Shown: in pieces, positions 1-64,000 of the stretch
Position numbering within the stretch: position 1 is the stretch's first letter
How the letters are laid out: every line of letters begins with the position of its first letter
Assembly (NCBI GenBank): GCA_040877935.1
Contig: JBBDNB010000040.1
Span: 1-64,000, forward strand
Length of the DNA: 64,000 nt
Source of the DNA: Chitinophagales bacterium
GTDB taxonomy: Bacteria; Bacteroidota; Bacteroidia; Chitinophagales; CAIOSU01
Direction of reading: 5' to 3'
Made by a program: the position numbers and the translations under genes
The notes under the pieces: generated by a model
Seen by the model: only the letters and a program-made list of their open reading frames with translations
Database searches by the model: none
Told to the model about the DNA's origin: nothing

Positions 1-68
1 TCATTGAAAAATTAATGGAATCTTAGATTTATGGTGCTTTTCGACCAGACACTAATTATTTAAAATTA

Positions 69-103
69 TTGAGGCAACAAGTTAAACTGAAACTATACTT
101 TTG
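69..103 (+). promoter_or_regulatory. Candidate Bacteroidota-type promoter for the nucleoid-associated protein gene
   Basis: TTG at 69-71 is followed after 24 bases by TACTTTTG at 96-103, which fits the TAnnTTTG -7 box of Bacteroidota sigma factor. The start codon lies about 50 bases further down. The spacing is slightly long, so this is a motif-only call. Confidence 0.35.
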
Positions 104-155
104 CTTTTGAAAATTCTTTCTTGCATTAAGCCATCAGTAATAAAAACACTTTATT

Positions 156-1211
156 ATGTTCGACTACAGTGAGTCCAGTATTATACGACTATCAGCACAT
201 CAGGTAGGCAGCAAAGCAGAAGAAGAGCTGCTGCATTTATCAAAAAAACCTTTAGATATAGAAGCAAGCAATCTCCGGGAATCACTGTTGCAATATTTTC
301 TATCGCATTTTAAAGTTCCCGAGTTTTATTCCTTTAGCTTTTCTGATGATGATTTGAGCCTGAATCCGGTGTATAAATATGCAAGTAAAATATTCGATGA
401 AAAAAACGATCAGGCATTTCACAGTGCCAGCGTACAATTGGCAAAGCACCTTTACAATTGCTCGGATCATCCCAATATAAAATCCGGGGATTTTTATGTG
501 GCACATTTTAGCAATGTCAATTTCCAGGGAGAAAACACGGAAGCCATCGGAATTTTCAAAGCAGAAAACAAAGATGCTTTTCTAAAATTGCAATACAGCA
601 ATGAAACTTTTCAATTGAGCTGCGACAATGGCATTAATATCAATAAGGCGGATAAATCCTGCCTGATCTTCAAAACCGACAGGGATGAAGGCTTTAAGGT
701 CTGTATCATTGATCGCAGTAGCAAAGCCTCAGCCGAGGCGCAATACTGGAAAGACCGCTTTTTATATTTGCGCCCTTGTGGAGATGATTATCACTATACC
801 AAAAATTTTATGTCACTGACGAAAAACTATGTTTCCCAAAGGCTTCCTGAAGATTTTGAAGTCAGTGGTGCCGATCGTGCCGATTACCTGAATCGCTCTA
901 TGGATTTTTTTAAAAATAATGAGCGCTTTGACGAGGAACATTTTGAAAAAGAAGTCTTACAGCACGAAACGCTGATTGATTCTTTTAAAAAATACAAGGA
1001 GGATTTTGAACAGGAGCAAGATCTGGATATGAATGCGCAATTTTCTATTTCAGCACCTGCGGTAAAAAAACAGTCGCGTATTTTTAAGAGTGTGCTAAAG
1101 CTGGATAAGAATTTTCACGTTTACATTCATGGCAATCGCGATTTGATCGAGCATGGTGTGGATGAAAAAGGCAGAAAATTCTACAAAATTTATTACAGCC
1201 AGGAAAGTTAA
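156..1211 (+). CDS. Nucleoid-associated protein, NdpA/YejK (NA37) family
   Basis: The 351-residue product resembles the 37-kDa nucleoid-associated protein family (YejK/NdpA), cytoplasmic DNA-associated proteins of poorly defined role. Supporting features are the length near 350 residues, the early 'LSKKPLDI' segment followed by a long helical region, the central block with conserved 'FKAENKDAFLKL' and 'CLIFKTD', and the late 'RADYLNRSMDFFKNNERFDEEHFEKEVL' type helix (about residues 244-271). The gene stands alone, converging on the rhomboid gene with a 9-base gap. The ATG at 156 follows an A-rich leader and a plausible promoter at 69-103. Family assignment rests on recognition of the overall pattern, not on a catalytic motif. 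Confidence 0.75.
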   Translation: MFDYSESSIIRLSAHQVGSKAEEELLHLSKKPLDIEASNLRESLLQYFLSHFKVPEFYSFSFSDDDLSLNPVYKYASKIFDEKNDQAFHSASVQLAKHLYNCSDHPNIKSGDFYVAHFSNVNFQGENTEAIGIFKAENKDAFLKLQYSNETFQLSCDNGININKADKSCLIFKTDRDEGFKVCIIDRSSKASAEAQYWKDRFLYLRPCGDDYHYTKNFMSLTKNYVSQRLPEDFEVSGADRADYLNRSMDFFKNNERFDEEHFEKEVLQHETLIDSFKKYKEDFEQEQDLDMNAQFSISAPAVKKQSRIFKSVLKLDKNFHVYIHGNRDLIEHGVDEKGRKFYKIYYSQES

Positions 1212-1220
1212 ACACAGTAT

Positions 1221-1778
1221 TTATTTTTTCAAGCCTTTGGTAAAGCCGAAAATACTCCCACAGAATCCGCCAATAATATGGGCAAATTGAGAGATTTCAT
1301 CCTGTTTGAATCCATCAATAAATTCTTTGCCGATAAACAAAATTAAAATAGCCACAAAAGTTAGAGGGATTCTGCCTGCACTGAAATTGGTAAACGACAC
1401 GAGCATAATCAGCATAAAAACAATACCGCTGGCTCCTATCAATCCACTTTTGAACAGCACGATATTGAGAATAGCAGTAAAAAGTGTGGTCAAAAAAATC
1501 ATAATCAACAGGCGTTGCGCACCATATTTCTCTTCTATAATGGGGCCTAAAAGCAATAGAAAGGTAAGATTATTAACCAGGTGATTTAATCCTGAATGGC
1601 CGAATATATAGAGCAATAAACCTGGATAATCACTCAAGCGATCAAAATTAACATTTTGCTTCAATGCAAAATAGGGAAGTACATTGCCCCCACTGATTGA
1701 ATCGGCAACATAGACCAATACACAGATCAGCGAAAATGTCAGTATCACCGGTGCATTATAGTGCAGACGAAAAGGCAT
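1221..1778 (-). CDS. Rhomboid-family intramembrane serine protease
   Basis: A 185-residue polytopic membrane protein with the rhomboid signature. 'HLVNN' at residues 66-70 supplies the conserved His/Asn of the second core helix, 'GASG' at 115-118 contains the likely nucleophile Ser117, and 'AHIIGG' at 166-171 supplies the catalytic His167 and the GG of the last helix. Rhomboids cleave transmembrane segments within the bilayer. Here the substrate is unknown. It is short and has six or so hydrophobic segments, so it is the minimal core. It is transcribed with the 110-residue acidic protein upstream (9-base gap), and the two probably form an operon. Confidence 0.85.
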   Translation of the reverse strand: MPFRLHYNAPVILTFSLICVLVYVADSISGGNVLPYFALKQNVNFDRLSDYPGLLLYIFGHSGLNHLVNNLTFLLLLGPIIEEKYGAQRLLIMIFLTTLFTAILNIVLFKSGLIGASGIVFMLIMLVSFTNFSAGRIPLTFVAILILFIGKEFIDGFKQDEISQFAHIIGGFCGSIFGFTKGLKK

Positions 1779-1787
1779 AGCGTTGAA

Positions 1788-2120
1788 TTAATCCAGATTG
1801 TCTTTTAGCACATCACGGAATTCCTTGATTTCTTCCCTGTTGAGGGGCTTGTCAGACTCGGAGAGCAATTGCAAAAAGAAATCTACACATTCTTCATCGC
1901 TTTCCGGTGTGAATTCCTCAAGACCAATCATAAAAGATTCATTGGCCCCAATAAATTCATAAGACAATCGCAATACTTTGGTTACAGTTGGATCTTGTTC
2001 CTCAAGCGCATATTTTCTCAATTCTTTAAACTGAGTTACCAGGTATTCAGGATCAAAACCTTTCTTCTTGGTTGTTTTCCTTATCTCTTCTATCAGTTTA
2101 TTTGCAGCTTTTTCTTGCAT
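1788..2120 (-). CDS. Acidic hypothetical protein, upstream of the rhomboid gene
   Basis: I do not recognise this 110-residue protein. It is soluble and highly charged, with a basic N-terminal helix (residues 1-24) and an acidic remainder containing 'EEFTPESDEECVDFFLQLL'. There is no signal peptide or membrane segment. It lies 9 bases upstream of the rhomboid start on the same strand and would be co-transcribed with it. Codon usage looks ordinary and the start ATG is preceded by an A/T-rich spacer. It could be a small helical partner or regulator, but nothing in the sequence gives a function. Confidence 0.6.
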   Translation of the reverse strand: MQEKAANKLIEEIRKTTKKKGFDPEYLVTQFKELRKYALEEQDPTVTKVLRLSYEFIGANESFMIGLEEFTPESDEECVDFFLQLLSESDKPLNREEIKEFRDVLKDNLD

Positions 2121-2266
2121 AACACTTTCAATTTTTTATCCCTCTAAATAATCTTCAAAAGTAAGAAGGCTTATGATTAAATATGCATTTCTGAGCAAGC
2201 TTCTCCTGAATTTTTTTGGAATTGACTAATAACTGTGTTTTTGACAGTAAATGGTAAATCAAAGCT

Positions 2267-5200
2267 TCACTTCCCACTCCTAAAAATCAAACCATCAGAA
2301 TAAGCCTCAAACTCTGTGGCATAAGTACATTGAATTTGTGCAGGCCCACTTGAAAAACGACCACTTCCTGAAACATACAGTGGATACTCCAGCACGTAGC
2401 GTCCTTTTTGCAGTTTTGGAATAAAAAAGTGCATGGCTTCATCATCTGCTTGTTGGTAGTAATACAAACCACTTTTCCATTGGTTTCCGCTGAGTGTATT
2501 TGCTGTTTCAGTTCCGGCAGCTCGTAAATCTTTCAGGTGTACAAAATCAAAATTGCGCTTTGCCTCCACGCTCAACCTTACCCAAAGTTCTTCACCAACA
2601 AGTGGGTTTTTCTCAGCAATGGATTTTAATTTTTCTTTGGAGGAGCTGCTGCTCTGCACAAAAATTTCTTTTTTAATGCTCAGGTCTTCTCCATGACTGC
2701 GCACTGCTTCAAGTGGACTGTCAAAATGCACTTTCACCGCACCCCATACCAGGTTTTTCTGTCCATTAGTGATTTTTATTTCTCCCTTTAAGTCCTTGAT
2801 TTCCCCTTCTCCTCTCCACAAATAAGTCAATGTTCCGCTTCCGTCATTGGATTTTTTATTGGGACTCAACAATTTCCCATTCAAGCGCACTTCCGTTTTG
2901 TTTTCCTGTATCCAGCTTTGTTCACTGTCCAATAAAAATGCATAGCAGGCATCGGCAGTAGCAGAAGCATTTCCCCAGTGCGTAGTGCGCTTTTCATTGA
3001 GCAGCCATTTCTGTAATTCAGCAATCATAGGTGTTTTACCATCAATTTCATAGAAGGCTTCAAGTATTGCAACATGTGTTTCTATTGGAGAATGGTACCA
3101 ATAAGGACTGCTTTCATTTTTCCAGTAACGGCCCAGTTCAGCATCAATGATGCTGTTTTGTCTCAGTGCTTCTAAAATCAAATCTGCATTTTTAGCTTTT
3201 TCATTGCGATGCATTACAAGAGCAATTTGTGCTTGCAGCATCAGTGAAAAATTGTTCCAGTATTCTGCTGCTTGCTCACGGAAATAATCATGTGCTTTTT
3301 TCTTGTCGCCCTGAAGTGGAATTTGCGGAAAAGCAGAGCGCAATAACAGATATTGAATGTCCAGGGCACCAATTTGTTGTTTTTTGCGCAAGCGCTCTTC
3401 CATTTCCATTATTTTATTGTACTCTTCCAAATTGCGCTCATCCAGGTATTGCACTGCTTTTTGCAGGGCAGTGTTCAGGTTTTTAAGCGTTGCTGTGTTT
3501 ATCAGTTCTTTGTCTTGCAAACGGGCAAATCCAAGTACGATTTTTTGAGTAATAAAGCGGCTGTCGGGCATAGATTTAATCCAGGGCCAGCCGCCATTGG
3601 GACTTTGCATTTCAAGCAATTCCTTCAGGCTTTGCTCCATTTCGTAGTTCAGCATATTGACATCGAAAAGTTGGGAAATATTTTTCATTCTTTGCTCGTC
3701 TTTCAAAGCATCGCGCAGCCAGGGTGTATTGTTCAGCTCACTGATGGCAAAGGCTTCTCCTCTTTGCAGTGGTGCTTTTAAAGCATCTCCCCATTGCTGA
3801 AACAATAGGCGGATATCGGGACTGCGATTGGCCAATGAAGCACTGATGCTCTGGGCATAAAATTGATTGAATAGTGTATTGCTGCTTTTGTAATTCGATG
3901 CTGTGAGATATGGCAGTGCCTGAATAATGTACCAATGCGGATTGGGATTAATTTCCAATTCTATTGCTCTGATCTGTGCCTTTTCAGGCAATTGCTTCAG
4001 CTTTTCCAAATCAAAGATTTTATCTTGATTTTCATCTATCTGAAAAGCACGGGATTTTGACAATGCGATATTGTTTTTTAAGACGGGCAGCATTTTTTCC
4101 TCTCCATCTGTAAATGATTCAGATTTGGCTTTAAGACGATACATCAGCGGTTGATCAAAATCAGCGGGCACTTTTACCGGCCAGGATATACTTTTCACTT
4201 CATTGGGCGAAAGCTGAATTTTCATTTCTGATTTATCAATAAATTGAGGGGTCAATTCTGTTTTACTATAGGGGTTTAACCATTGCAGCATAGCTGAAAC
4301 ATTGATTGCCTTATCACTGAGATTGCTGATTTTTGCGTGAAATAAAATACTGTCGCCCTGACGTAAAAATCTTTGGGGTTGTGCCTCGATCATCAGTTCT
4401 TTGCGCGCTTCAAAACTTTCTGTCAAAAGCCCATATTGCAATGACTTACTATGTGCCAGTGCCTGCATTTTCCAGCGGGTAATGGCATCGGGCAGGGTAA
4501 ATTTGAATACTGATTCGCCCGATTCATTGCTTTCAATATGCGCAAAGAAAAAAGCGGTTTCTGCAAAATTGCTGCGGACTTTTTCCTCAGGCTGCTCTTG
4601 TGTTTTCTCAATAGCCTTCTCAACATCTTCTGCATAATTGGCCAATCCCACTTTATCGGATTTCCCTCCGGCAGACTCATCTTCCATAGCTTCTGCCATT
4701 TCATTATCCGAATCAACTGAAAGTGCTTCTGATCTTGCTCCTCTATACCTCAATCCATAATATCGGCTAAAAATACTTTCGAAATCAGGTATCTGTGGCT
4801 GTTGTAAATTTGGAAAAGGAACTTCAGCATCATTGCGCATAAGGGTGAGTAGATTATTGCGCTTTTGACCCATAATTCCCGACCAGGAATATTGATTAAA
4901 GGAAAATACCGGCATGGGATTAAAACTCCATGAATGCGCATAAATTTGATCTAAGGAAGCATCGTACATTGCGGCCAATAGGCTCGCAACTACTGGTTTG
5001 CCTTTTTCGTCTTTTATGCGGATGGTCCATTCTTCTTCAGAACCGGGTGTAAGAGTGCTGCGCTTGCTTTCCAATTCCAGTTTCAGTTTGCTGTTTTCAT
5101 AGGGTACCGTAATATTTTTATTGAAAGAAAAGCTTCTGCCGAATTTCACCATATTTACCTCAACAGTGAAATTGCCTTCATAAGATTTGTGGATAGGAAT

Positions 5201-8200
5201 AGAAATTTGCTTCAGTTCATTGCTTATGGTATGACGGTTACTTTCTTCACCATCTTTGTATGCGGTCAACACTTCAAATTCAGCATTTTTAAATCCCGAT
5301 CCGATAAAAAGCTCAAGAGACTCACCTACTTTTGCGCTGCTTTCAGAAATGTGAAAAAACGCGGCTTCTGCTGCGGGCATTTTCAATTTTTCAAGATCAA
5401 ACAAACTGAAATACTGTTCTTGCTGAATAGGTTGGGAAGAACCACCCCAAAGTGTAATTTCCGCTTTGTAAGCACCTGCTTCTGCATGTTGTAAAAAATC
5501 GGGAGTCAATACGGTATCGTCCTTTATTCCTGCCTCATACACCAATTCACCTTGTGGCCAATTTTCCTTTTTGTGTTCTTCCTTAAAGGCGAGGTATGGC
5601 CAATTTTTTTTAAATTCTGCTTCTGAAATAGAGGAAAATTCAGCGGGCTCATTACTTCTTGCCAAAATTGGCTTTTCGGGACTTTGTAATTTATAAACCT
5701 TTATTTTTCCCGCTGCGGGGACTGTCGCCTCACTGCTGTTGACTGCACGAATATTCCATTTTGCATTTTCGCGATCATAAATATATTGGGGAATAGCCGC
5801 TTTAATCTGAAAAGGGGCTTTATCAATACGGTAAATTTTTTCACTTTTTTGGGTTTCCCCTGTAATGTCTGTTGCTGATACTTCTACTTTGTAGTTCTGA
5901 AAATCTTCTTGCTTTCCTTTTTTAGCTAAAAAGCTGAACTCAAAATTGCCCTTATCGTCAACTTTTAGTGCTCCAAAGCTGATTTCTTTTCCTTTAATTC
6001 CGGGATACCAACCACCCCTTTGATAATAAGGACGGTATTGCGGGAGCAATTCCACCCTGTATTTTAAGTCTGCATTTTGCAGAGCAACCCCGGCAAAAGA
6101 AGCAGCATTTCCTTTTATCTTTATGCTGTCTCCGATTTTTACGAATCCTTCAAGGGGAAGCAGCTCTATTTCAAATTTTGGCCTTTCATAAGCCTCCACT
6201 TTAAAAGTGTAGGTGCCGTAATTTGTTTTGATACGGTAATTGCCATTGAGTCCGCTTTCGGGCAATTGAAATGAAGCGTTAAAGGCACCATAATCATCAC
6301 TTTTTAATGACTTTTTATCGATTTCCTGATAATTGGCATCGAGCAATTGAAATTCTTGTGTCCAGTTACTTTTAAGGGATCTTTCATTTCCATTGGGCTG
6401 AACAGCAATGGCTTTGAAATGCAGGGTTTGACCTGGCCTGTAAATGCTGCGATCGCTAAAAAAGTTAATTGCCGGCCGATCTGTAGGTTTTTGTGGAGGG
6501 GAACTGTAGAAGGAACCGAGTTTTTCCAGCTTTTCATCATTGTAGCTTACATCAATATAAATGGATCCGCGATATTTATCACCGGACATCCAAGAACAAA
6601 GGCCTTTGCTGTTGCTTTTTAGTTTTGGCCCGGTTTTATAAATGCTTTTTCTCGATTGATAATCGTATGACTTGAAATACAATTGCAGCTCCGCTCCTTT
6701 CAATGCTGCTCCACTTTTTGCATCCCTGACAACCCACTCAAGCGCTCCATTTTCTGAATTTTTCCGATGCACCACAGTTAGGTTGCTTGTATTGAAATGC
6801 TTTAGGTGCAATTGAGAAGTATCGGTAAATTCTGCAGAATCGCTGAGCAAAAGGATATAGTTGCCAGCTTCAAGGGCGGGCAATTTGAACTCCATGCTGT
6901 GGGGAAAATAATCCTCACTGCCTTTTAAATCGAAGCGTCCATTGTGAAGTACTTTGCCTTTTTTTAACTCGCTGAATGCTTCTTTTGTATTATGCCAACG
7001 CAGCTCATCTGACCAGGAATTAAATTTGATCAATTGCCAATAGACCTGCTTTTTATTTTTGTAATTGACTTGCACTAGATTAGGCGATCCGGGAAAGCTG
7101 TGCTCGGGGAGTTCTGCTGAAAAAGTTTCGCTGAGAATTTCCTCTTTCAACTGCTGCATTCTGTTTTTCCAGAAAGCGGTATCATTTTTTGCGAGTAAAA
7201 TACTCGCAATAAACAATGCACCTTTTCTAAAAGTAACTTTATCTTCCTGCGAAGCCCATTCTGCATTATTGCTCAAATTTTGAAAAAGTCGTGCACGCTC
7301 TGAATTCACCCAATTCCGGGCAGCATCTGTTGTGAGGGTATTACGGAACTGCGCATAACTTTTTAGCAGTAGCGAATCCTTGTTATTTAATGTGGAAACG
7401 GAATGTGCCCATTTTAACCTTTCTATATTGAAATGTGTCAATACCAATTCCTCTTCTTTTTTGTTGTAGAAATGCAGTATTTCCCTGAAAAGAAAAATTG
7501 ATCCCGTGCTTTGGGTAAGCAGACTGTCTTTTGAAATGTCAATTTTTACAAATTCCGGAATTGGGGCAAACAAAACCGGCTGCTCAATTGCTGATTCTGT
7601 TTTTGGGTTTGTAGATTCAAAATCCATAGAAGCAAACCATGACAATGCACGATTGAAGAGAATTGGATAGAGGCTTTTGCTTAAATATTCACTTGAATCT
7701 TTTTGGTTTTTATGAAAAAGTATCTTGTAGGAATTTAATTTTTCGGCATCTAATTTTTCAGCATTACTAATGGCAAAAAGCTGTAGTTCCAGCATTTTTT
7801 CCTGAAAATCATTTTTTGTCCAGTAATCGAGCTGGGCATCTCTTTCATTGCTTGTTGCTTTGCGCTGATCAATGCTGTATTTTTTCCTGCTGTAAAAATT
7901 CTGAAGCAATTCCACCTGCATGGATGCTAATATCTGATTGAGCGGAAATTCACTATTCTCAATAAGCAATTCTAATTCCTCAAAGTTTTTTTGGGCAGCA
8001 TTTTCTTCCCTGAATTCCCTGGACATCATTTTGTAGTTCAATGCTTTTAAGGCAATGGCATGTTGATTTTCTTTTAATGCTTTTTGAAGTATTGCATCGC
8101 TTTTTTTATACAGCAATTGACTCTGTCGAATGTCGCGAAGTGAATCCAGTTCTGCCCACTTGCTTTGTTCATAGTACTTAGCACTTTTAGCAGGTTCTTG

Positions 8201-8263
8201 CCACCAGGGCATACTCAAAAAAATGCTAAAAAAGGGGATTAGAAGTAATTTATAGAAACTCAT
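2267..8263 (-). CDS. Large alpha-2-macroglobulin family protein lacking the thioester Cys-Gln
   Basis: This 1998-residue exported protein has a signal peptide (about residues 1-18, hydrophobic 'LLLIPFFSIFLS'). A helical N-terminal region is followed by stacked macroglobulin (MG) beta domains containing 'DRSIYRPGQTLHFKAI' and 'DAITRWKMQALAHS', and then by the alpha/alpha toroid with 'NGGWPWIKSMPDSRFITQKIV'. Bacterial A2Ms are periplasmic or envelope-attached protease traps. In thioester-containing members the toroid begins Y-x-C-x-E-Q. Here the aligned residues are S1460-S1461-N1462-T1463 (bases 3875-3886), so no thioester can form, as in the E. coli MagB/YfaS-like branch. No lipobox cysteine is visible. 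No penicillin-binding protein 1C gene is adjacent, although that is a common neighbour elsewhere. The gene stands alone on the minus strand. Confidence 0.92.
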   Translation of the reverse strand: MSFYKLLLIPFFSIFLSMPWWQEPAKSAKYYEQSKWAELDSLRDIRQSQLLYKKSDAILQKALKENQHAIALKALNYKMMSREFREENAAQKNFEELELLIENSEFPLNQILASMQVELLQNFYSRKKYSIDQRKATSNERDAQLDYWTKNDFQEKMLELQLFAISNAEKLDAEKLNSYKILFHKNQKDSSEYLSKSLYPILFNRALSWFASMDFESTNPKTESAIEQPVLFAPIPEFVKIDISKDSLLTQSTGSIFLFREILHFYNKKEEELVLTHFNIERLKWAHSVSTLNNKDSLLLKSYAQFRNTLTTDAARNWVNSERARLFQNLSNNAEWASQEDKVTFRKGALFIASILLAKNDTAFWKNRMQQLKEEILSETFSAELPEHSFPGSPNLVQVNYKNKKQVYWQLIKFNSWSDELRWHNTKEAFSELKKGKVLHNGRFDLKGSEDYFPHSMEFKLPALEAGNYILLLSDSAEFTDTSQLHLKHFNTSNLTVVHRKNSENGALEWVVRDAKSGAALKGAELQLYFKSYDYQSRKSIYKTGPKLKSNSKGLCSWMSGDKYRGSIYIDVSYNDEKLEKLGSFYSSPPQKPTDRPAINFFSDRSIYRPGQTLHFKAIAVQPNGNERSLKSNWTQEFQLLDANYQEIDKKSLKSDDYGAFNASFQLPESGLNGNYRIKTNYGTYTFKVEAYERPKFEIELLPLEGFVKIGDSIKIKGNAASFAGVALQNADLKYRVELLPQYRPYYQRGGWYPGIKGKEISFGALKVDDKGNFEFSFLAKKGKQEDFQNYKVEVSATDITGETQKSEKIYRIDKAPFQIKAAIPQYIYDRENAKWNIRAVNSSEATVPAAGKIKVYKLQSPEKPILARSNEPAEFSSISEAEFKKNWPYLAFKEEHKKENWPQGELVYEAGIKDDTVLTPDFLQHAEAGAYKAEITLWGGSSQPIQQEQYFSLFDLEKLKMPAAEAAFFHISESSAKVGESLELFIGSGFKNAEFEVLTAYKDGEESNRHTISNELKQISIPIHKSYEGNFTVEVNMVKFGRSFSFNKNITVPYENSKLKLELESKRSTLTPGSEEEWTIRIKDEKGKPVVASLLAAMYDASLDQIYAHSWSFNPMPVFSFNQYSWSGIMGQKRNNLLTLMRNDAEVPFPNLQQPQIPDFESIFSRYYGLRYRGARSEALSVDSDNEMAEAMEDESAGGKSDKVGLANYAEDVEKAIEKTQEQPEEKVRSNFAETAFFFAHIESNESGESVFKFTLPDAITRWKMQALAHSKSLQYGLLTESFEARKELMIEAQPQRFLRQGDSILFHAKISNLSDKAINVSAMLQWLNPYSKTELTPQFIDKSEMKIQLSPNEVKSISWPVKVPADFDQPLMYRLKAKSESFTDGEEKMLPVLKNNIALSKSRAFQIDENQDKIFDLEKLKQLPEKAQIRAIELEINPNPHWYIIQALPYLTASNYKSSNTLFNQFYAQSISASLANRSPDIRLLFQQWGDALKAPLQRGEAFAISELNNTPWLRDALKDEQRMKNISQLFDVNMLNYEMEQSLKELLEMQSPNGGWPWIKSMPDSRFITQKIVLGFARLQDKELINTATLKNLNTALQKAVQYLDERNLEEYNKIMEMEERLRKKQQIGALDIQYLLLRSAFPQIPLQGDKKKAHDYFREQAAEYWNNFSLMLQAQIALVMHRNEKAKNADLILEALRQNSIIDAELGRYWKNESSPYWYHSPIETHVAILEAFYEIDGKTPMIAELQKWLLNEKRTTHWGNASATADACYAFLLDSEQSWIQENKTEVRLNGKLLSPNKKSNDGSGTLTYLWRGEGEIKDLKGEIKITNGQKNLVWGAVKVHFDSPLEAVRSHGEDLSIKKEIFVQSSSSSKEKLKSIAEKNPLVGEELWVRLSVEAKRNFDFVHLKDLRAAGTETANTLSGNQWKSGLYYYQQADDEAMHFFIPKLQKGRYVLEYPLYVSGSGRFSSGPAQIQCTYATEFEAYSDGLIFRSGK

Positions 8264-8395
8264 AGGATTGATTTTAATATTTATAGGTCATAACAAAAAA
8301 TAGACCAAATAAAGTGATGCTTTGAATTTAGTGTAATTAGCCGAAGTTTAGAAAAACAGATTAAGGGCGCATTATTTAAAAAAAGTTGCTCTAAA

Positions 8396-9685
8396 CTACT
8401 TTTCTTTACTCATATATTTTTTCCAACTAAAGTCTTCTGCTTCAAAAGGGTTGCTCAAGGCATCTCTCTGAATTACAGTTGAATCATTAAAAATTTCAAG
8501 GAATTTCTTGAAATGTTTTTTATCATATTCGGTGATAAGATTTGGAATAGGAGGAATGTTTAGGTGTGTATTCACTAGATGTAATTCTGAGATATGCGCA
8601 TCGTAATGTTCCAATATTTCATCAGGAGAATCAAACCTACCATCGCGCATATAGGGGGCGGTATGCAATATATTTATCAGAGAAGGTACTTTAAACAAAG
8701 TATTTTGATTTTTATCCAAAAGATTATTGGCCATCAATGCACCGCCAAATGATTCCCCAGTATGGCAGGGAGTACACATAATGCCCAGTCTGAAATACAT
8801 GCCTTGAAAAGAAGCTTCTGTTTGCATATCCGTACTGAAACTCTGTTTTTTGAAAGCCGCATAAGTTTGAGTATCGGCTTTTGAAAGAGAAAGCCCTTCT
8901 GGTTCCAATGAGAATATCTCATAAGGGAGGTTGTTTTGCGTAGGGGAGAGATTAATGTCGTTGAGTTGGTAGGCTATTTTGATTGAATCGGGCAAATCCT
9001 GCGCTTCCGCAGTAATAGTGCGTACAAATTGTGCCAGCGCTTTTGACAAAGTTTCCATATTTATTGCTTGTTCAGGAAAAGCACGCTGAAATAATTCCGG
9101 ATAATAGGAATGTTCCTTTAAATCTGAAATCAATTGGCTTGTATCCCTGTTCATTTCAAGCGTATCAGTAATAGGATGATGTACAAGTCCTTCTAAACTT
9201 TTTACTCTTCCATCCCAAAAAAATTGATTGCCCCATGCCAGATTAATCAAGGACATAGTGTTTCTTAAAACAGTGTCCCCTTTTGAGCCAATGGCTCGTT
9301 TTTGGCCATCTGTAAAAGCTAATTTCTGTATGTGACAACTGCCGCAGGACTGTTGATTGTTGTTTGAAAGGAGTTTGTCGTAAAACAATAATCTACCCAA
9401 CGCTATGCCCTCAATGCTCTGTGGGTTATCCGCTGGAATTTTGGGGGGCGTAAATTTTTCAGAGTTATAAGGCAATTCAATAGTCCTGGGATAGGGGTTT
9501 TGATTCATTTGCAAAAAAACTCCAGCAATGAGCACGAATAAGACCAGGATTTTTTTACTCGATAATCTAGATTTGAATGCTCCGAGGCTTGCCTCGTAAT
9601 CAAAAGTATTTTTTCCAAATAAATGCCTCGTGGGCTTGCCCCGAGGTTGTTTACTTCTATTTGACATAATTTTTTTCAATGACAA
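8396..9685 (-). CDS. Di-haem cytochrome c peroxidase (CcpA/MauG family)
   Basis: The 429-residue protein has two c-type haem sites, CGSCH at 114-118 and CTPCH at 304-308, with the intervening 'NTMSLINLAWGNQFFWDGRVKSLE' typical of bacterial cytochrome c peroxidases. These periplasmic enzymes reduce H2O2 to water with electrons from small cytochromes. A membrane anchor or signal segment lies at about 44-58. Residues 14-35, upstream of that segment, are encoded by a double palindromic repeat (9583-9596 and 9626-9646), which suggests that the repeat landed in or just before the start of the gene. No ATG, GTG or TTG occurs between the repeat and the hydrophobic segment, so a start at 9685 or at the ATG seven codons in is forced. 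The exact start is uncertain. Confidence 0.88.
   Translation of the reverse strand: MSLKKIMSNRSKQPRGKPTRHLFGKNTFDYEASLGAFKSRLSSKKILVLFVLIAGVFLQMNQNPYPRTIELPYNSEKFTPPKIPADNPQSIEGIALGRLLFYDKLLSNNNQQSCGSCHIQKLAFTDGQKRAIGSKGDTVLRNTMSLINLAWGNQFFWDGRVKSLEGLVHHPITDTLEMNRDTSQLISDLKEHSYYPELFQRAFPEQAINMETLSKALAQFVRTITAEAQDLPDSIKIAYQLNDINLSPTQNNLPYEIFSLEPEGLSLSKADTQTYAAFKKQSFSTDMQTEASFQGMYFRLGIMCTPCHTGESFGGALMANNLLDKNQNTLFKVPSLINILHTAPYMRDGRFDSPDEILEHYDAHISELHLVNTHLNIPPIPNLITEYDKKHFKKFLEIFNDSTVIQRDALSNPFEAEDFSWKKYMSKEK
9583..9646. repeat. Double palindromic repeat inside the N-terminal coding region of the cytochrome c peroxidase
   Basis: Two GC-rich hairpins lie 29 bases apart in an AT-rich setting. 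One is the perfect CGAGGC-TT-GCCTCG at 9583-9596. The other is CCTCG-t-GGGC-tt-GCCC-CGAGG at 9626-9646, with one bulged base. The linker is AT-rich. This compound architecture resembles short dispersed REP-like elements. The second copy reads in frame through the peroxidase N-terminus as 'PRGKPTRH'. Confidence 0.7.
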
Positions 9686-9728
9686 AACCTTTGCTGAGCA
9701 ATATTTAGATTTTATTATTCAGAAAAAC

Positions 9729-9799
9729 TCACTCATACCTTAGCGCCTCAATAGGATCGAGCTTTGCTGCTTTCAGTGCCGGGTAAATTCCTGCCAGCA
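9729..9799. repeat. Left 71-bp direct repeat bounding the R-M island (copy of ABC permease 3' end)
   Basis: This segment matches 20404-20474 at 70 of 71 positions, the only difference being A at 9786 versus T at 20461. It is the end of the ABC permease gene including its stop codon. The two copies are in the same orientation and enclose the whole type I R-M island. Confidence 0.93.
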
Positions 9800-9823
9800 G
9801 GCCAATGGCAAAGAAACAGTATT
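9729..9823 (-). pseudogene. 3' fragment of a MacB-type ABC transporter permease gene
   Basis: Read on the minus strand this encodes '[16 protein letters not shown]' followed by the same last 14 residues as the intact permease at 20404-21630, ending at TGA. Only the last 30 or so codons survive. Upstream of about 9823 no permease homology remains. The final 71 bases are nearly identical to the intact gene, while the seven codons before them are related but diverged (FFAIG versus CFLIG, synonymous and non-synonymous changes). It is therefore either a displaced original 3' end or a remnant of a paralogue, left when the R-M island arrived. Confidence 0.85.
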
Positions 9824-9981
9824 TCCTGCAACGTAGGGTATTTGGGAGAGATTAACTGTCCACCAAAAACAAAACTTACTTGAAAGCTAGGCCATTGAAA
9901 TTTACCGCTTTCCGCCCAATTTTTTATATGCCATATTGTGTGTCTGTAAAGCGTGACTTTATATCGCAAAGTTTCTATCAT
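9748..9981 (-). CDS. Short ORF overlapping the hsdR stop, probably a chimeric remnant
   Basis: A 77-codon frame whose ATG shares one base with the hsdR stop (TAATG), an arrangement that permits translational coupling. Its first 50 or so codons match nothing I know. Its last 25 codons are an out-of-frame reading of the permease fragment. The most economical view is a truncated gene from the R-M operon running into the island boundary. It may be untranslated. Confidence 0.25.
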
Positions 9982-12680
9982 TATGCAACATTCTCTTTAT
10001 ACAAATGCTCCTGAAACTCTATAAAAAGTCGGCTGATGTTTGCCACGTCTCCCAATATTTCTTTTGCGTCTTCCAATGATTGATACTTGTTTGTCAGCAG
10101 GATTGGTAATTTCTCCTGGTCGAGTTCGTCCACGCCTGCTTCAACGTATTTGCTCAAGACGAATGCGATAAATTCTCTTTGTTTGTCATTTAGCAATGCA
10201 AAAATGGTCGCTTCGGCTGCTTTGGCTCGCGCTTCTCTTGTCATGGCGATATAGTCGCCATTGAAAACGTATTCCAATACATCATACAAGTCGCTTTTTT
10301 CCATATCTACCAACTTTTGTAAAGTCAGTAAATCGTCTTTGGGAAAGCCTGCTGCATCTAAGTTTTCCAACAAAGTTTTTCGGGTCAGCGGATTGCTCCA
10401 TAGTTTGCGCAATTCTTCTTCGTCTTTGAACAGTTTGGGTAGTTCTCCAAATAGGTTATTCAAAAATTCTTCGGCTGAAATGGGTTTGCCGTCTGCACTC
10501 CAAAAGGAAGTGGAAACCATGTGCTTGATTTCTCTTTCTTTTCCATTTCGCAGTTTGATTTTAATTTTCTTCTTACGCTCCTTTGGTTCTGATGGCTCTT
10601 TTGATTCCTTCGGTTGGTACTCTTCTTTAGGTTCCATTACACCGCTTGGCTCAGGCTCTAATGGTTCTCCGTCCCATTCCGGGTCGTTGAAATGCTTGTA
10701 GGCATCTACAAAGTCGTAAATGGTGAAAAACTCTTTGCCGTCAAATAAGCGTGTGCCACGGCCAACGATTTGTTTAAATTCAATCATGGAATTGACAGGA
10801 CGAAGCAATACGATATTTCGAATGTTCCGTGCATCAACTCCCGTTGAGAGTTTTTGCGAAGTGGTCAGAATAGTTGGCAATGTTTTTTCATTGTCCTGAA
10901 ATTCACGCAACAGTCTTTCGCCTTCTTCTCCATCATTAGCGGTTACACGAACGCAATAAAAAGGGTCCTTACTATCTGAATATTGATTTACCAAATCCCG
11001 AAGCAATGCTGCGTGTGCTTGATTCGCTCCGAAAATGATAGTCTTTTCGTTTTGATTGGCTTCATCTAAGAATATCTTAACACGAGCGGTTTCACGTTCT
11101 ACAATTTCAATGCTGCGGTTAAAGTCTTTTTCTTCATAGAGCTTACCTTCTTCAATTTCGCCTTCCACAATGGTATCGTCCGAAGTGTAGCGGTAATCGT
11201 CCAAGGTCGTTTTGATGCGTTTTACTTTGAAAGGCGTTAAGAAACCATCATTGATGCCTTCTTTTAGCGAATAGATGTAAACAGGCTCGCCAAAGTATTT
11301 GTAGGTGTCCACATTATCATCTCGTTTGGGTGTAGCGGTTAAACCCAATTGCACTGCCGGACTGAAATACTCCAAAATATCCCGCCAATTGCTTTCGTCA
11401 TTTGCTCCGCCACGGTGGCACTCGTCAATGATGATAAAATCAAAATAGTCTTTTGGATATTCGCCAAAGTATGGTTCGGCAAGCTCACCAACCTTTTGCT
11501 CAGATTTATTCTTAGAAAGTCTTTTGAGTAATTCAATATCGCCTTTGATTAAAGCAATTTTCTTTGCACGGCTCCATTTTTGAATTTGCTTTTCTCTTTT
11601 AAAGGCTTCATCAATTCTCTCAAATGTTTCGTAGTACACCAATTTGATAGGTAAATTCTTTGCTGTAAAATTAGCCCCTTCACCGTTTTTATGTTGTTCA
11701 ATTCTTAGAGCTAATTCTTTAGTACTACCTGTATAAAAACTTCCATCGGCACATTGTAGAATATACATATATCCATAAGCTTCTTCTTTAGTTTCAATTT
11801 CAGGAAAATCAATCTCTTCATCTTTGAAAGCGGTGGGTGAGCTTGTCGAACCCCCGCTCATAAAGGTTTGGAAAATGGTAAAGAAAATACTGCCGTTGGT
11901 GGGTACTCTTCCTTTTTTCTTAATCTCGCTGGGGTTTATTCGAACCAAGGCATCTTCGGGAAAAGCGGAAAAGGAATTGAAAGCCTGATTGGCTAAAATA
12001 TTTCTGTCTGCCAAAAACAAAATTCTTGGTCTGCGACTACCGTCTCGTTGTAAATTCCATCTAGTTTGAAAAAGCTTCCAGGCAATTTGAAAAGCAATGG
12101 CCGTTTTTCCTGTTCCTGTGGCAAGGGTGAGCAAAATGCGTTCACTGCCTTTTGCCAATGCTTCTAAAGTATTATTGACTGCTATTTCCTGATAATAACG
12201 AAGCTGCCAAGTGCCGCTTTTGTCTTCAAAAGGAACATTGGCAAACTTTTCTCTCCATGCTTCGACAAGCTCAGCGCCAGGTTCGTTTGTTTTTGGAAAT
12301 GCTTTGTTCCAAAGTTCTTCGGGACTTAGAAAGTCTGTAACCAAAGCTTCTTCGCCTGTTTTCATGCAGATTTGGTAAATGGCTTTTCCGTTGCTGCTGT
12401 AGGTGGTTTCCAATTGCAGTTTCTCGGCATATTGCTTCGCTTGCATCACGCCTTCGCCCACTTCCAATTCATCACTTTTTGCTTCTATTACGGCCAACTT
12501 GATGCCTTTATGCACCAATATGTAATCTGCAATAATCTTTCTGCCACGACCACCACCCGACTGGATTTGACCATCCGTAATCTGGTATTCACGAAGCACT
12601 TTAGAGCCTTCTGCCACGCCCCAACCGCAAGCCTTAAGCTTGGGGTCAATTAGTTCTGCTCTTGTTTCTGCTTCGTTCAT
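9981..12680 (-). CDS. hsdR: Type I restriction enzyme R subunit with an inserted GIY-YIG domain
   Basis: HsdR is the motor and nuclease subunit of type I restriction. Positions here are counted from the longer frame opening at 12713. The N-terminal PD-(D/E)xK nuclease shows D63 and 'IEAK' at 76-79. The SF2 helicase shows Walker A ATGTGKT (198-204), DECH (430-433), TATPKR (459-464) and a later 'QIVGRGTRL'. Between motif Ia and DECH, where relatives have a short loop, lies a complete GIY-YIG domain (about 313-402) with 'YMYI' and 'YTGS' half-motifs, bounded by inverted repeats at bases 11473-11489 and 11836-11852. Removing residues 288-414 leaves a normal-sized HsdR. I choose ATG 12678-12680 ('MNEAETRAEL') because it starts one base after the fic stop and is the usual HsdR beginning. 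The 12713 start would overlap fic. Confidence 0.95.
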   Translation of the reverse strand: MNEAETRAELIDPKLKACGWGVAEGSKVLREYQITDGQIQSGGGRGRKIIADYILVHKGIKLAVIEAKSDELEVGEGVMQAKQYAEKLQLETTYSSNGKAIYQICMKTGEEALVTDFLSPEELWNKAFPKTNEPGAELVEAWREKFANVPFEDKSGTWQLRYYQEIAVNNTLEALAKGSERILLTLATGTGKTAIAFQIAWKLFQTRWNLQRDGSRRPRILFLADRNILANQAFNSFSAFPEDALVRINPSEIKKKGRVPTNGSIFFTIFQTFMSGGSTSSPTAFKDEEIDFPEIETKEEAYGYMYILQCADGSFYTGSTKELALRIEQHKNGEGANFTAKNLPIKLVYYETFERIDEAFKREKQIQKWSRAKKIALIKGDIELLKRLSKNKSEQKVGELAEPYFGEYPKDYFDFIIIDECHRGGANDESNWRDILEYFSPAVQLGLTATPKRDDNVDTYKYFGEPVYIYSLKEGINDGFLTPFKVKRIKTTLDDYRYTSDDTIVEGEIEEGKLYEEKDFNRSIEIVERETARVKIFLDEANQNEKTIIFGANQAHAALLRDLVNQYSDSKDPFYCVRVTANDGEEGERLLREFQDNEKTLPTILTTSQKLSTGVDARNIRNIVLLRPVNSMIEFKQIVGRGTRLFDGKEFFTIYDFVDAYKHFNDPEWDGEPLEPEPSGVMEPKEEYQPKESKEPSEPKERKKKIKIKLRNGKEREIKHMVSTSFWSADGKPISAEEFLNNLFGELPKLFKDEEELRKLWSNPLTRKTLLENLDAAGFPKDDLLTLQKLVDMEKSDLYDVLEYVFNGDYIAMTREARAKAAEATIFALLNDKQREFIAFVLSKYVEAGVDELDQEKLPILLTNKYQSLEDAKEILGDVANISRLFIEFQEHLYKENVA
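11473..11852 (-). mobile_element. GIY-YIG domain insertion with terminal inverted repeats, in frame within hsdR
   Basis: The 380-base segment has GGTTCGGCAAGCTCACC at its left end and GGTGAGCTTGTCGAACC at its right end. These are inverted copies matching at 16 of 17 positions. Between them is a UPF0213/YhbQ-like GIY-YIG domain. Its features are 'YMYILQCADGSFYTGST', an Arg in 'LRIEQH' and a Glu in 'FKREKQI', followed by a basic 'KWSRAKK' helix. The frame is open throughout and continuous with the helicase. There are no intein splicing motifs. Calling it a mobile element is inference from the domain, the inverted ends and the position. Confidence 0.7.
12259..12275. repeat. Palindrome-family repeat in hsdR
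   Basis: GCTTCGACAAGCTCAGC shares the TTCGACAAGCTCA core with the ends of the GIY-YIG insertion and with the hsdS and hsdM copies. It encodes 'GAELVEA' in hsdR. Confidence 0.65.
12648..12680 (-). repeat. hsdR start region, copy 1 (functional start)
   Basis: This 33-base stretch carries the first 11 codons of hsdR. It matches 14316-14348 at 30 of 33 positions, and its last 23 bases match 15018-15040 at 22 of 23. The other two copies are not attached to an hsdR gene. Confidence 0.8.
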
Positions 12681-12681
12681 A

Positions 12682-13170
12682 TTAAAATAGATCTTTGTAG
12701 AATTCGACACCAATATTTAATTGCTCTTCATCAGGATTTACCTGGCTCAAAGCATTAATGATTTTAAGCTTTAGCTGCTCATTATAATCTACTTCATTAA
12801 TTATCGAATATATAACTTCAAATAACAAGTCCTTATCAATGAAATTATCTGCAACTGTAACAGCAATATTTTCCATTTCTATGATGAATTTATCTACAAA
12901 AGCATCTAAACCATTAACCTCCAAAAAAAATGCCCCCATAGCGATAGACGTTCTTTTATTCCCATCATTAAAAGCATGGAACTTATTAAATGAAAACACA
13001 ATGTGATTTAGCTTTTCTTCAAAAGTTGGATAGTAATCATCGTTCTGTATATGGGTTAACGGACTCTCTATATTACCATAATCTTTTATGCCAGCGCGGC
13101 CTCCTGATATATCAATGATTTTATCATGAATTCTGATAGCATATTCAGCTGTAAAGTAATTGAAGTCCAT
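12682..13170 (-). CDS. Fic/Doc family protein
   Basis: A 162-residue protein with the Fic core motif HAFNDGNKRT at residues 65-74, which fits HxFx(D/E)(G/A)N(K/G)R. Fic enzymes transfer AMP from ATP to target proteins, whereas Doc toxins phosphorylate EF-Tu. The length and the KRT ending lean toward the Doc-like branch. It follows the HTH protein gene with a 2-base gap and ends one base before the hsdR start, so the three are one transcript. The pair 'HTH protein plus Fic' lies between two copies of the hsdR start region, which suggests it entered the R-M operon as a unit. No inhibitory (S/T)xxxE(G/N) helix is obvious in it. The neighbour may provide control. Confidence 0.88.
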   Translation of the reverse strand: MDFNYFTAEYAIRIHDKIIDISGGRAGIKDYGNIESPLTHIQNDDYYPTFEEKLNHIVFSFNKFHAFNDGNKRTSIAMGAFFLEVNGLDAFVDKFIIEMENIAVTVADNFIDKDLLFEVIYSIINEVDYNEQLKLKIINALSQVNPDEEQLNIGVEFYKDLF

Positions 13171-13172
13171 GC

Positions 13173-14258
13173 CTATCTATCTTTTAAGCGTTTAAAAACT
13201 TCCTTGTTGTCTTCCAGCCGCTTTTCTAAATCCATGCTACGTTCCCCCAGAAATTTATCATAATCATCAGGACTTACTTCATTAATGTAGTCTTTCAATT
13301 TCTCGTGTAAAGCTTCTCTAAAAACCAAATCACGGCTGGCCATTAGGCTTCTTGCTTTTTCCCGCAAAGGAATTAAGGTTGACTCTGTTAAATCTTCATA
13401 TTTTCTAAACAAAATATGAGCTTCTGATAGAGATATTTTAGTCCCCTTCTCCTCAAATTCATTCTTTAGAAAATTTGCATATCCATTTTCATATCCGGCA
13501 ATTAAATCGAGAACTTCTGAGTACATTGTACTACGCACACTTTCTTTTGAATTCAATTTTAAAATCTGTCTGTACTCTTTGGCATTCTCTTTAAATATAC
13601 TTTTGTAAATCTTATCGGTTAATTGTCCATATTTAAATTTATTTTCCACTATGTAATAATCTAAAGCATTGGTAAACTCTTGCCTGTAGTTATATTCACG
13701 GATTGCACTTGGCAGAAACTCTTCTTCTCTTTGGTTGATGTATTTTGTTTTACCTCCTATTTTTTTGTTCAAAACATCAATAACTATATCCAGTATAGCT
13801 GAGCGTAACTTTTGAGCTTTCTCTGAAGCAGTTAATAGCATCCCCACATTTAAAAATGCTTTGTAAGTAAACACCGATAATTGAGGTGCTTTTAACAAGC
13901 TATCTAGTTCACCATCATACAATTGGATGATGTCTCCGACATGCATGTCGGAGACATCCGTCTTTTCCTTGGCGATCCGCAAAAAATCAGCAATACCCTC
14001 TTTAAATTGACGAAGTTTGTTTCCAGTATATATTTCATAACCACTTTGCTCCAATTCGGCCTTATTACTTTCTACAATCCGCTCAATGGTTCTTATATCT
14101 ACTTCAAAATATGAAGCCAACTGCTGACGAGTAAACCGATATTTTCCATCGAATTTAATCCCGTAAAAACCTACTTGTTCATAGACCTCCTGAATGGCAA
14201 GGTTATTATTTAGAATATTCTTTCGATCAATACTGGAATTTGTTAAATCTTTACTCAT
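13173..14258 (-). CDS. Helix-turn-helix protein paired with Fic (possible antitoxin)
   Basis: The 361-residue soluble protein has an N-terminal helix-turn-helix region, with 'YRFTRQQLASYFEVDIRTIERIV' at about residues 40-62. A long helical C-terminal part ends in a charged tail. I recognise the type as a DNA-binding protein commonly encoded directly upstream of Fic/Doc genes in Bacteroidota R-M operons. An antitoxin or regulator role is inference from that pairing and the 2-base spacing to fic. Residues 101-110 are encoded by a perfect 30-bp palindrome at 13929-13958, which probably inserted in frame. The start ATG at 14256-14258 lies 22 bases downstream of a 22-codon hsdR-like mini-ORF. Confidence 0.65.
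   Translation of the reverse strand: MSKDLTNSSIDRKNILNNNLAIQEVYEQVGFYGIKFDGKYRFTRQQLASYFEVDIRTIERIVESNKAELEQSGYEIYTGNKLRQFKEGIADFLRIAKEKTDVSDMHVGDIIQLYDGELDSLLKAPQLSVFTYKAFLNVGMLLTASEKAQKLRSAILDIVIDVLNKKIGGKTKYINQREEEFLPSAIREYNYRQEFTNALDYYIVENKFKYGQLTDKIYKSIFKENAKEYRQILKLNSKESVRSTMYSEVLDLIAGYENGYANFLKNEFEEKGTKISLSEAHILFRKYEDLTESTLIPLREKARSLMASRDLVFREALHEKLKDYINEVSPDDYDKFLGERSMDLEKRLEDNKEVFKRLKDR
13929..13958. repeat. Perfect 30-bp palindrome in the HTH gene
   Basis: GATGTCTCCGACATG is followed directly by its exact reverse complement, with no loop. It encodes the self-mirrored peptide 'DVSDMHVGDI'. A loop-free 15+15 palindrome inside a coding region is unlikely by chance and resembles other short in-frame repeats in this operon. 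Confidence 0.9.
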
Positions 14259-14279
14259 GTTTTAAATTTTTATAACTAC

Positions 14280-14348
14280 TTATAAAACATTTAATTGCAG
14301 ACTTATTTCTGCAGTAATTAGCTCAGCTATTGTTTCTGCTTCGTTCAT
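14280..14348 (-). repeat. hsdR start region, copy 2 (22-codon mini-ORF)
   Basis: Bases 14316-14348 copy the hsdR start at 30 of 33 positions. The frame reads 'MNEAETIAELI', then leaves homology and stops after 22 codons at 14280. It sits between the four-helix gene and the HTH gene and marks the upstream edge of the HTH-fic module. Confidence 0.75.
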
Positions 14349-14364
14349 TTGTATCTTCTTTTGT

Positions 14365-14423
14365 TTTGTGGGACTCTTGGGATGCGGGCGACACAGTCGC
14401 AGAAGTCCCACTTGTCCCACAAA
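14365..14423. repeat. Nested inverted repeat downstream of the four-helix gene
   Basis: An inner hairpin GCGAC-aca-GTCGC (14388-14400) lies inside GTGGGACT/AGTCCCAC arms (14368-14375 and 14404-14411), and a second GTCCCAC with TTTGTGGGAC offers an alternative outer pairing. It lies just after the stop at 14430 on the minus strand. It could be an attenuator or partial terminator within the R-M operon, or another palindromic repeat. Confidence 0.55.
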
Positions 14424-14429
14424 TTGTTT

Positions 14430-15008
14430 TTACTTTTTCTTCTTTCTTACTTCTATTCTCGCTTTTGTCATTCGTTCACGTAAACCGCCTTCTTTTAGGA
14501 AAGCGGCTTCCAATTGCTTTATCTGCTGTTTTAGCAGATAAGTAGTAATTGTTATTAAAGTTATCATAGCATTGGCACAAATCTCTGGATTTTCATGCTC
14601 AATGGCTTTTTTAAATGTTTCGTAAGTTGGTTTGGGAGTGCTTTTGTTAAGCTCACGCATGCGGGCTACCAAACGGTGGCCTTTTTCCCAGATGGGCAAC
14701 TTTTTTGTTCTTAGAAAATCTTCATAATCTATGAGCAGTTCTTCCAAACTGGCACGTGCTACATTGGTGAGTTTGATTTCTGTTGCTTTCGATGTGCCGG
14801 AGGCCATGCTGGCTTCTGCTATGTTTTGCTTACCACTGCGTGCTGCCTGCACCATTTGCCCGACCGTGCGGTCGTACTTATGAAAAAAACGATTGGTAAA
14901 ATATACCGTGCCATCATAGATGATCTCCGCCTTCTGATAACTGAACAGATTGCGATAACCACCATGGATGGGGATAAAACCTTCGGTATTTTTATCTTTA
15001 TCGCTCAT
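14430..15008 (-). CDS. Four-helix bundle (S23-like) suffix-domain protein
   Basis: The 192-residue helical protein contains 'RTVGQMVQAARSGKQNIAEAS', 'TSKATEIKLTNVARASLEELLIDYEDFL' and a basic C-terminus. This is the signature of four-helix bundle proteins related to the 23S-rRNA intervening-sequence proteins, in the longer 'suffix domain' form. Members frequently occur inside type I R-M operons and near diversity-generating elements. Their biochemical role is unknown, and nucleic-acid binding is suggested by the basic tail 'RIEVRKKKK'. Its ATG overlaps the stop of a 10-codon hsdR-like leader (TAATG at 15006-15010), so it may be translationally coupled to that leader. It is bracketed by hsdR-start copies 2 and 3. 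Confidence 0.82.
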   Translation of the reverse strand: MSDKDKNTEGFIPIHGGYRNLFSYQKAEIIYDGTVYFTNRFFHKYDRTVGQMVQAARSGKQNIAEASMASGTSKATEIKLTNVARASLEELLIDYEDFLRTKKLPIWEKGHRLVARMRELNKSTPKPTYETFKKAIEHENPEICANAMITLITITTYLLKQQIKQLEAAFLKEGGLRERMTKARIEVRKKKK

Positions 15009-15040
15009 TAATATTCCGCTCTTGTTTCTGCTTTGTTCAT
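15008..15040 (-). repeat. hsdR start region, copy 3 (10-codon leader)
   Basis: Bases 15018-15040 match the hsdR start at 22 of 23 positions and encode 'MNKAETRAEY' followed by TAA. The TAA shares a base with the ATG of the four-helix gene. It is the third copy of the hsdR beginning in 2.4 kb. Confidence 0.75.
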
Positions 15041-15096
15041 TGGATTAATTTCTATTGAGCATTTATTGATTTTCTTGCAGGTTTTAGTAAGCAGAA

Positions 15097-15939
15097 TTAA
15101 TCTCCTTGATCGTGCCGTTCCATTTGCTTTTTTATTTCTATTGCAAAATTTTCGGCCTGGTCTTCTGTAACCACCTCAACCCCTAAGTTGCTGTCTGTAG
15201 ATTTAAGATACTCATGGATAAAACCCATTAACTCCTTATGCCTAGGATTTATAGAAGTAAGAAAAGAAATATGCAGTGGTTCGTTTAATTGTTTGAGTGC
15301 CTGGATTTTTCCTGCCCATTTATACACCTTCTCTTTAATGCTGTCTTTTTTCTTTAACTCAAAAGACAATGGTTCATAACTGTGCCATATTTCATTTTTC
15401 CAGGACTTATCAAATGACAAAATATCATTTGGAACAGAAACTTCATGTGTGCTTAATTTCGACTCTATACCATATTTTTCAAAATATTGTTTGTATTTTT
15501 TTTTCCAAACTTCATCATCACTTAATCGTGTTTTATCTTCATTTCCCAAATAATATTTTTCAACTACTTGCGAAAACAAACCTGAAAGAGCAGCATCCAG
15601 ATCAATATCTAGCCCTAATTTGCATTCGGACATTCTTATGGCATTATTGTCATTATTTAAAACGCCATTGGTTATAGATTCAATCTGGTCTGGCAGACTA
15701 AACAATTCTTGAAGCTTAGCTTTATCAGCATTAATTTTTTGTTCTAAATAATTCAAAAGCCTAATAACCCACCGCCCATTTGCTTCAGGAAACATTTGGG
15801 TTATTCTATGATATTTGCGAATTGTCTTGCATGCAAGAAACTGATTTTCTTTGCTATATAAAATCACACCAACATTTACAAACTCACCCGTAAAGTGGTC
15901 ATGCACATATCGTATAAGCTGATATTGATACTTTTTCAT
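15097..15939 (-). CDS. DUF3037 family protein, partner of the HipA-like kinase
   Basis: The 280-residue protein opens with 'YQLIRYVHDHFTGEFVNVGVILY', the hallmark N-terminal block of DUF3037. Its function is unknown. Its ATG overlaps the TGA of the HipA-like kinase gene (ATGA, 15936-15939), so the two are translationally coupled, and such pairs recur in many genomes. The remainder is predicted mixed alpha/beta without membrane segments. In this operon it follows hsdS and HipA and precedes the hsdR-start copies. A role in defence or as an antitoxin-like partner is inference from context only. Confidence 0.8.
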   Translation of the reverse strand: MKKYQYQLIRYVHDHFTGEFVNVGVILYSKENQFLACKTIRKYHRITQMFPEANGRWVIRLLNYLEQKINADKAKLQELFSLPDQIESITNGVLNNDNNAIRMSECKLGLDIDLDAALSGLFSQVVEKYYLGNEDKTRLSDDEVWKKKYKQYFEKYGIESKLSTHEVSVPNDILSFDKSWKNEIWHSYEPLSFELKKKDSIKEKVYKWAGKIQALKQLNEPLHISFLTSINPRHKELMGFIHEYLKSTDSNLGVEVVTEDQAENFAIEIKKQMERHDQGD

Positions 15940-16760
15940 GATGCAATTATTTTATTAAGTGAATTAACAAATTCTGATCTATGGTCAAGAGTAAGTTTAA
16001 GATAACTTATAACATATTTAATTTTATCCACTTGAAATTCTTTAGGTATTTTAGTGAAAACCTCATTCCAAAAATAGTCATTAAAACAATCCATCTTATC
16101 TACTTGTGCTGTAAAATCAATTTGTTCCTCTTTTAATCTTTTGTAGAAAAAGTGCTTTTTATATAATTCTGATTCAGCAGAAGATAAAACCCATGGAGTT
16201 TTACTTCTTAAAAAAGGAAGTTGATGTATGAATGAGAACGCCAATTCGTGATCATATACGAATAACTCTTCTCCATTAGTTCCAACATTGGGTTTTTGAT
16301 GTCCTCTATCAATGTTTTGAATAAACAAATCAAAAGCAAACAATAGTTTAGCTTGCTCTAACATTGTGTCATTAAGCTTAAATCCAATTTGTGGTATTTG
16401 AGTAATACCAGAATTGTAACGTGTGCCAAAATTAAACCCTAAGCTTTGACTTGCCGCCTTGTATCCATCTCGCCCCAATAAAGTACTGACAAAATCATCT
16501 GAAATATTAACTACTACAGGTTCTGCTGCAGGAAGCCCAATTTCAATTGCCATCCAAGCTCCTAAAAATTCAAATGCCGAACTAACTGGGGTCATTCGGT
16601 TGTGTTTTTTGAATTTCACAACAAAGCGATCTCTTTCCCCTGTATCACTATCAACTCCCCATATAGCCATAGGTGCAGTTGTACCCGTTTCAAATAGATC
16701 GAATGAATTTAACGCCTCAACTACTGGTAAACGATATTTTTGATAGGTTAGTTTAGTCAT
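15936..16760 (-). CDS. HipA-like kinase domain protein
   Basis: A 274-residue HipA-type Ser/Thr kinase fold. The likely ATP-lysine is K49 ('FVVKFK'). The catalytic loop is 'FDLFIQNIDRGHQKPN' (143-158) with D151, R152 and N158. The metal-binding site is 'YDHE' (169-172). HipA kinases act as toxins by phosphorylating tRNA synthetases. This shorter stand-alone form belongs to the HipA_2-like group and lacks an HTH antitoxin neighbour. It overlaps hsdS by 4 bases upstream (16757-16760) and DUF3037 by 4 bases downstream, so all three are tightly coupled. The coupling to hsdS suggests expression is tied to the specificity subunit. Confidence 0.82.
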   Translation of the reverse strand: MTKLTYQKYRLPVVEALNSFDLFETGTTAPMAIWGVDSDTGERDRFVVKFKKHNRMTPVSSAFEFLGAWMAIEIGLPAAEPVVVNISDDFVSTLLGRDGYKAASQSLGFNFGTRYNSGITQIPQIGFKLNDTMLEQAKLLFAFDLFIQNIDRGHQKPNVGTNGEELFVYDHELAFSFIHQLPFLRSKTPWVLSSAESELYKKHFFYKRLKEEQIDFTAQVDKMDCFNDYFWNEVFTKIPKEFQVDKIKYVISYLKLTLDHRSEFVNSLNKIIAS

Positions 16761-17998
16761 GCTTTCAATGATTCTGTAGCCTTTTCAGTTTCCAACCCCG
16801 CCTGCCGTAAAGGCAACTCCCCCGCAAACGCCTTTTGCAAAATACTCTTTTTTAGCTCTTCCAAATCATCCATTTTCTTTTGATACACCGCTTCCAACTT
16901 TTGTGTTTCGGCTCGCAGAGTATCTAATTGGCGTACGATGGTTTGTTGTTCTTTAAGTGATGGAAATGCAAAATCAAACTCTAAAACTTGATTCATATTT
17001 GCTCTCGGCATTCTTGCTCCTGTCCAAGTTGCGTTTATCTTTTTAACTGTTGAACTAGCTATTAACCAATAGAATAGAAACTCTCTAAGTATTTCTTTTT
17101 GAACTTTTATGGGGAAAATTTCAGTAGAGCAATGACCTTCAAAGTCGGGTAACAGCACTTTATTTAAATAAGGTCGCAAACGCCCATAAAGAACGTGATG
17201 TTCATCAAAATGGAATGTTGAACTTTTTACTTCTTGAGGTTCTAAACTTCCTAAGAATTTTCCTGAATTTGATTCGATGTGTTCTAATCCAACATAAGGC
17301 AATCCTTTGTGAATGCTTTGATTCTTATCATATTCAGCAACTTCCCCCAACTTCTTCTCTTTCCATCCATCACTCTGTCCTTGCCTTGAGCGTGTCGAAG
17401 GGTCAAACACCCCCTGCAAATAGCTTTCAAAAAGTTCTTTCGCGTTTTTAAGGTTTTGTTCGGCATTGGCTTTTGCCTTGGCAATGGCGGCAAAGCACTC
17501 GTCTAAAATAGAAACAATGCGTTGTTGTTCGGGGAGGGCAGGGAGTGGGATTGGAATTGTTTTTAAAATTTTTACTGATGCTACATTTTTTATAGCAGCT
17601 CCTACAGTGTTCTTCTGAAGTTCTTTTGTAAATTGCGGACTATCCATCCAAAGTTTGAGATATTCAACATTAAGCTTTCCACTACAAGTAAGTTTAAGTA
17701 GAGCCTGATTAATTATGCCTTTCTTAATCCCTGCAGGAACTATAGCTACTTTACCCATTGTTCCTGAGCAGCTCATAATTAAGTCATTCGGTTTAAGTTC
17801 AAAGCGTTTCATCTCTTTAAACTTATTTTCATCTACAAAGTATCGTATTTCCGAAAACTGATTATAAATAGCATGTTGTTGCTCATAAACAGCATAACCT
17901 GACTTTTTAAAAATGCTTTTTTTCAAGCTACCACCGAAAGGACCTCGAACAAACCCACAGACATCTCCTAATTGCTTTATTTCCCAACCCTGCTTCAT
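16757..17998 (-). CDS. hsdS: Type I restriction enzyme S (specificity) subunit
   Basis: The 413-residue HsdS has two target-recognition domains. The first runs from 'GWEIKQLGDVCGF' to about residue 145, followed by the conserved helix 'LPEQQRIVSILDECFAAI'. The second runs from 'GWKEKKLGEVAEY' (about 212) to about 350, followed by the helix 'LKEQQTIVRQLDTLRAETQKLEAVYQKKMDDLEELKKSILQKAFAGEL'. HsdS sets the bipartite DNA target for methylation and cleavage. Between the two halves 'DPSTRSRQGQ' is encoded by a repeat of the TTCGACA-GCTCA family (17384-17402), sitting in the linker where it is tolerated. The ATG overlaps the stop of the original rhuM reading frame (ATGA), which shows that rhuM and hsdS were once coupled. 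Confidence 0.95.
   Translation of the reverse strand: MKQGWEIKQLGDVCGFVRGPFGGSLKKSIFKKSGYAVYEQQHAIYNQFSEIRYFVDENKFKEMKRFELKPNDLIMSCSGTMGKVAIVPAGIKKGIINQALLKLTCSGKLNVEYLKLWMDSPQFTKELQKNTVGAAIKNVASVKILKTIPIPLPALPEQQRIVSILDECFAAIAKAKANAEQNLKNAKELFESYLQGVFDPSTRSRQGQSDGWKEKKLGEVAEYDKNQSIHKGLPYVGLEHIESNSGKFLGSLEPQEVKSSTFHFDEHHVLYGRLRPYLNKVLLPDFEGHCSTEIFPIKVQKEILREFLFYWLIASSTVKKINATWTGARMPRANMNQVLEFDFAFPSLKEQQTIVRQLDTLRAETQKLEAVYQKKMDDLEELKKSILQKAFAGELPLRQAGLETEKATESLKA
17384..17402. repeat. Palindrome-family repeat in hsdS linker
   Basis: CCTTGAGCGTGTCGAAGGG is a variant of the CCCTGAGCCTGTCGAAGGG element also found in hsdM. It encodes 'PSTRSRQ' in the linker between the two recognition domains. 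Confidence 0.65.
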
Positions 17999-18689
17999 AC
18001 CAATTCCTTTATTTCGTTCATAATACTGCCCACCGATTTTGCTTCCATTTTAGAAAATGTACCTGCACTCCTTTTTTCTTTTTGGCCAAATGGGTCAAAG
18101 TACTTTCGTTTATGTAATTATCAATCAGCACAATTCTTTCTTTGGCCGAACGAATAATCTTGGATGCCAACTCATAGGCATCAAACACTTGTCCGTCAAA
18201 AAATACACCTTGTGTAGGGATTTGGTGGGTACTGATTTGTAGGCCTATTTGATCTACTTTATTTTTCAAACTTTCTACTTGGTCTTCAAAGCGGTTCATC
18301 CGGTTGTTAATGGCATAACCTTTTAATAAATAGTTTTTCAGAACCCGGGTTGCCCAAATACGGAATTGGGTTGCACGAACAGAATTTACTCTATAGCCTA
18401 CTGATAATACTGCATCAATGCTGTAATACTTTACTCTAATGCTCTGAGTTTTCCCTTTGATTGCCCCGTGTTGAGTGGTATGTTCCAAAATGGAACTAAC
18501 CACATTTTCGTCAAGTTCGCCCGACTTGAAAATATTGCCTAAATGCTTTGTAATTGCAGGGCGCTGGGTTCCAAACAAGTCGGCTATTTGTTGTTGTGTC
18601 AGCCAAATCGTTTCTGATTTTTCATCAATTCTTACCTCAATATGCTCGGCAAGTTCATCCGGGCGGTATAAAATGATTTCGTCTTTCAC
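17995..18689 (-). pseudogene. RhuM family gene with an internal deletion and frameshift
   Basis: The open frame 18018-18689 (223 residues) carries the RhuM N-terminus, with 'TIWLTQQQIADLFGTQRPAITKHLGNIF' (28-55) and 'YYSIDAVLSVGYRVNSVRATQFRIWATRVL' (87-116), and the start of the C-terminal domain up to 'TLTHLAKKKKGVQV'. It then runs into an unrelated 15-residue tail. In another frame, 17995-18057 encodes 'FSKMEAKSVGSIMNEIKELV' and stops at TGA overlapping the hsdS ATG. That matches the expected RhuM C-terminal end. The middle, roughly 80 codons by family length, is missing and the frame has shifted. RhuM proteins are common in R-M islands and have no established function. The truncated product may still be made from ATG 18689. 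Confidence 0.8.
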
Positions 18690-18749
18690 TTATTCTATTT
18701 TCATTTTTTAAACTGTCAAGTAATCCTTGTCTGTTGTTTTTATAAATTA

Positions 18750-20267
18750 CTACTTGCCAATTATCAATTGTAAATTATCCATTATCAAAGCACTTTCTTC
18801 ATCCAAAGCTTTCATCTCTTCCAAAATTTCCTGCGGTTGGCGAAGTGGATCAGCTTCTGGCGTATTTGGGTTTTTTACGCTCAGGTCAAAGGTGCTTTGG
18901 TCAACATCCTTGATGTTTACCTTCCAGGATTTTTCGCTATCCCCCTTCGACAAGCTCAGGGCAAGAAACTCTTCCAAATCCTTTTCATTAAGTGGATTGG
19001 TCTTGCCCAAATTACGTCCCGGGTTCAACTGGTAAAACCAAACCTTTTGTGTAGGTTTTCCTTTTTCGAAAAACAGCACTACAGTTTTTACCCCTGCACC
19101 GGTAAAGGTCCCACCCGGTAAATCCAAGACAGTATGCAGATTGCAATTTTGCAATAATTCTTTTCGTAAAGCAATGCTCGCATTATCGGTATTGCTCAAA
19201 AAGGTATTTTTAATGACCACACCTGCCTTGCCGCCTGCTTTTAAAATTTTGATGAAGTGTTGCAAAAAAAGCGAAGCGGTTTCGCCTGTTTTAATCGGGA
19301 AGTTTTGTTGTACTTCGGCACGTTCCTTTCCACCAAAAGGTGGATTGGCCAGCACCACATCATAGCGGTCTTTTTCTTGTATGTCGGCCAGGTTTTCGGC
19401 AAGCGTGTTGGTGTGTATGATATTGGGTGCTTCCACACCGTGCAAAATCATGTTCATGATGCCAATGATGTACGCCAATGATTTTTTCTCCTTGCCGTAA
19501 AAGGTGCGTTTTTGCAAAGTTTCCCATTCCCTGGTAGAAAGGCCGGACCCTGAGCCTGTCGAAGGGCCGGATTTCAGATAGTCGAATGCTTCGCAAAGAA
19601 AGCCCGCAGAACCTGCTGCACCGTCATAAATTTTATCGCCAATTTTTGGTGCCACCACTTTTACAATGGTGGTAATAAGCGGTCGGGGTGTGTAGTATTC
19701 ACCACCGTTTCGCCCTGCATTGCCCATGTTTTTTATTTTGTCTTCATACAGATGGCTCATTTCGTGCTTCTCTGCATGAGTACGGAAACGCAATTCGTCA
19801 ATACGGTTGATTACTTCACGTAAGTTGTAGCCACTTTGGATGCGGTTTTTCAGTTCGCTGAAAATCTCGCCAATCTTGTATTCAATCGTGTCGGCATTCT
19901 CGGCAGAAAGTTTGAATTTTTTCAGGTAGGGAAACAATTTGCCGTTCACAAAGTCCAAAAGGTCGTCTCCTGTCAGAGCGTTGTGGTCTGGTTCGACAAG
20001 CTCACCATCCTTCATTCTCGTTCTTGCATTCGGCCCCTGAGCCTGTCGAAGGGGCATTGCCCAAACACTCCATTGGTATTCCTGGTCAATAATGGGCGTA
20101 TAGGTTTTTCCTGTGAGTTCGGCAGAAGTGGCACGGTCACGCTCCAAGTCGTCCAAATATTTCAGGAACAATACCCAAGAGGTCTGTTCGACATAATCCA
20201 ATTCACTTCCACAACCTGCGTCTTTGTGGAGTATGTCATCTATATTTTTAAAAGTCTGTTCAAACAT
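18750..20267 (-). CDS. hsdM: Type I restriction-modification methyltransferase (M) subunit
   Basis: The 505-residue N6-adenine methyltransferase has the HsdM helical N-terminus 'FKNIDDILHKDAGCGSELDYVEQTSWVLFLKYLDDLE'. The SAM site is 'DGAAGSAGF' (215-223) and the catalytic motif IV is NPPF (308-311). It methylates the target chosen by HsdS and protects host DNA. Three segments look inserted and are encoded by repeat copies: 71-93 'MPLRQAQGPNARTR..ELVEP', 233-244 'SGPSTGSGSGLS', and 435-442 'LALSLSKG'. All keep the frame and lie outside catalytic motifs. It is first in the minus-strand R-M operon, with a candidate promoter at 20308-20337. It is separated from rhuM by 60 bases. Confidence 0.95.
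   Translation of the reverse strand: MFEQTFKNIDDILHKDAGCGSELDYVEQTSWVLFLKYLDDLERDRATSAELTGKTYTPIIDQEYQWSVWAMPLRQAQGPNARTRMKDGELVEPDHNALTGDDLLDFVNGKLFPYLKKFKLSAENADTIEYKIGEIFSELKNRIQSGYNLREVINRIDELRFRTHAEKHEMSHLYEDKIKNMGNAGRNGGEYYTPRPLITTIVKVVAPKIGDKIYDGAAGSAGFLCEAFDYLKSGPSTGSGSGLSTREWETLQKRTFYGKEKKSLAYIIGIMNMILHGVEAPNIIHTNTLAENLADIQEKDRYDVVLANPPFGGKERAEVQQNFPIKTGETASLFLQHFIKILKAGGKAGVVIKNTFLSNTDNASIALRKELLQNCNLHTVLDLPGGTFTGAGVKTVVLFFEKGKPTQKVWFYQLNPGRNLGKTNPLNEKDLEEFLALSLSKGDSEKSWKVNIKDVDQSTFDLSVKNPNTPEADPLRQPQEILEEMKALDEESALIMDNLQLIIGK
18943..18961. repeat. Palindrome-family repeat in hsdM (C-terminal copy)
   Basis: CCCTTCGACAAGCTCAGGG is the cleanest copy of the family. It reads in frame in hsdM as 'ALSLSKG'. 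Confidence 0.75.
19548..19566. repeat. Palindrome-family repeat in hsdM (central copy)
   Basis: CCCTGAGCCTGTCGAAGGG reads in hsdM as part of 'GPSTGSGS', just after the SAM-binding motif. Confidence 0.75.
19990..20055. repeat. Two adjacent palindrome-family repeats in hsdM (N-terminal copies)
   Basis: GGTTCGACAAGCTCACC (19990-20006) is the same subtype as the ends of the GIY-YIG insertion. Twenty-six bases on, 20033-20055 is the CCCTGAGCCTGTCGAAGGG subtype with extended GCCCC/GGGGC arms. The two copies are in opposite orientation with a short linker, like a miniature of the hsdR insertion without the nuclease. Confidence 0.75.
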
Positions 20268-20307
20268 TCGTTTTCTTTATTTCAGTTGTTTATTTTCTAA
20301 AGATTCC

Positions 20308-20337
20308 TAAAGATATAAAATATTAAAACTCATCAAA
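20308..20337 (-). promoter_or_regulatory. Candidate promoter of the type I R-M operon
   Basis: On the minus strand TTTG (20334-20337) is followed after 18 bases by TATCTTTA (20308-20315), one base from the TAnnTTTG consensus. The hsdM ATG is 41 bases downstream. No other strong motif is seen between hsdM and the permease. Confidence 0.45.
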
Positions 20338-20403
20338 TAGACTTTTAATATACAAGCTGATTAGATTGAAAATTATTTGCTAATTGCGCCAAATTGGGAA
20401 ACA

Positions 20404-20474
20404 TCACTCATACCTTAGCGCCTCAATAGGATCGAGCTTTGCTGCTTTCAGTGCCGGGTATATTCCTGCCAGCA
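20404..20474. repeat. Right 71-bp direct repeat bounding the R-M island (3' end of the intact ABC permease)
   Basis: This is the partner of 9729-9799, with 70 of 71 positions identical and the same orientation. Here it is the genuine 3' end of the intact permease gene. Confidence 0.93.
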
Positions 20475-21630
20475 AACCGATTAAAAAGCAGAAAGCAATG
20501 CCCAGGCCAATCCACAGCCAGGGAATGATAAAGCTCCCGCCAATTAACAGTGAAACGGCATTTCCTGCCAATATGCCCAGAACAATGCCCAACAGGCCTC
20601 CAATTTGACAAATCACGATGGCTTCTGTCAAAAACTGAAAGCGGATCATTTTATTAGATGCGCCCAATGCTTTGCTCACACCTATTTCACGGGTGCGTTC
20701 AGAGACGCTAACCAGCATAATATTCATCAAACCTATGCCAGCTCCAAGTAAGGTAATAAGTCCTATTAAAGTAGCTGCAAGTGATATATACTGCAATTCA
20801 TCAATTACCGTACTTGCCAGTTTATCGCTTCTATTGATTGCGAAATCATTTTCTTCGCGTGGATGCAAACCACGAACAACCCTGAAAAGACCAATTGCAT
20901 CACTCACCAATAAATCAAGTGCTTCTGCCTGGGGTGTTAACACATTTATGTCAAATTGAAATTTGCGCTCAGAAAATTTAGACAATGCAGACCGCAGGGG
21001 AATTAAAACCATATTGTCGGAGCTTACCATGCTGGAGCCCTTTTCTTCAAGTATTCCTATTACCTGGTATGGAATATTCCCCACATAAAGGCGTACTCCT
21101 TCTGCTTTGGTGCGTGAACTGAACAATTGTTTATAGACACCTTGCCCCAGTATAACTACATTTACGCCTTTCTCAATTTCAAATGGCGAAAAATTTCTAC
21201 CCTCTTGAATATTATAACCCGATGCCGAAAGGTAATTTTCATCAGAACCAATAAGTGTAATATTCGGATTGGTTTTTTCCTGCTCCCACTTAATCGTTGC
21301 TATATTGCTCACCCGCGATGAAATACTCACCGCAGCTTTGGATTCAAATTGTCGCTTAAAATTTCGCGCCTCTTCCAGTGTAATATCACGGGTTTGCTCT
21401 TGTTTGCTTCCCCTGCTCCTGATTCCTATGCCCTTGTTTTGAATGACAAAAGTATTGGCGCCCAAAAGCGTAAAATTAGAACGCAAAGATGCTTTTATAC
21501 TGTCAATTGAAGTCAGGATGCCTACTAAGGCCATAATGCCAATGGCAATAATGGAAAATGTGAGTGTAGTTCTCAACTTATTGCCCATTATAGCTTTAAG
21601 TGCCAGTAAAACATTCAGCCAAATATTCAT
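20404..21630 (-). CDS. ABC transporter permease, MacB/FtsX type
   Basis: The 408-residue inner-membrane permease has one N-terminal helix (about 19-41) and a MacB-like periplasmic core. The FtsX domain near the C-terminus includes 'GAGIGLMNIMLVSVSERTREIGVSKALGA' and '[26 protein letters not shown]', the standard end of this family. MacB-type proteins couple cytoplasmic ATPase activity to envelope efflux or lipoprotein-related functions. No ATPase gene is adjacent in this window. Its last 71 bases are duplicated beyond the R-M island at 9729-9799, so the island lies exactly at the 3' end of this gene and leaves it intact. Confidence 0.9.
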   Translation of the reverse strand: MNIWLNVLLALKAIMGNKLRTTLTFSIIAIGIMALVGILTSIDSIKASLRSNFTLLGANTFVIQNKGIGIRSRGSKQEQTRDITLEEARNFKRQFESKAAVSISSRVSNIATIKWEQEKTNPNITLIGSDENYLSASGYNIQEGRNFSPFEIEKGVNVVILGQGVYKQLFSSRTKAEGVRLYVGNIPYQVIGILEEKGSSMVSSDNMVLIPLRSALSKFSERKFQFDINVLTPQAEALDLLVSDAIGLFRVVRGLHPREENDFAINRSDKLASTVIDELQYISLAATLIGLITLLGAGIGLMNIMLVSVSERTREIGVSKALGASNKMIRFQFLTEAIVICQIGGLLGIVLGILAGNAVSLLIGGSFIIPWLWIGLGIAFCFLIGLLAGIYPALKAAKLDPIEALRYE

Positions 21631-21849
21631 CCGCTAATTGCTCTTATTACAAAGTTGCTTTTTTTGATTCGTGATTTTTAAGAAAACTTTTGTAGGGTAT
21701 TACTCAAGTAATTTCATTCAAACGCTATTTTAATCAGATAACGTGAACAAAGCCTATTTAGAATCATTATTAATTAAGTGCTCAACTTTCAATGCACCCA
21801 ATATTTAGTAATTTTACTCGATCAAAAATAACCCAAAAAACAAAACATT

Positions 21850-24114
21850 ATGGTTTTCGACTTGGATATGATTAAAGAGGTTTACAAAAAGATTCCCGCA
21901 CGTGTTAAGCAAGCTAAGGAAGTTGTAGGAAAACCTTTAACACTATCTGAAAAAATTCTTTATTCCCACCTTTGGGAAGGCGCTGCAGAAGAAGCTTTTG
22001 AAAGAGCTAAGTCTTATGTCAATTTTGCCCCTGATCGCGTAGCGATGCAAGATGCAACTGCTCAAATGGCTTTGCTTCAGTTTATGCAAGCCGGCAAAAA
22101 GAAAGCAGCAGTTCCTTCTACGGTACACTGCGATCACTTGATTCAGGCAAGAATTGGTGCTGATGAAGATTTGCAGGATGCAATGAATAAAAACAATGAG
22201 GTTTTTAATTTCCTGGAATCTGTATCAAATAAATACGGTATTGGATTCTGGAAACCCGGTGCAGGTATCATTCACCAGGTGGTTTTGGAAAATTATGCTT
22301 TTCCTGGAGGAATGATGATCGGTACTGATTCACACACCGTAAATGCCGGAGGACTTGGAATGGTCGCTATTGGTGTAGGTGGTGCCGATGCAGTAGATGT
22401 AATGGCCGGAATGCCCTGGGAATTGAAATTTCCTAAATTGATCGGTGTGAAATTGACCGGAAAATTAAACGGCTGGACTGCTCCAAAGGATGTAATCTTG
22501 AAAGTAGCTGGCATTTTGACCGTAAAAGGCGGAACCGGAGCCATTGTGGAATATTTTGGCGAAGGAGCAAAATCCATGAGCTGTACCGGAAAAGGCACCA
22601 TTTGTAATATGGGTGCTGAAATCGGTGCGACTACTTCAACCTTTGGCTATGACGAATCCATGGAACGATACCTTAAAGCCACCGGAAGAGCGGAAGTTGC
22701 TGAATTGGCCAATGGCATAAAAGAACATTTAACAGGAGATCCTGAGGTATATGCCGAGCCTGAAAAATATTTTGATCAGGTGATTGAAATTGACCTTTCA
22801 ACATTGAGCCCGCATTTAAACGGACCATTTACACCTGATTTGGCTACACCCATTGCTGAAATGAGAGAAAAAGCCAAGAAAAACGATTGGCCAATGGAAG
22901 TACAGTGGGGACTGATCGGTTCTTGTACCAACTCTTCCTACGAGGATATGTCAAGAGCTGAATCCATTGCCAAACAGGCGGTTGAGAAAAAATTGAAACC
23001 TAAATCCAGTTTTGGAATCAATCCGGGATCTGAACAGGTGCGCTTTACTATTGAAAGAGACGGTATTATCGAAACCTTTGAAAAACTCGGCACCCGGGTT
23101 TTTACCAATGCTTGTGGCCCATGTATCGGACAGTGGAATCGTGCGGGTTCTGAAAAAGGAGAGAAAAATACCATTGTGCATTCATTCAATAGAAACTTTG
23201 CCAAAAGAGCAGATGGAAATCCAAACACACATGCATTTGTAACTTCCCCAGAAATGGTTGCCGCTATTGCAATTTCAGGAGATTTGGGCTTCAATCCCAT
23301 TACCGATACCTTGACCAATGAAGATGGGGAAGAAGTGAAATTGGATCCACCCACAGGCTTTGAATTGCCCGAAAAAGGTTTTGATGTAGAAGATTCCGGT
23401 TATCAGGAACCTGCAAAAGACGGAAGCGCTGTGGATATTGTGGTAAAACCTGACAGCAAGCGTTTGCAATTGCTTACTCCATTTGAACCCTGGGATGGCA
23501 AAAATTTGACCGGTATAAAATTGCTGATAAAAGCAAAAGGCAAATGTACGACCGACCATATTTCAATGGCCGGTCCTTGGTTGCGCTACAGAGGACATTT
23601 GGATAATATTTCTGACAATACCCTGACTGGTGCAGTAAATGCATTCAATGATGAAACTGACAAAGTAAAAAGTCAACTGACCGGTGAATACGATTCTGTC
23701 CCCAATACACAGAGAAAATACAAGGAATCAGGCGTACCTACCATTGTTGTGGGAGATCACAATTATGGAGAGGGTTCTTCAAGGGAACACGCTGCTATGC
23801 AGCCACGCCACCTTGGAGTTAAAGCTGTTTTGGTGAAATCATTTGCCAGAATTCATGAAACCAATCTTAAAAAACAAGGCTTGTTGGGACTTACATTTGA
23901 CAATGAGGCAGATTATGATAAAATTCAGGAAGATGATACATTCAACTTCTTGGATTTGGATCAGTTTGAAACCGGCAAACCAATTAATATTGAAGTGGTG
24001 CATGCCGATGGTTCTAAAGACTTGATTAAAACCAATCATACCTACAATGAACAACAAATTGGCTGGTACAGGGCTGGTAGTGCTTTGAATTTAATCAGAG
24101 AACTGAATAAATAA
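21850..24114 (+). CDS. acn: Aconitate hydratase (mitochondrial-type aconitase)
   Basis: The 754-residue enzyme isomerises citrate to isocitrate in the TCA cycle using a [4Fe-4S] cluster. The cluster cysteines are C359 ('SCTNSS') and C422 and C425 ('ACGPCIGQ'). The early '[28 protein letters not shown]' and the swivel-domain '[22 protein letters not shown]' are classic. Length and motif spacing match the mitochondrial/ACO2-like branch found in Bacteroidota. It is a monocistronic gene with an AT-rich leader and a hairpin terminator at 24141-24168. Confidence 0.97.
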
Positions 24115-24140
24115 GGGAATAGACCCTCGTCAATCTTAAA

Positions 24141-24168
24141 GGCTGTTCAATTTCGGACAGCCATTTTT
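24141..24168 (+). terminator. Rho-independent terminator of the aconitase gene
   Basis: GGCTGT pairs with ACAGCC across a short loop, followed by ATTTTTAA. It starts 27 bases after the aconitase stop. Confidence 0.8.
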
Positions 24169-24172
24169 AATA

Positions 24173-24805
24173 TCAATCAGAATTTAACAAAATACTTTCT
24201 GCATTCGGCCCTTCATTAAAAAGCAGATCAAGAATACTGAGATTGCTTTGAAAACTGTGCCGATCGCTGAAAACCTGTAAATACGGTTTGGAACTCAACA
24301 CTTCACTTGATTTGTCCTTTTCGGGATTCGGGTGAATGCATGAGCGCCAGTCCTCTATTCCGGGAACTGTTTTCTCAAAATTATTTGTCAATGAAAAATC
24401 TACTTCTGTTTTCAACAGTTTGAGCGTGGTTTCCAAAAGTGACAGATTAAAATCAAAAAGCGATTGATGTTGGGTATCGTAAAACTTTTCAAAATAAGGA
24501 CTGTAATGCTCAAAATAAGGAGAACGCCCATAAGCCGCGCGGATGGAATTCCAGTGATTGCGTTGCCAATCCTGCGTATAGTCGATTTTAGTTTGGCGAT
24601 AAGCTTGTGAGTGGCTTCTGCCCCCCTTAACCGGAATACTTAAAATTTGTCTTCCGTTTGGCCCCAGTATCTCACAGCGATTTCTGTATGTGGCTTTCAC
24701 AAAAGATTCACATGCCTCGATAAACACTTTGTTGTATTTTAAAAGCAGGCTGTAATAAGCAATGGGAGCCAGATAATCCAACTCAATAAGCAGCGTTTTT
24801 TGCAT
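24173..24805 (-). CDS. WbqC family protein
   Basis: The 210-residue cytoplasmic protein has WbqC family features: 'YLAPIAYYSLLLKYNKVFIEACESFVKATYRNRCEI', 'GRQILSIPVKGG' and 'WQRNHWNSIRAAYGRSPYFEHY'. WbqC-like proteins occur in polysaccharide and O-antigen clusters, but their reaction is not established. The TAACTTTG box (minus strand, 24810-24817) ends only 5 bases before the ATG, which would give a very short or leaderless mRNA. It is convergent with aconitase. Confidence 0.85.
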   Translation of the reverse strand: MQKTLLIELDYLAPIAYYSLLLKYNKVFIEACESFVKATYRNRCEILGPNGRQILSIPVKGGRSHSQAYRQTKIDYTQDWQRNHWNSIRAAYGRSPYFEHYSPYFEKFYDTQHQSLFDFNLSLLETTLKLLKTEVDFSLTNNFEKTVPGIEDWRSCIHPNPEKDKSSEVLSSKPYLQVFSDRHSFQSNLSILDLLFNEGPNAESILLNSD

Positions 24806-24904
24806 TTTACAAAGTTAATCAATGCTAATGCATAAGGATAATAAACTATAGCACTGAAAATCAGGTTTATTGAATTCAGTTCCACAAATTGAAGAAATTA
24901 GAAT

Positions 24905-24964
24905 AACCTGAGTTCGGAAATTATTTATTACTCAGAACTCTTAAATAATTATCGAACTTAGCTT
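24905..24964. repeat. Palindromic MITE-like element, copy A (60 bp, inverted orientation)
   Basis: The ends AACCTGAGTTCGG and CGAACTTAGCTT are inverted copies, and the AATTATTTA blocks inside them also pair. Its reverse complement aligns along its full length with copy B (35718-35779) and with the ends of copy C (44083-44338). It ends 27 bases before the GWxTD start codon. Confidence 0.7.
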
Positions 24965-24991
24965 AGTAACTTTACACTCAGTATGATAATT

Positions 24992-26443
24992 ATGAAAAAG
25001 ACATTGCTGCTTTTTACTTTAGTGTTTTTCATCTTTCTTTTTCCCAAAAAACTGAAAGCCATAGAAGTAATTGTAGAAAACAAAAACTTTTGGGCACCCG
25101 GTAAAGGTACATATGTAGAAACCGGATTGATGATCCTCGGTGGCAAACTCAAATACCTGGAAAACGAATCGGGTAAACTATCTGCTGCAGTGGATGTACT
25201 ACTGCTGTTTAAAAACGAAGAAGGCATTGTAGCCTTTGATAAATACAGGCTCAACAGGGAAATTATAGATAGCTCAGAAATTAATGTGCTGGCACTGATC
25301 GACCGAAAAAGATTTGCATTGGATGAAGGTGTTTACAGTTTTCAATTGCTGGTTAAAGACGCCAATAATCCATCCGATACTGCATTAATAAGTGAAATGC
25401 ATACGGTTGATATTGACCCCGTCATACCAAATTTTTCGGATATTCAATTGATAGAAGATCATGAAAAAAGCAGTGAAGACAATTCTGTTTTTGTGAAAAA
25501 TGGTTTGTTTATGCTGCCCCAGATCGTTCAGTATTATCCAAAAACGATCACTAGAATGTCCTTTTATGCAGAGCTTTATCACAGCGAAAAGTATGTTGGT
25601 GAAGACGCATTACTGATCACCTATAATGTCAGGCGCGCAAAAAATAAAGAAATTGTAGCGGATCTCAACGGTTACAAAAAAGTGCAATCTGCAGAAGTAG
25701 TACCTTTTTTGGCAGGATTTAATATCAGCGATTTGCCAACAGGCAATTATATTTTAAGGCTTGAAGCCCGAAACAAAGAAAATGAACTAATTTGCAGAAA
25801 AGAACTCAATTTCCAGCGAGACAATCCGCTTACAAACAAGCCACCGACTGATCTTGTTGCAGATAAAACTTTTGTGGAAGGTTTTGATTTACCCAGCATT
25901 CGCTATCAATTGCGCTCATTTATTCCAATAGCAGATGCAGCAGAAGCCAAGGAGATCAATACCCTTGTGAAAAAAGGAGAATTAGAGGCATTAAAACAGT
26001 TTTTCCTGAAATTTTGGGTTACACGAGATCCTGTTGACCCTTACCTTGCATGGTATGAATACACTGAAAAAGTCAAAAAAGTAAATGACAGTTATTCAAC
26101 CAATCTGCTTTATGGTTTTGAAACTGATCGGGGCAGGGTTTATTTGCAATACGGAGCCCCCAATCAATTGCTGGAAGCTCCGCGTCAGGCAGGGTCAAAT
26201 CCTTATGAAATATGGCATTATTATGATAATATTGGCAGACAAACCAATGTTAAATTTGTATTTCTCAACAGAGACTTGATAAGTAATAACTACGAATTAA
26301 TTCACTCCACTGCCCTGGGAGAAATCAAAAATGAACAGTGGCGCACACTCGTTCAAAGTAAAGGTTTTAACAGCCCTGTAGAAACCCAGCAGCGCAGTAA
26401 TGACTTCTATGGAAATCAAATCAACGACTTTTTCGACCAATAA
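24992..26443 (+). CDS. GWxTD domain-containing protein
   Basis: The exported protein has signal peptide 'KKTLLLFTLVFFIFLFPKKLKA', and its C-terminal third carries the GWxTD-type region 'LYGFETDRGRVYLQYGAPNQLLEAPRQAGSNPYEIWHYYDN'. The domain is typical of Bacteroidota and related phyla and has no established function. It is usually found in surface or lipoprotein-like contexts. The middle is beta-rich ('MSFYAELYHSEKYV', 'GNYILRLEARNKENEL'). I start at ATG 24992 rather than 24983 because it places the lysines right at the signal peptide N-terminus. Palindromic element A lies directly upstream. It is followed by a glycosyltransferase 50 bases on. Confidence 0.88.
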   Translation: MKKTLLLFTLVFFIFLFPKKLKAIEVIVENKNFWAPGKGTYVETGLMILGGKLKYLENESGKLSAAVDVLLLFKNEEGIVAFDKYRLNREIIDSSEINVLALIDRKRFALDEGVYSFQLLVKDANNPSDTALISEMHTVDIDPVIPNFSDIQLIEDHEKSSEDNSVFVKNGLFMLPQIVQYYPKTITRMSFYAELYHSEKYVGEDALLITYNVRRAKNKEIVADLNGYKKVQSAEVVPFLAGFNISDLPTGNYILRLEARNKENELICRKELNFQRDNPLTNKPPTDLVADKTFVEGFDLPSIRYQLRSFIPIADAAEAKEINTLVKKGELEALKQFFLKFWVTRDPVDPYLAWYEYTEKVKKVNDSYSTNLLYGFETDRGRVYLQYGAPNQLLEAPRQAGSNPYEIWHYYDNIGRQTNVKFVFLNRDLISNNYELIHSTALGEIKNEQWRTLVQSKGFNSPVETQQRSNDFYGNQINDFFDQ

Positions 26444-26469
26444 GCATGAAGCCATAGCAGTGAAAGCCT

Positions 26470-26477
26470 TAAATTTG
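26470..26477 (+). promoter_or_regulatory. Candidate -7 box for the glycosyltransferase gene
   Basis: TAAATTTG fits TAnnTTTG and lies 16 bases before the ATG at 26494. The upstream TTG element is not clear. Confidence 0.3.
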
Positions 26478-26493
26478 CCTTTCAAATTTATAT

Positions 26494-27552
26494 ATGTCTT
26501 CCCAAAAGCCATTTGTTGCCATTGTAATTCTCAGTTGGAATGGTAGAAATTATTTAAAAGAGTATTTGCCTTCCGTACTTAAAACGGAATATTCCAATTA
26601 TGGCGTTTATGTGGCTGATAATGATTCTACTGATGGAACAACTGAATGGTTGCCTAAAGCATTTCCTGAAGTCAAATTGATTCAAACAGGATACAATGCA
26701 GGGTTTGCAGAAGGTTACAATATTGCCTTGAAAAAAATTGAAGCAGATTATTATGTGCTGCTCAATCAGGATGTCGCTGTGGATTCTCGATGGCTGGATA
26801 CTCTGGTGCAAAAGGCAGAAAGCGATAATAAAATAGCAGCCTGTCAACCTAAAATTCTGGCATATAAAAAGCAGAGTCATTTTGAATATGCCGGGGCTGC
26901 CGGTGGATTTATAGATCGCTGGGGCTATCCGTTTTGTCGTGGAAGAATTTTCGACTACAATGAAGCGGACATTGGGCAATACAATTCAGAAACAGAAATA
27001 GCCTGGGGAAGTGGTGCCTGTCTTTTCATTCGCGCAAATATATATCATGAATTGGGCGGTTTAGACAAAGATTTCTTTGCACATATGGAAGAAATTGATC
27101 TTTGCTGGCGCGTAAAAAATGCAGGGTATAGGCTTTACTGTTGTCCAGACTCTGTTGTCTATCACCTTGGGGGCGGCAGCTTGAATTATGGCAATCCGAG
27201 AAAAACCTTTCTGAATTTCAGAAACAACTTGCGGATGATTGCAAAAAATGCACCTAAGCAAAACTGGAAATCAACGCTTGTAATCCGCTTGTTTTTAGAT
27301 CAGCTCTCTGCTTTCAATTATTTAATAAGCGGCCACTTGGGAGATTTCAAGGCTGTTTGGAAAGCACATTACTCCTTTCTGAGTGAATTGAGAAAATGGA
27401 TTCAGCGCAGACAGGAAATTTGGCAAATGCTTTCTGAGCAGGGAAACAAAAAACCCAACAAAGCAGGATTTTATAAAAAGAGTATTGTCTTTCAGTATTT
27501 TGCAATGAAAAAAAAGAAGTTCAGCGATTTGCAAAAAGATGATTTTTACTAA
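26494..27552 (+). CDS. Glycosyltransferase family 2 (rhamnosyltransferase-like)
   Basis: The 352-residue GT2 enzyme has 'AIVILSWNGRNYLKEYLPSVL' (residues 9-29), nucleotide-binding 'VADNDSTDGTTEWL' and 'NQDVAVDSRWLDTL'. The acceptor-side 'FAHMEEIDLCWRVKNAGYRLYCCPDSVVYHLGGGSL' includes the conserved E-D/E-D pattern. Such enzymes transfer sugars from nucleotide donors during surface polysaccharide assembly at the cytoplasmic face. No other polysaccharide genes sit next to it, so it may act on a shared lipid or glycan. The basic C-terminal tail is typical of membrane-associated members. Confidence 0.9.
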   Translation: MSSQKPFVAIVILSWNGRNYLKEYLPSVLKTEYSNYGVYVADNDSTDGTTEWLPKAFPEVKLIQTGYNAGFAEGYNIALKKIEADYYVLLNQDVAVDSRWLDTLVQKAESDNKIAACQPKILAYKKQSHFEYAGAAGGFIDRWGYPFCRGRIFDYNEADIGQYNSETEIAWGSGACLFIRANIYHELGGLDKDFFAHMEEIDLCWRVKNAGYRLYCCPDSVVYHLGGGSLNYGNPRKTFLNFRNNLRMIAKNAPKQNWKSTLVIRLFLDQLSAFNYLISGHLGDFKAVWKAHYSFLSELRKWIQRRQEIWQMLSEQGNKKPNKAGFYKKSIVFQYFAMKKKKFSDLQKDDFY

Positions 27553-27573
27553 GAAAGCATTTCCCGGAAAGCA

Positions 27574-27604
27574 AAAAAGCCATCCCTAAGTAGAAATGGC
27601 CTTT
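27574..27604. terminator. Bidirectional terminator between glycosyltransferase and rpmE2 genes
   Basis: AAAAAAGCCAT and ATGGCCTTT form a stem with A-runs and T-runs on the two sides, so it can serve both converging genes. Confidence 0.6.
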
Positions 27605-27626
27605 GCGTATAATAATTAGAATGCGA

Positions 27627-27878
27627 CTATTTGCGCTTTCCGTATTTCTTGAAGAATTTATCTACACGACCGGCTGAGTCAACAAATTTCATTTTACCGG
27701 TATAGAAAGGGTGCGACTGATTTGAAATTTCCAGCTTTACAAGTGGATATTCTTTGCCATCTTCCCATTCAATAGTGTCTTTGGTTTGAGCGGCAGAGCG
27801 CGTCAAAAAAGAATGATCTACTGAAAAATCTTTAAATACTACAAAGCGGTATTCTTCTGGATGTATGTCTTTTCTCAT
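27627..27878 (-). CDS. rpmE2: 50S ribosomal protein L31 type B
   Basis: The 83-residue protein begins '[17 protein letters not shown]' and has '[26 protein letters not shown]', the canonical L31 sequence. It has no cysteines, so it is the zinc-independent B type, the usual form in Bacteroidota. It binds the 50S central protuberance and the inter-subunit bridge. It is a short monocistronic gene upstream of the shared terminator at 27574-27604. Confidence 0.97.
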
Positions 27879-27944
27879 AATCTTGGCTTTTCAAAAATTG
27901 GAATGCAAATATAAGGGAAAATCAGCGTAAAAAATACAAAGAAG

Positions 27945-28556
27945 TCAATTTTCTTCAGGCACTATTTCTTGAAGCAAGGAATGAATATAATTGAGTATTT
28001 CTTCACGCCCTTGTTTTTTGTTGGCAGAGGTGATAAATATTTCAGGCAAATCTTCCCAGGTCTCCAACATTGTTTTTTTAAAAGTCTTTATATTTTGACT
28101 CAGCTCTCGAGGTTTAGGCTTATCGGCTTTAGTAAAAACCAATACAAAAGGCACATGATTGGCACCCATCCAGTTGATGAATTCCAGATCGTTTTTTTGG
28201 GGTTTCAAGCGGCTGTCTATCAGGTAAAAAACCACTTGCAGGGTTTTTCTCTGTGTCAAATAGCTGTTGATCATTTTTTCCCAATCTGCACGCTGCGATT
28301 TTGAAACTTTGGCATAACCAATACCCGGTAAATCAATCAGATACCAATTCTCGTTAATGAGAAAATAATTGATCAGTCGTGTTTTACCTGGGGTTTGAGA
28401 AACTTTGGCCAATTTATTCCTTTCGCACAACATATTGATTAGCGAGGATTTGCCTACATTTGACCGGCCAAGGAATGCAAATTCGGGGCGCTGGTCTTTA
28501 GGGCATTGAGATAATTTAGTATGGCCGGCAATGTAATTGGTGCTTTTAATAAACAT
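27945..28556 (-). CDS. engB: Ribosome biogenesis GTP-binding protein YihA/YsxC (EngB)
   Basis: The 203-residue GTPase is needed for 50S subunit assembly. The G1 loop is 'GRSNVGKSS', G3 is 'DLPGIGYAKV', G4 is 'TKADK' and G5 is 'TSANKKQG'. The length and the 'KTRLINYF' switch region match EngB. It lies 66 bases upstream of the divergently transcribed ubiE gene and 66 bases upstream of rpmE2. Confidence 0.96.
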   Translation of the reverse strand: MFIKSTNYIAGHTKLSQCPKDQRPEFAFLGRSNVGKSSLINMLCERNKLAKVSQTPGKTRLINYFLINENWYLIDLPGIGYAKVSKSQRADWEKMINSYLTQRKTLQVVFYLIDSRLKPQKNDLEFINWMGANHVPFVLVFTKADKPKPRELSQNIKTFKKTMLETWEDLPEIFITSANKKQGREEILNYIHSLLQEIVPEEN

Positions 28557-28622
28557 CTTTAATTTCGCAGTGTTTCTTCAAAGATACAATCTTACAAGCT
28601 ACATAGCACAAATCTAATCCTG

Positions 28623-29354
28623 TTGGAAAATCACGACAAAGTTACCCCTTATCAAAACACAACAACTAAAAAGCAACAGGTCGAGCAAATGTTCGATAAT
28701 ATTGCGCCTAATTATGATTTCCTGAATCACTTGCTGTCACTTGGTATTGATAAGTTGTGGCGCAAAAAAGCAGTAAAAATTATTGGCAAAACTGATCCTG
28801 AATCAATTTTGGATATAGCTACGGGTACCGGTGATTTTGCCCTGGAACTTGTTAAGTTAAAGCCCAAGAAAATTGTGGGGCTTGACCTGTCAGAACAAAT
28901 GCTGAGTTTTGGAAGAGTGAAAGTGAAAAATAAGGGACTGCAAAATTTAATTGAAATGGTGCAGGGAGATTCTGAAAAGCTGCCCTACAGCGACAATAGT
29001 TTTGATGCTGTGAGCGTTGGTTTTGGCGTACGCAATTTTGAAAATCTTGAGAAGGGATTGTCAGAAATATACAGGGTATTAAAACCGGGGGGTATTCTGG
29101 CTGTTTTGGAATTCTCCAAGCCAAAGGTTTTTCCGGTCAAACAAATATTCTATTTTTATTTTCATTTTATATTACCCATTATAGGTAAATTATTTTCAAA
29201 AGATCAAAGGGCATATACTTATTTGCCTGAATCTGTAGAGGCATTTCCGGAAGGGAAGGCATTTGTAGGAATTTTAGAAAAGCAGGGTTTTAAATCTATT
29301 GAATGTACCAGTCTTACTTTTGGCATTTCATCAATCTATTCAGGCAGAAAGTAG
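28623..29354 (+). CDS. ubiE: Demethylmenaquinone / ubiquinone C-methyltransferase
   Basis: The 243-residue SAM methyltransferase catalyses the final C-methylation in menaquinone synthesis. Motif I is '[15 protein letters not shown]', with '[10 protein letters not shown]', '[38 protein letters not shown]' and the UbiE-specific '[14 protein letters not shown]'. The start is TTG at 28623, chosen because the next in-frame ATG would cut off 'KVTPY', which is conserved at the N-terminus in Bacteroidota UbiE. Its 3' end overlaps the porT frame by 52 bases, an arrangement common in this phylum. Confidence 0.95.
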
Positions 29355-30028
29355 TTCTGCTTTTATTTGTTGCATTATTGGGTTTGTCGGGCACTGCATC
29401 TGCACAGCTCAATTACCTCGAATATGTCAATAAAAAACTCTATTTCGGAATTACTATGGGAGTGAATATTTCCACCTATAAATATTCCCCTTCTGAAGCA
29501 TTTACATATAATGACACCATTCTTAATATTGGAGCTAAAAGAGGCCCGGGTTTTAACCTGGGAATTATTACAAATTTAAAACTGGGAAAGCATTTTGACC
29601 TGCGATTCGTTCCTGCCCTTTCATTTGCTGATAAATCTCTTGAATTTACACTCTATAATGATTCTATAGTTTCAAAAAACATAGAATCCATCAATATCAA
29701 TTTTCCTATAAGCCTTCGCTTAAAATCAAAGCCAATCAATGATATGCGCATCTATGTGTTGGCCGGATTGAAGTATAACCTGGATCTTGCTTCTAATGCT
29801 AAAGCCCGATTGGCTGAAGACCAGATAAAAATTGGCCGTCATGATTTTTCTTATGAATATGGCATAGGAGTACAGTTTTTCTTTCCGCTTTTTATATTTT
29901 CTCCTGAAATAAAAATTTCCAACGGTCTCTATAATGTACATGCTGTAAACAACAACTTGATTTATTCAGGTGTCCTGGATAAGTTGCAAACACGCACTAT
30001 ATTGATTTCTTTCCATTTTGAGGGATAA
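29303..30028 (+). CDS. porT: PorT family outer-membrane beta-barrel protein (T9SS)
   Basis: The 241-residue protein has a signal peptide ('[20 protein letters not shown]', residues 16-35) followed by a beta-barrel pattern and a final aromatic strand '[11 protein letters not shown]'. Location directly after ubiE, overlapping its 3' end, is the conserved position of porT in Bacteroidota. PorT is required for type IX secretion in the outer membrane. The only in-frame ATG before the signal peptide is inside ubiE, so the start at 29303 is forced unless a non-standard start is used. It matches the T9SS-sorted adhesin and PorP/SprF genes later in the window. Confidence 0.85.
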
Positions 30029-30030
30029 AA

Positions 30031-30060
30031 AAAGGAAGCACAACCTAGCACTTCCCTTTC
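30031..30060 (+). terminator. Likely terminator downstream of porT
   Basis: AAAGGAAG and CTTCCCTTT form a stem around a 12-base loop, 3 bases after the porT stop. The T-run is short. Confidence 0.5.
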
Positions 30061-30225
30061 GACAACAGTATGTCTTGATCAAATTTGCCTAACAAACAAT
30101 GTCATTATACAGCATTTGTGTTTTTTGATGATTGGAAACCATTTAGTCAGTTTTCCTTTATAATTTGATCTTTGTCAAAGTTAACATAGCAATCAGATTG
30201 TTATCATCCCAAAATGCTGTAATTG

Positions 30226-31665
30226 TTACTCCTCGTCAGGCCAGTTTTTCAGGTCAATCTCATTTTTCATTTTTTTCAGCAACTGACCAATAAAAGCAAA
30301 TTCGGAACTTTGCCACTGCTTGTAGAACAGCTTATGTTTTTCATTAGGGATTTTGTGGTCGAATTTATACTTGCTGAATGCTGTGATTAAACGGTGGAAT
30401 CCCATAAAAAAATCGCCTTCGGCACCACATTTTTTATATTGGTGAAACTTGATGTTCTTAGCCGTTAATTGCTCAGAAACAACAAAATCATCAATTAAAA
30501 AGAAATAAGCATTTTCAAAAATACGAATCATGGACTCTAAGTAATAAAAGTTGGTTTTTACACAAAGCTGCTGAGCTTTTTGGATGCATTTGTAAGCTGT
30601 CTCATAATTTTCTTCTAATAAATAAACCAAGCCTAAAATAGATAGTGCGCCAAAGTTTTTTCCATTGTATTTATAGGGCTTTTGCTTGTCGAATCGATAA
30701 TAAAAATAAATCAATTCCCCAGCCTTAGCATATTTGCCCATTGCTATATGCAGTTGTATGAAAATATCTACATAAAAAATAGCCCCTTTCATCCATTCGG
30801 GATATTGAGTGAAAATTTTTTCAAAGTACTTGTAAGCAAGTTCAAAATCTGATTGATCGTAATAGGTCAATGCTAAATTTAATGTCGGATTGATCTTGAA
30901 ATATTCAGGAAAACAATGAGAATTTTTATCATACACTTCAATTACTTTGTACAATAACGCTTGTTTCTTTTCCCTCCTTACGCCTGAGTTTTCATAATAA
31001 TGCACCTTGAAATAATAAAACCAGAAATGGGCCAAAGGGTCTACAACTGAAAGTAATTGCTGCTCGAAATAATTTAGTTTTTGATCAATGTCTTTTAAGA
31101 AATCAATGCGTTTTTGATCTGTAACTGCATATTTTCTTGAAATGTAGCTAACCTTGTTGTAGTACTCCTGCAGTTCAATTATCACATGCTTGTATTCAGC
31201 CTGCTCTTTCCCGTATTGCGTGTACTTTTTGCGAAGTTCTTTCAAAAAATTGGCATCATAAATTTCAAGATTGGCATTTAGAAAAAGTTCTACAGCATTA
31301 AAAAACAAGTGTTCAAGACCATTTTTATCACTGGATTCTAAAAGCTTTTTTTCTAATTTAAACAACTCGTGTTTTACTTGGTTGTGCAAATATCTTCTTG
31401 ATAAAAAATGTAATAATTTCACCTCGCCCTCAGGAACAAGTTTATCATATGCCTTTTGCAATAATTTGGAGTGAACTTTCCTGAAATGTGCTTCGCTTAT
31501 ATCTAAAGAATTTGCTGCTTCTGGAACTGAAAAAGAAGTGTCTTGAGATTTTACATATTCAAATACTTTAGCTTCTACACCTCGCAAGTGTAGGCTTTTT
31601 AATTTTTCCAGTTCTTCAGAATATAGGGCATGGAGCAATTCCTGTAGGTAAATCATAAAATTCAA
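30226..31665 (-). CDS. Helical TPR-like hypothetical protein
   Basis: This 479-residue soluble protein is almost entirely helical, with TPR-like pairs such as 'LNLALTYYDQSDFELAYKYFEKIFTQYPEW' and 'LSILGLVYLLEENYETAYKCIQKAQQLC'. The first 90 residues look like a small HTH-type region ('SVPEAANSLDISEAHFRKVHSKLLQKAY'). It has no signal peptide. Similar long HTH/TPR proteins occur in multiple copies in some Bacteroidota, but I do not recognise a named family or function. It is monocistronic, with a 200-base intergenic region on its 3' side that holds little except AT-rich sequence. Confidence 0.65.
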   Translation of the reverse strand: MNFMIYLQELLHALYSEELEKLKSLHLRGVEAKVFEYVKSQDTSFSVPEAANSLDISEAHFRKVHSKLLQKAYDKLVPEGEVKLLHFLSRRYLHNQVKHELFKLEKKLLESSDKNGLEHLFFNAVELFLNANLEIYDANFLKELRKKYTQYGKEQAEYKHVIIELQEYYNKVSYISRKYAVTDQKRIDFLKDIDQKLNYFEQQLLSVVDPLAHFWFYYFKVHYYENSGVRREKKQALLYKVIEVYDKNSHCFPEYFKINPTLNLALTYYDQSDFELAYKYFEKIFTQYPEWMKGAIFYVDIFIQLHIAMGKYAKAGELIYFYYRFDKQKPYKYNGKNFGALSILGLVYLLEENYETAYKCIQKAQQLCVKTNFYYLESMIRIFENAYFFLIDDFVVSEQLTAKNIKFHQYKKCGAEGDFFMGFHRLITAFSKYKFDHKIPNEKHKLFYKQWQSSEFAFIGQLLKKMKNEIDLKNWPDEE

Positions 31666-31768
31666 AATCTTTTTGATTCAGACAACAATAATACAATAGC
31701 CCGAATTATTATTCATAAAAGCCCAAAAATTAGCAAAGGAATTATTTCTTTGTGTCTCCGTTATTCTC

Positions 31769-32719
31769 ATGATGCAAAAAAAGTGGTTTTTTCTGATTTT
31801 TCTGATTTTAGCCGGGCTCAATACCTGGGCATCAGAAGTATTTACTTTTCGCGATAGTTCTGGTACACCTTTGCTGCATGTTTCTGATGCGCTTATTAAA
31901 AATGAAAAGGGGCGAATTTTATACAATATCCAGGGCAATATAATTTTTAGCGGAACCGGTGAAAAGCGCAAGGATATTCTGCTGATGCTCAAATCAGAAA
32001 ATATTTTCAGCAAAAAAAGTGGTGAAGTCCTCGGCCAAAAAAAAGGCCAGGTAATTTATTTTACCTATGGAGGAGGTTATTATATCCGGCCATCGGAGCA
32101 AAGCACAGAAACTTTATTGCTGGCCTACTGGCAAAAAAACAAAGCAGGGGGATTTAGTTTATACCACGGAAAAAACGATTCACTTTTAGCTTTTTATCCC
32201 GACCAAAACGCTAAAGATGTTTTACTGACTGCACTTTTTCATTATTTCCAAACTTCGAATGCTATGTCCGAAACACTTGTGGCAGCCTATGAACCTCCTG
32301 ATAAAACAGTGCCTGATGTGACAAATACTTCCGGCACTATAAGAAGAATGTGGGGCGGTGGCAATCAGGAGTTTGAATGGGATGGCTATGTTCTCAGACG
32401 CAGATGGGGCAATAACCCCATGCAGGAATGGACCTATGATGGCCTTATTCTAAGGCGGGTATGGAGCAGCAGCGGCAATGAAGAATTTATTTGGGAAAAC
32501 AATATTTTGCGCAGACGCTGGTACACTTCCAAAGATGAATTTGTGTGGAATGGTAGAACCATTAGAAGGCGCTATGGCCCGGAGCAGGAAGAATATATTA
32601 TCCAGGGAACAGTGGTTAAAAGCATGTGGACAGAAAGTGATGCCAACCAGTGGGCAATTGATGGTGAAATACCTGTACCTGTTATTGCTATGGTTATTTA
32701 TGGCCTGGTAAATCGTTGA
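31769..32719 (+). CDS. Secreted protein with C-terminal Trp-rich tandem repeats (first of a pair)
   Basis: The 316-residue protein has signal peptide 'KKWFFLIFLILAGLNTWAS' and an N-terminal domain ('FRDSSGTPLLHVSDA..'). From about residue 205 there are five to six imperfect 18-20-residue repeats of the form E-F-x-W-(D/N)-G-x-x-L-R-R-R-W, such as 'EFEWDGYVLRRRWG' and 'EFVWNGRTIRRRYG'. It ends in 'IDGEIPVPVIAMVIYGLVNR', which could be a final hydrophobic strand. The repeats suggest a beta-propeller or beta-meander. The family is unnamed to me. The next gene is a paralogue in tandem. Confidence 0.7.
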   Translation: MMQKKWFFLIFLILAGLNTWASEVFTFRDSSGTPLLHVSDALIKNEKGRILYNIQGNIIFSGTGEKRKDILLMLKSENIFSKKSGEVLGQKKGQVIYFTYGGGYYIRPSEQSTETLLLAYWQKNKAGGFSLYHGKNDSLLAFYPDQNAKDVLLTALFHYFQTSNAMSETLVAAYEPPDKTVPDVTNTSGTIRRMWGGGNQEFEWDGYVLRRRWGNNPMQEWTYDGLILRRVWSSSGNEEFIWENNILRRRWYTSKDEFVWNGRTIRRRYGPEQEEYIIQGTVVKSMWTESDANQWAIDGEIPVPVIAMVIYGLVNR

Positions 32720-32754
32720 AACCGGACACTTCGCTGACTAAACTCAATCGGATT

Positions 32755-33699
32755 ATGGGAAAATATTGGTTTCTGCTCATTTTTTTGATCCTTGCAAAAT
32801 TTGAAGTTTCCGCAATTGATGATTTTGTTTTTCGAGACAGCTCTGGCACCCCTTTGCTACATGTATCCAGCACCAATACAGTTGTTAAAAATAATTCCGG
32901 GCGAATATTGTATAGCTTCAAACAAAATGAAGTTTTCAAAGGAATAGAAGCTAAACGAAGGTTCATATTGCTAAGAATTCAAGGGGAAGATATTTTTGCT
33001 GAGCAATGGTCGGAAATAAACAGCAGAAACAAAAGAGAAAAGCTTTATTACACTTATGATGGCGGGTATTATTTTCAGCCGATAGAGGCTACAAAAGAAG
33101 TCCTGCTATTGGCCTACTGGCGAAAAAACAATTTGGGCGGCTACAGCTTGTTCCACGGACAAAACGATACATTATTGGCCTATTACGAAGATGGGAATGC
33201 CAATTCAATAGTGCTTTCAACGCTTTTTCACCACTTGCAGCTCAGGCATTCAATGAAAGATTCCCTTACCAGGGATTTTTTAAAATATCCCGATAATGTG
33301 CCTGATGTAAACAATACATCAGGTTCTATTTGGAGCATGAGCGATATAAATATTGAATACATATGGGATGGATATACACTAATACCTCAATGGAAAGATC
33401 CCGGTAAAATCTACACTTTTGATGGGTATCTTTTCAAATGGGGAGACGATGAAAAAGTAACAAGTGGTTATGTGTGGGAAAACAATATTTTAAAATGGCG
33501 CTGGGGCAATTCCCTGAATGAATTTATTTGGAATGGAAAAACCATTAAAAGGCTTCATGGGCCTAACCCGGAAGAATTCAGAATTAGCAAAAACAAAGTA
33601 GAAGCTATAGACAATAGATACAAAGACAAATGGGTAATAGAAGGTGAAATTCCCGTGCCGGTCATTGCTATGGTAATATACATACTGGCTTATCGCTGA
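32755..33699 (+). CDS. Secreted Trp-rich repeat protein, tandem paralogue
   Basis: This protein is homologous along its whole length to its upstream neighbour: shared signal peptide 'YWFLLIFLILAKFEVSA', the 'FRDSSGTPLLHVSS' block, the repeats ('EYIWDGYTLI', 'EFIWNGKTIKRL') and the same ending 'EIPVPVIAMVIYILAYR'. The repeats are more degraded, with many Arg residues replaced. I start at ATG 32755, which begins the signal peptide. The upstream TTG at 32716 only adds residues before it. The stop lies within the 3' end of the convergent GSCFA gene (10-base overlap). Confidence 0.7.
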   Translation: MGKYWFLLIFLILAKFEVSAIDDFVFRDSSGTPLLHVSSTNTVVKNNSGRILYSFKQNEVFKGIEAKRRFILLRIQGEDIFAEQWSEINSRNKREKLYYTYDGGYYFQPIEATKEVLLLAYWRKNNLGGYSLFHGQNDTLLAYYEDGNANSIVLSTLFHHLQLRHSMKDSLTRDFLKYPDNVPDVNNTSGSIWSMSDINIEYIWDGYTLIPQWKDPGKIYTFDGYLFKWGDDEKVTSGYVWENNILKWRWGNSLNEFIWNGKTIKRLHGPNPEEFRISKNKVEAIDNRYKDKWVIEGEIPVPVIAMVIYILAYR

Positions 33700-34676
33700 A
33701 GCAATTTTTCCGATTCTTTTTCAAAATCAAGTTCCGGAATTTTTTCCTTCAATTGATCTATCTTTTGCAGCAACTTTTTTGCAAATGCCTTTTCTGATTC
33801 GGGCAAGGAATGCAGCGGGCGATGTGCTATGCCTTTTTGAATGGCATCAATTTCTTTTAGCAATGACTTGCTCTTTTCCGAAATAAAAGCTTTGACCCAT
33901 TTTTCCCAAATATAATTGATAGCTGAATCGTTGGGGTGCAACATATCAGAAGCATAAAAACGATAATCCCTGAGGTCATCCATCAGCAACTCATAGGCGG
34001 GAAAATAATACACTTCATCATGTGCCTGTACCAACTGATCACAGGCCAACAACAAATGCGCTTTGCTGAGCTGGTTTTGATGAAAGCCATCTTTTAAATG
34101 CCTGACCGGACTTACGCTTAATAATATTTTCAGCTTAGGATTAAAAGCCTCTAAATCCTGAATAAGTATATTTAATTCAGCAAAGCTTCTTTCGTGTGAG
34201 ATGAGTATTCGCTCGAATTCACGTGCAGAAATTTTATGACAATTGGCTACAGCAAAGGCTTCTTTTTTATAAAAATAAGTATAACTGCTTCCAAATGTGA
34301 GGATCAAAAGTTTTGCTGATTTTAAACTTTGTTTCAAGTTTTTTTCACTTTCCGAAATACGTTTTAACAATTCGTTTTTATCAGGAGCAGAAAAACTCCC
34401 GTGATGTATAAAGCTGTGCCAAAGTCCGTTTTGCTGAACCAGGTATCTCTCATCAAAACTAACACCAGCTATGGTATTTCTTAAATTATGGGCAATTACC
34501 AAAGGGCTGTAAATTACACCATAGGGGCGGGCACAAACTTTAAATTTATAATACTGCAACTTGCTGCTCAAATGGTCGGCAAAGCAGGAACCCACGGAAA
34601 CAATGCCATCGCTGTGTGCAAGTTTATGCGGAAAATCCTTAGGATCTAATTCTGTTCTGAAGCTTGAGTGCATCAA
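33690..34676 (-). CDS. GSCFA domain-containing protein
   Basis: The 328-residue protein has the eponymous 'GSCFADHLSSKLQYYKF' at about residues 27-43, 'PYGVIYSPLVIAHNL', 'TFGSSYTYFYK' and 'VSPVRHLKDGFHQNQLSKAHL'. GSCFA proteins resemble SGNH hydrolases. The Ser of GSC and the late 'DMLHPNDSAINYIWEKW' Asp/His are candidate catalytic residues. They are widespread in Bacteroidota, with unknown substrate. It is monocistronic and overlaps its convergent neighbour by 10 bases. Confidence 0.88.
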   Translation of the reverse strand: MMHSSFRTELDPKDFPHKLAHSDGIVSVGSCFADHLSSKLQYYKFKVCARPYGVIYSPLVIAHNLRNTIAGVSFDERYLVQQNGLWHSFIHHGSFSAPDKNELLKRISESEKNLKQSLKSAKLLILTFGSSYTYFYKKEAFAVANCHKISAREFERILISHERSFAELNILIQDLEAFNPKLKILLSVSPVRHLKDGFHQNQLSKAHLLLACDQLVQAHDEVYYFPAYELLMDDLRDYRFYASDMLHPNDSAINYIWEKWVKAFISEKSKSLLKEIDAIQKGIAHRPLHSLPESEKAFAKKLLQKIDQLKEKIPELDFEKESEKLLQR

Positions 34677-34895
34677 TATTTTAGTACTAATTTAAGCAAT
34701 GTATGTCGGATATCAAGAATACATGACAAATTGTGCCCTTACATAAAAAATCTGTGGATAAAAGCAGCACAGCAAAATATTTGCCTATTGGCAAACAAAT
34801 TTAGCAATCTGTAGGTTGAGTTAAGCGATAGTGGTAAAATGATGATTTGTAGAACAACCCTTAATTGCTATAAAAGAAAGCAGCTAATTTTTGAT

Positions 34896-34903
34896 TATTT
34901 TTG
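34896..34903 (+). promoter_or_regulatory. -7 box of the peptide deformylase promoter
   Basis: TATTTTTG matches TAnnTTTG exactly and lies 42 bases before the def start codon. A TTG at 34865-34867 is further than ideal. Confidence 0.45.
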
Positions 34904-34945
34904 CACTTGAGAGTACTGCTTCAGCAATTAATAAATTAAGCAATA

Positions 34946-35509
34946 ATGATTCTTCCAATAGTAGCTTTTGGCGACCCTGTGTTGAGACAGGAGACCAATG
35001 AAATTGATCAGAACTATCCAAAATTAAACGAGCTGATCGAAAACATGAAACAAACCATGCACAATGCTCCCGGTGTAGGGCTTGCTGCTCCACAGATAGG
35101 ACTGCCCATCAGGCTTTTTGTGGTTGATACCGAATCCATTTATGAAGATGAAAAAGGAAAAGAAGACCAGGGCATTCAAAAAGTATTTATCAATCCCATC
35201 ATAACAGAAGAATGGGGTAAAATATGGGACTTTGAAGAAGGCTGCCTGAGCATTCCGGGCATTCGCGAGAAAGTAAAGCGGCAGAGGAATATCAAAATTG
35301 AATATTACGATGAAAACTTTATCTTGAAAGAAGAAGCTTTTGACGGACTAAATGCCCGCGTGATACAGCACGAATATGATCATATTGAAGGTGTTTTGTT
35401 TACCGACCATTTGGGTGGGATGAAAAAAAGAAGGCTTCAGCGCAAATTAAGATCCATCAGCAAAGGAGATATAGATATTGCCTATAAAATGCGCTTCCCA
35501 AAAAAATAA
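34946..35509 (+). CDS. def: Peptide deformylase
   Basis: The 187-residue metalloenzyme removes the formyl group from nascent N-terminal Met. All three motifs are intact: GVGLAAPQ (43-50), EGCLS (98-102) with metal ligand Cys100, and HEYDH (142-146) with the two His ligands and catalytic Glu143. It is monocistronic, with promoter box TATTTTTG at 34896 and a hairpin downstream. Confidence 0.97.
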   Translation: MILPIVAFGDPVLRQETNEIDQNYPKLNELIENMKQTMHNAPGVGLAAPQIGLPIRLFVVDTESIYEDEKGKEDQGIQKVFINPIITEEWGKIWDFEEGCLSIPGIREKVKRQRNIKIEYYDENFILKEEAFDGLNARVIQHEYDHIEGVLFTDHLGGMKKRRLQRKLRSISKGDIDIAYKMRFPKK

Positions 35510-35527
35510 GCGGGATTCCTATTCACT

Positions 35528-35562
35528 TGGGTTGAGGTTTAAGCCCAAAACCAGCTTTTTTC
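35528..35562 (+). terminator. Probable terminator of def
   Basis: TTGGGTT and AAGCCCAA pair imperfectly around a 7-base loop, followed after a few bases by a seven-T run. Confidence 0.55.
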
Positions 35563-35717
35563 CTTAGGCTATTTTCCTGATTTATTCACATTTCTCTTTT
35601 TTTAAAGGAAAGTGTCTTTTTTTTAAGTCAATTCAATACCCTGAAATCATCAAAAAACAAGTTCTGGTGCATTTTAAAATTTCTACAATTTTAAAATTAT
35701 TTACCTTAGAAAGTAAT

Positions 35718-35779
35718 AACCTGATTACAATAATTATTTAAGGGTATTCAGAGCAATAAATAATTTCAGAATTCAGGTT
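35718..35779. repeat. Palindromic MITE-like element, copy B (62 bp)
   Basis: It begins AACCTGATTACAATAATT and ends with the near-inverted AATTTCAGAATTCAGGTT. Both halves align with copy C's ends and with the reverse complement of copy A. It ends 15 bases before the ATG of the PD40-OmpA gene, so it lies in the leader or promoter. The rest of the 276-base gap between def and this gene holds only the def terminator and AT-rich sequence. Confidence 0.75.
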
Positions 35780-35794
35780 AATAATTTGAGGAAT

Positions 35795-37780
35795 ATGTAC
35801 TTCAGGTGTTTTATCACAGTAATTATTTTGAGTTATTGCGTTGTTCTATCGCTGTCTGCTCAAAATAATGGACTCGATAAAAATGCTGTACGCATTAGCA
35901 AGGATAAAATAAAACCTGGAGCAGCAAATAGCCTGAAAACTGAAAAAGCAGCATTCGTTTTTCAAAATCTGCACAAATTAGATTTTTACCAGCACGAGAA
36001 TAATTTAAAGCGGCTTAAAAAATTTCATCAAAAGGAGAAATGGGAGGATTTATTGCCCTTGCTGGAAGATTATATTAGCAAATTCGGAATTTTGAACTTT
36101 GCGCATGACAGCGACTTGCTCTGGATGCTCGGCCAATTGTATGAAAAAAATAATGAAATAGAACACGCCAAATGGATTTACAGGATTTTGCTCAAAAACA
36201 TTAAGGAAGATGCAGACAAAGTGAGAAAGAACTTTGAAGCATATAATCCGGAAAAGCCCTCAGATTATGTGCCTATTGATTATTATTACGAATTGGTAGA
36301 ATACCGCAGGCAAATCGATACCATACAACCACCACAAGGGATATTGCTCAATATGGGAGACTCTATCAATTCTCCATATGCAGATTATGGGCCAGCATTA
36401 AACAGCAGTGATGATATATTGCTGTTTACATCTAAGCGCAATATTATGCGCAATAGAGGAGATGAATTTGTTAACGAGGATATTTTTTACAGCGAACGAC
36501 TAGGCCCCGACCAATGGACAGCTGCTCAAGCATATGAAGGAATTAACAGCGCTTACAATGAGGGCTCTGCTTGTCTGAGTCCTGACAATCAAATGATTTA
36601 TTTCGTGCGCTGCCATGCACCGGATGGTTTTGGAAATTGTGATATATACAGTGCCGAAAGAAAGAGAAACGGTTCCTGGGGAAATGTCAAAAACCTCGGC
36701 CCGAATGTAAACAGCGAAGAATGGGATTCTCATCCCGCGCTTAGCATAAGTGGTGACACTTTGTATTTTTCTTCGGGACGCAAAGGTGGTTTTGGCGGGA
36801 CTGATATTTATTATTCTGTAAAAGGGAAAAATGACAAATGGGGCAGAGCATACAATCTTGGCCCCAAGATAAATACCATAGGTGTAGAAGTCAGTCCGTT
36901 TATCCACCCTAAATTCAACCTGCTCTATTTTAGCTCAAACAATCAGTTGCTGAATTTTGGCAATTTCGACATTTACAAAAGCTACTATATCGATGGAGAT
37001 TGGACAGAGCCTAGAAATATTGGCCCATTGGTAAATGGCAAAGGTGATGAATTTTATTTCACAATAGATTCTGAATCGAAGCAGCTATTTTATGCCCGCT
37101 CCGAGGGAAAGAATATGGAAAACCTTAACCTCTATTCTTTTCCACTACCTATGGAAGCACAACCAATGGCTTACACCAATTTTTCAGGAGTTTTGATCGA
37201 TTCCAGTTCTGGAAAACCTTTGAAGGGGATGGTTTCTGTTATTGATTTGAGTAGAGGTATTGAAGTTGCGCCAAAATTTATAAGAGAAGACGGGAGTTTT
37301 GATTTCAACCTGATTGAAGACAATGAATATTTGCTCGTAATTCAGGGCGAAGATTTCTTTCGTATTGAGCAAGCATTCAGATTGAATCAGGATACAAGTT
37401 TCACTGTGAATGCAGAAATGATCAACAAAGTGCGCATCAAATTTGAGAGTATTGAATTTGCCAGCAACAGCGCTGAGATATTGCCTGAAATGAAAGGCGA
37501 CCTGATCAAACTCGTGGACTTTATGCTGGACAATCCGGATAAAAAATTAAAAATTGGCGGGCATACTGACTCAAAGGGCGACCCAGCTCACAATAACGAG
37601 CTATCACAAGACCGGGCAGATGCCATTAAAAAGTTTATCATCGACAAAGGTAAAATAGCTGAGGAGCGGATTATCGCCATAGGTTATGGCAGCTCAAAAC
37701 CGATCATTAAAGAAGAAAAAACCGATGAAGACCGCAGAATCAATCGCAGGGTAGAATTTGAGATTCTAAGAAGTTATTGA
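35795..37780 (+). CDS. PD40-repeat OmpA family protein
   Basis: The exported protein has signal peptide 'FITVIILSYCVVLSLSAQ', a helical TPR-like region (about 45-150) and a beta-propeller of WD40-like PD40 repeats ('GPALNSSDDILLFTSKR', 'SACLSPDNQMIYFVRC', 'HPALSISGDTLYFSSGRKGGFGGTDIYYS'). A carboxypeptidase-regulatory-like domain follows, then a C-terminal OmpA domain (about 550-660) with the peptidoglycan-binding 'GGHTDSKGDPAHNNELSQDRADAIKKFI' and 'RRINRRVEF'. This architecture is that of PorE-type T9SS-associated proteins, which anchor to peptidoglycan. I start at ATG 35795. TTG 35786 adds only three residues. Confidence 0.88.
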   Translation: MYFRCFITVIILSYCVVLSLSAQNNGLDKNAVRISKDKIKPGAANSLKTEKAAFVFQNLHKLDFYQHENNLKRLKKFHQKEKWEDLLPLLEDYISKFGILNFAHDSDLLWMLGQLYEKNNEIEHAKWIYRILLKNIKEDADKVRKNFEAYNPEKPSDYVPIDYYYELVEYRRQIDTIQPPQGILLNMGDSINSPYADYGPALNSSDDILLFTSKRNIMRNRGDEFVNEDIFYSERLGPDQWTAAQAYEGINSAYNEGSACLSPDNQMIYFVRCHAPDGFGNCDIYSAERKRNGSWGNVKNLGPNVNSEEWDSHPALSISGDTLYFSSGRKGGFGGTDIYYSVKGKNDKWGRAYNLGPKINTIGVEVSPFIHPKFNLLYFSSNNQLLNFGNFDIYKSYYIDGDWTEPRNIGPLVNGKGDEFYFTIDSESKQLFYARSEGKNMENLNLYSFPLPMEAQPMAYTNFSGVLIDSSSGKPLKGMVSVIDLSRGIEVAPKFIREDGSFDFNLIEDNEYLLVIQGEDFFRIEQAFRLNQDTSFTVNAEMINKVRIKFESIEFASNSAEILPEMKGDLIKLVDFMLDNPDKKLKIGGHTDSKGDPAHNNELSQDRADAIKKFIIDKGKIAEERIIAIGYGSSKPIIKEEKTDEDRRINRRVEFEILRSY

Positions 37781-37794
37781 TCTGAATTTGATAA

Positions 37795-39843
37795 TTACTG
37801 CCCTTCTTTGAAAAGCACTTGATCACCTTCAAATTCAAATTCACCAATTACTTTATATTCTGTCCTCCTGTTCATGGCACGGCCTTCAGGATTATCACTG
37901 CCATCGGGTTTTGTATTGGGTGCAATGGGTTGACTTTCGCCATAGCCTTTTGCAATTAACTGATCTTTTGACACGCCTTTTTCAAGCAAATAATCTACAC
38001 AGGCCTGCGCTCTTTTTTGGGATAAACGCTGATTGTAACCGGCTGATCCAATACTGTCGGTATGAGAAGAAAGCTCAAATATCAGGCTTTCATTTTCTGA
38101 GAGAATTGTATAAAGCTGATCAAGGGTTTCTTTTGATGCTTCATTGAGTTCTGCGCTGTTGTATGCATAATAAATATTGCTTAGCGTATAGGACTTGTCT
38201 TTTCTGATTTTTTCCAAAGTAGCATCCACTTCAAAAGTATCCGACTCAAAAACACCTTTCGTTTGGATGCTTTCAGTAAAAGTGAAATAGCCTTGTTTTT
38301 TAAATTCCATTTCAAAATCTTTACCGGCCTTCAGATTGTGAAAATAACTTGTAAGGTTCTTGTTTGAATCAATGGCAAAAAGTGCTCGTTTACCATTCTC
38401 AACACTGTAAATTGCTATGTCCACCCCTTTAAGCGGACTTGTTGTTGTAGAATCTACTTGTTCTTTAATTTTACCTTTTACAGCAAAATCGGGGACAAAC
38501 AAATCTTTGGCCATAAAAATATCATCGCAGCAGGTTTCACTTTTCAGACCAATGATACCGGGACGATTGGAAACGAAATAATAGCTTCGCCTGTCTTCTC
38601 CGGGGGCGTAAAACTGATCATCGGCACTGGAGTTGATTGGGTAACCCAGGTTAACTGGTTCAGTCCATTCTTGCAAACTTCCTTCAGCACTGAAATTGTC
38701 GAAACCGCCCAAGCCCGGATGCATATCAGAACTGAAATAAAGCAGGCCATGCTCCGCATAGTAAAGGGGTGTTTTTTCATTGCCCGAGGTGTTGATCACC
38801 GGGCCTAAATTGTTTACGCTATTTACTTTCCCGTTTTCACCAACCTCTGCATAATAAATATCATAGCCGCCTTCACCATCATTTCTGTCAGAGGAAAAAT
38901 AAAGGATGTCAAAATCTCCTTCAGACTCCGCAACGGCCGGATGTGTGTTGTTTGATTTGGATGCATTCACTTCATTTCCAAGTGCTACTGCTTCCGACCA
39001 TGATCCGCCAATTTTTGTAGTCTGAAATATCTTACAAGTGATATTGGCATTGCCTTCGTCCTGACATTTTGTAAAATATGCCCTTTTACCATCCGCAGAT
39101 AAGCTGAAATTACCGGAGTGGAAATCAGGACCATTGAATGGTGGAGACAAAGGTTTTACGGCTTTCCAATTTTCTCCTTTAGGAGCAGGTATTTTAGTAT
39201 AAATTCTGGAATAATGCTTTTTATTTCCCCGGTAAAATTGCTGATTTAGAATGCTATCCATATTCAATGAAGAATAATAAAATTCAGCATCATAAACACG
39301 TGGAGCATACTCTGTAAAAGGGCCATTTACAGGCCGCTCCAAATGTGTGACTTTATAATTCACCGAATCTTTAATCAATTTCTTGGCAAACTCACAGAAT
39401 TCAATTTTCTGTTTAGCCCTATCTGACCAGGGCGCGGTGTTTTTCTTTACTGCATCAGCGTAGGTATTTTTAGCTGCATCATATTTGCCTTGCATATTCA
39501 GCATCAATGCTTTGTAATAGTAGGTCTCGGCATTGGTATTGCCCGCGGAAATAGCTTTTTTAAAATGTGATTCTGCATTTTTATAGTCTCTGGCTTCCAT
39601 GTAGCAGTAGGCAATTTTGTAAAACAGTTGATTGTTGCCTGGGCGTTCCTCCAAAAAACTTTTATAGAGCTCCATAGCCTGAAAATAATTGCCATATTCA
39701 AATGCATTGTCAGCGAATTTCAGCTTTTTCTTGTAGGGCAAATCTTTGAGGGGATCCTGTTTTTCTGCATTGGAGTTTTCCTGCGCAAAAAGCAGGTATG
39801 GTAAGACAATAGCAAGTATAAAGATTAGGGATTTAAATTTCAT
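37795..39843 (-). CDS. PD40-repeat OmpA family protein (PorE-like) in the SprF cluster
   Basis: The 682-residue exported protein has a signal peptide, TPR helices at about 40-140 ('GNYFQAMELYKSFLEERPGNNQLFYKIAYCYMEARDYKNAESHFKKAI'), PD40 repeats ('SLSADGKRAYFTKC', 'DILYFSSDRNDGEGGYDIYYA') and a C-terminal OmpA domain (about 555-665) with 'SSHTDSIGSAGYNQRLSQKRAQACVDYLLEKGV' and 'NRRTEYKV'. It binds peptidoglycan and links outer-membrane machinery to the wall. It follows the PorP/SprF gene by 24 bases, which in turn follows the T9SS adhesin. This three-gene set is the familiar adhesin-SprF-OmpA cluster. It is a divergent relative of the preceding gene and they converge. Confidence 0.9.
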   Translation of the reverse strand: MKFKSLIFILAIVLPYLLFAQENSNAEKQDPLKDLPYKKKLKFADNAFEYGNYFQAMELYKSFLEERPGNNQLFYKIAYCYMEARDYKNAESHFKKAISAGNTNAETYYYKALMLNMQGKYDAAKNTYADAVKKNTAPWSDRAKQKIEFCEFAKKLIKDSVNYKVTHLERPVNGPFTEYAPRVYDAEFYYSSLNMDSILNQQFYRGNKKHYSRIYTKIPAPKGENWKAVKPLSPPFNGPDFHSGNFSLSADGKRAYFTKCQDEGNANITCKIFQTTKIGGSWSEAVALGNEVNASKSNNTHPAVAESEGDFDILYFSSDRNDGEGGYDIYYAEVGENGKVNSVNNLGPVINTSGNEKTPLYYAEHGLLYFSSDMHPGLGGFDNFSAEGSLQEWTEPVNLGYPINSSADDQFYAPGEDRRSYYFVSNRPGIIGLKSETCCDDIFMAKDLFVPDFAVKGKIKEQVDSTTTSPLKGVDIAIYSVENGKRALFAIDSNKNLTSYFHNLKAGKDFEMEFKKQGYFTFTESIQTKGVFESDTFEVDATLEKIRKDKSYTLSNIYYAYNSAELNEASKETLDQLYTILSENESLIFELSSHTDSIGSAGYNQRLSQKRAQACVDYLLEKGVSKDQLIAKGYGESQPIAPNTKPDGSDNPEGRAMNRRTEYKVIGEFEFEGDQVLFKEGQ

Positions 39844-39867
39844 TATAAATCTTCTGTTAGTTGTTTA

Positions 39868-40857
39868 TTAAAATCTCGGACAATACAGCGATGGATCTAC
39901 TTCGGGAACAGGCACATAAGGAGCGGTATAAGTCAATGATAATTCCGCAGCTCCATTTGTGGCATTCAATGTGGAAGCATTAACATCATATGACAATCCA
40001 AGTTTAAAGCTGTGGTACTGAAGTCCTACATAAGGTATTACAGCATCTTTTACGCGGTAAAATGCTCCGAGCAAGAGCTCGGTTTTTTCTTTGAGGTTGA
40101 TGGCAGAAGCAAGTCCGAAATTATGCTGTGAAGCTTTGGCCTGATGCATATATAAATAGGCAGGTAAAAGCGAAATTTTATCGTTCAACCGCCAGTCAAA
40201 GCTCAGGTTCGCATTGTATCTTCTTGGTACATTACCGGCTCTGCTTTGGTCGGAAAAAGAAATTTCAGGTTCTAAAATATGAAATGCTGCTACACCAAAT
40301 GAAAAACGCAAGTCTTCCGATAGCCTGGAGTTCCATGCAATGCCTATATTTAAATCAAAATTGGCAGCATTGCCCGCAAGACCCTGATCCGCCCCTCCTC
40401 CAACAAAATTATTGAGCTCATCATATTGGTCTCCAAATTTAATATCCTGCAAACTATACTGAAGATAACCACCCTGAAGCCCAAATGACAATGCGTGATT
40501 TTTTGCAATTACTTTGTGATACGCTACAGAAGCCATAAAATTGACACGCTTTAAATTTGCTCCGGCAGAACGGTCATTCACAAAATAGGCACCCACACCA
40601 ATCATATCACTATTTTTCAATCGAATAGGTGCATCTGCAGATAAGCCTGGTGTTGAAAAAGAAGTTCTTCCATTGATTGGTCCCGGCCACTGATTGCGAT
40701 AAATTGCTGTAGCCCTAAAGCTTCCATCAAAGTTTCCCGTCATTGCCGGATTAAAAAAGACTGGTACATTAAAAAATTGTGAGAAATGCACATCCTGGGC
40801 TTTTAGCAATTCACTCCCGAATGTGAAAATTATAATAACGACAATTAATTTTTTCAT
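39868..40857 (-). CDS. PorP/SprF family type IX secretion membrane protein
   Basis: The 329-residue protein has a signal peptide ('LIVVIIIFTFGSELLKA') and the invariant PorP/SprF opening 'QDVHFSQFFNVPVFFNPAMTGNFDGSFRATAIYRNQWPG', followed by outer-membrane barrel strands to 'ELSLTYTAPY'. SprF-like proteins are dedicated partners for secretion or attachment of a co-encoded type-B CTD adhesin such as SprB. Here the upstream neighbour (41003-42724) is exactly such a protein, and the downstream neighbour is a PorE-like OmpA protein. Confidence 0.94.
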   Translation of the reverse strand: MKKLIVVIIIFTFGSELLKAQDVHFSQFFNVPVFFNPAMTGNFDGSFRATAIYRNQWPGPINGRTSFSTPGLSADAPIRLKNSDMIGVGAYFVNDRSAGANLKRVNFMASVAYHKVIAKNHALSFGLQGGYLQYSLQDIKFGDQYDELNNFVGGGADQGLAGNAANFDLNIGIAWNSRLSEDLRFSFGVAAFHILEPEISFSDQSRAGNVPRRYNANLSFDWRLNDKISLLPAYLYMHQAKASQHNFGLASAINLKEKTELLLGAFYRVKDAVIPYVGLQYHSFKLGLSYDVNASTLNATNGAAELSLTYTAPYVPVPEVDPSLYCPRF

Positions 40858-40866
40858 CTGTTTAAA

Positions 40867-40958
40867 ATTTTTCTGCTTGTTCCAAAAATGCAGAAAAATT
40901 TCTGCACAGATGGAACCGCTTCGCTCTCACATGAATTTATTTTAATCATCTTCATGTG
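40867..40958 (-). promoter_or_regulatory. Two hairpins between the adhesin and PorP/SprF genes
   Basis: TTTTTCTGC pairs with GCAGAAAAA (40868-40896) and CACATGAA pairs with TTCATGTG (40928-40958). Neither has a clear T-run on the minus strand, so they may be mRNA-stability or attenuator structures that set different levels for adhesin and SprF. Confidence 0.4.
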
Positions 40959-41002
40959 TGATTTTTGATTAAAAAAATTCATGCTTGTTTGGATTATTAA
41001 TT

Positions 41003-42724
41003 TTATCTAACGAGAACAAAATCACCGGATTCACTTACACGACTTCCATTTGGAAGTTCAATGTCGGCTCTGAAAAGATAAGTGTCCATAGCTTGTAGTG
41101 TTCCTTTATATCGCCCATCCCAGTTTCCTGCATTATCTGTATAGATCAATTCCCCCCAGCGATTGTATATTTTGAACTCCAGCACTTCCACTCCTTCACT
41201 CTTGATAATTTCATAATTGTCATTGTGGCCATCCCCATTGGGAGTGAAACCCTCTGGAAATACATAAAGCGTATGGTCAACGTTAACAACTACAGTATCT
41301 GTTTTTCTACAACCATTCTCATCTATTACTGTAACAATATAACTGGTTGTGGAATCGGGAGAAGCTGTCACATATTCACCGGTAGTGTTATTTAATCCAG
41401 CATCCGGCTCCCATAAGTACTCGTAAAAAGGAGCACCTCCCGCAGTGTATATTACCTCAAGGTCGGTTGATGTGCCATATGAAATTGTAACATCGGCACT
41501 TGCCTCAAGCTCAAGACTGTCCGGTTCATAAATTACAAGCGTATCTGTTGCCTGGCAATTGTTAGCATCGGTGATAGTAAGGCTATATTCGCCTGGCGAT
41601 AGACCGGAAATACTATCTCCGCTTAATCCCGGGGCATTCCATTCGTAAGTGAAATCCGGGGTTCCGATAATCGCATCTACAACTATAACTCCATCATTAT
41701 TTCCGTAACAACTCACATCATTCACATTTGAATAATCAAGGCTTGGACTCGGTCTGGCCAGAGCATATGCTTCGTATTGATAAGTGTCCCAGCCATTAAT
41801 TGCTAAAGTATTGAAAGCACCAGATACTCCGCCCGGATTGGGGCGTGTGCTTTCCCATTGTGGAACACCTTCCCAGTGTGCTACTTCGCTCCAGTCGCCA
41901 TCGGATGCAGCATCGTAGAAGAAAGTAAGATCAACAGCGCCCTGACCTTCTGTGGTATCAATCAGGTGATAAAATTCGGGGTTGATCTCGCAAATATCCG
42001 GGGCAGTTTCACTTCTGTCAAATCCTTCACTCGTAGCATCCACATTAGCCATTCTTACTTCAAAGGTTTTGGGGTTGGATACTGGCGGAGTGATTGTAAT
42101 AGGTCGATAACGCTGAGTGCCAATAGATGAACCTACGGGAAAAAGATAAGTAGTATCCCTGTTCATTTCCCTGGAAAGCCTGCCATCAGCAAGACTGCTT
42201 ACAAAACCTGTTGTTCGTGAAACTGCACTTACTCCGGGGTTTATCACAAACATTTTACTGGTATCAGTGGCCAATTCCCTGTCATTGAGCTCTAAAAGAC
42301 TGTTGACTTTGGCATCAATGGTTTGTGTTTTAATTCCTGTTCCTGTCAATTGCAAGTGGTAAAATTCCGTAACGGAATCACCGGTGATCAATTGATTGGC
42401 ACCGTACAATTCTACTGTGCTTGAATCTGCTATAAAGACCCCGCTATTTTCCCAGTGTCTTTCCACTTCGTAGCGGCCTTTGGCCATTCCACCTGTTGCG
42501 GTATCAGTATTGATAAAGTCCTCTTCTATAATAAAACGCCCCGCATTACTGATGTATCCCGTTTCATTGTTTACCGAATTGGTTTTTACAATTACCAGTG
42601 CACTGTCCTTGATGGAAATAAGTGCCCCGTTGTTGTTGACCAGTGCCTGGGAAAAAACACTGAATAAGGATCCTGCGAACAGGAGCAATGTTAAAAACAA
42701 TTCTTTATAATAATTGATCTTCAT
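41003..42724 (-). CDS. T9SS type-B sorting domain protein with SprB-like repeat
   Basis: The 573-residue surface protein has a signal peptide at the N-terminus ('ELFLTLLLFAGSLFSVFSQA'), a beta-rich stalk, one SprB repeat at about 331-398 ('NDVSCYGNNDGVIVVDAIIGTPDFTYEW..GLSPGEYSLTITDANNC') and a PKD/Ig-like unit. The C-terminal gliding-motility-type sorting domain is at about 487-573 ('VFPEGFTPNGDGHNDNYEI', 'FKIYNRWGELIYTDNAGNWDGRYKGTLQAMDTYLFR'). The T9SS exports it and the CTD is the signal. It heads the adhesin, SprF, OmpA cluster. It is likely an adhesin or gliding-related filament protein, and the organism may glide. Confidence 0.92.
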   Translation of the reverse strand: MKINYYKELFLTLLLFAGSLFSVFSQALVNNNGALISIKDSALVIVKTNSVNNETGYISNAGRFIIEEDFINTDTATGGMAKGRYEVERHWENSGVFIADSSTVELYGANQLITGDSVTEFYHLQLTGTGIKTQTIDAKVNSLLELNDRELATDTSKMFVINPGVSAVSRTTGFVSSLADGRLSREMNRDTTYLFPVGSSIGTQRYRPITITPPVSNPKTFEVRMANVDATSEGFDRSETAPDICEINPEFYHLIDTTEGQGAVDLTFFYDAASDGDWSEVAHWEGVPQWESTRPNPGGVSGAFNTLAINGWDTYQYEAYALARPSPSLDYSNVNDVSCYGNNDGVIVVDAIIGTPDFTYEWNAPGLSGDSISGLSPGEYSLTITDANNCQATDTLVIYEPDSLELEASADVTISYGTSTDLEVIYTAGGAPFYEYLWEPDAGLNNTTGEYVTASPDSTTSYIVTVIDENGCRKTDTVVVNVDHTLYVFPEGFTPNGDGHNDNYEIIKSEGVEVLEFKIYNRWGELIYTDNAGNWDGRYKGTLQAMDTYLFRADIELPNGSRVSESGDFVLVR

Positions 42725-42809
42725 TATAATTTCAGCTTAAGTATATGGCAAAAATTGTAGGTCTAAGTTAAGAATATTTATAGTTTCTCCTGTAAGGGCA
42801 AAACTGGTT

Positions 42810-43883
42810 TTATTGCAATACGGAAAGTGTCATATGATGCGAATCGTGGGTGCTTGGCCACACAACGGCATTTAAAGTTCCAAAGATTCCATCAGTGTAT
42901 CCCTGTACCCTTAAGGTATAAGAATTTCCTACTGTTAGTCCGCTGATCACTTTTGTAAATGTACAGCTCCAGGGAGTAATAGTGCCGGTAACATCATCAT
43001 AGCTTTGCATGGTAGTGTTTGTTCCACCTATGGTGCTATTGTTTGTAGTGTTTCTTACCCTAAAAAGCACATTGGCCATAGAATTGGTATAGGCAAAACC
43101 CGAAGCAGAAAACATTACCAAAGCAGTTGATTTGGTAGCTGTAAAAGTCAAGGTGCTTAATCCGGGCACATTGGAATATGAAGCAGCCGTAATTTCAATA
43201 TTAGAAGTAAGTGAGGTGCTAACTACATCTGCTGTGGGGCCGGGAGGTCCTTGTGGTCCTGTCGCTCCCTGAGGGCCTGTTGCGCCTTGAGGCCCGGCTG
43301 GTCCTGTTTGACCGATTGGCCCCTGTGGCCCTGTTGGTCCAGGATCGCCTTGCGGCCCCTGTGGACCTGTCTGACCTATTGGTCCTTGAGGGCCTGTGGG
43401 ACCAGGGTCACCTTGAGGTCCCTGCGGGCCTTGCGGGCCTTGCGGGCCTTGCGGGCCAGTTTGACCAATCGGTCCCTGTGGACCGGGGTCGCCTTGAGGA
43501 CCTTGTGAACCAGGATCGCCCTGTGGTCCTGCCGGCCCGGGACTACCTTGCGGACCTTGAGGGCCTGTTGCTCCCGTGGGACCAACTGGTCCTTGCGGAC
43601 CCTGTGGGCCGGGCGTTCCTACTGCCCTAACCCAAACAACTCCATCAAAATACCAAAACTGGTCATAATCGGTATCATAGACCATTAGCCCCCGAGCAGG
43701 ACTGGCAATGGCATTTCTTTCCGTAGAATCCATTCGGGGAATCAGTATGCCTTTCTCACTAGATGATAAGTCGAGAATAGCACTGGGGTCGGGGTTGAGT
43801 GTACCCACTCCAACATTATCCTGGGCAAAAAGAAATGCTACACTAAATACCAGTGCAGCAAGAATCAGAATATTTTTTTTCAC
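42810..43883 (-). CDS. Secreted collagen-like protein
   Basis: The 357-residue protein has signal peptide '[18 protein letters not shown]' and a Bacteroidota N-terminal module ('[28 protein letters not shown]') often found on surface-exposed proteins. An uninterrupted collagen-like stretch of 43 Gly-X-Y triplets follows at residues 89-217, and then a 140-residue beta-sandwich-like C-terminal domain rich in Thr and Ser. Many triplets are GPQ. Without prolyl hydroxylase the trimer would rely on GPQ/GDP charge pairing. A 21-residue motif ([21 protein letters not shown]) recurs. No T9SS CTD is recognised. Next to the T9SS adhesin cluster, it is probably a surface fibre. Confidence 0.9.
43233..43619. 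repeat. Collagen-coding tandem repeat
   Basis: The 387 bases encode 43 consecutive Gly-X-Y triplets in 9-base units. On the plus strand the units read as GGCCCTTGCGG-like, so the region is locally GC-rich and prone to slippage and length variation. Confidence 0.9.
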
Positions 43884-44082
43884 GACAACATTTTTTTAAA
43901 TGACGACTAATATAGAATTGACGATCAAGCTGACTAAATTAATCAAAGTGTAAGGTTTTTTCAAGTATTATTTTTCAATCTATAAATATAGAGTTTATTG
44001 GAGTATTGTTATTCTTTCAATTTTGATACATCATCCTTATTTTGCATTGCATTCAAATTGAGTGAAATTTATTTATACTTTT

Positions 44083-44338
44083 AACCTGATTTCGATAATT
44101 ATTTAAGAGCTCAGAAATTCACTAAAACGTAATAGGCAAGGCGCGTTTGAGAAGGTTTATCGGGATAAATCAAGCAAATGCAACGCAGCAAATTGTGTTT
44201 TATGGATTTAAAATGCCAGAAAACAGCAATCTTCTTCCCGGAAATATCTCAAAATAGCCCGCTATTCCATCAATATTTCCAGTCGAATCTCACTATTTTC
44301 TGGCATTCTGAGCAATAAAGAATTTCCGAACTCAGGTT
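44083..44338. mobile_element. Palindromic MITE-like element, copy C (256 bp, nested)
   Basis: The outer ends AACCTGATTTCGATAATT (from 44083) and AATTTCCGAACTCAGGTT (to 44338) are inverted and correspond to the two halves of copies A and B. Between the halves lies about 190 extra bases, edged by CTCAGAA/TTCTGAG. Within it a second inverted pair, AATGCCAGAAAACAG (44212-44226) and CTATTTTCTGGCATT (44293-44307), matches at 14 of 15 positions. It has no ORF, so it would be a non-autonomous element. Confidence 0.72.
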
Positions 44339-44383
44339 TTTAGAGAGTCCACTTTAGAGAATTAACAATTAGTTAATCATTTG

Positions 44384-44417
44384 TTGGAATAGGTGCCAAA
44401 TTTGATACTTATTTTTG
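44384..44417 (+). promoter_or_regulatory. Promoter of the Na/Pi symporter gene
   Basis: TTGG at 44384-44387 is followed after 22 bases by TATTTTTG at 44410-44417, which fits both Bacteroidota promoter boxes. The start codon is 22 bases on. Confidence 0.55.
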
Positions 44418-44439
44418 CTTAACAATTTCTTAATACCAG

Positions 44440-46143
44440 ATGACCTATACCATTTTAGATTTCCTGCAACTTATCGGCTCCCTGGGGCTTTTTATTTACG
44501 GCATGAAAATAATGAGCGATGCCCTTCAAAAGCTGGCAGGAGAAAAGCTTAGAAGTCTTTTGCGCTCTGTTACTTCTACAACTTTTAGCGGTGTACTCTC
44601 AGGGTTTCTCACAACAGCTCTTGTGCAGTCTTCTTCTGCTACCACTGTAATGGTTGTAAGTTTTGTAAATGCCGGAATTCTCACACTGAGCGAATCAATG
44701 GGTGTGGTAATGGGGGCAAACATCGGCACCACCATTACAGCATGGATGATAGCCATAGTGGGTTTCAAATTTGAAAGCACTACAATCGCCCTCATACTCA
44801 CAGGCCTGGTTTTCCCATTACTTTTTTCCAGAAAAGCTGCTTTTCAGAATATTGCAAGTTTTATTATTGGCTTTGCCGTATTGTTTCTCGGATTAAGCTT
44901 GTTACAACATACCATCCCTAACATCGAAAACAACACACAAATTTTAGATTATTTTGATCCTTTTATCAATTCAGGCTTTTTGAGCACTTTGTTTTTTATA
45001 GCAGCGGGGATCATACTTACCATTATACTGCAATCTTCAAGTGCATCAATGGCTTTTACAATGGTAATACTGGCGCAGGGATGGATTACATTTCCGCTTG
45101 CTGCGGCAATGGTTTTGGGAGAAAATATTGGCACTACAGTAACAGCAAATATTGCTTCATCAATTGCAAACGTACATTCCAAACGAGCTGCGCGCTTTCA
45201 CTTTTTCTTCAATTTTCTCGGGGTAATTTGGATGGCATTGCTTTTAATGCCTTTTATCAAAGGTCTGGATTTTGTTTTGTCTGAAACATTCAGTGCATCG
45301 TATTCCCTTTTTGACAGCAACCCCGAATCGCGACAAAATGCAACTATTGCACTGGCTTTGTTTCACACTGCATTTAATGTAATCAACACTGTATTCCTTT
45401 TCCCGCTAATTCCTTTATTCGACAGACTGTTAATTCGCATACAACCTACAAAAGACGCCAGTGATGAAGAGTTCAGGTTGCAATACATTTCTTCCGGGGT
45501 GATGTCCACACCAGAGCTTTCGCTTGAAGAGGCACAAAAAGAACTTCAGAATTTTGGAAAGGTACTCGATAAAATGGGCTACAGTTTTTCAGCCCTGCTT
45601 TTTGACAATCCAAAAAACAAGAAAAATATTATCGATAAGCTAAAAAAGCGGGAGGAAATCACCGATGATCTGGAGCTGGAAATTGTGAATTACCTGACAA
45701 AAGTCTCAGAATTTGATTTGAGTTTTGCTTCTTCCAAAATAGTACGGAATATGCTGAGCATAGCTAATGACATGGAGCGCGTGGCAGACATTTATTATCA
45801 AATGACACGAAACTACGAGCGCATGCAAAAGCACAATATAAAGTTACCTGAAGATGCAATGCAAGAACTAAGGGAATTTTTAGACCTGGTATATTCAGCG
45901 CTGAAAAAAGTACGAAAAAATTTAAACCTGCCTTTCAATGAAGTCGATATTAATGAAGCTCAGGAGCTGGAAGACCAGATCAATAAAATGCATAAAGACC
46001 TAAAAAGGAACCACTACAACAGGTTGGAGAAAAATATTTACAGCCCTCGTGCCGGGGTTATATATCTAGACTACCTGAACCGCGCAGAAAAAATAGCCGA
46101 CCACCTGATCAATGTGGATGAAGCAATGGCTGGGGTGAAATAG
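44440..46143 (+). CDS. Na/Pi symporter family protein with PhoU-like C-terminus
   Basis: The 567-residue protein has an N-terminal membrane domain (about 1-320) made of two inverted repeats, each with the Na/Pi signature QSSSA: 'ALVQSSSATTVMVVSFVNAGIL' and 'IILQSSSASMAFTMVILAQGWI'. The C-terminal helical PhoU-like domain (about 350-565) contains 'ISNDMERVADIYYQ'-type helices. It imports phosphate with sodium and the PhoU domain probably senses or regulates it. It is convergent with the pyrophosphatase gene (10-base gap), so phosphate uptake and PPi hydrolysis genes are neighbours. Confidence 0.93.
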   Translation: MTYTILDFLQLIGSLGLFIYGMKIMSDALQKLAGEKLRSLLRSVTSTTFSGVLSGFLTTALVQSSSATTVMVVSFVNAGILTLSESMGVVMGANIGTTITAWMIAIVGFKFESTTIALILTGLVFPLLFSRKAAFQNIASFIIGFAVLFLGLSLLQHTIPNIENNTQILDYFDPFINSGFLSTLFFIAAGIILTIILQSSSASMAFTMVILAQGWITFPLAAAMVLGENIGTTVTANIASSIANVHSKRAARFHFFFNFLGVIWMALLLMPFIKGLDFVLSETFSASYSLFDSNPESRQNATIALALFHTAFNVINTVFLFPLIPLFDRLLIRIQPTKDASDEEFRLQYISSGVMSTPELSLEEAQKELQNFGKVLDKMGYSFSALLFDNPKNKKNIIDKLKKREEITDDLELEIVNYLTKVSEFDLSFASSKIVRNMLSIANDMERVADIYYQMTRNYERMQKHNIKLPEDAMQELREFLDLVYSALKKVRKNLNLPFNEVDINEAQELEDQINKMHKDLKRNHYNRLEKNIYSPRAGVIYLDYLNRAEKIADHLINVDEAMAGVK

Positions 46144-46153
46144 GTTTCCTTGC

Positions 46154-46696
46154 TTACTTTCTTATTTGCTTATTATAGCGTTGAATGGCATTTTCCAGAA
46201 TTTCGATCGCTTTGTCTTTTTTCTGGAATTTGTCCACAAAGACTTCTTTTTCTTCAAGTTTTTTGTACTGTTCAAAAAACTCCCTGAGTTCTGAACTGAA
46301 CATAGGAGGCAAATCACTGATGAAATTGATGTGGTTGACACTCATATCATCAACAGCTACTGCAATGATTTTATCATCGGGCTCTCCCTGATCGATCATT
46401 CCCATTACACCGATTATTTTTGCCCTTACAATACAGGAAGGGTTTAGGGCAATTTGAGAAAGCACCAAAATATCGAGCGGATCGTGGTCTTCACCCAGGG
46501 TTTGAGGAATAAACCCGTAATTGGCAGGATAATAAACCGAAGAATACAGCACTCTGTCGAGGCGAATCAGCCCTGTAGTTTTATCCAATTCATATTTTGC
46601 CCTGCTTCCTGATGGGATTTCAATTATGGCATCGGTAATGGCTTCTTCTTTATTGAAATTAACCGGCACATCATGCCAGGGATTGAATTGTGTCAT
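46154..46696 (-). CDS. ppa: Inorganic pyrophosphatase
   Basis: The 180-residue family I enzyme hydrolyses PPi to two Pi. Conserved blocks include '[15 protein letters not shown]' with the substrate-binding Lys/Arg, '[12 protein letters not shown]' and the metal-binding '[12 protein letters not shown]', followed by '[16 protein letters not shown]'. The C-terminal part is helical. It is minus-strand, upstream of nothing else in an operon. Confidence 0.97.
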
Positions 46697-46747
46697 TTGC
46701 TGGGTTGTATTATTGTGTGAGAAATATTCAGGTCAAAAATAAGCAAA

Positions 46748-47785
46748 TCAACTGGCAAGACCGCAAAGCTGGTAAAGCAAGCGCGATCCGACATTTCCAT
46801 CCCAGTCATCATTGCCGGGAGTTACTTCACACAGGTCAAAACCAATGATTTTTCTGCCACTTTCTTTTAAAAGCTGAATCAGGTAAATTGTCTCCTCAAA
46901 TTGCAATCCACCGGGTACAGGAGTGCCGGTATTGGGGCAAAGTGCCGGATCCAGTCCATCGATATCAATTGATACATACACCTTTTCGGGCAGTTCATCA
47001 ATTATTTTCTGAAAGAGCGCATGAACTGTTTCACCTTGCATTTGAGCGCGTTTAATTGCTTTATCATAATAGACAGCTATGCGTTTATTTTGATTCCTGG
47101 CAAAATCCAACTCTTCCTGGCAATAATCCCGGATACCAAGTTGTACTATTTTCTCAACTTGACCGAGCTGAAGCGCATTGTAAAATATAGATGCATGGGA
47201 ATAAGTAAAACCTTCATAAGCCTTGCGAAAATCCATGTGGGCATCAACGGTAAGGATTCCAAAGCTTTTATGCTGTTTTGAAAGTGTTCTCAAAAAACCC
47301 AATGGTGAACTGTGGTCGCCTCCCACAAGCCCGACAATTTTTCCTTTATCCAGCCAAAACTGTGTTCTTTCTTCCACCCATTTGTTCATTTTTTCGCAGG
47401 CGGCATTTACCTCCTTATAATAGGATTTCAGCTTTTCATCCTTTTGGGGATCTTTTCCGAGTTCCAGGGCCTCAATAATTTTGGCGGCCTTTCCTTTTAT
47501 CGTTTTCCCCAGTGTTTTCAATGCCTCATCCACCTCGTCCATCGCAATGCCTCTTTTCCACAAATCGGGATAATCATAGTGGCAAAGATCCATTTGAAGC
47601 GAAGCCTGCAAAATTGCCTCGGGGCCATTCCAAGCGCCATTACCATAACTTACCGTTGCTTCCCAGGGAACGGGGATCAATACAATGTCGGATTGCTCGG
47701 TAGTAAAGGGCAGGCTATAAATTCCCGCTTCTACATTTCCCGGATCATTGGGATTAAAGGATTGGATGATTTCTTCTTTGGTCAT
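46748..47785 (-). CDS. Agmatinase / arginase family hydrolase
   Basis: The 345-residue ureohydrolase has the dinuclear Mn site: H158 in GGDHS, 'DAHMD' (181-185) and 'SIDIDGLDP' near residue 270. Agmatinases convert agmatine to putrescine and urea in polyamine synthesis. Related members (formimidoylglutamase, arginase) share the site, and substrate cannot be decided here, so no gene symbol is given. It is monocistronic. The 60-base gap to its downstream toxin-antitoxin pair contains only AT-rich bases plus the iscA fragment. Confidence 0.9.
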   Translation of the reverse strand: MTKEEIIQSFNPNDPGNVEAGIYSLPFTTEQSDIVLIPVPWEATVSYGNGAWNGPEAILQASLQMDLCHYDYPDLWKRGIAMDEVDEALKTLGKTIKGKAAKIIEALELGKDPQKDEKLKSYYKEVNAACEKMNKWVEERTQFWLDKGKIVGLVGGDHSSPLGFLRTLSKQHKSFGILTVDAHMDFRKAYEGFTYSHASIFYNALQLGQVEKIVQLGIRDYCQEELDFARNQNKRIAVYYDKAIKRAQMQGETVHALFQKIIDELPEKVYVSIDIDGLDPALCPNTGTPVPGGLQFEETIYLIQLLKESGRKIIGFDLCEVTPGNDDWDGNVGSRLLYQLCGLAS

Positions 47786-47851
47786 TTGAAAAAAATAATT
47801 AGGCCTTGAGGGCTAGAATGGTAAAAATAGAATTGTAAAAGTAAAAATACT

Positions 47852-47887
47852 AAACCGCAAAACTTTCCCCGCAGGCGCAGGTGTTGG
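47852..47887 (-). repeat. Fragment of the iscA 3' end flanking the toxin-antitoxin pair
   Basis: The minus strand reads 'NTCACGESFAV' and a stop, matching the last codons of the iscA gene. 36 bases match 48603-48638 at 34 positions, including 31 identical in a row. It abuts the stop of the antitoxin gene at 47888 and lies 751 bases from the intact copy. Confidence 0.85.
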
Positions 47888-48196
47888 TTATAGGTCCAAT
47901 GTTAATTTAAGATTTCCACCAAGTCCTTTGCGGATAATTCTCATCAGTGTCGAAAGCCTAATATCACTGGCATTGTTTTCAATCCTTGAGATATAATTTT
48001 TTGTTGTGCCTGTCCTAAGTGCCAATTCTTCCTGGGTTAAGTGCCTTTGTTTACGAGCTTCCTGAATTAACACACCTATTTTAAAGGCTTCAAAACCTTC
48101 TTCGTATTTGTTTCGGGAAGCAGTGCCAACTTTTCCATATTTTTTATCCAGATGATCGTCCCAGGAAACTAATTTATCATTTGTTTTGGTCTTCAT
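47888..48196 (-). CDS. HTH antitoxin of the HigBA-type pair
   Basis: The 102-residue protein has a Xre-type helix-turn-helix at about 47-90: 'IQEARKQRHLTQEELALRTGTTKNYISRIENNASDIRLSTLMRIIRKGL'. It overlaps the toxin gene by 20 bases, with the toxin first, as in HigBA loci. The HTH domain would bind the operator GTTACC-catttaG-GTAAC-like site at 48536-48553 and repress the pair. The last codon is followed directly by the iscA 3' end fragment. Confidence 0.9.
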   Translation of the reverse strand: MKTKTNDKLVSWDDHLDKKYGKVGTASRNKYEEGFEAFKIGVLIQEARKQRHLTQEELALRTGTTKNYISRIENNASDIRLSTLMRIIRKGLGGNLKLTLDL

Positions 48197-48527
48197 AGTA
48201 TTGCTTTTTAAGAAGTTCTGCTTTTTTTATTTCGCTTTTGGGAGTCTTAGATGTTTTTTTCTGAAAACCGTTTAATAAAATTATGAGCTTGCCTTTATCA
48301 AAAAAGCAAAAAATGCGGTAAATATCGCTTCCAACTTTTACCCTCATTTCAAAGAGCCCATCTGCCCCCTTTAAATGCTTGAAAAATTTTTCAGGAATAA
48401 GCTTCAGGGTTCTGACAAGCCCAATCACCCAATCTATTTTATTTTGTACAGGTTTTGTTTGAGCATTGTAGAATTTCCAAAACTCATTCCCATAAACAAA
48501 AGTTTTCCTTTTAAAATTTTCACTCAC
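48177..48527 (-). CDS. RelE/HigB-like toxin (Gp49 family)
   Basis: The 116-residue protein resembles the Gp49/HigB group of RelE-fold toxins: 'FWKFYNAQTKPVQNKIDWVIGLVRTLKLIPEKFFKHLKGADGLFEMRVKVGSDIYRIFCFFDKGKLIILLNGFQKKTSKTPKSEIKKAELL'. The basic surface and the 'YRIF' strand fit ribosome-dependent mRNA cleavage. It is first in the pair and its promoter carries a palindrome. Confidence 0.9.
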   Translation of the reverse strand: MSENFKRKTFVYGNEFWKFYNAQTKPVQNKIDWVIGLVRTLKLIPEKFFKHLKGADGLFEMRVKVGSDIYRIFCFFDKGKLIILLNGFQKKTSKTPKSEIKKAELLKKQYYEDQNK

Positions 48528-48531
48528 TACA

Positions 48532-48562
48532 CAAAGTTACCCATTTAGGTAACATTTTGCAA
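48532..48562 (-). promoter_or_regulatory. Promoter and operator of the toxin-antitoxin pair
   Basis: On the minus strand TTG (48560-48562) is followed after 20 bases by TAACTTTG (48532-48539), which fits the Bacteroidota consensus. The inverted repeat GTTACC-cattta-GGTAAC (48536-48553) overlaps the -7 box and would be the HigA operator. Confidence 0.6.
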
Positions 48563-48600
48563 TTTTTAATTGTAAAAAGAATCAGGTTTTTAAATAAGTA

Positions 48601-48927
48601 TCAAACCGCAAAACTTTCCCCGCAGGCGCAGGTTCTGGAAGCATTGGGATTGTCAAAATAAAAACCCTTTCCTTCCAGTCCATCTGAGAAATCAAGCGTG
48701 GTGTTGAATACGTAGAGAAAGCTTTTTTTATCGGTAACGATTTTCACGCCTTTGTCTTCAAAAACCTCATCGCCATCGCGGTTTTCATTGTCAAAATCCA
48801 TGTTGTAGGTAAAGCCCGAGCAACCTCCGGCCACCACGCTTACCCTGACAAAATAATCATCGCCAAGACTGTCTTTTTTTCGGATACTTTCAATCTGTTT
48901 TTTTGCTTGATCGGATACAAAAAGCAT
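48601..48927 (-). CDS. IscA/HesB family iron-sulfur cluster assembly protein
   Basis: The 108-residue A-type Fe-S carrier has the three ligand cysteines, C36 in 'GGCSGFTY' and C100 and C102 in 'TCACGESF' at the C-terminus. It accepts clusters from a scaffold and hands them to targets. It is downstream of the cysteine desulfurase gene with a 64-base gap, so the two likely form an operon. Its last 36 bases are repeated beyond the toxin-antitoxin pair at 47852-47887. Confidence 0.94.
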   Translation of the reverse strand: MLFVSDQAKKQIESIRKKDSLGDDYFVRVSVVAGGCSGFTYNMDFDNENRDGDEVFEDKGVKIVTDKKSFLYVFNTTLDFSDGLEGKGFYFDNPNASRTCACGESFAV

Positions 48928-48991
48928 ATGTTGCGGTTTTTTACAAATTTAGAAACGAATGTACTCTTTTTAAGTTCAAAATTTTGAAGCT

Positions 48992-50155
48992 TTACAAAGC
49001 CCTCAATTTTTCAACAGCCCTGGACAAAACCTCCAGCACAAACTCCATCTCCTCTTGTGTAGTGTCTTTCCCCATAGACAAACGCAGTGAAGCATCGGCT
49101 TCAGTATCGCTTAAGCCCATTGCCGTTAGTACATGCGAAGGCTGCATAATGGCAGAAGTGCAGGCCGAACCCGTAGAACAGGCCAGATCTTTCGCCAGTA
49201 ATTTAATCAGCCGCTCACTTTTGATGCCTTCAAATCTTAGATTAAGCGTATTGTTGATGCGCTTTTCAAAATCCCCGTTTACATGCCAGCCCTTGAGTTT
49301 CCGCGACAGGTTTTCCAAAAAAAAGGCACTGAGATTGCCCCAGTACAAATTCCTGTCTTTATATTCCTTTGCAGCCCATTTTGCTGCTTCGCCCATGCCT
49401 ACAATTCCAGGAACATTCAAGGTGCCCGAACGCAACCCTTTTTCATGCCCGCCCCCGGTGATTTGCGCCTGTAGTTTTACACGCGGATCTCTCCTTCTCA
49501 GGTAAATGGCTCCCACGCCTTTTGGTCCATAAAATTTATGGGCACTTAGGCAAAGCGCATCCACTTTTGTTTCCTGAATGTCCATTTTTATTTTTCCGGC
49601 AGCCTGCGTAGCATCTGAAAACAGAATTACCTTATGTCGATGCGCCATTTCAGCAATTGCTTTCATATCCTGGATTACCCCTGTTTCATTATTGGCCCAC
49701 ATTATGGCAATTAGAATGGTATCAGTCCTGATTGCATTTTCCAGTGTTTTTAAATCGATCAATCCATTTTTATCAACTGGCAAATAAGTAATTTCAAAAC
49801 CCTGCTTTTCAAGATCAGCGCAGGTATCGAGTACGGCTTTGTGTTCAGTAGCGCAAGTGATGATGTGCTTTCCCTTACTTTGATAAAGCCCCGCCACACC
49901 CCTCAGGATTAAATTGATACCTTCTGTAGAGCCGCTTGTAAAAGAGATTTCAGATGCATCGGCATTGAGCAGTGCAGCTATCTGCTTGCGGGCTTTTTCA
50001 ACTGCTGCATCGGCCACCCAACCATAAGCGTGGGTTTTGCTGGCGGCATTGCCAAATTTCCCTGAAAAATAGGGATACATTTTTTCCAGCACTCTTTTAT
50101 CCACGGGAGTAGTAGCATTATAATCCAAATAAACAGGGGTATTATAAGGTTTCAT
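48992..50155 (-). CDS. iscS: Cysteine desulfurase (IscS/NifS family)
   Basis: The 387-residue PLP enzyme releases sulfur from cysteine for Fe-S assembly. Visible motifs are the PLP-region 'SDATQAAGKIKMDI', the PLP-lysine in 'SAHKFYGPKG' (near residue 204) and the catalytic cysteine loop 'LACSTGSACTS' near residue 325, which is the class-I (IscS) form. It precedes iscA. Separating IscS from NifS by sequence alone is uncertain. Confidence 0.93.
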   Translation of the reverse strand: MKPYNTPVYLDYNATTPVDKRVLEKMYPYFSGKFGNAASKTHAYGWVADAAVEKARKQIAALLNADASEISFTSGSTEGINLILRGVAGLYQSKGKHIITCATEHKAVLDTCADLEKQGFEITYLPVDKNGLIDLKTLENAIRTDTILIAIMWANNETGVIQDMKAIAEMAHRHKVILFSDATQAAGKIKMDIQETKVDALCLSAHKFYGPKGVGAIYLRRRDPRVKLQAQITGGGHEKGLRSGTLNVPGIVGMGEAAKWAAKEYKDRNLYWGNLSAFFLENLSRKLKGWHVNGDFEKRINNTLNLRFEGIKSERLIKLLAKDLACSTGSACTSAIMQPSHVLTAMGLSDTEADASLRLSMGKDTTQEEMEFVLEVLSRAVEKLRAL

Positions 50156-50254
50156 CTGTTCAAAATTTATTTTATGTCACCTGACTTTGTCGGCAGCTAA
50201 AACAAGTACAAATCAATGATATACCAAAGTTAGCATTCTAAATTCTATGTGATA

Positions 50255-50294
50255 AAAACAAAAACCCTTCAAACTATTTTAGCTTGAAGGGTTT
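50255..50294 (-). terminator. Terminator of the rimP-nusA-infB operon
   Basis: On the minus strand AAACCCTTCAA pairs with TTGAAGGGTTT around a 10-base loop, followed by TTGTTTTT. It ends 30 bases after the infB stop. Confidence 0.85.
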
Positions 50295-50324
50295 GCTTTA
50301 GGTTATAGCTCTTGATCAGATAAG

Positions 50325-53063
50325 TTACAATTTACGCTTCACTTCTTTTTCCTGGTAGCATTCTATAATGTCACCTTTCTGAAGGTCATTGTAATTTTTG
50401 ATCTTAATACCACATTCCTGTCCGGAAACAACTTCTTTTACTTCATCTTTAAAGCGCTTGAGAGATTCCAATTCTCCACTGTGCACTACAATTCCCTCGC
50501 GGATTACACGGATTTTTTCGTTCTTGTAGATTTTTCCATCAATTGCTTCGCAACCACCTACAGTTCCCACTTTGGTGATTTTGAAAATCTCCTTGACTTC
50601 AAGGTTGCCGGTAATGTTTTCCTGAATGGTAGGCTCCAACATTCCCTCCATGGCAGTTTTCAGTTCATCAATAGCCTGATAGATAATAGAGTAATGCCTG
50701 ATCTCGATATTTTCTTTTTCGGCCAATGATCTGGCAGCCTGGGAAGGACGTACCTGAAAGCCAATAATAATAGCATCTGAAGCTGAAGCGAGCAGCACAT
50801 CGGATTCGGTAATTTGCCCTACACCTTTGTGAACAACACCTACCTGAATTTCATCGGTAGATAATTTCATCAATGCATCTGAAAGCGCTTCAATTGAACC
50901 GTCAACATCCCCTTTGATAATAACATTGAGTTCTTTAAAGTTGCCCAGTGCCAATCGTCTGCCGATTTCATCAAGTGTAATATGTTTTTTGGTACGCAAG
51001 CCCTGTTCACGCATAATCTGTTCGCGTTTTTGAGTAACTTGCTTGGCTTCCTGGTCACTTTCTACAACACGGAAAACCTCTCCTGCCTGTGGGGCTCCGT
51101 TGAAGCCCAGTAATTGTACGGCAGTTGAAGGGCCAGCTTCTTTTTTGCGCTCACCGCGCTCGTTGAACATGGCTTTTACTTTACCATAATATACTCCGGC
51201 AGTAACAACATCACCTACATTTAAAGTCCCGTTTTGAACCAGAACAGTAGATACATATCCTCTACCACGGTCAAGGGATGCTTCAATAATAGTCCCGGTA
51301 GCTGGTTTTTTTGGATTGGATTTGAGTTCAAGCAATTCAGATTCTAACAATATTTTTTCAAGAAGCTTGTCAATATTTAAGCCCTGTTTTGCTGAAATTT
51401 CCTGACACTGGAACTTGCCGCCCCAGTCTTCTACAAGAAGATTCATACCCGCCAGTTGTTCTTTTATTTTTTCAGGATTGGATCCAGGTTTATCAATTTT
51501 GTTGATGGCAAATATCATTGGGACACTTGCTGCCTGAGCGTGACTGATGGCCTCTTTGGTTTGCGGCATTACACTGTCATCTGCTGCAATTACAATTACT
51601 GCAACGTCTGTTGCTTTTGCACCCCTGGCTCGCATAGCTGTAAAAGCTTCGTGACCTGGAGTGTCAAGGAAAACTACGCGTTTTTCATCTTCTGTTATCA
51701 CCTCATATGCACCGATATGTTGCGTAATACCACCTGCCTCACCTGAGGCTACATTGGCCTTTCTAACGTGATCAAGCAATGAAGTTTTACCATGATCAAC
51801 GTGTCCCATAACAGTGACAATTGGTGCGCGTTCTACCAGGTCTTTTGGATCGTCTTCTTCTTCTTCAATAATATCTTCTTCCTGATCTTCGATATCAATA
51901 AACTTAACCTCAAAGCCAAATTCATCAGCTACCAATTCTATAACCTCGGCATCTAAGCGTTGATTGATGGAAACGATAATGCCCAGTTGCATACATTTGC
52001 TGATCACTTCTGTAGCAGTTGTATCCATCATAGAAGCCAATTCGCTCACAGAGATAAATTCTGTAACCTGCAATGTTTGGCTTTCTATTTCATGCTGCAA
52101 TTCTTCCTCCTCGGTTTTTGCAGCTATATCCTGGCGTTTTTGTCTCCGTAATTTAGAGCGTGTTTTTCCGCCTTTCTGACTTCCGCCAAGCTTGGCAAGT
52201 GTTGCTTTTATTTTTTCTTCAATTTCTTTTTCAGAAACTTCCTGGGGTTCATCCGATCTTTTCTTCTTGTCTGGTCCTTTTCTCGATGAAGTGCCGGGTT
52301 TATCGGTAGATTTAATAAATCTTTTTCTGCGTTTCTTTTTGGCTCCTTCTTTCTTTTCGGCAGCTTCTTTTTTCTCCTTTTTTTTGCGCTCTTCAAACTT
52401 ATCGGTAATGTCGATTTTGCCGAGTACTTTAGGCCCCTGAAGATTGGTCTTCTGGGTTTTTATTTCGTGGGCTTCTTCTATTTCCTCTTTCTTCTCTTGA
52501 TCTGCTTCTTTCTTTTTGGCAACTTCTTCTGTGCTTTTTTCTTCTTTCTTCTTTTTCTCTTTTTCTTCTTCTTTCTTTTCTTCTTTTTCGGCAGCTTTTT
52601 TCTTCTTATCGGCATCAAGGTCAATATTGCCAATTACTTTGGGGGCTTTTAAGTTGGTTTTTTCTTCGCTTTTCTCTTCTTTTTTTGGAGTCTCTTTTTC
52701 TTCTTCTTTTGAAGCTGGTTTTTCTTCTTTTTCAACAACTTCTTCAGTTACACCCGGAGAGTTAATAAACACTTCATCAGAATCTTCTTTGGCTTTTTCC
52801 TTAGAAGATTTTTTTGCATCAGAAATAGATACTTCTTCCCTGTTTGAAGCTCCCAGGTTAATGTCGTCAGCTTTTTCCTTAGCTGCAGCATCTTTCTGAA
52901 ACTCCATTAGCAATGCAGTATGCATTTCTTCGCTGATCTTAGTGCCGGGATTGTTTTTTACCTCATATCCTTTTTCTGTTAGAAAATCGGTGAGGGTTTT
53001 GGTTCCTACGCCAAGATCTTTGGCCACCTTGGCCAGTCGCTGTGCTTTTTTAACTTCTGACAT
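50325..53063 (-). CDS. infB: Translation initiation factor IF-2
   Basis: The 912-residue protein recruits formyl-Met-tRNA to the 30S subunit. It has an IF2N-type start ('[24 protein letters not shown]'), a very long Lys/Glu-rich disordered linker (about 70-300) and the GTPase domain with '[14 protein letters not shown]' (about 416-429), '[15 protein letters not shown]' and '[10 protein letters not shown]'. Domains II-IV follow to the C-terminal '[16 protein letters not shown]'. It follows nusA with a 19-base gap in the classic operon. The Lys/Glu linker explains the many spurious reading frames on the opposite strand here. Confidence 0.98.
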
Positions 53064-53082
53064 GTATTCTTAGTACTCTCTT

Positions 53083-54330
53083 TTATTCTTCTAAATCAAA
53101 TTCAGATTTAAGGATTTTCAAAACCTCTTTAACGGTTTCTTCTTCCAAATCTGTTCTGCGTACCAATTCATCCACTTCCAACTCGAGTACGCTTTTTGCA
53201 GTATCGCACCCAATGCCTTTCAGTGCATCAATGATCCAGTCTTCTATTTCGTCTGAAAATTCTTCCAGTTCAATATCGTATTCTTCATTTTCATCAATAT
53301 CCCTGAAAACATCAATTTCGTAACCGGTAAGTTTACTTGCAAGCTTGATGTTCATTCCGCCTCTGCCAATTGCGAGAGAAACCTGATCCGGTTTCAAAAA
53401 TACATTGGCTTTTTTATTTTCATCATCTACTTCCATTGAAGTGATCTTGGCCGGTGCCAATGCCCTTTGTATTAAAAGGTTGTTGTTTGCTGTGAAGTTG
53501 ATAATATCAATATTCTCATTTTTTAGTTCACGAACAATGCCATGAATTCTTGAACCTTTCATTCCTACACATGCGCCAACAGGGTCTACACGATCGTCAT
53601 AGGATTCTACAGCTACTTTGGCTTTTTCACCGGGTTCCCTAACAATTTTTTTGATCGTAATAAGTCCGTCAAAAATTTCCGGGACTTCCATTTCCATCAA
53701 TTTGGCAAGAAATGCTTCATCAGTTCTTGAAAGAATAACTACCGGATTGTTGTTGCGCATTTCCACACGTTTTACAACAGCTCTAACAGTATCTCCTTTT
53801 TTGAAGAAATCGCTGCGAATCTGTTCGCTTTTTGGCAGGATCAGTTCATTGCCTTCTTCATCTACACAAAGAATTTCCTTTTTCCAGGTCTGGTATACTT
53901 CTGCGGTAATAATTTCTCCAACACGGTCTTTGTATTTCTTATAGACTTCGTCTTTTTCAAGCTCGAGAATTCGGGAAATAAGCGTTTGACGTGCAGCCAA
54001 AACAGACCTTCTGCCAAAACTCATCAGGGTGATTTCCTCATAAGCTTCTTCGCCAACTTCATAATCGGGCTCAATTTTAAGTGCATCTGAAATTGCAATT
54101 TGCTCCAGAGGATCTTCAACTTCACCGTTTTCTACAATTTCTCTTCTTCGCCAAATTTCAAGGTCACCTTTGTCAGTATTGACAATGATATCAAAGTTGT
54201 CATCAGAACCGTATTTTTTTCTAAGCAGAGTTTTGAAGACATCTTCCAATACCTTCATAAGTGTAGGACGGTCAATGTTTTTAAAGTCCTTAAACTCCGA
54301 AAATGATTCAACTAAATTTAATTCGCTCAT
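53083..54330 (-). CDS. nusA: Transcription termination/antitermination factor NusA
   Basis: The 415-residue protein has an N-terminal RNA-polymerase binding domain (1-130), an S1 domain (about 135-200, 'GEIITAEVYQTWKKEILCVDEEGNELILPKSEQ'), two KH domains (about 225-345 with 'GACVGMKGSRIHGIVRELKNENIDI' and 'AIGRGGMNIKLASKLTGYEIDV') and an acidic C-terminal helical repeat. It controls pausing and termination. It is the middle gene of rimP-nusA-infB, with 4-base and 19-base gaps. Confidence 0.98.
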   Translation of the reverse strand: MSELNLVESFSEFKDFKNIDRPTLMKVLEDVFKTLLRKKYGSDDNFDIIVNTDKGDLEIWRRREIVENGEVEDPLEQIAISDALKIEPDYEVGEEAYEEITLMSFGRRSVLAARQTLISRILELEKDEVYKKYKDRVGEIITAEVYQTWKKEILCVDEEGNELILPKSEQIRSDFFKKGDTVRAVVKRVEMRNNNPVVILSRTDEAFLAKLMEMEVPEIFDGLITIKKIVREPGEKAKVAVESYDDRVDPVGACVGMKGSRIHGIVRELKNENIDIINFTANNNLLIQRALAPAKITSMEVDDENKKANVFLKPDQVSLAIGRGGMNIKLASKLTGYEIDVFRDIDENEEYDIELEEFSDEIEDWIIDALKGIGCDTAKSVLELEVDELVRRTDLEEETVKEVLKILKSEFDLEE

Positions 54331-54334
54331 CGCT

Positions 54335-54811
54335 TTAAAAGTTAAGTTTCAATTTTGTGGATTTAAAATCGTCAAATAAAATTTCATGCATTTTTCGATC
54401 TATTTCCTTTTCTTTTTTGTCTTTCAATATTTCTTCAAGAATAATTTTCTGATCATCAGCATCTTTCAAAAAGCCTTCTAATTTTTTGCCGCTTTTCAAT
54501 GTTACTTCCACCTCCCGACCAATTCTTCTTTTGTACTGTCGCAGCACTTTCAAAGGGTTGCTCATTCCAGGAGAGGAAACTTCCAACACATATTTTTCTC
54601 CAAGCGGTTGTTCAGTATCGAGATAAGTTTCTAAATAACGACTTATCTCAGCACATTTTTCAATTTTAATGCCATCGTCACCATCAATATACACCTCGAT
54701 CTTTTTACCGGGCGAAACCTTTATATCTACAAGGAAATATTCCGGTTCGCTTTGCAACTTTTCATTGACAAGACTTTGCAACTGCTCTTTTATGTTCTGA
54801 AAATCGATCAT
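54335..54811 (-). CDS. rimP: Ribosome maturation factor RimP
   Basis: The protein of about 158 residues is needed for 30S maturation and is the usual first gene before nusA. It contains 'DIKVSPGKKIEVYIDGDDGIKIEKCAEISRYLE' and 'YVLEVSSPGMSNPLKVLRQYKRRIGREVEVTL'. I choose ATG 54811 ('MIDFQNIKEQ'). The upstream ATG at 54853 lies in the terminator of the preceding gene, and its extra residues do not resemble RimP. Confidence 0.94.
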   Translation of the reverse strand: MIDFQNIKEQLQSLVNEKLQSEPEYFLVDIKVSPGKKIEVYIDGDDGIKIEKCAEISRYLETYLDTEQPLGEKYVLEVSSPGMSNPLKVLRQYKRRIGREVEVTLKSGKKLEGFLKDADDQKIILEEILKDKKEKEIDRKMHEILFDDFKSTKLKLNF

Positions 54812-54823
54812 CGAAATTACTAA

Positions 54824-54851
54824 TAAAAAGAGGGGACTTCCGCGCCCCCTC
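54824..54851 (-). terminator. Terminator of the DUF4197 gene
   Basis: On the minus strand GAGGGG and CCCCTC form a stem around a 10-base loop, followed by TTTTTATT. It lies 60 bases after the DUF4197 stop. Confidence 0.8.
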
Positions 54852-54913
54852 AATTTTCAGCACAAAGATACATCTTTTTAAGGATTAATCAATCTTTGCC
54901 AATTAATTCAATT

Positions 54914-55639
54914 TTAATTGTCTTGCTTGGCAAATACCTTTCTGAGCAAATCAGTTACGCGATTGCTGACATTGTTCCTGATTTCTTTTTCTTCTTCAGA
55001 AACAAGATGAAAAAGCCCCTTTAATCCACGGTCTGTTGTATAATCTGCTAGGTCGGTATTGATGGGTTCTGCACCCAATCTTTCCCCAAGTGGACTGTTG
55101 ATGTATGAATTGTATTCTGAGATAAGCGTGTTCCAGGTTTGTTGTGCACCTACTTTGCTTAGTGAAGTTTCTATTTTGGGTTTAAAAGCCGATTTTAAAT
55201 CAACAAATGTTCGGTCTTTCAGATAAACAGTAGCTGCAGAATCTGTTCCGTTTAAAATACCAAGAGCATCATTAATGGTAATTCCGGTGATGGCATCTAT
55301 GAAAATAGGTTTGGCTTCTCCAGCAGCATCTTCGGCTGCCCTGTTTAATTCTAATTCAAGTTTGTTTAATAGGGACTCACCGTCAATAAAAGGTATTTGC
55401 CTTACGACATTGGCAACATTTTCAACTTCAGGCGGCAAAAATATTTTTATGGCCGCATTTGCATAATAGCCGTTTTCCCTATTGGCCTGGCTTACTGATG
55501 TGTCGGTGCTCACTTCAAGCGCTTCTTTTAAACCGGCTGCAATTTCTGAGTCAGACAAACCCTCTAATTCCTCACAAGCGGAAAACAAAAACAAGAGGGC
55601 AAGTGCTGGCAGAAATAGTTTTTTGAATTTTTTGGACAT
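54914..55639 (-). CDS. DUF4197 lipoprotein
   Basis: The 241-residue protein has a lipoprotein signal with lipobox 'LFSAC' (cysteine 22), a hydrophobic stretch just before it, and the DUF4197 body 'GLKEALEVSTDTSVSQANRENGYYANAAIKIFLPPEV' and 'GILNGTDSAATVYLKDRTFVDLKSAFKPKIETSLSKVGA'. The function is unknown and it is probably anchored in the outer membrane facing the periplasm. It is monocistronic with terminator 54824-54851. Confidence 0.9.
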   Translation of the reverse strand: MSKKFKKLFLPALALLFLFSACEELEGLSDSEIAAGLKEALEVSTDTSVSQANRENGYYANAAIKIFLPPEVENVANVVRQIPFIDGESLLNKLELELNRAAEDAAGEAKPIFIDAITGITINDALGILNGTDSAATVYLKDRTFVDLKSAFKPKIETSLSKVGAQQTWNTLISEYNSYINSPLGERLGAEPINTDLADYTTDRGLKGLFHLVSEEEKEIRNNVSNRVTDLLRKVFAKQDN

Positions 55640-55945
55640 AATCGATTTGTTTTTGAATTTTAGGATAATAAAGTTAGGTAAATTTTCTTTTCAATTTGAA
55701 ATTTTGAAAAGCATCGGGTAATGATCAAAAACCTTTCCGTTTATTATCTTGCAGCTTCATCACACGTTTTTCCGCTTAAGCTATTCTGTTGCTTCTTTCT
55801 TTTTCTGGTATTTTTTTGTCCACCAATTTCCAGAAACTGAGCAATCTCCCATTTTAATTGTTGAAGATATTGAAGCTAAGCGTTAATCATTATGTTGAAT
55901 ACCAATATCACTCGGTATCTTTGGGAAAAATAGCCACTTATTTAA
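55640..55945. other. 306-base intergenic region with a promoter for the Smr gene
   Basis: It separates two divergent genes (DUF4197 on minus, Smr on plus). Its 3' end holds the promoter boxes at 55895-55923. The middle is AT-rich with no credible ORF or hairpin. Confidence 0.6.
55895..55923 (+). promoter_or_regulatory. Promoter of the Smr-domain gene
   Basis: TTG at 55895-55897 and TATCTTTG at 55916-55923, with 18 bases between, fit the Bacteroidota consensus well. The ATG is 22 bases downstream. Confidence 0.65.
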
Positions 55946-56710
55946 ATGTCGGAATCAAAAGAAAAAATACTAAGCATGGGCATTTACCTGATTATGGAGC
56001 CCCAATATTATGCCATAGACAATAGTCTGTCGGGGTTTTTGCTCGGTGTCTATAACAATACAGAAGATAAGCTTTCTATAGAACTGGAAATCTGTTTCAG
56101 TGAATCAGCAGATGAAGAACACGATCTTGAGCTGGAAGGCAATGAATGGGCGGAGTTTTCTGAATTTGACCTCAAGCAATTCCACGACACGCCCCAACTG
56201 AATATTGACATAAATTGGCCTGAAAAGCACAAATCATTCAACAAAAAACTAAAACCAAAGGCAAAGCATGTTGCCCATATTCCGCCAATGATTGTCCAGT
56301 TGGAGACTGCTGCTTATTGTATTGAAATTTGGAAATCAGTGGAGAAAAAACAAGTTGCAAAACAAGAGCTGAGAATAGACCCGGAACTTATACGCGAAGC
56401 ATTGCTCGACAACAAAAGTGGGAACGAAATAATCGACATTGAAGATTGCACAGAAGAAATGGACATCCATGCCGATAAAATGGGATTGAGTTCCATTGAT
56501 ATTTCCACTGGTGCTTTGGACTATCAGTTATCTGCCTTCGAACAGGGGCTGGACCGAGCTATTGCGAATGGTTTGCATTCTTTTTTGGTAATCCACGGCA
56601 GAGGTACTGGCATTTTAAGAAAAGAAGTACACCGCAGGCTCAAAGCTCATAAACAGGTCAGGCGATTTAGCTTGTGTAATGACAGTGGCGCTACTTTGAT
56701 AGAAATATGA
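55946..56710 (+). CDS. Smr domain-containing protein (DUF2027-like N-terminus)
   Basis: The 254-residue protein has an N-terminal DUF2027-like beta domain (about 1-120) and a C-terminal Smr domain (about 170-254) with 'MDIHADKMGLSS' and 'FLVIHGRGTGILRKEVHRRLKAH', the conserved HGxG(T/K)G motif. Smr domains in MutS2 relatives and free-standing forms cleave or bind branched nucleic acids or act on stalled ribosomes. It lies 25 bases upstream of the RNase P RNA gene on the same strand. Confidence 0.85.
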   Translation: MSESKEKILSMGIYLIMEPQYYAIDNSLSGFLLGVYNNTEDKLSIELEICFSESADEEHDLELEGNEWAEFSEFDLKQFHDTPQLNIDINWPEKHKSFNKKLKPKAKHVAHIPPMIVQLETAAYCIEIWKSVEKKQVAKQELRIDPELIREALLDNKSGNEIIDIEDCTEEMDIHADKMGLSSIDISTGALDYQLSAFEQGLDRAIANGLHSFLVIHGRGTGILRKEVHRRLKAHKQVRRFSLCNDSGATLIEI

Positions 56711-56735
56711 TGTTGATTCTTCGTAAATTTACACC

Positions 56736-57146
56736 GGGCTGTAAGCCGCTCTATCGCCTCGTTGCAAAATACGGGGAGGAAAGTCCGGACGACAAAGGGC
56801 ATTGCACCACCTAACGGGTGGGGTTTCGATTTATCGGAACACAGAAAGTGCCGCAGAAAATAACCGCCCCGTACCCGCAAGGGTCGGGGCAAGGGTGAAA
56901 AAGCAGGGATAAGCGCCTGCTGCTTTGCCGGGCAACCGGTAAAGCGGGTAAACCTTGCAAGTCGAAAGATCAAATATATCCCGCTTCCCTTTTGGGAAAA
57001 AGCCTGCCCGGTCGAATCCCGCACCTTCGGGTCGGGATGGCGGGAGGGGTTGATCGATAGAGGCTGTGAGCGATCATGGTCCCAGATAAATGATAGAGGC
57101 TTTCGGTTTTCCGAGAGTACAGAATCCGGCTTACAGGCTTACAGCC
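56736..57146 (+). ncRNA. rnpB: RNase P RNA (catalytic M1-type RNA)
   Basis: The gene has the universal conserved blocks. GGAGGAAAGTCCGGAC (about 56775-56790) is near the 5' side, 'ACAG(A/G)AA' at 56841, and the 3' end has ACAGAATCCGGCTTACAGG (about 57119-57137). The 5' GGCTGTAAGCC (from 56737) pairs with the 3' GGCTTACAGCC (57136-57146), closing P1. The length of about 410 nt matches bacterial type A. It processes tRNA 5' leaders. The region has no plausible reading frame of its own, and overlapping ORFs here are spurious. Confidence 0.96.
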
Positions 57147-57157
57147 TAAATTTTTTT
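57147..57157 (+). terminator. T-run terminating rnpB
   Basis: A run of seven T at 57151-57157 follows the closing P1 stem of RNase P RNA, which itself acts as the terminator stem. Confidence 0.7.
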
Positions 57158-57161
57158 CACT

Positions 57162-57743
57162 ATGCTGCTGATAGAAGATAAACTGGTACATCCCGAAATT
57201 GCACAAAAGCACTTTGTATGCGACCTGAAAGCCTGCAAAGGAGCTTGCTGTGTAGAGGGTGAGGGCGGAGCACCGCTGGAAAAGGGGGAAATAGAATTTC
57301 TAAAAGACCATATTGATAAAATAAAGCCCTTTCTCACTGAAGAAGGGAAAGCCGCCATAGATAGGCAAGGTGTTTACACTGCACACCCCAATGATGAATA
57401 TCAGCGCAAAACAACATTGATCAATGGCGGAGCCTGTGCTTTTGTCAATTATGAAAAGGGCATTGCTGTTTGTGGAATTGAAAAAGCCCATGAAGCCGGA
57501 CATATTGATTTCAAGAAACCGGTATCCTGTCACCTCTATCCCATTCGCATTGAAAAAAGCCGCGCAGCAGCAAATGAAATCCTGCGTTTTGATGATTGGG
57601 AAATCTGCGACCCGGCCTGCAAACTGGGCGAACAATTGAAAGTTCCTTTGTATAAATTCCTGAAAGATGCACTAATCCGCAAATACGGCAAAAGCTTTTA
57701 TGAAGGATTGGAGGCAACAGTCACGTATTTAAAAAGTGAATAA
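57162..57743 (+). CDS. DUF3109 family (YkgJ-like Cys-cluster) protein
   Basis: The 193-residue protein has multiple cysteines: 'CDLKACKGACCVEGEGGAPLE' (residues 20-40), 'INGGACAFVNYEKGIAVCGIEKA', 'KKPVSCHLYPIRI' and 'WEICDPACKLGE'. The pattern matches DUF3109, a widespread Bacteroidota protein related to zinc/iron-binding Cys clusters. Function is unknown. It starts 5 bases after the rnpB terminator. Confidence 0.88.
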   Translation: MLLIEDKLVHPEIAQKHFVCDLKACKGACCVEGEGGAPLEKGEIEFLKDHIDKIKPFLTEEGKAAIDRQGVYTAHPNDEYQRKTTLINGGACAFVNYEKGIAVCGIEKAHEAGHIDFKKPVSCHLYPIRIEKSRAAANEILRFDDWEICDPACKLGEQLKVPLYKFLKDALIRKYGKSFYEGLEATVTYLKSE

Positions 57744-57790
57744 TTAAAACCTAATTTGTAATTTCCTGTTTTTCCAGACAAACCCAAAAC

Positions 57791-58264
57791 ATGAAATTCT
57801 TCCTGCATTTTGCTCTGTTCCTTGTTGTAAATTTTGCTGCGCTGGGGATAGGGTCACTTTTTATGGGTGATGCTGTTGGTGGAAAATGGTATCAATCACT
57901 GAACAAAGCTCCCTGGACACCACCGGGTTGGGTTTTTGGTGTCGCATGGTCTTTTGTTATGTTCATGCTAAGCCTTTTCATGGCATTTGTAGTCCAAAAA
58001 CATAAGGCTTGGAATATTGGCAAACCTGTTATTTTGCTTTTTTGGATTCAATGGATTTTGAATGTGGCCTGGAATTATATTTTCTTCAACCAGCAGTTGA
58101 TTTTACCAGGCCTGCTGGAGATTACTTTGCTGTTTTTTGTTGTTTTTGCATTGTTTTATAGTGGATATGGTGAATTCGGTGTTAAATCCTTTCTTTTGCT
58201 GCCTTATATCATTTGGGTGCTGATTGCAGTATCGCTGAATGCTTATATTTTTATGTTTAATTGA
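57791..58264 (+). CDS. tspO: TspO/MBR family tryptophan-rich sensory protein
   Basis: The 157-residue membrane protein has five helices and the family core 'WYQSLNKAPWTPPGWVFGVAWSFVMFMLSLFMAF', plus a late 'WIQWILNVAWNYIFFNQQ' and 'FLLLPYIIWVLIAVSLNAYIFMFN'. TspO proteins bind porphyrins and cholesterol-like ligands. In bacteria they are linked to tetrapyrrole stress and photo-oxidative responses. It is 47 bases after DUF3109 and 19 bases before the hydrolase gene. Confidence 0.93.
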   Translation: MKFFLHFALFLVVNFAALGIGSLFMGDAVGGKWYQSLNKAPWTPPGWVFGVAWSFVMFMLSLFMAFVVQKHKAWNIGKPVILLFWIQWILNVAWNYIFFNQQLILPGLLEITLLFFVVFALFYSGYGEFGVKSFLLLPYIIWVLIAVSLNAYIFMFN

Positions 58265-58283
58265 ACATTGATAAATTCAGTTT

Positions 58284-59180
58284 ATGTCAGAACTAAAAAA
58301 CACCCATAAATACATCAAAGTCAACGGGATAAACATGCACTATGTGGAGCAGGGCGAAGGTTCGCTTTTACTTTTGCTGCATGGCTTTCCGGAATTTTGG
58401 TACAGCTGGAGGCATCAAATACCGGAGCTGGCTAAACATTTTCATGTGGTGGCCCCCGACTTGCGCGGATACAATGAAACCGACAAACCCAAAGGCATTT
58501 CGGCCTACAGCATTTCTGAAGTCACCAAAGATATTTTAGAATTGATTGAAAATCTGGGTTACGAAAAAGCCATTGTTGCAGCACATGACTGGGGTGGTGC
58601 CATTGGCTATGAGCTGGGGATGCAGCATCCCGAAAAATTGGAAAAGCTGGTTATTCTCAACTCACCGCACCCTTCTATTATGAAAAAACACCTGACAGGC
58701 AATTTCAGTCAGTTAAGGCGCAGTTGGTACATGTTTTTTTTTCAAATTCCGCTGCTGCCGGAGCTTTTTATGCGGTCTAACCTGAGGAAAAATTTTAAAA
58801 AAACATTCAGGGGCTGGGCTGTTAACAAGGCCAATTTCCCGGATGCTGTGATAGAGGAATACGTAAAGGCCTTTGAAAAAAAAGGTGCCCTGACCGCTGC
58901 CATCAATTGGTACCGTGCAGCATTGCGCAGTTGGAAACAGCCGAAATCTGCTAAAAAACCGGTTTCGGTGCCAACATTGATCATTTGGGGAGAAGATGAC
59001 AAAGCCCTGGGAAAGGAACTGACCTACAATATGGACAAATATTTCTCAGCACCCTATAAAGTAAAATACCTGAGCAATTGCAGCCACTGGGTGCAAAACG
59101 AATATCCCGATAAAGTGAATGAATTGATTTTGGAGTTTGTGGCTGAAAAACCTATCACTTCAAACCCAAATGTTTCTTAA
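58284..59180 (+). CDS. Alpha/beta hydrolase (epoxide hydrolase/dehalogenase-like)
   Basis: The 298-residue enzyme has oxyanion motif 'HGFPEFW' (33-39), the nucleophile elbow 'HDWGG' (101-105) with Asp102, the acid loop 'WGEDDKALG' and the His in '[18 protein letters not shown]'. The Asp nucleophile instead of Ser and the HGxP motif indicate epoxide hydrolase or haloalkane/fluoroacetate dehalogenase-type activity. The last 26 bases overlap the mutS 3' end on the other strand. Confidence 0.9.
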
Positions 59181-61788
59181 TCTCATTCAGTTTCATTAGG
59201 GCTTCTACGGGAGTTAAGGTGTTGATGTCCAAGTTTTCAATTTCCTCTTTTATTTGCAGTAAAAGCGGATCGTCCAGTTGGAAAAAACTCAATTGCATGC
59301 CTGCTTCCGGTGCCTTGATTTTTTTCTTTTGGGCTTCACCCTTTTTCGAATTATTATTGGTACCATGACTTCCCTCCAATTGCAGCAAAATCTCATTGGC
59401 TCTGTCTATCACTTGCTTGGGCATCCCAGCCATTTGCGCCACATGAATTCCAAAACTGTGGTGGCTGCCGCCCTCTTTTAGTTTTCTGAGAAAAATCACC
59501 TTTTGCCCCAATTCCTTGGTCGCCACATGGTAATTTCGGATGCGATCCATTTGCGCTGCCAAATCATTCAATTCGTGATAATGCGTAGCAAAAAGGGTTT
59601 TGGGCTTTGCTTTTGAGTTGTTGTGCAAATATTCCACAATGGACCAGGCAATGGAAATTCCATCGTAGGTGCTGGTTCCCCTGCCGATTTCATCCAGCAA
59701 AATCAGGCTTCGCTCGGAAATATTATTCATGATACTGGCAGTTTCGTTCATTTCCACCATAAAAGTAGATTCGCCAGAAGAAATATTATCCGAAGCACCA
59801 ACGCGCGTAAATATTTTATCTATAATGCCAATTTCAGCAGCCTTGGCCGGAACAAAAGAGCCGATTTGTGCCAGCAAAACAATCAGTGCGGTTTGCCGAA
59901 GCAATGCCGATTTACCCGACATATTCGGCCCGGTAATGATGATGATTTGCTGTTCGTCATTGCTGAGAAAAACATCATTGGGCACATATTCCTCTCCGGC
60001 TTCCAATTGCTGCTCAATCACCGGATGTCGCCCATCACTGATTTTCAATTGGTGCCCATCTGACAATTCCGGCTTGCGGTATTTATTTTCCAGCGCAACT
60101 GTTGCAAAAGACAACAGGCAGTCAATTTGGGCAATCAACTGAGCATTGATTTGCACCGGACGGATATAATCGTTTACATCTACAATCAAGGATCTGAAAA
60201 TGGATTCTTCCAAAACGGAAATTTTCTCCTCTGCTCCCAGTACTTTTTCCTCGTATTCTTTCAATTCCTCGGTAATATATCGCTCGGCACTCACCAGGGT
60301 TTGTTTGCGCATCCATTCTGAGGGAACCTTGTCTTTGTGGGTGTTGCGCACTTCCAGGTAATAGCCAAAGACATTATTGAATCCCACTTTGAGTGATGGA
60401 ATGCCCGTTTTTTCGCTTTCCCTTTTTTGCAAGGCGGCAATATATTCCTTGCCCGAACCCGATAGTTTGCGCAACTCATCCAGTTCTTCGGAAAATCCGT
60501 TTTTGATCACATTGCCTTTTTGAAGATTCACGGGTGCTTCCTCGTTCAAGCATTTGTCAATTTTTTCCTTGAGCAAATCACAGGGGTTCATTTGATCAGA
60601 TAACTTTTGAAGGGCAGGAAGTTCTGCTTTTTTGCACGCTTCAATTACGGGCTTTAAAGCTTGAAGTGCCACTTTTAGCTGATTCATTTCCCGGGGCGAG
60701 ATTTTTCCCATAGGCACTTTTGAAATCAACCTTTCAAAATCGCCCATCATTTTGATCTGTTTTTGCAAAAGCGTTCTCAGGTCGGCATCTTTTACAAAAT
60801 ATTCTACCACTGCATGTCGATTTTCAATGGCCGCTTTGTCCAATAGCGGCATCAGCAACCATTTTTTCAACATACGACTGCCCATAGGCGAAATGCTTCT
60901 GTCCAGCACATCTATCAGAGCAGCTCCGCCCCCCGGACTATCGAGCAGTTCCAGGTTGTGTATGGTAAACCGATCGAGCCAAACATATTGCTGTTGCTCA
61001 ATTCTGCTGATGGAATTGATGTGATCCAGATCGGGATGTTGGTTTTCCTTGAGGTAATGCAAAATGGCTCCTGCAGCCGTAATGCCCGAAGTAAAATTTT
61101 CAATGCCAAAACCTTTCAGCGATTGTGTGCCAAAATGCTTGAGCAGTCCTTCTTCGCCAAAACTGTATTCAAAAATCCATTCATCGAGCGTATAGGTATA
61201 AAATTTTGCCCCGAATTTTTGGATAAAATCTTTTTGCTTTCTACGTGAAAAAAGCACTTCGCTGGGCTTGAAGCTTTGTAGCAAATTGTCAATATAATCG
61301 GCCTGTCCTTCTGCAGTAAAAAACTCTCCGGTAGAAAGGTCCAGAAAGGCAACTCCCAATTGTTTGGGATCAAACTGAATGGCGCAAATAAAGTTATTGC
61401 TTTTGTGGTCAATGATTTTTTCGCTGGTAGCAATACCTGGCGTAATCATTTCCGTTACGCCCCTTTTCACGATGGACTTTGTGGCTTTTGGGTCTTCCAA
61501 TTGCTCGCAAATCGCCACGCGATATCCGGCTTTCACCATTTTTGGCAAATAGGTATCCAATGCGTGGTGGGGAAATCCGGCCAGTTCCATTTCAGAGGCA
61601 GAACCATTGGCTCTTTTGGTCAACACGATGCCCAAAACTTGTGCGGTTTTGATGGCATCCGTCCCAAAGGTTTCGTAAAAATCACCAATGCGAAAAAGCA
61701 AAATCGCGTCCGGGTGTTTGGCTTTGATTTTGTTGTACTGCCCCATCAATGGGGTTTCTTTTTTGCTTTTTTCTGCTGCTTTTGGCAT
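59155..61788 (-). CDS. mutS: DNA mismatch repair protein MutS
   Basis: The 877-residue protein recognises mismatches through its 'FYE' (37-39), the Phe-x-Glu motif of domain I ('[15 protein letters not shown]'). Its ATPase core has Walker A '[13 protein letters not shown]' at about 617-629, '[12 protein letters not shown]' and '[10 protein letters not shown]'. The first 46 bases of promoter, start codon and leader are also present upstream of the nucleotidyltransferase gene at 62869-62914. It overlaps the hydrolase gene by 26 bases at its 3' end. Confidence 0.98.
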
Positions 61789-61829
61789 AAAGCAAAACTA
61801 ATGATTTTACGGCTTGATGTGCTATTGTA
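61784..61829. repeat. Direct repeat: mutS promoter-start segment, copy 1
   Basis: This segment is the mutS ATG (61786-61788) plus 41 bases upstream. It matches 62869-62914 at 44 of 46 positions, 37 of them consecutive. The TAGTTTTG box (minus strand, 61793-61800) is only 5 bases before the ATG, so the transcript could be nearly leaderless. Confidence 0.85.
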
Positions 61830-61874
61830 GAAGAAGATTTGATTTCAAACTGATCAATTGCTCTATTAAAATTT

Positions 61875-62543
61875 CTAATGCAGTCTAAAATTCACTGGCA
61901 CAATCATTTGTGTTTTCATTGGTTCTCCATTCTCGGAGCCCCCAATCCAAAAGTCGCTAGAATTTTGCACATGTGTCTTTGCTGCATAATCTAACATTGG
62001 GTTTGCAGATTTATATACCGTTACATTTTCAATCCCTCCTTGTGGTAAAATGTTAAACCTAATATAAACTAATCCTTCTATCCCTTTATTTTTGGCTTCT
62101 TTAGGGTATTTTACTGAACTTAAATAAGTTAAAAGGGCGTGTTCTCCACCGAGAAAAAAAGCTCCTATAACATTATTCTTTATTAATGAATCTGGATTTG
62201 TCTCAGAATAAATATTGCTCGGTTTGTGTTTTTTGTGTTCCTTATTAAGCTCAATCAATTCCCTTGTAGAGTGATTGTACTTATGCATAATAGTTCCTTT
62301 GATGTCATAATAAACCCAAATGCTATCCATTTTCCCGTTTTTATAATAACCTTCAGCAACTAAGTCTTTATAGTAAAATTTCTGATACTTGCCATGCCAA
62401 ATTGACTTATCGGATTTAAGTACCTCAACCTTATGGGATATACTTTTATTCAAATCTTTAATCTTAACAGTTTTGGTTTCCTGAGCAAGAATTAAAGTAT
62501 ATGCCGCTTGTAAAAGAATAATCAGTGTTAATGTCTTTTTCAT
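61875..62543 (-). CDS. TonB C-terminal domain protein (energy transducer-like)
   Basis: The 222-residue protein has a signal peptide/anchor ('TLTLIILLQAAYTLILAQ'), a MORN-like 'AEGYYKNGKMDSIWVYYDIKG' and the TonB C-terminal fold 'PKEAKNKGIEGLVYIRFNILPQGGIENVTVYKSANPMLDYAAKTHVQ'. TonB-CTD proteins transmit inner-membrane energy to outer-membrane receptors, but the short length and MORN-like repeat suggest a periplasmic accessory form. It lies between the two copies of the mutS start repeat. Confidence 0.8.
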   Translation of the reverse strand: MKKTLTLIILLQAAYTLILAQETKTVKIKDLNKSISHKVEVLKSDKSIWHGKYQKFYYKDLVAEGYYKNGKMDSIWVYYDIKGTIMHKYNHSTRELIELNKEHKKHKPSNIYSETNPDSLIKNNVIGAFFLGGEHALLTYLSSVKYPKEAKNKGIEGLVYIRFNILPQGGIENVTVYKSANPMLDYAAKTHVQNSSDFWIGGSENGEPMKTQMIVPVNFRLH

Positions 62544-62552
62544 AAAATAATT

Positions 62553-62873
62553 TTATTTCAACTTTATAGATTCCTTTTGAATACTCTCGAAAAAAGGTGT
62601 TTGTTGGTATTTATTTTCCCATTCTTCTTTTGAATAAATCATTGGTGAAATAATTTGCCCAGTTTGCAATTCCAATTCATAGAAATCATCCATTATTATT
62701 GTCTCGGTAGTAAAGGGAATACTTTTTCTATTTAACAAAATAAGCAAGTCCCAATCTGAAAGAGGGTTTGCATCACCACGAGCCTGAGAGCCATAGAGAT
62801 ATACCTCGGCATCAGGATGTTTGTTACTGGATAAGGCAACGATTTTTTGGATAATATCTTCGCTTTTCGGCAT
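62553..62873 (-). CDS. MNT-type nucleotidyltransferase domain protein
   Basis: The 106-residue protein has the minimal nucleotidyltransferase motif 'YGSQARGDANPLSDWDLLI' with GS at 28-29 and metal ligands D40 and D42. Such proteins are usually antitoxins of HEPN-MNT pairs, AMPylating the HEPN RNase. No HEPN partner is present. The gene uses a copy of the mutS promoter and start (62869-62914) and begins MPK as MutS does. The downstream TonB-type gene follows after 9 bases. Confidence 0.85.
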   Translation of the reverse strand: MPKSEDIIQKIVALSSNKHPDAEVYLYGSQARGDANPLSDWDLLILLNRKSIPFTTETIIMDDFYELELQTGQIISPMIYSKEEWENKYQQTPFFESIQKESIKLK

Positions 62874-62914
62874 AAGACAAAACTAATGATTTTACGGCTT
62901 GATGTGCTATTGTA
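62869..62914. repeat. Direct repeat: mutS promoter-start segment, copy 2
   Basis: This is the partner of 61784-61829, in the same orientation. The ATG at 62871-62873 is that of the nucleotidyltransferase gene, and the TAGTTTTG box (62878-62885) is preserved. Confidence 0.85.
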
Positions 62915-62981
62915 AAAAGAGATTGTTTTTGAATATAGGCACTTTACTTGTAATTTGTGGATATTAATAAAAAGGCGGGTT

Positions 62982-63230
62982 TTGAAAACAAAGTTTACAT
63001 TAAGCATAGAACAAAAAGTGATTGAACGCGCTAAAAAATACGCAAATCAACAAGGGCGAAGTCTATCGGGATTAATAGAAAATTATTTAAAGACAGTTAC
63101 AAAAGGAGAAAAAGACAATTCACAAGAATTAGCTCCTATTACAAAATCCTTAAAGGGTGCATTCAAAGCACCGAAAGATTTTGACTATAAAAAGGAATTG
63201 TCAAAAGCCCTGGGCAAAAAACATATCTAA
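62982..63230 (+). CDS. DUF6364 family antitoxin-like protein (orphan)
   Basis: A protein of about 82 residues, 'MKTKFTLSIEQKVIERAKKYANQQGRSLSGLIENYLKTV' followed by a charged tail with 'KSLKGAFKAPKDFDYKKELSKALGKKH'. The pattern is a ribbon-helix-helix-like antitoxin of the DUF6364 group. I start at TTG 62982 because it gives the family beginning. The upstream TTG 62955 adds unrelated residues. DUF6364 genes usually precede a PIN-domain toxin gene. None follows here, only an Rpn gene, so the antitoxin appears orphaned. Confidence 0.75.
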   Translation: MKTKFTLSIEQKVIERAKKYANQQGRSLSGLIENYLKTVTKGEKDNSQELAPITKSLKGAFKAPKDFDYKKELSKALGKKHI

Positions 63231-63283
63231 AAAAGAGGATTGCAATTACTTTTCCAAAACCATTATTTCATTATATTCACCAT

Positions 63284-64000
63284 ATGAATAGGGGGGCGCA
63301 AAAGCACGATCGTTTTGTAAAGGCATTGTTTAGCGAGCCGGAAAAGGCCAGGCAGTATTTTGAAGAAAACCTGCCTGAAAAAGTACTGGGTCAAATTGAC
63401 CTGAGCAGTCTTCGGGTGGAGTCGGGCAGTTTTATAGACAAAAAACTCAATAATACCTTTTCGGATATTTTGTTCAAAGTCAGGCTAAAGGATAGAAAGG
63501 AAAGCTGTTGGCTCTCTGTATTAGTCGAGCACAAATCCAGAAAAGACCGCTATGTGACCATACAGATTGGCCATTATATTTTCTCGGCACTTTTGCAGCA
63601 AATCAGGGAAAAGCACAAGCCCGCCCCGATCATACCCGTTCTCTTTTATCACGGGGCCGAAAAATGGGATTACCACACCCATCGCTCACTCTACGAATCT
63701 TTTGGTTCTGAGCTTTTGGCATTTGTTCCCGAGTTTGATTATATCTTTGACAATCTACAGAATAGATCGGACAGGGAGATTTTGGCACTCGGTGCAAAGC
63801 TGTGGTCGGGCAGTATGCTGCTTTTGAAATACGCCCGTGACGAGGATTACCTTGTGAATAATGCAGGAGCCATTGTTGCCGCCATAAAAGATGAAGAAGG
63901 GAACATATTGAATCAGTTCCTTGTTTATTTCTTAAGTTTGGTCAAAAACAATAAAGAAAAAGTTATGGACACACTCAACAAATTACCAGAACCCGCAAGA
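63284..64000 (+). CDS. Rpn family recombination-promoting nuclease (truncated by window end)
   Basis: The frame is open from ATG 63284 to the end of the window without a stop (239 codons). It encodes the transposase_31/Rpn PD-(D/E)xK family: 'HDRFVKALFSEPEKARQYFEENLPEKVL', 'NTFSDILFKVRLKD' with the metal-binding Asp, 'WLSVLVEHKSRKDRYVTIQIGHYI' with the E-x-K pair, and 'PAPIIPVLFYHGAEKW'. Rpn proteins promote RecA-independent recombination. In Bacteroidota they are often multi-copy. Usual length is near 300 residues, so about 20% is missing beyond the window. Confidence 0.93.
   Translation, partial: MNRGAQKHDRFVKALFSEPEKARQYFEENLPEKVLGQIDLSSLRVESGSFIDKKLNNTFSDILFKVRLKDRKESCWLSVLVEHKSRKDRYVTIQIGHYIFSALLQQIREKHKPAPIIPVLFYHGAEKWDYHTHRSLYESFGSELLAFVPEFDYIFDNLQNRSDREILALGAKLWSGSMLLLKYARDEDYLVNNAGAIVAAIKDEEGNILNQFLVYFLSLVKNNKEKVMDTLNKLPEPAR

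Follow-up and report, generated by a model that had tools for sequence, protein, structure and literature searches.

A probable HipAD/PDC-M66-type kinase and DUF3037 pair carried behind hsdS in a type I restriction-modification operon of Bacteroidota

The window considered here, a stretch of 64,000 nucleotides from a member of the Chitinophagales, carries on its minus strand a type I restriction-modification (R-M) operon in the order hsdM, RhuM, hsdS, kinase, DUF3037, four-helix gene, PDC-M59A, Fic (PDC-M59B) and hsdR; all genes, domains and overlaps of the window given below lie on that strand. The three genes of the host system are all present, namely the methyltransferase gene hsdM (18750..20267; N6_Mtase 4.5e-61, HsdM_N 4e-7), the specificity subunit gene hsdS (16757..17998; Methylase_S 6.9e-31), and the restriction subunit gene hsdR, which includes a GIY-YIG insert (9981..12713; ResIII 2.2e-36, EcoEI_R_C 4.1e-23, GIY-YIG 7.2e-16). 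A RhuM-family gene (PDC-S05; 18018..18689; profile and PADLOC matches), one of the other cargo genes of the operon, separates hsdM from hsdS. Directly behind hsdS lie a gene for a HipA-like kinase of 274 aa (PDC-M66A/HipA_2; 15936..16760), the predicted toxin on the basis of Pfam, PADLOC, and predicted fold, and a gene for a DUF3037 protein of 280 aa (PDC-M66B; 15097..15939), the predicted antitoxin from Pfam and PADLOC. The four-base overlaps noted in a preliminary description of the locus are confirmed, and both read ATGA: one joins the hsdS stop to the kinase start (16757..16760) and the other the kinase stop to the DUF3037 start (15936..15939). The same description placed the pair between hsdS and hsdR, which is accurate with respect to hsdS, but hsdR follows only after three further genes. 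These encode a four-helix-bundle protein (23S rRNA IVP-like, TIGR04258 suffix; 14430..15008; profile matches), PDC-M59A (13173..14258; PADLOC 3.7e-96), and a Fic/Doc protein (PDC-M59B; 12682..13170; Pfam Fic 3.2e-12, TIGR01550 1.4e-13, PADLOC 6.8e-35), all classed as other cargo. The pair thus shares the operon with further embedded elements and has no contact with hsdR.

Several further features of the operon deserve mention in their own right. PDC-M59A and the Fic/Doc gene (12682-14258) form a second embedded candidate pair, relatives of which are also found near hsdM-RhuM-hsdS in locus L042, and the RhuM-family gene recurs between hsdM and hsdS in loci L055, L152, L156, and L174. The GIY-YIG domain of hsdR (11481-11822; ~110 residues, about 298-411) lies in frame directly before the DECH motif, is absent from 11 of 11 aligned relatives, and has two weaker relatives elsewhere in the same genome; one GIY-YIG insertion in another HsdR has been reported (PMC1564403). 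The repeat motif CTTCGACAAGCTCAG (at most one mismatch) is present in four copies, at positions 12260, 18945, 19550, and 20037 of the window, where none would be expected, and all four lie inside hsdM or hsdR coding sequence, with reading frames open across them. A search with a Bacteroidota-type promoter pattern gave seven matches against 5.5 expected, none of them upstream of hsdM, and was uninformative.

HipA_2 is the only Pfam model matched by the kinase at E 0.1 (E 5.8e-14), and PADLOC PDC-M66A is matched at 9.9e-93 over protein residues 1-272 and model positions 1-269 of 270. The predicted structure (mean pLDDT 95.2) resembles CtkA, PI4K-II, HipA, and HipT with Z-scores of 11.3-14.5, the best match being CtkA (Z 14.5, 3.7 Å, 218 residues), with HipA at Z 12.2 and HipT at Z 11.6. 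All 63 aligned kinases share the eight residues K49, E64, D144, N149, D151, R152, N158, and D170; four of them belong to the catalytic loop N149-x-D151-R152...N158 (16287..16316), and D170 (16251..16253) is by position the DFG-like aspartate. Judged from its sequence, the kinase active site is intact. The fold and the catalytic residues K49, D151, N158, and D170 are shared with the kinases of HipBA and HipBST. Here, however, no HTH antitoxin gene (hipB) or HipS-like gene was recognized beside the kinase gene, the neighbors being hsdS and DUF3037, and the toxin gene comes first; the HipBA domains HipA_C and Couple_hipA were not matched by the kinase at the Pfam threshold given above. Membership in HipBA/HipBST was rejected because domains and gene order differ.

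The partner protein contains a DUF3037 domain in residues 6-126 (15562..15924; Pfam E 5.5e-20), shows a single other Pfam match at E 1 that is weak and unrelated, and matches PADLOC PDC-M66B at 1.3e-99 (protein 1-277, model 1-279 of 281). It models well, with a pLDDT of 93.8 and a pTM of 0.66, but because of the latter value the domain arrangement is unsure. For the C-terminal domain (residues 139-280; 15100..15525), VIA-align comparison gives weak evidence of a restriction-endonuclease-like fold: the top row is BstEII (rmsd 3.9, 131 residues) at Z 8.3, a level that is common for models without true relatives, and the first nine rows (BstEII, Cdn1, Can2, VC1899, Bax1, FdxN excision factor, and Ecl18kI; Z 8.3-5.9), which we take to be PD-(D/E)XK nucleases, are followed by small GTPases at Z 5.8. 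Foldseek gave no match to this domain in the PDB at E 0.001, no nuclease was matched by a profile search against PDB sequences or by Pfam, and RE_LlaJI was matched at 0.0024 in one whole protein out of 63 DUF3037 relatives. All 63 of these proteins have N182, K204, and G210. The canonical D and (D/E)xK were not found on strands 2-3, the (D/E)xK lysine being absent from strand 3; the column two places past the conserved E189 is hydrophobic in 63 of 63, and K204 is located on the helix that follows. As modeled, the C-terminal half is possibly a DNA-binding relic of a restriction-endonuclease-like fold. Searches of PDB sequences with the single kinase and partner proteins returned nothing useful, and a library of viral model structures yielded four matches with E no higher than 0.001, all lacking informative names.

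Both proteins of the window match PDC-M66, a PADLOC candidate system, from end to end, and the arrangement is the same two-gene pair with the partner directly downstream; PDC-M66 is a candidate label, and the match carries no mechanism. The PADLOC candidate set reportedly derives from a 2024 preprint by Payne et al., and Brenes and Laub are said to have published the HipAD paper in 2025. Published experiments address the function of two relatives. A pair beside Retron-Sda1 in Sphingobacterium daejeonense is reported to defend against phage Bas51; the retron is dispensable for this defense, deletion of the kinase ends it, and deletion of DUF3037 is toxic (PMC12548924). That pair has the same two domains, comes from Bacteroidota, and is named PDC-M66 by its authors, although it is likened to the window pair by description and not by sequence; it sits in a retron operon where the window pair sits in an R-M operon, and a likeness is reported between the C-terminus of its DUF3037 protein and a type III-A1 retron DNA-binding protein (PMC12548924). 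The second relative, DS-6 of Escherichia coli, since renamed HipAD, combines a HipA-family kinase with DUF3037; a catalytic mutant of the kinase loses defense, and an AlphaFold3 complex of the kinase, the DUF3037 protein, and DNA predicts that DS-6B contacts DNA (PMC13092281). Kinase and DUF3037 lie side by side in HipAD as in the window, a likeness of domains and not of sequence; DS-6B carries Pfam DUF1829, whereas the window partner gave no match to a DUF1829 model. By its domains and PADLOC profiles, the window pair belongs to an already known kind, the PDC-M66/HipAD type.

Relatives were collected by a scan of GTDB genomes, from which the best 80 of 100 loci encoding a long-form relative were taken, so that the sample is biased towards the window; five of the 80 apparently repeat contigs sampled separately, and all counts use only the 80. 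The earlier claim that HipA-like/DUF3037 pairs recur as neighbors held up well, since the kinase lies directly upstream of DUF3037 in 75 of these best 80, with a four-base overlap (ATGA, GTGA, or TTGA) in 70 of the 75 loci having both genes, a frequency beyond chance; contig ends are among the five loci where no kinase was detected. Relatives of the long-form pair occur on two plasmids and on contigs classed as viral, and phages or prophages thus seem to carry the pair; the overlap is kept in 11 of 18 viral-contig loci (L132-L141 and L145). Searches of E. coli genomes and phages for one of the tested relatives gave no match. Across the phylum, DUF3037 is present in 87 of the 395 genomes drawn, mostly as a form of ~131 aa from which, judged by length, residues 139-280 are missing. 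This short form is paired with a kinase in 30 of 30 loci, and in none of the 20 loci fetched did profiles of hsdM, hsdS, or hsdR match within ~10 kb. By comparison, 17 of 53 long-form loci with enough flank carry hsdM upstream, against 0 of 20 for the short form (Fisher p 0.004, to be read as a guide only, given the relatedness of the loci and the use of long-form loci to build the profiles). Vertical inheritance of the short-form pairs is not claimed, shared neighbors being found in at most 4 of 20 loci.

Association with type I R-M was assessed in the 61 long-form loci with readable upstream context: 26 of the 80 carry hsdM or hsdS upstream in the same orientation, no farther than 6.5 kb away; 35 have an upstream stretch of 6 kb or more that contains neither gene; and the other 19 were not classed. 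Of 37 loci picked from the 80 because their flanks are long, 14 show hsdM upstream on the strand of the pair, against 0.036 expected from the 59 hsdM genes in those genomes. The R-M label changes nine times on the tree (made by a quick method and having some long branches) compared with 15-25 times in 300 shuffles, which points to inheritance of the association within clades, with several gains or losses; the loci concerned come from Bacteroidota, Verrucomicrobia and their relatives, Nitrospira, and Proteobacteria. Wherever hsdS was seen (24 of the 26 R-M loci, the remaining two having only a long hsdM), the pair lies behind it, with hsdR downstream of the pair in eight, upstream in nine, and not seen in seven. 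In 12 of the 24 the kinase lies within 35 bp of hsdS; in the other 12 the gap is 76 bp to 5.2 kb, often with genes in between. The exact ATGA overlap with hsdS (-4) seen in the window recurs in L057 alone among these 24. From these counts, the coupling of kinase to DUF3037 is conserved and that to hsdS is not. Three loci from relatives of Verrucomicrobia have a gene of ~400-430 codons between hsdS and the kinase (L077, 7993-9186; L086, 7782-9044; L128, 7800-9092), and the copy in L077 matches nothing in Pfam or PADLOC.

Enrichment of such pairs next to defense genes is seen for type I R-M, by the 14 of 37 loci just mentioned, and is not clear outside it. In 50 loci without R-M, 110 near proteins (of 246 eligible by size and distance) and 110 far proteins (of 154) were compared with PADLOC; 93 models were matched near the pair and 74 far from it, those listed each by single proteins, and among the top 25 families listed there was no clear excess of PADLOC families near the pair relative to distant genes.

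Whether the pair has evolved together with its host operon was examined in nine core loci, comprising the window and eight others whose hsdM is 66-89% identical to that of the window. Identities are correlated between kinase and DUF3037 (rho 0.83), between hsdM and hsdR (0.96), and between hsdM and hsdS (0.72), compared with values of 0.09 for hsdM and kinase and 0.23 (p 0.09) for hsdM and DUF3037; when two loci of a different R-M type are added, the last of these rises to 0.73 (p 0.0025). The reverse survey began from the 45 of 395 genomes of the phylum whose hsdM match had an E of 1e-80 or lower, of which 27 operons were fetched and 23 were readable to hsdR. None of these 23 related operons contains the pair, which is carried by the window and by G171 (L032); the 23 are not independent, because many are from one family. 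Their cargo site is empty in some cases (e.g., L151, L171, and L173) and elsewhere holds a peptidase M78 gene matching RmrA together with a PIN/DUF4411 gene (L159; the peptidase also in L164), Schlafen AlbA_2 proteins (L166, L168, and L174), or PDC-M41A (L170), according to a scan of ten proteins, eight from related operons and two from pair-bearing R-M loci. A published parallel is DarTG2 of an E. coli type I R-M operon, likewise a toxin-antitoxin pair between hsdS and hsdR and at the same operon place, for which a potential recombination hotspot has been suggested; its toxin and antitoxin are unrelated to the window pair and it has an RptR repressor (PMC12255303). The arrangement in the window fits this published embedding of defense genes in R-M operons. 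An incomplete literature search found no description of a HipA-like/DUF3037 pair inside an R-M operon, though one may be published. Taken together, the unconserved hsdS overlap, the 35 loci without R-M, the other cargo, and the uncorrelated divergence support swappable cargo and do not support a guard of the R-M enzyme.

Since relatives defend against phage and loss of their DUF3037 protein is toxic, abortive toxin-antitoxin defense is the likeliest function, and we consider it quite probable that the window pair is a HipAD/PDC-M66-type defense of this kind, riding as interchangeable cargo behind hsdS. By analogy, the HipA-like kinase would be a toxin kept inactive by the DUF3037 protein. Infection would upset the kinase-DUF3037 complex, and the freed kinase would phosphorylate a host target, such that growth stops and phage yield falls. 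Transcription of the pair may be supplied by the Bacteroidota type I R-M operon, assuming co-transcription, and the ATGA overlap may fix the ratio of toxin to antitoxin. Activity of the window copy, as well as toxicity upon loss of its DUF3037 protein, would follow the pattern of the relatives. Against this explanation stand the likening of the tested relatives by description instead of sequence, the DUF1829 domain of DS-6B, for which the window partner has no match, the lack of a clear PADLOC-family excess outside R-M loci among the matches listed, and the small independence test, in which nine loci were compared and two added loci of another R-M type alter the hsdM-DUF3037 correlation. The preliminary description had proposed an abortive system tied to the R-M genes; its abortive part is likely correct, given the intact active site and the published tests on relatives, and the tie to R-M is not supported.

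A second reading, compatible with that of cargo-borne abortive defense, concerns the trigger, and we regard it as possible but tentative: the C-terminal half of the antitoxin would bind phage or cut DNA and so free the kinase, in place of antitoxin decay. The restriction-endonuclease-like character of the first nine VIA-align rows, the three invariant residues, the presence of the long form and not the 131-aa form in R-M operons, and the predicted DNA contact of DS-6B (PMC13092281) all point in this direction. The Z level of the best row, the empty Foldseek, PDB-profile, and Pfam nuclease searches, the single RE_LlaJI match, the missing strand 3 lysine, and the pTM of 0.66 argue against it. 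A stronger version, in which long-form DUF3037 would sense DNA through a restriction-endonuclease-like domain that lacks the canonical catalytic motif, the kinase would be freed by foreign or cut DNA, and repeated placement behind hsdS across several phyla would reflect a working partnership with type I restriction and not merely an insertion site, appears improbable.

Still less credible is a guard or back-up of the R-M enzyme, in which coupling to hsdS or binding of Hsd proteins would sense loss or inhibition of R-M and lead to killing or arrest. It would account for the constant position behind hsdS in two operon orders, the short gaps in half of the loci, the R-M enrichment, and the exact overlap in the window and L057. 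Against the preliminary proposal that the pair may sense R-M production through hsdS stand the lack of conservation of that overlap, the 35 of 61 readable loci without an R-M operon, and the absence of covariation with hsdM in the nine close loci (host hsdM being 34-89% identical to that of the window across the loci compared); other cargo occupies the same site in related operons, and the pair tested next to Retron-Sda1 protects in a construct whose description includes no Hsd genes (PMC12548924). A guard role is therefore unlikely, the tie finding no support in distribution, overlap, divergence, or related operons, and what survives of it is the R-M enrichment and the placement behind hsdS. 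That this is an ordinary kinase pair with a cellular non-defense role, landed in the operon by chance, is likewise very doubtful: many pairs do occur alone, with housekeeping families among their neighbors, and the short-form HipA_2/DUF3037 pair is common in the phylum with no R-M near the 20 loci fetched, but the long form is strongly enriched behind hsdS, travels on viral contigs and two plasmids, matches PDC-M66, and has relatives that are tested defense systems (PMC12548924; PMC13092281).

The interpretation of the pair as cargo-borne abortive defense would make a tested kind of kinase toxin-antitoxin defense one of the cargoes that, in several phyla, repeatedly sit right after hsdS in type I R-M operons. 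The comparison of loci indicates that this cargo is exchanged independently of the host operon. The DUF3037 proteins fall into two classes, a 131-aa form without R-M nearby and a long form whose additional domain may read DNA; this split marks out where in the antitoxin a trigger of the system might be sought.
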